A DNA stretch of 32,408 nucleotides, from contig NW_003116467.1 of NCBI RefSeq assembly GCF_000003605.2, positions 118,436 through 150,843 on the forward strand. The letters run 5' to 3'. The position numbers were made by a program, and so were the translations under genes. The notes below the pieces were generated by a model. That model was not told the origin of the DNA. It saw only the letters and a program-made list of their open reading frames with translations, and did no database searches. Below, piece after piece: positions 1-32,408 of the stretch (its first letter is position 1; each line of letters starts with the position of its first letter). This stretch comes from Saccoglossus kowalevskii. Lineage: Eukaryota > Hemichordata > Enteropneusta > Harrimaniidae.

Positions 1-337
1 CCACAAACGGACTTGAAGTTTTTAAGCTAATTTTTTTTAAACCACTTTTGTCCAAAAAAGCATATTTTTGACCCAAAATCAAAAACGCATTCTGGATATT
101 TAAAATAAAAACAAGTTTTACAAAGTTTGTATAATAAGCTTTCAGAAAATATATGACATGTTGGATATATAATACCATCTTCATTGTCTAATTACTCAAT
201 TAAAAAGCAAGCCAAATAAACTGCATCTCTACCTTAAACAAGTTGGTCAATGTGTGTAAATGTATACACTGGATAGACCTGTGCTCTTTGAATGATTTCT
301 ATTTCCAAATATTTGCCTTGTAACTCAAGCATTGGGG

Positions 338-421
338 AGACACATGTACAAAACAAGCAGTCTCTCTCGGCTGAGACACATGTACAAAACAAGCAGTTTC
401 TCGGTTGAGACACATGTACAT
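338..421. repeat. Short tandem repeat, period 34-36 bp
   Basis: AGACACATGTACAAAACAAG begins at 338 and recurs about 36 bp later, and a third partial copy starts about 34 bp after that. The copies are about 2.5 in number and differ by small deletions in the CTCTCTCGG part. Confidence 0.8.
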
Positions 422-1765
422 GTAGCTCTGCTGTTAGCAATGCATTGCATATTTCAATTAGAGAATTAAAGATATCATCACAAAATGAACAAATCTGAGA
501 TCAGCCCACCTGAGGTACCTACATGTATATGTATAATATTACATGTATCAAAGCAATTGAGCTAGCAATTTTTAACAAGCAGTCAAAAATATTACTTTTT
601 ACCTAAAATGACAACAATAATCACCAAAATTAAAGATCATCAGGAAGTGAAGAAATCTAGAAGAGATCTACTCAAGATACATACATTGTGTATACAGCAA
701 GTGTCAAAGTAGTCAGACTTGTAGTTTCCAAGAAGAAGTTGAAAAGTTAATGAGGGTGCCATTGGGCATTCACTCACACATGTATGAGCTCGACAAAGTT
801 GACTAGAGCTAAACAGAAAGAGGAACAATGCTTCTAAAATACCATTTAGTTTTCGAGTAGTTACTGTCATCAGATTAGATGTAATCTCACTGTAGAACCC
901 AAACATGACAAGAGAAATCATGTTGGAGTAGGGAAATATGAGATCATTATGTAGCACATATTAATCTGTAGAGTCTAATGAATACAGAATCCACATCAGA
1001 ATTGTGCCAACTAGTTAGCAGTACTACAACACAACTTGTGTGAACTAAATTATTTTATCTTTGTTGTTACAAATGTAGAATCAGGTTTTGCAAAAAGTTG
1101 TAAAGATTCAGTATTTGCATATAAAAGGAAGCCAAGGTGAGGCTCATTGATGTCCTCACTATTGAATACTAGGATAATTATATTCTCCATATCTAACAGG
1201 TGTCACACAAATTACTATACTGATCATCTCGAGTCTGATGACTTTGCAGGCACTGTACAGTAGATGACAGCTGCTGACTGTGGTCAAACTTGACTTTCAA
1301 TGAAGGGAAATGAACAAGCTTTCTAATACATAACTGACTAGCTAGCTCTGCAGTATGTTGCAAAATATAGCAGTCTTTTCCTGCCATAAATATCACAGTT
1401 TTCAGCAGATCAAGACAGACTTCTATTACAGGGTTGCATGGTACATCCCTACTCCTGGATTCTGGGCTGTTAAATGACAGTTTGGGTTTAAAAAAAAAAT
1501 GGGACGTTTATCGGCAGTCTCGCTGAAATCAATTATAACAAACCTGAATTCGACACTAATATTTCACTTCCGCATTGAATACCAGAAAGTTTTCAGGAAT
1601 TTTCAAAGAATTGCGTCAGTACAACACAGCTTTCTGATTGGTTAATAACAAACTTGACCCATGAGGTCAAAGGACGCTGTTGCAGGAAAACATCATCATC
1701 ATCATCAAGAGTTTGTAAATGATAATTCATCAATGAAGATAATGATGAAGATTTTGACTTCAACT

Positions 1766-1891
1766 GTGTTCCAACAGACTATATTTAACCTTGTAAATTC
1801 GGATGGTACGTGATTAATATTGTAATAAAATGTGTATATTTTTTGGGACCATTTCTGTTTCTTAATTGTAAAAGTCAATGATGACGCAACT
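1766..1891 (-). repeat. Dispersed repeat A, copy 1
   Basis: Read on the minus strand, this 126-bp block matches 20212-20347 on the plus strand. Shared words include GAAACAGAAATGGTC, ATTTTATTACAATA, GAATTTACAAGGTTA and TAGTCTGTTGG. Neither copy has visible terminal inverted repeats or a poly(A) tail, so the class of element is unknown. Confidence 0.7.
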
Positions 1892-2159
1892 AAATTCATA
1901 ATTTTCTGAGTTGAGGACATTGAGCGCTAACATGGTCGATTGTGGTATTTACCTCTGTAAACCATGTTTCTTGCAGTACCAAGCAGAAGTTAATGGTATT
2001 ATGGATCAATAAATGGCCATTTACATTGCCAAACTACATTTAAATGTAGGCCTGCTTGTAGGCCTGAACAAAACAACCGTTTTACTGGCAATAAAAAATT
2101 AACAGCAAAATCAAAAACTGCATCTATGGCCATCTCTGTAATGGAGTAAGAGGATTAAC

Positions 2160-2222
2160 TGCCACCACCACTACCAGTGCCACCACCACCACTACCAGCA
2201 CCACTATCAGCACCACCTCCAC
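2160..2222. repeat. CCA-rich simple repeat
   Basis: A run of ACCACCACTACCAGTGCCAC-type trinucleotides in intronic sequence just downstream of EFTUD2 exon 2. It is low complexity and no coding role is supported. Confidence 0.8.
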
Positions 2223-2248
2223 TCAGGACTAGTAAAAAAACTACTTAC

Positions 2249-2481
2249 TCTGAGTCGTAGGTAGTCACTGGTAATTCTTGTTCTACAAGAGAAAACTTTT
2301 TAACCTTTACAGGAGCTATAATGGGTTCAGTAAGCGGTTGCGTGTCTTCTTCCTGTATAATGGTTTCTACCTCCGGCCCATAGATTTCCTCTGATGTTGG
2401 ATAATATTTCTTATCTTCATGAAGAATTATAGCTTGTGTAGGTACATCATGTTCCATTGGTTCATCAATGTCGTCTTCAGC
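2249..2481 (-). CDS. EFTUD2: EFTUD2 exon 2 (U5 snRNP GTPase, N-terminal extension)
   Basis: The exon starts after the acceptor tatttgcag (AG at 2483-2482) and ends at 2249 before the donor gtaagt, leaving two bases of a split codon. It encodes about 78 residues of the EFTUD2 N-terminal region ahead of the GTPase domain. It includes [20 protein letters not shown] and [12 protein letters not shown], nearly identical to the conserved family sequence, and ends near LPVTTYDS. The following exons, including the G1 motif GHLHHGKT, are not found between 1 and 2248, so the gene continues beyond the left edge. An ATG-less reading upstream of the acceptor is intronic. The gene is partial here: about 115 of roughly 970 residues. 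Confidence 0.96.
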
Positions 2482-2934
2482 CTGCAAATATAAATAATCC
2501 CAAAGTTAAACTGGTCAGACATTGTAAGCAAAATCTTGTACATTTAGTATTACCGATAGTAATGCTTATATAAATGACACAAGTGTGTTTATGGTAAAAT
2601 ACGCCACATCCCCTCAGTTGCATCAGTGCTTGCCTTTTGAAAATGGATGGTGAGTGAAAAATTGCTCTCCTACAAGCACTGAGGCGAGTTATGGGAGTGA
2701 TTACAAATTTCTCTCCTAAAAGCAGTGAGGCGAGTGATTTTAGAAAATTATATGATTTGCAATAAGGGTGGACCCAGGGTGTTTTAGTAACTACATGTAT
2801 GCCTATGACTATAATTATAATGAATAAATTATTATGGAAATAAAATACTACAGACATGTTGTCATTCTTTTATATTTATTTATTTTTAAATCACACAACT
2901 TACTTTGAAATTGTGTCACAGTCAATCTCACATT

Positions 2935-3472
2935 TTAATCAGGATCAATGTTATTGTCAGATGACAAATGTCTAGAGACATTATGTTTTGTCACGCTATT
3001 TGTCCCATTCATGTAAATCATTAGGTCTTTTTTGGCTTGCCCTTTGATGGTTACATCGGCCTGAATTTTCTGCATATATTTGGCACAGAGGTTACACCAT
3101 ATTTCGACAACAAGTGTTTGACCCTCATCCGTTTCCACACGACAATATCCAATATCTCCACCAGTGTTCCACTTTAGGAATGTTGCAAAACGCACGCTAG
3201 AACCTAGACTGGCAAAGTCGGGACTTCTTTTTTGTTTTACAAAAAGAAATAATTAATTTTCATTTAGTCCTTTTAGCGTGATCGCGAAAATTACAGTCCC
3301 TCTATGTGATAGAAGGACTGTGCGAAAACTAACCTAACTGCAGTCACGCTAGTTTTTGCGATCACGTTAAAAAGGCTAAATTGACAATAATATTTTTTTT
3401 GTAAAACAAAAAAGAAATCCCGACTTCGCCAGTCTAGCTAGAACCCTTCGCAGGATAATCATCACTCAACAT
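2935..3472 (-). pseudogene. BED/hAT-type zinc-finger ORF, interrupted by a MITE
   Basis: On the minus strand an ATG at 3472-3470 opens a frame of 12 codons (MLSDDYPAKGSS) that runs into a stop created by the inserted element at 3204-3437. Beyond the element the same frame resumes with VRFATFLKW and continues about 85 residues to a TAA at 2937-2935. The body has a C-x2-C pair (WCNLC) and a distal His pair in KHNVSRH, preceded by a Gly-Thr-Asn turn, as in the N-terminal DNA-binding fingers of hAT-type transposases and proteins derived from them. No catalytic domain follows, so this is a fragment or an exon. Upstream at 3715-3722 is a perfect TGACGTCA palindrome, and an inverted CCAAT lies near 3757; both could have served as promoter. 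The family call is by pattern only. Confidence 0.55.
3204..3437. mobile_element. 234-bp inverted-repeat MITE with 7-bp target duplication
   Basis: Long imperfect terminal inverted repeats of about 90 bp begin CTAGACTGGC(A/G)AAGTCGGGA and include TTCTTTTTTGTTTTACAAAA and an AGCGTGATCGCGAAA-like block. The centre is only about 50 bp. Flanks carry CTAGAAC on both sides (3197-3203 and 3438-3444; 8 bp if the adjoining G is counted). There is no ORF, so it is non-autonomous. It interrupts the zinc-finger ORF described at 2935-3472. Confidence 0.88.
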
Positions 3473-3714
3473 GTATAAATAATACCAGAGTTTGTATTTA
3501 GCATCGCCGGTCCCAGTCGGCTGACATATTTTTCAATGGAAAAAATTAATGAATCACAATTCAACTACAACAAATTTTCAATTTATCGGTGATAATACGG
3601 AAACTCAGAAATACTTGCAATATTTGTATTAACTTATGAAAGACGTGCAAAAATCTGGCTCGATTCCACGCAAAATCTTGATCCGATCGCTAAAGCTGTA
3701 TTCTCCCAACCTTG

Positions 3715-3722
3715 TGACGTCA
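3715..3722. promoter_or_regulatory. Palindromic CRE-like site TGACGTCA
   Basis: A perfect TGACGTCA lies about 245 bp upstream of the ATG of the interrupted zinc-finger ORF. An inverted CCAAT (ATTGG, near 3757) and a direct CCAAT (near 3788) are close by. This cluster looks like a small promoter facing left, but no expression can be shown from sequence. Confidence 0.4.
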
Positions 3723-4334
3723 CATTGACTACGAGTATGTTACCCATGCTCTAATTGGTTACAAATTAAATACTGAACTATTACCTGCCAATAGAATTTG
3801 GCTTTGCTAAGTTTGATGTCAACGGTTGACCTTAGTGACAACGCATCATGAACTCCGCAGTTTGTAATACAGATTTTACAGTAAGTCATACATTGTAACA
3901 TAATTATCTACCATACAATACTGCCATTTTTTGCTGTGCTTCTTATAAACAACTGTTCTACTGGTAATCCATGCCACTGCATATATCATGCAGATTTGAG
4001 AATTTGAATAAAACAGGAACTATTCTCAATTAGAAGTCCACTGTGATTACTATGTGAAACTGGAAACCATGCAATTCTAATTACTAGTAAGTTAAAACAC
4101 CAGGAGAATATCTCCCAATTTATTGAAGATTTTTACTTTGTTTTTCCTTGTACGATAAAAAACAAAGGTGAATTGTTTTCAAAAATTCAATTATTAGTAA
4201 GCCACTCTCAAAATAATTTTGTTGTATGGCTGTTTTAAGTGAACATTGACCTCATAAATTACAACACATACTTGGATTGTGCTTGAAAAAAGTGTAACAT
4301 TGTGTTCCTATTATCATTACTATATTGAATGATA

Positions 4335-4545
4335 TACTGTAAAATGACAAATTTTCACTGGGTTTAAATTTCGCTGATTTAGCATTTCAGGCATTATCAC
4401 TGGGTTTTAACTTCACGGTTTTATCATTTAGATAATGTGTTCTATGCTAAATTTTACATATTCACTGGGTTTAAATTTAGCGCATTTTTCAGTCAGCGAA
4501 ATAAGCAAAATTAAAAGCCAGTGAATAATTAACCCTTCTACAGTA
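4335..4545. mobile_element. MITE with TACTGTA ends, copy 1
   Basis: The left end TACTGTAAAATG is followed by TTTTCACTGGGTTTAAATTT. The right end is its approximate reverse complement (AAAGCCAGTGAATAATTAAC then CTACAGTA). The interior repeats the TTCACTGGGTTTAAATT motif two more times. The ends suggest a TA target duplication around CTGTAAA. No ORF is present. Confidence 0.75.
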
Positions 4546-4611
4546 GCAATGATGCACTTCTTGTCCATTGTTAAATCAGTTTCTGGTGTATCAGATCTAA
4601 TATGTTACAAG

Positions 4612-4809
4612 TACTGTAAAACCATTTATTTTCACTGACATTTAATTTCACTATTTTGGTGTTTTGAGCATATTTACTGTGTTTTAATTTCTTGAATTTG
4701 TCAAGGAAATAATGAGTTTTATTGTTATTTTACATGTGCACATAAATTTAATTTAGCGAATTTTACTTATTAGTGAAATTAAAACCCAGTGAATAACGCA
4801 TTTACAGTA
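4612..4809. mobile_element. MITE with TACTGTA ends, copy 2
   Basis: It starts TACTGTAAAACCATTTATTT and ends with AACCCAGTGAATAACGCATT then TACAGTA, again a long imperfect inverted repeat. It belongs to the same family as 4335-4545, only 66 bp away, and as the copy at 21441-21584. It is 198 bp long and non-coding. Confidence 0.75.
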
Positions 4810-5199
4810 AATTGAATGTACATTACTACTATTCCGGGTTGAGTGTCCCGTTTACCACAAGTAAGCAATTAGTGATAATTTGATAATCGAAACCAGACAA
4901 CCAGTGTGTTATGTTTACGTCATTAAAAGTATCAATATTGGCGAAAAACAAAACAATAAACGCTTCTACTCACTGTAAACATGACAAGAAATTAAAATAC
5001 ACTAGACGGGAAATGGGAACACAACACACTACAATTCAATCATTTCAATTTTTCCTTGTAATTGCATGCTTAGTGAATACAGATGGTATCTTAATAGCAA
5101 AGACAAATAGTGGAGTATATTCGCATATCTGTATTATACATGTAAGTTTATCTAAATTTATACTTCATAGACAACATTTCAGTTCACCAGTCGACGTAA

Positions 5200-5400
5200 A
5201 ACAATGTGATGTAAAATTTGGTACATACATTGCTTTCAGTGACGTAACAGTGTTTATCATGTTACAGCAAGTCTCAGAAGTATTGGGGCAGCCAATTTGC
5301 AAACTCGCTAGTGAATTGGCTAACTGCTTGGGTTTTGACTAAACAGTTGGCTTTCGAATATCGCTGGCGCCGACTTGTGGTCGTGTCCATTCTGGGCGAG
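5200..5400 (+). repeat. Dispersed repeat B, copy 1
   Basis: The stretch matches the reverse complement of about 25745-26000. The best shared words are CTCAGAAGTATTGGGGCA, GCTAACTGCTTGGGTTTTGA and AAACAGTTGGCTTTCGAAT, then CGACTTGTGGTCG against CAACTTGTGGTCG. A 143-residue ORF (4911-5342) overlaps it but has no recognisable domain. The TGGCTAACTGCTTGG and TTCGAAT elements lie about 40 bp apart, like RNA polymerase III A and B boxes, so a tRNA-derived SINE is possible but not shown. Confidence 0.6.
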
Positions 5401-6761
5401 TCTATATTGCATTAGGGAACATAGAATGCTTTTACATAGCTGGTACATGTCTGGATTCCTCTGAATAATTTGCTTTGCGAGGCGTGATAATGTGAAAGTC
5501 AGCTGGTGTACAAGTGATATTATGATAAATGTGTTTAATCAACCGATATTTACTATATGCGGGTAGCCAACTTGAACACTGATTGAAACTAAATAAAGAG
5601 ACAAGTTGAGAAACAGTTTCCTACAAATCAGGGAGAAAATAAATGTTAACATCAAAACAATTTGTTGGGGTAACATTAAACTAACCGCTAATAAAATTTG
5701 ACTTCATTCATTGTTTTTGCATGAACAATCCCTTGTATACGAGCACCTCACAGAGTCATTACACGATGAAAATAGAAAACTTTCCCTCATATATTTGAAA
5801 GCGAAATCAGCATCCAACTAAAGTATGACGACCGTTCCCAACTGTTTAATAGATTCACCCAGAGTACCGGTAATACATTTAAAGTTATGTTCAGTGACTT
5901 TGCGTAATGTTCCAGACATCTTTCTGTGAGTGACCATATGTTTTGTGTCCTATTGCCGGCATTTGGATTCCAGATTCGTCCATGAATTTTACAAGGGATC
6001 GCATTCTGACAAAAAATCTAAATACACCTGAGTGTACATCATGTTCTGTCCGTAAACCACTCTATTTGTTACCTCTTCTCAGGCTGTTACATGTAATATA
6101 ACATTTAAATTATTTTTCCAGAGTTATATATTGTGTTATAATTCGTATCAGGCGTTACTCGTAACTACATTTGAACTGATTTGAAATAATGAACAGATAT
6201 AGTTCATTCAACATTGTGTTTCTGTGGAGTAGATAATAATATTTAAGTTCTCATTTAAAATTTTGTGCTGTACAAATATTTCATGTACTTTTCAAAGTTC
6301 ATTGTTTCAAAAATATTAAAAATGAGTATGGCGAAATATACATGTATTAGTGTTGACAGTCAGTGCCCAGTGAGATGATGTGTCTTTGTTTTGACTCGCC
6401 GGTGCGCGATTATTAATATTTTTGGTGTCTTGTTTATACACAGCTAGGTTCTGCGCGTTGTTTATCACCAAGTGGGTACTTGTAGTAAACGGGACTCAAA
6501 CCGGAATAGTAGTAAATGGGTTGACCAAATCACCGATAATAAATTTAATGGTTAACATTAGAATAAGATCTAATAGAAAAAAATATATAATTTTGATACT
6601 ACATGTTATGTAATAGTCAATATTCTGCCCAGCCAAATTCGAGGGCCGGTGGTGATTTCCCCTAACCGATAATGAATGAGTGTTTGGCTCCAATAGTGTC
6701 TATAGAAAGTCTCTTGTTATGGTGGAAAGTGTCTTGCTGACCAAACAATTTACCAACTTAC

Positions 6762-6872
6762 CGCTTCAAATTCATATCGTTGATCGTCATGATCAGCAGC
6801 ATCGTCGTCGGAATCACTGGCCAACTCTGGACCAATATAATTACCAAATTCGTCATACAAGTCAGCGTCCAT
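6762..6872 (-). CDS. EFTUD2: EFTUD2 exon 1 (U5 snRNP 116-kDa GTPase, Snu114), N-terminus
   Basis: EFTUD2 is the EF-2-like GTPase of the U5 snRNP; in the nucleus it drives spliceosome activation and disassembly. This exon encodes the first 37 residues, starting [17 protein letters not shown], which matches the known start of the family, followed by an acidic Asp-rich stretch (about residues 20-30). The start is the ATG at 6872-6870. The exon ends in GCG followed by the strong donor gtaagt (6761-6756), phase 0. The next exon on the same strand (2249-2481) also begins in phase 0, so the two join in frame across a 4.3-kb intron. The acidic N-terminus is shorter than in the human protein as I remember it. 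The assignment is very secure because both exons independently read as EFTUD2. Confidence 0.95.
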
Positions 6873-7767
6873 GGTGTATGCACGTTAATGGGTGCCAAGC
6901 CGACGAACACGCTGTATTGTTTTGACTTTGTTCAATAATGATCCGATAATCAAAGGCGTTCGAATGAACGCAACAGAATAATATCAAAAATAACCCCGAT
7001 ACAGTTCCAATACACAACGACACAGTTATGTTAATTTTCAAACCACGCAAACGGCAGAAAATACGTTTCCTTGGCGGATAATTTGTTTTTCTTTCAAAAT
7101 GGCGGCCTCCAGACGCAGCGTGAACGTACAAATTTTGGACTATTGTCGTTGGTGGCGTTGTACGAATTTACGGGACCTTTTTTGTCTTCGATGTTACCCT
7201 GTTTGTATATGCGCATATCTGTTCCGCGGATATTTCAAGAACCGCTCTTCAGATTTCAATGAAAGTTGGTACATAGGTGTTTCAGTGAAATGCGCAGAAC
7301 TGGCTAGTTTTAGGTAAAAATATGTGCTTATTAATTACCAAATTTGCATAATAATTAGGCATGTTTTGGCTTTTCCACTAATAACTCAAGTACTAATCAT
7401 TACATTTCAATAGAACTTAGTACATATATGCTCTAGGACAATGCACATACTAGTACTCGATTGATTTTAGGTAAAAACAGCACCTAGTTGCCAATTTTGC
7501 TGTAATCTCCAGGGTATTTTTTAATTATCTGAGGATTTTACATTTGTGTATTTTGACATTGAAAAGTTAGTTATCCATGATAGCAACAGCAGTAGCAACA
7601 ACAGTGCATCGCAAAGCTATCAGCACAGTGATCTTTAAATTGTTTACTTCAGTGTTAAAATGCCCTTGGAGAAAAAAAAATTAGTAAACATTTTTTAGTT
7701 TCGTCAACAATGCGAAAAATCTTGAAATCTATGTACCAAGAGAAAAAAAAAATTGTGACCTTGATTT
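6873..7767. other. EFTUD2 upstream region
   Basis: This stretch holds the presumed EFTUD2 5' UTR and promoter, including a YY1-type element (7095-7106). Beyond that are two diverged repeat monomers (about 7250-7330 and 7400-7480) sharing TTTCAATGAAAGTTGGTACA-like and TTTTAGGTAAAAA words about 150 bp apart. No gene is recognised here. Confidence 0.55.
7095..7106 (-). promoter_or_regulatory. YY1-type promoter element upstream of EFTUD2
   Basis: CAAAATGGCGGC on the plus strand reads GCCGCCATTTTG on the EFTUD2 sense strand, the classic YY1 form often found at transcription starts of housekeeping genes. It lies 223 bp upstream of the EFTUD2 ATG. A 72-codon ORF begins at the ATG inside this motif on the plus strand, but it shows no recognised domain and the motif reading is preferred. 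Confidence 0.5.
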
Positions 7768-8553
7768 ACATGAAAATTAAATCGTGCTATCGGGCCTTTC
7801 GTCTACATGAAAATTAAATCGTGCTATCGGGCCTTTCGTCTACATGAAAATTAAATCGTGCTATCGGGCCTTTCGTCTACATGAAAATTAAATCGTGCTA
7901 TCGGGCCTTTCGTCTAAATGAAAATTAAATCGTGCTATCGGGCTTTTCGTCTACATGAAAATTAAATCGTGCTATCGGGCCTTTCGTCTACATGAAAATT
8001 AAATCGTGCTATCGGGCTTTTCGTCTACATGAAAATTAAATCGTGCTATCGGGCCTTTCGTCTACATGAAAATCAAATCGTGCTATCGGGCCTTTCGTCT
8101 ACATGAAAATTAAATCGTGCTATCGGGCCTTTCGTCTACATGAAAATCAAATCGTGCTATCGGGCCTTTCGTCTACATGAAAATTAAATCGTGCTACCGG
8201 GCCTTTCTTCTACATGAAAATTAAATCGTGCTACCGGGCCTTTCGTCTACATGAAAATTAAAACGTGCTATCGGGCCTTTCGTCTACATGAAAATTAAAT
8301 CGTGCTATCGGGCCTTTCGTCTACATGAAAATTAAATCGTGCTATCGGGCCTTTCGTCTACATGAAAATTAAATCGTGCTATCGGGCCTTTCGTCTACAT
8401 GAAAATTAAATCGTGCTATCGGGCCTTTCGTCTACATGAAAATTAAATCGTGCTATCGGGCCTTTCTTCTACATGAAAATTAAATCGTGCTATCGCGCCT
8501 TTCGTCTACATGAAAATTAAATCGTGCTATCGGGCCTTTCGTCTACATGAAAA
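7768..8553. repeat. 37-bp minisatellite, about 21 copies
   Basis: The unit begins ACATGAAAATTAAATCGTGC and continues TATCGGGCCTTTCGTCT. Copies are almost identical, with a few point variants (TAAATC/CAAATC, CTATC/CTACC, TTCGTCT/TTCTTCT). Units are head-to-tail without spacers. Low divergence suggests recent expansion. Confidence 0.95.
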
Positions 8554-9845
8554 TAAATAAAAATCAAATTATTTTACAGTATACCAATGAAAGCAGCCAG
8601 GCTAGAATTTGTCAACATATTGGTTTTTTTATTTATTTTTTTGTAGTTTGCAAGGCTAGTTGACCATGCTCGAGGTAAGTAAACAGGGAGCCAGAACAGG
8701 AAGTCACACATCGTACATCCTACTGAGGCCAACACTCTCCAGCAACTCATTTGCATATATCAGTCAACAGTGACTTGTCAATCAAAAAGTAACGTAAACA
8801 AACTTTCAGGACTTTTAATCACATGCACATGCCTCAGTTCCTTATATTTTAAAATGTTTTTTTTTTACGTCCCACCATGGACAAAGCTGACATTTTAACA
8901 CTATCTAGCCATGACTGCCTGAATAAGAAAATGTAAAAAAAAAAAAAAAATTTCACTCAAGTGCCCACATATTACCTAATTTGCATAATAATTAGTATCT
9001 GCATGGTATTATGCAAAGTTTAGGCCATGTGCCACATGCATGATATTATGCCAAGTACAAGTCATGCGACTCGATGTGCTGAATTGAGTTACAAACATAG
9101 AAGTACAAGAACAGTCACAAAAATAATATTTTGGAAACCATGCCTAAATTACAATCACCATAGGTGTTATAGTCTTTGTTAAATGTCTACATTCAATAAC
9201 GGACGTTAACCAAACTCATTATTATTAACTTTAGAGTTACAAAATGTATGCATGTTAAACAAATGTTAATTGAACATCTAATTAAAATTTTGGCACGAGT
9301 GGTTTGTAAATTATGGAAATGGTTCTTCAGTATTTCGGATCAACTTATGTTCTTGTGTTTGTTCTTGTATTTGCAACATCAATATTTATGCGATAGATAA
9401 TCTTTACCAATTTCACTTAAAGTATGAAACTTGCACAATCAAGGTTGTTTTTTATCATTCGTTTTATTGTCAGGTACAGAGAAAAAATTAAATGTAATTT
9501 AATATTTGGCCATCACTTTACCAATTTTTACCAAGCCAGATCCATGTATTAAATAGCACCCTCTATGGCAAATCAACATGTTGCTAAATGTCCATTGCCA
9601 ACTCTGATTGATAAACATGTTGGTATTCAGGCATTTCTTAGATAAATTAATAAACATCCTCAACCTGCTTTTGTCTTTGAAAATAATGCATATACATGTG
9701 ATGATGAAGGCTTAATGTCTTCAGATGACCAATTGTGATCACTAAAGACATAGAAAAAGGGTTCAAATTATTATGCAAATAATGTTTTACAAAAGCCATG
9801 CCTAATACAGTACAAATCAGATCTGTAGCTGCAGCGTTAATACAC
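8554..9845. other. Intergenic / 3' flank of the SNAG zinc-finger gene
   Basis: No gene is seen. A poly(A) run lies at about 8935-8950. On the minus strand an AATAAA (9468-9463) lies about 380 bp beyond the zinc-finger stop codon and is a plausible polyadenylation signal. Confidence 0.5.
9463..9468 (-). terminator. Possible polyadenylation signal AATAAA of the zinc-finger gene
   Basis: TTTATT on the plus strand gives AATAAA on the coding strand, about 380 nt past the stop codon. It is a plausible site; others in this AT-rich stretch cannot be excluded. Confidence 0.35.
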
Positions 9846-11086
9846 CTAGTGATCTTCTTGTGTGTTGTGTTCTGCTGCTGGAGTTATGTCCGAATTAACA
9901 ACCTGCAAGTGATTAAGCTGCTCAAATTTAAACATTACCAATGAGGTTTTCTGTAAATTCACAATTTCTGGATCAACGACAGTTACATTTTGAGTGTTTT
10001 CATCAGATCCTGTTCCTGTTTCTTCCTTGTTTGGTTCATTATTGTTAGTCTCTAACATAGCATTCATAATATATAGAATGTCATCATTTCTATCGTTATT
10101 TTCATTTGTATTTTGCATAGTGTTCAAATGAGCCAAGGCAGTTTGTTCAATATCATCTTTGCAGTCGTCTATATTCATTTCATCGTTACCAACCTCAACA
10201 CATTTGCTCTTACATTTTCCTTTTTTGTCACGTGCATACCGTGGTGGTTCCCGACATGGGTAATTAATTTTATGGTTTTCCATTTCATGTTTTCTTAATT
10301 CATACTTTCTGTGGAATGTTTCTTTGCAGACATGACAAGTTAATAGTTTTTTATCAGAATGTGCTTGCTGTAAGTGGTAAGAGAGGTTGGAGAGTTGATT
10401 GAAGCAGCGTTCACAGCATGGACACTGGTACGGTCGCTCTCCCGTGTGTGTATGCATATGATTCTTCAAGTTACCTTTCTGGTGAAATCCCTTCCCACAC
10501 ATATAACAAACGTGTGGCTTAGATTTACAGTGTGTTTTCATGTGTGCAATCAATGATGATGAACGATTGAAGTCTTTACTGCAGATTTGACACTTAAACG
10601 GTCTATTATCCGAGTGGATGACTTTGTGACGACACAGTGTACTACCCTGACGGAAGGTTTTACCGCAGACATTACACGCATACTTGCGCACACCTGTATG
10701 TACTGGTTGATGTCGTGTTAAAGTATACTGGGCATTGAAAACCTTTCCACACTCACAGCATTCGTAAGTTTTCTTAGTTCGCTGTTGCGTATTCCCATCA
10801 TCTTCATCACTTTTTTGTTCTACTTTCTGTTTGCCTTTACTGGTCATTTTATCAATACTGGAAGCAGTGCATTTTTTCTCCACACTTGCATCACAGTTTT
10901 CATCTTTGTTTTTTGATTCATTTACATTCCTATTCTTTTCAATATCTTGTTTTTTCATCTCAGATTGGATTTCAGCATCATCTCCACTTCTATTCTCATT
11001 TCTGTTATTTGCTTCCTCTTCTCTGTCCTCCACATCTCTTTTCTCCATCTTTTCTTTGTCACTCATTATTGCTGCTTCTTCAGTTC
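9846..11086 (-). CDS. SNAG zinc-finger repressor, exon 2: acidic linker and six C2H2 fingers (FEZ/GFI-like)
   Basis: This is the main coding exon of a predicted nuclear DNA-binding repressor of 432 residues. It starts after the acceptor tttttttttcccag (AG at 11088-11087) and needs one base from the previous exon, which the SNAG exon at 13694-13751 supplies. Residues about 21-125 are rich in Glu, Lys, Asp and Asn. Residues about 129-291 hold six C2H2 fingers, the last two with H-x4-H spacing. Fingers 1, 2 and 4 ([42 protein letters not shown]) closely resemble FEZF fingers; the last ([15 protein letters not shown]) also recalls GFI. The polar tail (292-432) has no known domain. The typical FEZF Eh1 motif is not seen. 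An internal Met (MSDKEKMEK) could start a shorter form lacking SNAG. Confidence 0.92.
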
Positions 11087-11794
11087 CTGGGAAAAAAAAA
11101 TTATTAAGCATCTCAAACTTTCATGAAATCAAGGTGAATTTAAACTGGGCAGTTTTTCTGCTAGAATATTTGAAAAGAAAAATTGGGAAGGCCATTATTG
11201 GTCATGTGTCTGTCACAGCAGAATTGTTTCATAACTTTAGTATTATTAAGTATAGTATAGGTTTTTGAACTTTTATGTAAAAATCCTTTTTTCAAGTGAG
11301 GACCATAAGGCCGGAAAGATTGCTATAGGCTAAAAGGACCAGCCTTGCTAATAATTATGCATCTGGATGATGTAGTAAAATTTGCATACAGGTGGAGCTA
11401 GTCTGCAAAAACAGGTGAAATGGGTTTTCAAAATGTTTAATTGATCTCATAATTTCCAGTTCACTATTTTATCTCCACTTCACAAATGCATTATAGCATT
11501 TGATTAAATCACAAAAGTTAAAAAACACAAGGCCAAGAGGAACTGTTGACAGTCTATGTAGCAACATCTTCGCCAGCCAAGGACCATTTATTCGGCCGAA
11601 ATCTTAACATTAACCCTTGGCAGATTTCACCACGATTTACTGTATGTCGCACTCCCTCTAACGATTATAAAATTCCATTCAGCTCATTTGAATCATCCAA
11701 TCAGAACTCACAAAAGAAACTTACACACATTACTTGGTAAAATTAAAATGGCAGAATCAAATAAACGTGTTGCTAGATTTGTCTCTGAATGAGC

Positions 11795-12106
11795 TTACTG
11801 GTCATAAAAAGAAAGCGCATAGTGCTGTATCTGAGGAAATTGACGCAACGTTTGTTGCAACCACAGTTCTTCGATTGTGTTGAAACGAAGATCAAATCGG
11901 GCAAGCCGATATGTTATCAGTTTCGATGGTTTTGTTAGTTTACAAAAACACGGTTTGCACAAATATTTAGACATTCCATCATCCTCAATCACTTGCCTAC
12001 AAACAATTTTCAACGTTGGAATAAGAAATTCTGGAAATGTGTCAACGAATATAGACCTTCTGTTCTTGACTCGCAGTGAATCAGCACAAAGCCTACATGA
12101 CACCAT
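11795..12106 (-). CDS. ZAD-like zinc-binding domain ORF nested in the zinc-finger gene intron
   Basis: A 103-residue ORF carries C4-x2-C7 (CRLC) and C50-x2-C53 (CKPC) pairs around a hydrophobic middle and the sequence EDDGMSKYLCKPC. This is the pattern of the zinc-finger-associated domain (ZAD), usually an N-terminal dimerisation module of C2H2 proteins. The ATG follows an in-frame TAG (12121-12119) and lies about 55 bp from a CCAAT box, suggesting its own promoter. The ORF ends CAG TAA GC, which is also a strong donor (CA then gtaagc). That donor leaves two bases, whereas the downstream zinc-finger exon needs one, so a direct join is out of frame. It is either a ZAD-only protein or the first exon of a transcript with a missing middle exon. 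Confidence 0.6.
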   Translation of the reverse strand: MVSCRLCADSLRVKNRRSIFVDTFPEFLIPTLKIVCRQVIEDDGMSKYLCKPCFCKLTKPSKLITYRLARFDLRFNTIEELWLQQTLRQFPQIQHYALSFYDQ

Positions 12107-12157
12107 TGTTTTAATCTGCTATGAGCTCCTTCGTTCTTTACATTTATGATACAGCAA

Positions 12158-12172
12158 CTCTGATTGGTGGCG
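12158..12172 (-). promoter_or_regulatory. CCAAT box upstream of the ZAD-like ORF
   Basis: CTCTGATTGGTGGCG on the plus strand reads CGCCACCAATCAGAG on the ORF strand, an excellent NF-Y site about 55 bp upstream of the ATG. It supports an independent start site within the intron. Confidence 0.45.
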
Positions 12173-13693
12173 CCAGCTCCTTGGCCCGCTCAATCAAATG
12201 ACTCAATTTAGCTGCAGTGAAATACAGCTTTTCCTAACACGATCACGCATGGGTTCGTGGGCCGGTTATGAATGGCCGGCTTTAGCGAAACTGTGCGATT
12301 CAAACGATGATGTAGCAATAACAAAAAAATATTATAAAATTGTATTGATCTAATATTGGAATAGGGGTGTGTAGTAATCTATTGAAAAAAATTTCTTGAT
12401 GAATAAACTTCACAATAATTTCAATGAAATTTCAACATTGACAAAATATGCCCCGAAAACAAGTCAAAATTAGTCTGAGTAAACACTGGATTATAGCGAA
12501 TCAAAACATGGCCACATAATGTTCTGTGAACTATTTTTTGATAAATTATGAATTACGTATTGTAGCATTAGGTTTTGGGGTAAGGTGTTATAGTGTTTAT
12601 TCAGGTTAAATAAAAATAAGTATGGTTTGATAACCCTAGTACGCCATCTAAAATCATAATTTGGAAATCTATGTGCAAACTTTTCATTATTTCTACATGC
12701 AATTCATTTTGATTCCTACATGCACATTACTGCATTTGAGCATTTCGCATTTGAGGGACTCAATGTAGCTTGTGTGCATGTCCGATAGGATTCAGATGTA
12801 TGTTATTGTATGAAGTGTTCCACCACTAGATGGCGTGGGATGGCTTACACTTGCATATTTGAGATGTTTCTGGCATTTCCTGCCCTTTCTGTGCAAAGAA
12901 CAAAACAAACAGTTTTATATTTACCCAAATTTCGAGAGTAAAATAAAACCCCTGCTCTAGGGCTACGAGCGTAGTAAGTACTGACATCAGGTGACCAAGG
13001 GAAATAGAACAAGCAACGAGAAAATGACGGCCCAATCAGAATGCCGTAGCCGTTACTAGTTACCGGCCTCTTGTGGCTTGGTACGCCATGACACTGACTT
13101 GAGGCAGGAACAAACCAAAATTGGTATATTCATTGTAGGTGGTTAATTTTGGTGTGGATACCATGGATACATGTACATACACAATCTTGAAAACATAACG
13201 ACCACAAAATGACCAATATTTAGAGAAATGTATTCATGAAACTTTTTTATGAAGAAAATTATTAAAAAAAAATCAAAAACTGTCTTACTATAAATCCACA
13301 CGTTTGTTTAAGGGCGTGACCATAACAAACAAAAGAACAACGGCCATCTTGAATTCCCTTTCTCTACAACGTCACACACTCGTGTTCGTCGGGGAATGAG
13401 AGCATACATTTGTTTGAGGTGTTGAGGGACTATGGTTTGAGAAAACATTACCTTTATTTTTATGCATTTTGATAAATTTATTTGTTCTACCGTAAGTGAA
13501 TAAGCGAATAGCATGAACAAAGGTGGTTTTCCGCGAGCTGCGCCGGGCGGGATCATAATTTGCAAAAAATGAAGCACGACTTTCTATCTTAGCAACTATG
13601 TCATGTGAATATAAAAATACACTAGTGTGTAAACATGGTTGCGTGAAATCACTGTTTCGACAGAAACCTCGTAAAACATACACTCGTACATAC

Positions 13694-13751
13694 CGTCACA
13701 TTCTTCGTTTGGCAGATCACTCTCCTTTTTGACCAGGAAAGAACGTGGCAT
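13694..13751 (-). CDS. SNAG zinc-finger repressor, exon 1 (SNAG domain)
   Basis: The ATG at 13751-13749 opens 19 codons reading MPRSFLVKKESDLPNEECD, followed by the donor gtatgt after one extra base (phase 1). MPRSFLVKK is the SNAG motif of the Snail/Scratch, GFI1 and Insulinoma-associated families, which recruits LSD1-CoREST to repress transcription. The remaining base plus GA from the exon at 11086 forms a Gly codon, so the join is in frame and gives a SNAG + acidic linker + six-finger protein. The intron is about 2.6 kb. The exon is too short for a standard ORF search; it rests on the motif, the splice site and phase agreement. Confidence 0.88.
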
Positions 13752-14964
13752 TTTCAACCGATTTATTCGATCCAACGCGACCTAGAACGCACAGACATTT
13801 CTGGTTAAATAATAATATTCACCGTTATCAGTAACGAGGTTTTTGACTCAATAAAATTGACTGGTGTAAATGTACTTCTAATTCTGCCCTCATTTGTAAT
13901 TATTACCTTTCACATGTGCCATTGAGCACCGACTCGAGCATGCTGATTTGCATATTGTGACCGTTCCACGTGTACGTTGGGTAGGGCTGCCCCCTTCCCG
14001 TGCTGTGTATGTTGTAATAAGAATGACCTTGCTTGTGTAGCAAATTTTATTTATGTAACTGCAAATATATTTTGTCATTATTTGCATGTAAACTATAATT
14101 GTATTTCTAACAAGAGTATATGTCAAAATCCTTCCACACTAACTTACACAATAAGTCGAATAAGCAGCAGCAGGCGCAAAATAGTTGTATATACTCAACT
14201 CGCCTGGTAGGAAGTTACTGGGGGAGGGCCCAGGGAGGGAGGGACTTTGCAACATTCCAGACACTTTACTGAGAACTTGATTTCCAAAACACCGGATGGA
14301 GTATTTGAACTACTCCATTGTTTTGCAGGTACACGTACAACAAATAACATTGCTGTGCTCCTTGAACGAAGTGTAACACGAACATAAAACTGAGAATGGA
14401 TATTACATACGTATTACATTGCGTGTTTTGCCAACGATGTTGTGAATACATGGCAACACACAGTGCATTAGAAGTACTGTACAATCCATTGAACCACAGG
14501 GGCCTGTCAACTGTCGGCGAATCCCATAGTGCTCGCCGGCGTTAGTTGACAAGCCCATGTGCCTTGAACCGTTGCCCCACGAGACCAACTTCATTGACGA
14601 TCAGTAACGATCGTAAACAGTTTTCATCCAACAAGAGGCGAATAATCTTACATGCAAGCACTGTTTTTTGTTTTTATAAAAACGCATCCAGGAAATGAAT
14701 ATTCCCAGCTGTCAATAAAAGAGCGATGACATTAGAAGTTTGAGATTACCAGCAAGTTGTGATTGTGCAAATTAGCTACTTAATATGCACGGATAAGACT
14801 CGAAAACTAAATTTGATCAAAATCTGCACAGAAAGATTATATATTACAGTGGCAGTAACACAAGTGAGTTGTTTTTGGCTGAAATGATATAACCTAGTAC
14901 ATGTATGTATAAAAAATACTAACATTTCTTATTGAACTGACATTGAATATAAATAAAATATATC
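13752..14964. other. Upstream region of the SNAG gene, intergenic
   Basis: This is presumed 5' UTR and promoter of the minus-strand gene, then intergenic sequence. The only distinctive structure is the hairpin at 14499-14555. Small ORFs here have no recognisable features. Confidence 0.5.
14499..14555. other. Imperfect hairpin
   Basis: GGCCTGTCAACT pairs with AGTTGACAAGCC (one C/A mismatch), and the inner CGGCGA pairs with TCGCCG after a small internal loop, leaving a 12-nt terminal loop. It is GC-rich compared with its surroundings. It could be a remnant of an inverted-repeat element or a hairpin RNA; the sequence alone does not decide. Confidence 0.5.
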
Positions 14965-15912
14965 TGTGATACGATATACGAATTACATATCTGGTATTAT
15001 GTTGGTTTAATACGAACCCTGTAATACGATATACGAACATATCTGGAATTATGTTGATTTAGCACGAACTATGTAATACGATATACGAACATATCTGGTA
15101 TTATGTTGGTTTAATACGAATCTTATAATACGATATAAGAACATATATGGTATTATGGTGGTTTAATACGAACCCTGTAATACGATATACGAACATATCT
15201 GGTATTATGTTGGTTTAATACGAACCCTGTAATACGATATACGAACATAAATGGTATTATGTTGGTTTAATACGAACCCTGTAATACGATATACGAACAT
15301 ATCTGGTATTATGTTGATTTAGCACGAACTATGTAATACGATATACGAACATATCTGGTATTATGTTGGTTTAATACGAACCCTGTAATATGATATACGA
15401 ACGTATATGTGATTATGTTGATTTAATACGAACCCTGTAATACGATATAGGAACATATCTGGTATTATGTTGGTTCAATACGAACCCTGTAATACGATAT
15501 AGGAACATATCTAGTATATGTTGGTTTAATACGAATCTTATAATACGATATAAGAACATATATGGTATTATGTTGGTTTAATACGAACCCTATAATACGA
15601 TATAAGAACATATCTCGTATATGTTGGTTTAATACGAACCCTGTAATACGATATACGAACATATCTGGAATTATGTTGATTTAATACGAACCCTGTAATA
15701 CGATATACGAACATATCTGGTATTATGTTGGTTTAATACGAACCCTGTAATACGATATACGAACATATCTGGTGTTATGTTGGTTTAATACGAACCCTGT
15801 AATACGATATACGAACATATCTGTTATTATGTTGGTTTAATACGAACCCTGTAATACGATATACGAACATATCTGGTATTATGTTGGTTTAATACGAACA
15901 TGTAATACTATA
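14965..15912. repeat. 52-bp minisatellite, about 18 copies
   Basis: The unit starts ATCTGGTATTATGTTGGTTT and continues AATACGAACCCTGTAATACG then ATATACGAACAT. The word ATACGAA occurs twice per unit. Copies vary by substitutions and a few small deletions, so the array is older than the 37-bp one. The last unit decays at about 15900-15912. Minus-strand reading frames such as RITGFVLNQH repeats are by-products. Confidence 0.93.
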
Positions 15913-17363
15913 TACTATATTACTGACTGCTAAACCCGACTACAATAATATAAAAAAAACAAATAACGTCCATGAACAAATTGGGTTGAATTGTGGTGCA
16001 TTGGGTTGACTTTCACAGACGTTATGTGAATAACACTGAGTATTTTTTAGCATGTTTAAATAATTTGTTTTGCTGTTGTTATAATATAACTTGATAAAGA
16101 CAATATGGTACATAGTAGCATTCAGTTGTTGAAAACTCTTATACGCATGCGTCCTGGATCTACCTTCACGTACATGTGATTTAAAACTCTGAATGATGTA
16201 CAGACAGTTTTTAAGACTTTTCTATTGATTGGCAGATGATTAGAATTTTTTTCCGAAACAAGTTAACGAAAACAAGGCCACGAGCTACGATGATGTGTAA
16301 ATAATATGTGTTCCTGATATACCGCCGCGTAACTCTATGAAGTTAATAATAGTTGTATTAACAGTTTGTCATATTAATGGAGAATGTCCATTGAAACTGC
16401 TCATTAAACAACCTAATATCGCACTATTGTTGAACTTGAACTCTATTATTCGCGAATAAACAGAGGGACTGTGGTATAACTCTATGAAGAAAGAGTTAAC
16501 AATAGAAAACATTTTGTTTTTATTGAAACTACTAGTATTATGTAATGAATATCGTCTGGGAAATTAAATTTGAGTTGTATTAACAGCTGTTGCCTGTAAC
16601 TCGATGTTTGGTTAACTGTTACTTAAGGTAGAAGCCTATATATTATTTTTTTTGAAAGTTGATCACAAATCGTATGACAATGCTCAATGGTCTATTATGT
16701 AAAATCATGGAGCTACTAGTATTGTCCCACGCCACCATAAAATAACATTCTTTTGTGTGTTATATGCTTACTTTCTTACGGAAAATGACTTTAGTTTGAC
16801 CACCATATCCACTCTGCTTACGATCACACCTTCTACTATCCACTAAAATACAACCATCATTTTCGAAAATTAAGCTGGTGACTGTTTTTTAAGTCAATAT
16901 TTTTATATTGCCCAGAAGTACTATATATTGAAAAATAGACAATTACTGAGTAATTGAATTCATTAGTGCCCTTAACTCGAAGTCCTGTTAACTGTTAATT
17001 GAACATCGAATTACAATTTGGACAAGGTCTCATAAAAGTAGGCGTCGTATAGAAATAGACCACTTTCCCGGAAGTCGAAGATACGGCGTTTCGCATGCGC
17101 GCGCATACCGTTTGAGATGTAACGTAAACGTGAATTCGTGATATTGTGCTTGTGGGTGTACCAATCGACGTGACAAAAATAAGATTCCTTTTTATCGAAT
17201 ATCAACAGTTTGTTTTTAAACCATGAAAAAGGCGAGCGTCGTTCTTGCACCACTGTCTCACTACTAGTACTTCCGGGAAGTTACCACTACCACTGTCCGC
17301 CTCAAGAGGGCGTTGTCGATGACCTTTGCGCATGCGGAGCTGTACGAGCTGTACAAGGTTTGA
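15913..17363. other. Intergenic region and RPL36A promoter
   Basis: AT-rich intergenic DNA without a recognised gene runs to about 17040. From there to 17363 is a CpG-containing promoter with paired ETS and NRF1 motifs (17067-17337). Confidence 0.6.
17067..17337 (+). promoter_or_regulatory. RPL36A promoter: two ETS and two NRF1 motifs
   Basis: Four motifs stand out: CCCGGAAGT (17067-17075), GCATGCGCGCGCAT (17093-17106), ACTTCCGGG (17269-17277) and TGCGCATGCGG (17327-17337). These are an ETS and an NRF1-like site, then an inverted ETS and a second NRF1 site, ending about 27 bp before the putative start. ETS and NRF1 sites are typical of TATA-less housekeeping promoters. The inverted pairing could support divergent transcription, but no leftward gene was found. 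Confidence 0.55.
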
Positions 17364-17387
17364 CCTTTTGTATCTGGATTCAAAATG
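17364..17387 (+). CDS. RPL36A: RPL36A exon 1: 5' TOP leader and start codon
   Basis: The pyrimidine run CCTTTT at 17364-17369 is a good 5' TOP start, which couples ribosomal protein mRNA translation to TOR signalling. A 20-nt leader follows, then the ATG at 17385-17387, immediately followed by the donor gtgggt. Only the initiator Met is coded here; the next exon begins GTG AAT GTA, giving MVNVPKTRR, the invariant start of eL42. As I recall, the vertebrate gene also splits right after the ATG. The exact transcription start is inferred. Confidence 0.85.
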
Positions 17388-18515
17388 GTGGGTATGGTGT
17401 TTATGAAAATAATAACCAAAATCGCATCCATCCTCCCTTTTCTTACAGATTTTCAGCAATTCTTGACCCGCATGTGATAGATGAATTATCCGTCTATCAA
17501 TAAGTTCCGTTATTTAATGAAAAATATGACTTTTTAAAATACTACAGGCACTTTACTGTCGCGTCCATAATACAAACTAGAACTAGTAGAAGTTGTTGCT
17601 GAATCAGTAATGTGGCTAGAAATATATATAATATCGAAAGATATTGAAGACTGGTTGCGTTAAAATTGTATAATTTGGTACACATGGTATTTTCCATAAG
17701 TAAAACAGCTAGTAGTAATAGTATGAATAGAAATATTTTAAACTTTCAATCTCGCAAGCGGAAGGAGTTGTATAACTTCAACCAGCGCCTAATTTTAGAC
17801 GTTGTATTTATTAGTTTTGGTTTTTGTAATGTATTGTTTATTGGACTTTTGATTAATAATAATTCACCGGTTTTTCACGTTGCCATCGCGTTGTATTTAT
17901 TTATCGACAAACAAATGTTATTACAATATTCTGTTGTTTTTACACTTATTTAGAATTTTACCAAATTACTCAAATTATTATTTTCCCAGCAATTTGCAAT
18001 AATTTATGTACTGGTGGAAAGGCATATTGGCTGAATGTAGTGTAGCTGCTATTTTGTAGTTTCTTGGTCTTGCTGCATTTTGGTGGGATTATTTTGTTTG
18101 TCATCGGGTAATCATGACTCTGTTTCAGTCTCTTGTCGTAGGTTGCCAAGTGAGCCACATGCAGCAAGAGCACTTGGTCTATCATTCCAATTCCAATCAT
18201 TTATGTCAACTATGTCTAGCAAATAAAAAAGTCTGTGGCCATCTATATTTAGAAATTAAGAGATAAAATTGACTGATGGTAATCCCCTGGTTGATATAAT
18301 ATTGATGTACCAATAAAAAGCTTTGTTATCAAGACTGTCTGGCATTGACTATGATTGGCTGACTGTACACAGTACAACCAAGAATGAAAAATTTAGTCTA
18401 TACAAGCTTATACAAATTATGTTTTAAGGGTTGCATGTTTGTGCATATTTTCAAATAAGTGATCAGAGTTTTATTGATTAACAAAGTATTTGTAACTGTT
18501 GTAATTAACTTTCAG
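17388..18515 (+). other. RPL36A intron 1
   Basis: Phase-0 intron from gtgggt to aactttcag. No snoRNA boxes or other gene are recognised in it. Confidence 0.85.
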
Positions 18516-18621
18516 GTGAATGTACCCAAGACACGCCGCACTTATTGCAGGAAGTGCAAGGTGCACAATCTATTCAAAGTAACACAGTACAAGAAGGGTA
18601 GAGAATCATCATTTGCCCAAG
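18516..18621 (+). CDS. RPL36A: RPL36A exon 2 (ribosomal protein eL42)
   Basis: eL42 is a zinc-binding protein of the 60S subunit at the tRNA exit (E) site. This exon codes residues 2-36 plus one base: [14 protein letters not shown], then KVHNLF, then [15 protein letters not shown]. The first zinc pair C12-x2-C15 is present. The segment KVHNLF is unusual; family members have a more basic/His form such as KKHTPH or GKHQPH. The acceptor is ttcag at 18515 and the donor gtatgt at 18622. Confidence 0.97.
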
Positions 18622-18760
18622 GTATGTTTTTTAGTTTCACAGACGAGTTAAATTACCGTACTCATCCGATCAGGGTACTCGGCTCACAAAATCATTTGGG
18701 GGGGGGGTAGTTGAGCATCCCACTCGAAAAATTGACCAAAAGATAATTTTCGTTCACAAT

Positions 18761-18768
18761 GTGCCAGA
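18761..18768. repeat. Left target-site duplication GTGCCAGA
   Basis: Eight bases identical to 20155-20162, directly flanking the hAT element; 8 bp is the hAT superfamily hallmark. Confidence 0.9.
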
Positions 18769-19163
18769 CAGTGTTCTCCCCAAAGCGTTTTAGCGTAGCG
18801 GGGCCGCTACTCCATTATTTATGCCGCTACTCTGAGAGATTGCCCGCTACTCTGTGGCATTTCCTGTTACTCTTTCTTTTAGCTTGTTAATACACGTGCG
18901 AATCTGTTAGTCAGCGTCATCAGCGTCCGGTACTGTGAGCCAAATCAGGTGTGAATGGAAACGTGTCAGTGCTTACGCAAAGACAATGGACTAATACAGC
19001 TTCGTACTTCGACAATAAACACTTTCGCCCTATTTAATTGGGGTAATAGCGAGTATTTTCTCAGTAGCATATTTGGCTGGAAGAAGCAACGATGTCAAAC
19101 AGCAGAAATATTACGTTGTGGTTCCGCGTAGAACGCCCTGCTGGGCCCTGGTTGCGAGCGATA

Positions 19164-19492
19164 NNNNNNNNNNNNNNNNNNNNNNNNNNNNNNNNNNNNN
19201 NNNNNNNNNNNNNNNNNNNNNNNNNNNNNNNNNNNNNNNNNNNNNNNNNNNNNNNNNNNNNNNNNNNNNNNNNNNNNNNNNNNNNNNNNNNNNNNNNNNN
19301 NNNNNNNNNNNNNNNNNNNNNNNNNNNNNNNNNNNNNNNNNNNNNNNNNNNNNNNNNNNNNNNNNNNNNNNNNNNNNNNNNNNNNNNNNNNNNNNNNNNN
19401 NNNNNNNNNNNNNNNNNNNNNNNNNNNNNNNNNNNNNNNNNNNNNNNNNNNNNNNNNNNNNNNNNNNNNNNNNNNNNNNNNNNNNNNNNNNN
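19164..19492. other. Assembly gap (N run, 329 bp)
   Basis: All bases are N. Reading frames that span it on either strand are artefacts. The gap lies inside the hAT element, as expected where copies are hard to assemble; its true size is unknown. Confidence 1.
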
Positions 19493-19735
19493 TTTTGCCG
19501 ATCGTCGAAAATTTTTTTGGAAACGACCTTCTTTCTGGAAGTCAAAAATGTTGGCTACGATTTATCAAAGTAACTAATACTAGTATGTTTTGAAATAGTT
19601 GGGTAAAGTTTATCGTGGCAATTTTTAAGTTTAGCGACTTTTCAAAATGGCGGCAATTTGTTTATTTTCGTGTTGATCGTGACGATATTTTTTAAATACA
19701 AGTATTGATTCGCTCCTATTTCTTATCTTTTAGGA

Positions 19736-19948
19736 ATGCTGTGTCACATATGTGGAAAATTCAACTTAAAAACATCCAGAAATAGTTCTTTGGTATGGAA
19801 TTCTATGCCATGTATAAATATTACGAAATATGCTATCGATAAACACGCACACTCGGAGATGCACAAGAAGGCCATGTCATTTAATAGAAGTGGGAAGCAA
19901 AGAAAATCACGGCGTTCTCAAAAGCTGCAGATCACTGGGCTTCCATGA
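19736..19948 (+). pseudogene. hAT transposase N-terminal zinc-finger fragment
   Basis: A 70-residue frame has C-x2-C (CHICGKF) and a later KHAHSEMHKKA block with spaced His residues, as in the BED/TTF-type finger at the N-terminus of hAT transposases. It follows a pyrimidine tract and acceptor-like tatcttttag at about 19724-19733, so it may be an exon. It stops after GLP and no RNase H-like catalytic or dimerisation region follows before the right end of the element at 20154. Confidence 0.55.
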
Positions 19949-20154
19949 AAGTCCGAAGAATCAACATTACATAGAAATCACACAGCAGCAGATTCATTTA
20001 ATCTTCTACATAAATTTGTTAAAAAATAAAGACACATTTTCATCCATGCAAGCCTGTCATTATTGTTTTCTTTATCTTCAGACAAATGCTAATGATATGT
20101 AAATTATATGCAAATTAGCCGCCACTCTGATACATTTTTCTGGGGAGAACACTG

Positions 20155-20162
20155 GTGCCAGA
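20155..20162. repeat. Right target-site duplication GTGCCAGA
   Basis: Identical to 18761-18768 and directly adjacent to the right inverted repeat of the hAT element. Confidence 0.9.
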
Positions 20163-20211
20163 TTAGGGGGGAATAATGCGTCTTTTTTAGTGGAATTAAA
20201 ATTGGGAAATG

Positions 20212-20347
20212 AGTTGCATCGTCAGTGATTTCAACAACACTTCTACAATGAAGAAACAGAAATGGTCACACAAAAAATTATTATATTTTATTACAATACA
20301 ATTGCCACCAGAATTTACAAGGTTACAATTATTAGTCTGTTGGTACA
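20212..20347 (+). repeat. Dispersed repeat A, copy 2
   Basis: Matches the minus strand of 1766-1891. The shared core reads GAAACAGAAATGGTC, then TTTTATTACAATA, GAATTTACAAGGTTA and TAGTCTGTTGG. It lies 50 bp beyond the hAT insertion and is not part of it. Confidence 0.7.
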
Positions 20348-20946
20348 GTCATTGTCAAATGTGTTCAATCATGTGCAAACGCTCGATGCAAAGCATTTTT
20401 TGCCATGTTTTCCCCGCACAATTTGACCTGAAATACTGTAGTACACACATACTGCACTGTAAACCTTTTACTTTTTGCTGCAAGCAATTTGTGGGATTGG
20501 ATGATTTAACATGTTCTTATAGCAACATTTTGTAGAAATTACTCGCTTTGTCTCTAGGAACAAGCATGCTATTATCTAGACTTGTGACATAAAATTAGTT
20601 TGTAGTAGTTTTGACAATTGGGATTATGGTATTTGCTTTATTAATAGAGTACGTGCAAGTGTAAATAGTAGTAGTCTCTTGTCAAAATAAGTTTACATAG
20701 ATCCAGTATGCAGTAAATGTAATTTTTGATTTATGTGCACTTCTACTTCTTCTACTCTTACTCCTTTTATGAAGCAAGCTTCTGTCATAGACTGTATACA
20801 ATTCATAATTGTCTGTAATTGTACACATGAATTATATCTACTGCATCCTGAAAGAAGTCATAACAGCATGAACAGCTGTTGCAGCTAGTCTCAATTTGTG
20901 TAATAATTGTTAAATTATCTTTTAATTCTGTATTGTATCTTCTCAG

Positions 20947-21014
20947 GTAGAAGAAGGTATGATCGTAAGCAGAGTGGATATGGTGGTCAAACTAAAGTAA
21001 TTTTCCGTAAGAAG
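20947..21014 (+). CDS. RPL36A: RPL36A exon 3 (eL42 E-site loop)
   Basis: Completes Gly37 and codes residues 38-59: [16 protein letters not shown], then VIFRKK. This is the loop that reaches the tRNA exit site. Lys53, equivalent to the methylated yeast Lys55, is kept. The next residue is Val54 (GTA, 20997-20999), where yeast and human have Pro; this is the position whose change to Gln gives cycloheximide resistance in yeasts. Arg38 replaces the yeast Lys40 methylation site. Acceptor tctcag at 20946; donor gtaagc at 21015; phases agree with both neighbours. Confidence 0.97.
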
Positions 21015-21079
21015 GTAAGCATATAACATGTACCATATTTGGTTTATTAGTACTTTATACACTACTCAACCAAAACTGG

Positions 21080-21251
21080 AAAGAGTATTATAAGGCCCCC
21101 TCACCCCTAACCTTAATTTAACACTCAAGCCCCCCAATGAAATTCATTATCTCTCTCCAAATAAGAAGTGATCCATAGAGGGATATATACAATTGATATG
21201 GGGCAGGGTTAGGATTAGAGTTATATGTGAGGGGCCCTAAGGAACTCTTAC
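21080..21251. mobile_element. Imperfect inverted-repeat element (MITE-like)
   Basis: The left arm AAAGAGTATTATAAGGCCCC then CTCAC pairs with the right arm, which reads TAAGAGTTCCTTAGGGCCCC then TCAC when reverse complemented. An inner TAACCTTAAT/AACTCTAAT block also matches. It is about 172 bp with no ORF. No clear target duplication was found, so the class is open. Confidence 0.55.
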
Positions 21252-21440
21252 CCAAAAGCCCTGTGTTTTTAGTATATATTTAGCACTGTGGTTATCATAA
21301 TATCACAACTAGGGGATATAATATAATAAAACGGGGAATGGATATGCAAAATAATACATTTGGATGACATGTTCATGTCATAAATGTTTCCAGCATGCAG
21401 CTTAAAAACAAGAAGTGAGCACTCTCCAATGGCCACTTTC

Positions 21441-21584
21441 TACTGTGAAATACTTTATTTTAGCTGGAATTAATTTTCGCTGAAAAAGCTTTCTGTATGG
21501 AATTTATTTTCACTGATTTTTGATGAGTTGAATGTGAGACGTAGGAAAAAAGCAAAAATAGCGGAAATATAGTATTCTACAGTA
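21441..21584. mobile_element. MITE with TACTGTA ends, copy 3
   Basis: It begins TACTGTGAAATACTTTATTT and ends, reverse complemented, TACTGTAGAATACTATATTT. The interior has AATTAATTTTCGCTGA and TTTATTTTCACTGATTTTT, the same vocabulary as the copies at 4335-4545 and 4612-4809. It is 144 bp and more diverged. Confidence 0.65.
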
Positions 21585-22109
21585 TTTATTTGGCCCTAAC
21601 CTTGAGACGTCGTGTTACAGAAATTACGGTTTCTGTGGCAAAATGTATGGTTTGAACTTCAAAAAAAAACAGGTGAAACAATGACATTTGATGTAAAAAT
21701 TCACTATTTCACTGTTCTTATTGAGCATTTTATTTTTTGGATAGCTGCATCTCTCATAGTGCAGTTTCAAAGATTGTTTGTAATGTGGTTTTACAAAAAC
21801 ACATTTTCAATAAGTTGTGACAAAATGAGTGAATAAACGCTTCATGCAATTCTTTTGACATTGTCTGTTGAAAATATTTATGAACACTGTTTCTGAACAA
21901 TGTTGAATCAGTCCTGTCCTCGAAGTCGCAACCTGTAAAAGGCTGTAGAACATTCTTTTAATGCAATTTACAGTTGAATTAAATCATGTATTGGTTCAGT
22001 TGTGAATAATTATTCCTCAAAACAGATGTTTTCTCAGATAATATACCCATTATTCACTCTTGATGGTATTTTACACATTTTTTGTAACCATGTGAATTTG
22101 TCATTGCAG

Positions 22110-22226
22110 GCTAAAACAACAAAAAAGATTGTTCTGAGGTTGGAATGTACCAACTGCAAGACTCGTAAACAGCTCACGATAAAGAGGTGTAAACACTTTG
22201 AATTAGGTGGTGACAAGAAGAGGAAG
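22110..22226 (+). CDS. RPL36A: RPL36A exon 4 (eL42 C-terminal zinc half)
   Basis: Thirty-nine codons, residues 60-98: [20 protein letters not shown], then [19 protein letters not shown]. The second zinc pair is C72-x2-C75, the compact form seen in yeast rather than the longer CVEPNC of vertebrates. The exon ends AAG followed by gcaagt, a GC donor in otherwise perfect context. Phase 0 at both ends. Confidence 0.97.
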
Positions 22227-22773
22227 GCAAGTAGTTATTTTGTATTCCAGTCGCAGCTCTTTTCTCACATTGGGCCTGTTTTGAATTCTGCTCATTGTAA
22301 TTGGGAATGGATGTCCCCATGGATATATATTACTATATTATATATAACACAAAATACATGTTGGGCCATTACCAACAATCCATATCATGCGAATTTCTGC
22401 CTCAATTAGTAAAGATGGTGGGCATTTAGGGCCTCATCACATGCATGTCAGATTGCAGATCCACCAACTTTCATACTGTTTCTATCACATGCATGTCATA
22501 TTGCAGATACCACTAATTTTCATAGTGTATCACATTTGTTGGTTTAAAACATTCTCCAAAACTAAAGTTTCGTCCTGAGTTACCATTGCTAACTAGCAAC
22601 TGGAAGCCAGTTAGTTATCATTCAAGCATCATGGATGTTCAATTAATATGTGCATAATTTACTTGTAAAACTTCGCTTCTTTCACTATATTACCTAAAAA
22701 GTACCACTTTTCTGTTCAAGTTGTGTAAATTGTAGTGAAACATTACTCACATCTTTTTATATTTGTTTTTCAG
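22227..22773 (+). other. RPL36A intron 4, GC-AG type
   Basis: It starts gcaagt and ends tgtttttcag. Shifting the boundary cannot give a GT donor without breaking the conserved GGDKKRKGQ junction. It contains a two-copy direct repeat, period 49 bp, sharing ATCACATGCATGTCA at 22435 and 22484. Confidence 0.88.
22435..22532. repeat. Two-copy tandem duplication, period 49 bp
   Basis: Copies start ATCACATGCATGTCAGATTG and ATCACATGCATGTCATATTG and stay alignable through CCAC(C/T)AA(C/T)TTTCATA. Intronic; no function is apparent. Confidence 0.7.
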
Positions 22774-22794
22774 GGACAAATGATCCAGTTCTAA
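22774..22794 (+). CDS. RPL36A: RPL36A exon 5 (eL42 C-terminus)
   Basis: Six codons plus stop: GQMIQF then TAA, matching the conserved eL42 end GQ(V/A/M)(I/L)QF. The assembled protein is 104 residues, compared with 106 in human, the difference lying in the second zinc knuckle. Confidence 0.95.
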   Translation, partial: GQMIQF

Positions 22795-22876
22795 ACAAGT
22801 CAAAAATCCAACAGCTTACATCTACAACTGAAGTTATCATATTTTACCATTATATGAACACTTGAAATGGAATGAT

Positions 22877-22882
22877 AATAAA
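22877..22882 (+). terminator. RPL36A polyadenylation signal AATAAA
   Basis: A canonical AATAAA 83 nt beyond the stop codon gives a short 3' UTR of about 100 nt, usual for ribosomal protein mRNAs. Confidence 0.75.
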
Positions 22883-22899
22883 CATCGTGACTGTTTACA

Positions 22900-23587
22900 T
22901 TCTTGGTCTTGTCCTTCTTGATATTGTTAATCATTTAATTACTGTTATAAAATCACCAGTATCACTAAATTTGGGGCTTTTTGTTGAAAACATTTTTAGA
23001 GGATTACGTCGTCATATATATAGATATGACACATTGATAGTGTTGATTTATAACATGTAATAATGGAGCAGTGTGGAGTGCTTTGTTTTCATCATAACAT
23101 GGACTGGAATATATGTGCAGTGGAAGCTTAAAAAGGGAAATGTACATTGTGGTCAGCAAGTTGATGCTTGCATTTCAGCTATGCAAACATATAAAAATAA
23201 TGATGCATATGTACATCAATTTTCATTACCGTTTGAGAAAAATATGGCTAACTGATGGCCATTTTGATCCTTAAATTTGCTAAGTTTTCTTAAACATGTT
23301 TGGAAACATTTCTCTGGGGACCAAAATGAAGCAATACTGCCAGATCTCAGTTGTGTATGGATGGATTTTGTAAAAACTTAGTACATACATGAACATTGGA
23401 CAGCATAGGACCTTGATGCATGTCATTTTGTTTTTCAGATCAGATTCAAAATGGCAGGCTGGTGGCCATTTTGTTTTAATTAATTTGGTCCCTGAGCTAT
23501 ATCTCTGACGCGTCTTGATCGATCATGTTCAAACTTTATGTATACATCATACAATCTTGCCAAATTTTTCTTTCTAGTGTGGAAATA
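22900..23587. other. Intergenic, no gene seen
   Basis: It contains repeat-like text around 23440-23570 (TATATCTCTGACGCGTCTTG, then CATGTTCAAACTTTATGTAT) with the flavour of a dispersed invertebrate repeat, but only one copy is in the window. Short plus-strand ORFs here have no recognisable features. Confidence 0.5.
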
Positions 23588-25376
23588 CCAAAGTCAGTGG
23601 TTTTGTTTCTCCACCAAAGTCAGTGGATGTGTTTCTCCACCAAAGTCAGTGGATGTGTTTCTCCACCAAAGTCAGTGGTTTTGTTTCTCCACCATAGTGG
23701 TTTTGTTTCTCTACCAAAGTCAGTGGATGCGTTTCTCCACCAAAGTCAGTGGATTTGTTTCTCCACCATAGTTAGTGGTTTTGTTTCTCCACCAAAGTCA
23801 GTGGATTTGTTTCTTCACCAAAGTCGGTGGATTTGTTTCTCCACCATAGTTAGTGGCTGTATTTCTCCACCAAAGTCAGTGGTTTTGTTTCTTCACCAAA
23901 GTCAGTGGTTTTGTTTCTTCACCAAAGTCGGTGGATTTGTTTCTCCACCATAGTTAGTGGCTGTGTTTCTTCACCAAAGTCAGTGGTTTTGTTTCTTCAC
24001 CAAAGTCGGTGGATTTGTTTCTCCACCATAGTTAGTGGCTGTGTTTCTCCACCAAAGTCAGTGGTTTTGTTTCTTCACCAAAATTAGTAGTTTTGTTTCT
24101 CCACCATAGTTAGTGGTTGTGTTTCTCCACCAAAGTCAGTGGTTTTGTTTCTTCACCAAAGTCAGTGGTTTTGTTTCTTCACCAAAGTCAGTGGTTTTGT
24201 TTCTCCACCATAGTTAGTGGTTTTGTTTCTCCACCAAAGTCAGTGGTTTTGTTTCTCCACCATAGTCAGTGGTTTTGTTTCTTCACCAAAGTCAGTGGTT
24301 TTGTTTCTTCACCAAAGTCAGTGGTTTTGTTTCTCCACCATAGTTAGTGGTTTTGTTTCTCCACCAAAGTCAGTGGTTTTGTTTCTCCACCAAAGTCAGT
24401 GGTTTTGTTTCTCCACCAAAGTCAGTGGTTTTGTTTCTCCACCATATTTAGTGGTTGTGTTTCTCCACCAAAGTCAGTGGTTTTGTTTCTTCACCAAAGT
24501 CGGTGGATTTGTTTCTTCACTATAGTTAGTGGCTGTGTTTCTCCACCAAAGTCAGTGGTTTTGTTTCTTCACCAAAGTCGGTGGATTTGTTTCTCCACCA
24601 TAGTTAGTGGCTGTGTTTCTCCACCAAAGTCAGTGGTTTTGTTTCTTCACCAAAATTAGTAGTTTTGTTTCTCCACCATAGTTAGTGGTTGTGTTTCTCC
24701 ACCAAAGTCAGTGGTTTTGTTTCTTCACCAAAGTCAGTGGTTTTGTTTCTTCACCAAAGTCAGTGGTTTTGTTTCTCCACCTCAGTCAGTGGTTTTGTTT
24801 CTCCACCTCAGTCAGTGGTTTTCTTTCTCCACCAAAGTCATTGGTTTTGTTTCTCCACCAAAGTCAGTGGATTTGTTTCTCCACCAAAGTCAGTGGTTTT
24901 GTTTCTCCACCAAAGTCAGTGGTTTTGTTTCTCCACCAAAGTCAGTTGATTTGTTTCTCCACCAAAGTCAGTTGATTTGTTTCTCCACCAATGTCAGTGG
25001 TTTTGTTTCTCCACCAAAGTCAGTGGATTTGTTTCTCCACCAAAGTCAGTGGATTTGTTTCTCCACCAAAGTCAGTGGTTTTGTTTCTCCACCAAAGTCA
25101 GTGGTTTTGTTTCTCCACCAAAGTCAGTGGATTTGTTTCTCCACCAAAGTCAGTGGTTTTGTTTCTCCACCATAGTTAGTGGCTGTGTTTCTCCACCAAA
25201 GTCAGTGGTTTTGTTTCTTCACCAAAATTAGTAGTTTTGTTTCTCCACCATAGTTAGTGGTTGTGTTTCTCCACCAAAGTCAGTGGTTTGTTTCTCCACC
25301 TCAGTCAGTGGTTTTGTTTCTCCACCAAAGTCAGTGGTTTTGTTTCTTCACCAAAGTCAGTGGTTGTGTTCCTCTA
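23588..25376. repeat. 26-bp minisatellite, about 68 copies
   Basis: The unit begins CAAAGTCAGTGGTTTTGTTT and ends CTCCAC. Most copies are exactly 26 bp; shortened units lie near 23690 and 25285. Variants CATAGTTAGTGGCTGTG, CAAAGTCGGTGGATTTG and TTCTTCAC recur in order, showing a higher-order structure. Because 26 is not a multiple of three, the frame rotates every unit and all three plus frames stay open for long stretches (up to 154 codons). This is a property of the unit and not evidence of a gene: there is no start context, splice partner or codon bias. Confidence 0.95.
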
Positions 25377-25744
25377 CATCCCCCATACAAAAACCGTGGC
25401 CCATACACATATCATCATCACAATGAATGACATATCTAATACTAATTATTAATTGCTCGTTAATTTGAAAGTAGATTTGTTGTACAGTATGCAAATCAGT
25501 CAGTCATTAGATGGTTGACATAAAGTACGATATTACATGTGCTAGTTTTTAAAATCTCTCCACTTATCCTGTTATTATGTGATGGATACGCAGTTACTTC
25601 AAATCTCAAATATATACACTTAATCAAATATCCTGTTCTATCCGGGTCAAGCAATTTTTTACTTTTCTATAAGGGGAAATGTTATTCATGCTAAAAATAA
25701 AGTAATATGGACGGAAAGCATATTTAGTAATTGAATAATTTCTG

Positions 25745-26000
25745 TTGACAATAGACTAGCCAATTATTCACTCGCCCAGAGTAGACGCGACCACAAGTTG
25801 GCGCTAGCGAGATTCGAAAGCCAACTGTTTATTCAAAACCCAAGCAGTTAGCAAATTCGTTGCCCCAATACTTCTGAGATTTGCTGTTAAGAGAACCATA
25901 ACATCTATAAAAAGCATAAAGTGCTGAGATTCGCTTCGAGTATACCTGATATGTTCTTTTAACACATGAAACGGATGTGCATAGCCCGGGGTGCATAGAT
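25745..26000 (-). repeat. Dispersed repeat B, copy 2
   Basis: The reverse complement matches about 5200-5400. The matched part includes ACAATGT and TAAAATTTG words, CTCAGAAGTATTGGGGCAAC, GCTAACTGCTTGGGTTTTGA and AAACAGTTGGCTTTCGAATC. Both copies have an AACAG or TACAG 3' splice-like word just before CAAxTCTCAG. Confidence 0.6.
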
Positions 26001-26187
26001 CAAATTTTATATACATTGTAGTTTCCATACGCATAAAAGCACCCGTACATATTTTGACAATAAACCCCTCTTTCACATTGTGCAAATACAAACAAGACAC
26101 TTTGCAGCTCGATTCATTTGTGCTGACATGAGGTGACAGCCACGGGAATTGTTGAACACTGATGGCGCTATTCATTTCGTGTTTCAC
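25804..26187 (-). CDS. Unrecognised 127-residue ORF overlapping repeat B
   Basis: It opens at MKHEMNSAISVQQFPW and ends WVLNKQLAFESR. There is no signal peptide, transmembrane segment or familiar motif; five Cys are scattered through it. The last 60 or so codons lie in dispersed repeat B, whose other copy (near 5340) does not keep this frame. Chance or a degraded mobile-element exon are the likeliest explanations; it is listed because it is long for this AT-rich region. Confidence 0.2.
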   Translation of the reverse strand: MKHEMNSAISVQQFPWLSPHVSTNESSCKVSCLYLHNVKEGFIVKICTGAFMRMETTMYIKFDLCTPGYAHPFHVLKEHIRYTRSESQHFMLFIDVMVLLTANLRSIGATNLLTAWVLNKQLAFESR

Positions 26188-27166
26188 AGTGTGAAATTTT
26201 CTCAGATATTATTAGGCCAATGAAAAAAATGCGGGTTTGGGTTTCGTTACGTTTCGTGGAAAAGATTAAGCCTGTGTGGGCTCATTACTGTACTGTGGCC
26301 AATGACATTAAACTTTGCTCTTCCATAAAGCAGCAGTTTCCCTCTTCAAATAATCAAAATACCACTGATACCCTGTAGAAACATGTCTATTGCTTCACAA
26401 CGACTGGCCCAGGGGATTTTCGTCTTCTCAATTTCTCAAGATAAACATCCCAAGGTTGTTTTGTTTACTAGAAGGAAATGTCTTTTGGCAGCATTTCTTG
26501 TATTAATTTCCATTGCATAAAAGAGCAGCAAATACTGTTACTGAAGCACAGAATTGTTTCCCCGATCATTCACACAAACTGAAAATCAAGTCTTTTAGCG
26601 CATCCATAGTTGTTGATACTTTGCAGCCGCCATAATGGATGTATTGCGACGTATTTTGACCCCTGCCTGACCTTCCATTCTGCTACATTTACTGCCCTTT
26701 CATACCAGTTCGATTTCCTTTCATTATTTCATCCAGATTCTATGATATTTAACATTTAAAACCAATCTTTATTTCACAGTTTTCGCTTTTCTAAAATTAT
26801 TTTACTGATCAAAAGACTTTTCACTCCCGCCATGCAATCTCCCATAGTATTCCGCAGTTGCAGCGGCGATCGCCAACATAACTACAAATGACCCTCGCTC
26901 TTAGAACCTAAGGAATTAGTGTAAAAAAATACAATCACATTACGGAATACGAGTTCTGATTTCTAGCAACAACAAACGACTTCACTATCAATCTCAACTA
27001 TATATGTCTTACACATGTATTAACATAACGATATGAGTCGGCATATATTACATACATTCCTGTGTCAACACTTGGGACACAGTAAAGAATGTTTCCCATC
27101 CCTGTTTCTTTTCTAAGGAGCAGATTCCCATGAACTCTTTATGCTCCTTCCGTCTGAGTAACATGC

Positions 27167-27174
27167 TGACGTCA
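27167..27174. promoter_or_regulatory. Palindromic CRE-like site TGACGTCA
   Basis: A perfect TGACGTCA lies about 270 bp upstream of the possible 5' UTR exon of the secreted-protein gene. It is a candidate CREB/ATF site, on motif evidence only. Confidence 0.35.
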
Positions 27175-27440
27175 CTGGTGACTTGGTCTGTCTGATCTAT
27201 TGCACTACAAGGGGTGTATCAATACTATATGGTGATATAATCTGTGAAAGGAACCCATCTCCTGAAGTACATAATATATATGTGGTAAATAATGTTTCGT
27301 ATACCATTGAAAGTATCTCGCAAGTTTTCTAAATTGTGAATTGTTCATTAAGTTCGACTAATACAATTTCAGTCGTCCCCACCTACTGGGAAAATGGGCT
27401 GTCTCTGACGTGCATCTCGAGGGGGTGGAACAAACAGTCA

Positions 27441-27507
27441 TAATATAGGATGTTTTCTCGCATCGCCTTCACAAGTACGCGGCATAGCAGAACAAGTACG
27501 AGACGAG
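27441..27507 (+). other. Possible 5' UTR exon of the secreted-protein gene
   Basis: The sequence ends GACGAG followed by the strong donor gtaaga at 27508. A matching acceptor, cattatag, ends at 27781, 21 bp before the coding ATG. A non-coding first exon with a 274-bp intron would explain both signals. The start of the exon is not defined by the sequence. Confidence 0.35.
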
Positions 27508-27802
27508 GTAAGACCAATTCTCACAAATGCTTGAGAAGTAAGCCAAGCTTTTTTGACTTGTGCATTCTGATGATACCATGTAGGCAGCATCGAGTTAAAT
27601 ACTCATATCTACTATTGTTGTGTAGCATTTTCAAGGCGTTGTTTAGAAAACCCATCAAACCATAGAATTCATGTTTTTACTTTAATGTAGTTTTATGTAA
27701 AAGAACACGTTTTCGTTCGCACACATTTCTGTTACACTTTCATACAGTGTCAGTGAGTTCAATGAATTGTCTTCATTATAGGAACTATTCTGCGAACGGA
27801 TC

Positions 27803-27909
27803 ATGACGTCGTTTCCTGTTATGAAAGTGATATTGCTTGTCCTGTGCGCATTGTCCGTGGTTCAAGGATGCTGGCGAAGTAAAAACAAAGATACAACAGA
27901 AGAAGAAGA
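27803..27909 (+). CDS. Secreted Cys-rich Tlde1-like protein, exon 1 (signal peptide)
   Basis: The ATG at 27803 starts MTSFPVMKVILLVLCALSVV, a typical signal peptide with likely cleavage after QG (residue 22), followed by CWRSKNKDTTEEE. The donor gtaaga at 27910 overlaps an apparent TAA, so the unspliced frame stops at once; splicing leaves two bases (phase 2). Exon 2 supplies the third. The predicted product of three exons is 203 residues, secreted or lumenal. Confidence 0.85.
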
Positions 27910-29737
27910 GTAAGATACATTTATTTTAAAGCATTAACATTGTATGTTTGACCATACCACGATACATCACATATAAATGACTTAACTATCATTCTTATGT
28001 TGCAAACTTAACCAGTATATGTTAAGTCCGACACAATGGCCAGTAGCAAGCTATTATTTCGTAGTGTATTAATATGCAAAATATGCATAGTCACCCGAAT
28101 TTGTTCATACTTTCAACAAAAACTGAGTTGTACATGTTATGTGTGCAATATAGTCAGTTCAACTTGAATTTTAGCAGATGATATGTCGTTCTACTGTCAT
28201 CGCGAGAATAGTAGTAATCCGCTGGGCAATGCATATATCTAGTAGTATTGCAATGTTTCACTGTCTTACACTGAGCGTCGCCTCGTGTTACACTAAACAA
28301 GCCGAGTCGCTGGTGGACTCGTCTTCTCGAACTGCATAAAAACTACACAAAATGCATATTCGAGTGAAATTTTTTGCTGGAAACATGTAATAAATCTATT
28401 TTAATAGTTTTCTACACAAAAACACGATGCATAAAGCCACATTGCTTTGAATGTTTACCATTCCATTTTCCATGATCGAAGTGGGCATATCAATTTTGGT
28501 TGATGTTACACACAATCATTTTAATGTAAATGTAGGTTTCAGTGAAATTACTACAAATATAGTATAACTATATAAAAAAAAACTAATGCGATAACATTTT
28601 GGCGCAGTATTTTTATTTCAATGTGGGATTGTAACTTTTACCGTGTGACGTTCTGGCCAAACTAATCCCATATCTGCTTCCATAACTCTGGTTGGGAGAC
28701 ATACATTATAGTTGTCCTTATCATTCAGTTTCTTGTAAAATATTGCGTACATAGAAATGGTACCTTCGGCATCGTTGTGAATCGGAAGTAGAAGCAGTTA
28801 AGTACGCGTATTTACTGGCAAGTATACTAAAATGCATTCCATATTTAGGACAAATTCCATCTGAACTGATCCGTATTCAAAAAATAACATTAGAAGTTGG
28901 CTAGATCGATTCACCGACCCCGAACTATGGAAAGATTTGTGACTCGGCTTACTGCAATAGCAACAAACCTCGACGTGGACAACTCTCATTTAATGGAAGG
29001 GTTTCTGCATCACAGACCCCGTCTTCTGATAATAGCAACCTCACCCCAGAAGCAGTCACACTAGACTTGGCAGTCTTCAAACTTTCCAAGTATTCCACTG
29101 TTAGGAGGAGTCAAGCGCACCCGAGCCCTGCCGGTATTCTTGGCAGGGCATAGTAGACTTGCAGCTCTGAAGTCGAATACGCGGCCATGTTCAACGTCCG
29201 AAAGACTAGTTCAGTCTTATATAGAAGAAATCCCGAGTTGTTCGCATCTTGTTTTTTAATATTTTGTCAGTAGGTAACGTACGTACATTACGGCACGTAT
29301 ATTTAGTCTGTATGTAAGCGTAAACTTTGATGGCATAGCCCTTTCAGTGTAGGGTTAATGATTTAGCTTGCATGCGTGGGTGGAGTGAAAAGTGAAAAAT
29401 CCACATGCAATTTGCAAATTAAAATGACTAAAACAAGCTGGTTCCATTTTAGGTAAAAATTTTGCTGGATTTGTTTGAATCTGCTAGATTGTTGTGAAAT
29501 TGTGGCACGTTGAGATATGGTTACATTTTGGCAATATTTTGTGTTGACTTGATTAGTTGATAAGCAATAATGTTCCATGTATAGCAATATTGTTATCCAA
29601 ACAGTGATGTAAATTGCAATATTGCCCAGTAGATTATTCTAGCGATGATATAGTAATCGTTGCATGGAATCACCTACATGATCGTTGGTATAAAATAAAT
29701 CAAGATAACACCCCGACCTTTTTCATCTCTTATACAG
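27910..29737 (+). other. Intron 1 of the secreted-protein gene
   Basis: Phase-2 intron of 1.8 kb from gtaaga to cttatacag. A GC-richer patch at about 28990-29240 includes a perfect 8-bp hairpin (GCCCTGCC/GGCAGGGC, 29125-29149). No other gene is recognised. Confidence 0.8.
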
Positions 29738-29872
29738 AACTGTGCCCTCGTGTTGTCGTAACTCTGGAAACAGACTGAGACAGCGTAATCCGACACCACT
29801 GCCAGACGAGTACGGGACAAACCACGCCGAGTGTGTTTATGATAAAGAGAATGGGTGTTTAATGTGTAAAAG
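29738..29872 (+). CDS. Secreted Cys-rich Tlde1-like protein, exon 2
   Basis: It completes Glu36 and codes residues 37-80, with TVPSCCRNSGNRLRQRNP at the start and ECVYDKENGCLMCK at the end. Five Cys (41, 42, 68, 76, 79) suggest a small disulfide-bonded N-terminal module before the core domain. Acceptor tacag at 29737; donor gtaaca at 29873; phase 2 on both sides. The module is not recognised as a named domain. Confidence 0.85.
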
Positions 29873-30152
29873 GTAACATGTTTTGACGAATAAACACAGT
29901 ACACATTGTCACAGTCAAAATAATAATCGACGCCCCCCCGTATATAGTTGGAATTCCCAATGGACGTGTCCTACGAACGGGTTAGTTTTATCGGGATAAT
30001 ATATTTGTTGCGTTGTGTGCTACTGATACAAAGTATGCCTACGGATATTTTGCAAATCGTTGTGTACGAATAATTTCTTTGTTTTTAATTTAATTGGTGC
30101 TTTATATGATAAATGCCATTATTATTATAACATACATGCTTTGTTTCTGTAG

Positions 30153-30522
30153 CCCCGCCGGCACCTCACAGTGTTGTACGATGCCATTCCAAAACAAGAA
30201 CCACCCAGCAGGGTTGATACCAGTTGGAGAGTATCTAATGAGCCAACCTTACGAGCACCCTATGCAGCAGATAGATTGGGTCAAACTGATGCCGAAGAAA
30301 GCCGACGGTAACGGTTATTGGGCATATGACGAACCCAATGAGTCTGGCAGGTCGTACATGTCTCTACATCCGGGCTGTTTTGTACTGAACTCCGTTACCG
30401 TAGATACGTGCGAGTCCAATAAAGGCACGTGTTGGATGCAGACTAAAGCTGTCCTAGAGGGCGGCACATTCTTCAATGAATGGGACGGTGACTTCTATTC
30501 AGGGATACTTCGTGTTATTTGA
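30153..30522 (+). CDS. Secreted Cys-rich protein, exon 3: Tlde1/DUF2778-like core domain (tentative)
   Basis: Codes residues 81-203 and the TGA stop. The acceptor is ctgtag at 30152. The order of motifs resembles Tlde1/DUF2778, an L,D-transpeptidase (YkuD)-like domain of bacterial type VI effectors: GLIPVGEY (bacterial G-x-IP-x-G-x-Y), WVKLMPK (a P-containing strand), SGRSYMSLHPG (GRSGF-x-IHG-like, with His153), then SNKGTCWM (S-x-GC-like, with Cys174). The family would use the His and Cys to cut or exchange peptidoglycan peptides. Here the His-Cys distance is 21 residues, longer than in the bacterial forms I recall, and GC is replaced by GTC. Mature Cys number is 11, so one may be free. The gene structure is firm; the family assignment is a hypothesis. 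Confidence 0.8.
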
Positions 30523-30626
30523 AACGTTGTTTAGTTGTAACATTGTTTAGAAGGACATATTTCCGTTCGAATAGTCTTTGTTGGTAGATCCATTATTTTT
30601 TGTAATAGTCATGACGCTCGGCATTG

Positions 30627-30925
30627 AAGGACGGTGGTCGTCGCGCCACGCATGCGCGAGATATGGGTCTCATATAAGTACTAGCAAAAAAATGATGGCG
30701 ACTTTGACTGTTGTGCACACCCATGATTATAAAATGAGCGGTTACCTAGTTTAATTAGAATTTTTTTTTGGTGATTGGATGGTATCGAAGAGGTCGCCAG
30801 TGGTAATTAGTGCAAATGACCCAGCTCAATACTCGTACCAGTGATGTCATTAAAAAAAGCGCACTGGATTGTGGGAAAATCAATGTTTATCAACACACAT
30901 GCGCGGCGCGACGACCACCACCCTT
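30627..30925. mobile_element. 299-bp MITE with about 30-bp inverted repeats
   Basis: The left end AAGGACGGTGGTCGTCGCGC then CACGCATG pairs with the right end, which reads AAGGGTGGTGGTCGTCGCGC then CGCGCATG. The ends are GC-rich and the interior AT-rich with no ORF. No clear target duplication was found. It lies about 100 bp beyond the stop codon of the secreted-protein gene, probably in its 3' UTR. Confidence 0.82.
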
Positions 30926-30977
30926 TATAAGCTTATGATGAAAGAAAAAAGTATATTAAGGGAAAAATGTCGTCGTC

Positions 30978-30983
30978 AATAAA
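30978..30983 (+). terminator. Possible polyadenylation signal of the secreted-protein gene
   Basis: The first AATAAA after the stop codon (456 nt downstream), just beyond the MITE. No earlier canonical signal is present, so the MITE would be transcribed in the 3' UTR. Confidence 0.4.
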
Positions 30984-32408
30984 TTTACTAATTCTATTCC
31001 AAACTTTATCAAACTTGGTCACCTAATTCATCAGTATAAAATCTTTCCTTAGTGCGGTGTGAAAATGTCATGCAAAAATTGAGAAAGTAATCGAGAAAAT
31101 CTGATAACAATCATTACTGTTTCTACTTGACTGATTACTGGTGATACACATTCAAAGGTCACTGGTCCCAGTGGAAATATACATTGTTGTACGTGTTCAA
31201 TGAAGTAAATCATTTATCTTGTAATCAATATCATTGGTAATGTTTCTCCAATATCTGGGTTTCAATGTCAACTCATGGAGACAATTGTTGAACAGTCTAC
31301 TACATTTGCAAACATACCAATAAAAACATAAATATTACTTATAATAAAACTATCTTAACAGAAAACACGATGTCAGATAATCGATATAAGCACACCTTTG
31401 ATCAAGATCTGAAGCCTATAAATCAAAATTCGCAGCAATTTGTCTCTGCTATTAGAACACAATCATAAACTTTCATAATACTATATTAAAAACACACTTC
31501 AAAGACGAAGATTGCAGTTATTGAAGATGTAGATTCTCGGGAGGCAACATTACTGTTGACTTCTATCGGACACATAGAGGGCGCTTTTTACTTTTCATGT
31601 AATAGTCATCACACAATGAATATAATGAGCAGTTCATATTTGTCTCAGTAAGTCATTAATTTCTAAAAAAAGATACCTGTACAAAATACTTGGGCAAAAA
31701 CCAGCTAAGATTTTCTGTTATCTTGCATGTTTACGTTTACGTTCACGTCTAAATGCAGCACTTTTTTCTGAGATAAGGCATTTGTTTTTTTACTAAAATA
31801 TCTAAATAATAAATATAACAAAGGGCAAGGTCACCATAGTTTAATTATGTTTTTTCAAAGCTGACCCTTGTAAATTTTGTTTCTTCTGCATTTATGTAAT
31901 GGTCAACCTTATCTAACGTGTTGGCTTTGTGCTTCGACATGATTTACGTTGGTCTCATTCAAATTACAAGCTTGCTGACATCTAGACAGATTGAAGATCC
32001 ACATTGTTCAAACCACATCATGTAAAATGCATTTGATCAACTCTTGCTGGATCATTAAAAAAACCTAGTGTGCCTTTGAAATATCTTTATTTGTATGTCA
32101 TGTTGTGCCTTACTGTTTTACATGTATTCTTTGGACTTGCCTACTTCTACACAGATTGAAGATCAGGTTGGTCAAAATATATTTCGTCCATGTTGCTTAT
32201 TCATAAGTGAAATGTAGTGTGCTTTCGAACTATCAGTACATCGTTTTGTAGTATAACTAACAATAAAGCCAAGCATGTGCGATTGAAGTGCGATACTCTA
32301 ATAAGTTGTGTCGACCACGAACTTCAGAATGCCATGTTTCAAATTACAGTATTAAGGTGTACAAATTGCCAGGATAAATTGTACTTAAAATTACAGCATT
32401 AAATTTAG
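30984..32408. other. Right-end intergenic region, no gene seen
   Basis: AT-rich sequence without a recognised exon. A diverged tandem duplication of about 165 bp starts at 31971 and 32136, sharing CAGATTGAAGATC and AGTGTGC(C/T)TT words. The short terminal ORF (32217-32402) has no features. Confidence 0.5.
31971..32300. repeat. Diverged tandem duplication, period about 165 bp
   Basis: CTTGCTGACATCTAGACAGA and CTTGCCTACTTCTACACAGA head the two copies. Both continue TTGAAGATC, later TAGTGTGCCTTTGAA versus TAGTGTGCTTTCGAA. The second copy fades around 32300. Confidence 0.6.

Follow-up and report, generated by a model that had tools for sequence, protein, structure and literature searches.

A probably secreted, cysteine-rich orphan protein of Saccoglossus kowalevskii shares an ordered motif series, but not the nucleophile signature, with bacterial Tlde1

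Animals can make secreted proteins out of interbacterial weapons, as exemplified by the Tae amidases that were domesticated as Dae. Another family of bacterial and phage proteins, Tlde1 (PF10908, formerly DUF2778), comprises L,D-carboxypeptidases/transpeptidases. In PMC9638812, the generic L,D-transpeptidase motif is given as HXX14-17-(S/T)HGCh, and the solved Tlde1a structure contains two disulfides plus a separate catalytic Cys131. No animal Tlde1 was found among the papers listed in the literature searches, of which PMC9638812, PMC9144972, PMC10434147 and PMC3482391 were consulted. Could a hemichordate have captured such a domain? An initial annotation of the window analysed here, the whole 32,408-nucleotide stretch of a Saccoglossus kowalevskii contig, proposed just this for one three-exon gene.

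The joined exons (27803-30522) translate into a protein of 203 residues (Table 1). Known here from the DNA, the gene is real and apparently intact, and the phase-2 junctions of the initial annotation were confirmed by translation and GT-AG splice sites. The N-terminus is hydrophobic and signal-like, as had been proposed; judged from hydropathy alone, with a maximum of 3.25 in an 11-residue window (starts 9-10) and values below zero from start 17 onward, the protein is probably secreted. Beyond residue 22 lie 181 residues (20.5 kDa, calculated pI 5.2). Cysteines occupy positions 15, 23, 41, 42, 68, 76, 79, 88, 89, 156, 167 and 174, which bears out the proposed Cys-rich module with eleven mature Cys; since this number is odd, one thiol may be free. 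Within exon 2, CVYDKENGCLMC could form an N-terminal beta hairpin. The four motifs singled out at the outset are all present and in the order claimed: GLIPVGEY (from residue 101), WVKLMPK (123), SGRSYMSLHPG (145) and SNKGTCWM (169).

Table 1. Exons and introns of the gene for the 203-residue protein, and other gene features of the window.
Feature	Position	Strand	Description	Basis
Exon 1	27803..27909	+	107 nt; start codon, hydrophobic signal-peptide-like residues 1-22, acidic linker up to residue 36	Translation, splice sites, hydropathy, frame score
Intron 1	27910..29737	+	Phase 2, GT-AG; GTAAG..ACAG; 1.8 kb	
Exon 2	29738..29872	+	135 nt; Cys-rich stretch Cys41, 42, 68, 76, 79	Translation
Intron 2	29873..30152	+	Phase 2, GT-AG; GTAAC..GTAG	
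Exon 3	30153..30522	+	370 nt including stop; residues 81-203; domain with GLIPVGEY (101), W123-x-x-L126, R147-x5-H153-P, Cys156, Cys167, Cys174	
EFTUD2 exon (U5 snRNP 116K N-terminus)	2248-2505	-		Pfam, E 3.1e-28
C2H2 zinc-finger gene	9849-11120	-	At least 4 fingers	Pfam
Fragment resembling C17orf113 probable zinc finger	19709-19945	+		E 2.2e-5, under curated cut-off

The 203-residue protein matched no Pfam family by single-sequence hmmscan (E≤10) and nothing in NCBIfam, and PHROGs returned two rows only (E 0.087 and 0.33). Neither the Tlde1 profile (PF10908, E≤10) nor the YkuD profile (PF03734) found a match across the 572-Mb genome; in 14 control genomes PF10908 gave one match and none over the cut-off, and a positive case, JC1 gp41, matches it at 9.6e-36. 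A PDB sequence search gave seven rows, none convincing; the best (E 0.041) is attributed to chance, as it aligns partly to tag-like HHHHSSGLVPRGSH of another protein. There were no matches in phages, three in plasmids, taken as chance, and none in viral_contigs by exact peptide patterns. Among 398 genomes of one bacterial phylum (that of Massilia locus L032) no relative rose above noise: 26 of them contained matches at E≤0.1 per genome, which is about or below chance. Nine loci were checked, eight of these and one from two genomes searched beforehand (E 0.14, also noise), and none held a Tlde1-profile match in ORFs of more than 40 aa.

The gene lies among animal genes, as Pfam matches identify an EFTUD2 exon and a C2H2 zinc-finger gene in the window. 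In the assembly searched (572,110,611 bases in 4,830 contigs), exon 3 (E≤1) and exon 2 (E≤10) match only themselves, and the gene appears single-copy as far as searched; these searches, run exon by exon with a single sequence, may have missed remote paralogs. The pattern G-L-I-P-x-G-x-Y occurs at three places in the genome, this gene and two sites with stop-ridden frames, against eight for the reversed control pattern. Elsewhere in the window, an ORF upstream of the zinc-finger gene (11798-12118, minus strand) is ZAD-like by eye and has no Pfam match. Three repeat arrays are also present: a long 26-bp direct-repeat array from 23567 to about 25400 (60 overlapping copies, with open frames in several phases), 37-bp units at 7604-8680 (at least 22 overlapping copies) and 52-bp units at 14842-16003 (at least 15 copies, one gap). 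Inverted-repeat pairs with members 4 to 20 kb apart (1786-1875/20239-20325, 5264-5406/25765-25887 and 16758-16853/20933-21028) are possibly dispersed transposon copies.

The protein lacks the catalytic signature of Tlde1. After the conserved His, 101 of 106 Tlde1 sequences carry [ST]-x-G-C, either at +11 (90) or at +13 (11), and the other five fail this pattern, among them L132 with S-L-G-C at +8. Variation in this loop is seen among phage contigs: the His-Cys loop of L132 is shortened to HPGRLSLGC (offset 8), and a subgroup (L127, L141, L145, L148 and L157) reads H-P-L-x-x-D-G-S/T-G-x-S-x-G-C, with the Cys at +13 rather than +11. Nowhere in the 203-residue protein does [ST]-x-G-C occur; the initial annotation had itself flagged GTC in place of GC. 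Its cysteines lie at +3, +14 and +21 from His153, and the nucleophile column is occupied by Cys156, not Cys174, in MAFFT, hhalign and glocal alignments. The 21-residue gap from His153 to Cys174 had been counted against activity, and it does fall outside the range of the Tlde1 panel, but it is an allowed spacing of HXX14-17-(S/T)HGCh as given in PMC9638812; in letters the motif is not matched, since this protein has K-G-T in place of (S/T)-H-G. Cys156, Cys167 and Cys174 are more likely to be mainly disulfide partners than to supply a catalytic nucleophile.

What, then, speaks for Tlde1? Three motifs follow one another in the 203-residue protein: G-x-[IL]-P-x-G-x-Y, W-x-x-L and R-x5-H-P. When A or N is permitted at the second G, 81 of 83 Tlde1 sequences have this order too; with that G fixed and the third position left free, 79 of 83 do. 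Such an order is expected near 1e-9 per random protein of like composition, a figure to be read in the knowledge that the pattern was written with this protein known. One hallmark named in the initial annotation is not exact: in the Tlde1 sequences gathered for this analysis the His strand is mainly R-G-x-F-R-[LI]-H-P and not Arg-Ser...His-Gly. A second approach used blind anchors, positions picked solely by conservation among Tlde1 with the 203-residue protein ignored. At a threshold of 0.8 its anchor chain scored 77.2, whereas shuffles averaged 53.8, and none of 24,000 shuffles reached this score (highest 76.2; a Gumbel fit on the same shuffles gives 0.0014). At 0.9, its score was reached by one of 1,500 shuffles, or two of 1,500 with wider spacing. 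Of 224 real segments from bacteria and phages, none scored as high as the protein in any of four settings. The protein matches 18 of 42 anchors at 0.8 and 15 of 29 at 0.9, some in one-letter blocks, and the nucleophile G-C anchor is not matched in the 24,000-shuffle setting; no score among the 78 Tlde1 is below 148.5. The blind test is suggestive of Tlde1 kinship, but because the family was picked post hoc among thousands it does not establish homology.

Profile comparisons gave no significant score. With a profile of 78 Tlde1, hmmsearch assigned the domain 2.0 bits, and 246 of 20,000 shuffles score as high; with 106 non-redundant Tlde1 it was 354 or 180 of 20,000, depending on weighting, i.e., about 1-2% of shuffles equal the hmmsearch scores. 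With hhalign, P was 0.077 (local) and 0.43 (global) against the 78 Tlde1, and 0.16 against five phage Tlde1, on a different stretch. In a glocal PSSM search the protein's score was equalled or exceeded by 3 of 400 shuffles, and by 4 of 160 real ORFs. As calibration, profile A3 (43 rows, one being the 203-residue protein) found only YkuD in the PDB (E 0.94), and profile A1, which omits it, found YkuD at E 0.41, with an unrelated cytochrome c1 close behind at E 0.48; given this weak recovery, a remote relative may have been missed. The structure comparison envisaged in the initial annotation was made on a low-confidence model. Guided by 42 Tlde1 rows, it has a pLDDT of 60.9, against 33.0 from the protein alone, a rise that is biased by that alignment. 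L,D-transpeptidases are absent from the best 50 of its 71 PDB structure matches and from four VIA matches, and among the best 50 of 278 BFVD matches a single phage Tlde1 protein occupies rank 17 (E 1.6, 33 columns). Rank 2 in BFVD is a 131-residue protein (probability 0.54, 55 columns, 27% identity).

The reading that we favour, at a probability of a little over one half (about 0.53), is that of an orphan protein, secreted and rich in Cys, that lacks catalysis of the Tlde1 type, because no curated family (Pfam, NCBIfam), no second copy and no [ST]-x-G-C were found. The product would be a small secreted animal protein, perhaps lineage-restricted, in which a Cys-rich segment is followed by a C-terminal domain that is probably rich in beta strands. 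We infer that it most likely acts extracellularly, in binding (the default) or in a structural/defence role, stabilised by disulfides, and not as an L,D-transpeptidase-type cysteine enzyme. Against this stand the anchor-chain score, unmatched by 24,000 shuffles and 224 real segments, the generic His-Cys spacing and the possible free thiol. Tlde1 ancestry is possible, though less likely than not, and unproven; this being so, and with the nucleophile motif lacking, the protein should not be filed under Tlde1. The proposal of a captured bacterial antibacterial domain holds in part: a secreted-looking animal protein with introns and ordered motifs is what the DNA encodes, but neither Pfam, NCBIfam and PDB sequence matches nor the profile scores and the best structure matches lend support to homology, S-x-G-C is absent, and it is unproven that the protein was domesticated as an antibacterial enzyme.

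Of the alternatives, a strongly diverged Tlde1/YkuD descendant that has lost catalysis fares best, and is itself unlikely. Here the fold core would have been kept, and the S-x-G-C loop would have given way to one that bears a disulfide (C156 to C174); the domain might now bind peptidoglycan or some other ligand. The three ordered motifs, the blind anchor chain, a C-terminal FYSGILRVI comparable to the Y-G-x-V-x-V of many Tlde1 and the higher pLDDT with Tlde1 rows are consistent with such a history, whereas the insignificant profile scores, an anchor score far under that of the lowest Tlde1, the alignment bias of the pLDDT and the lack of an L,D-transpeptidase among the best PDB matches argue against it.

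An incomplete or partly mistaken three-exon model is improbable; had an exon been overlooked within the 1.8-kb intron 1 or further upstream, the Cys count and the N-terminus would be unreliable. By a codon score derived from two further coding stretches of the window, exon 1 (0.001) and exon 3 (-0.03) are near zero, and the exon 3 frame exceeds its other frames (-0.25 and -0.28) by a modest margin, in a model read from DNA alone. In each of the three exons, nonetheless, the chosen frame outscores the other two, the phases are consistent, the start is signal-like and a stop terminates the last exon. Slightly less probable still is a working domesticated Tlde1-type antibacterial enzyme secreted to act on peptidoglycan, in which a signal peptide, introns and a loop with a disulfide would have been added to a captured domain, its dyad being remade from His153 with Cys174 (GTC) or Cys156 (HPGC): motif order, anchor chain, secretion-like N-terminus, an offset of 21 within the generic motif (PMC9638812) and Cys156 at the nucleophile column, where the loop can shrink as in L132, are outweighed by KGTC where that motif has (S/T)HGC, by spacings of 3, 14 and 21 where 101 of 106 Tlde1 have 11 or 13, and by the want of a family-level match or of a relative above noise in the 398 genomes of one phylum.

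As the evidence stands, the locus adds to the secreted, Cys-rich orphans. Should the kinship be genuine, animals would have come from an interbacterial weapon to a secreted protein by a second path, next to that from Tae to Dae, and if the enzyme worked, it would be a secreted antibacterial of a kind not found for animals in the literature searched.

Compared with Tlde1, the 203-residue protein is alike in G-x-[IL]-P-x-G-x-Y, W-x-x-L and R-x5-H-P, in a comparable length after GLIPVGEY, in a similar terminal strand and in the gap from W..L to Arg (20 residues; 15-29 in the panel). It differs in a shorter loop from Y to W (14 residues; 16-35 in the panel), in lacking D-R or G-G past the first motif and F-R before L-H-P, and in the missing [ST]-x-G-C, the His-Cys spacing and the lack of a profile match. 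YkuD (PF03734) shares with this protein, in general outline, a G-x-Y-type strand. The two also have in common the His-Cys spacing of the generic motif in PMC9638812, but YkuD reads (S/T)HGC where KGTC stands here, and there is no Pfam match. Dae belongs to another enzyme family, and the present protein lacks a Pfam match and a bacterial source in the 398 genomes of one phylum; as an idea, however, a secreted, intron-bearing animal protein derived from a bacterial effector is what Dae exemplifies, and both the signal suggested by hydropathy and the introns read from the DNA would fit it.
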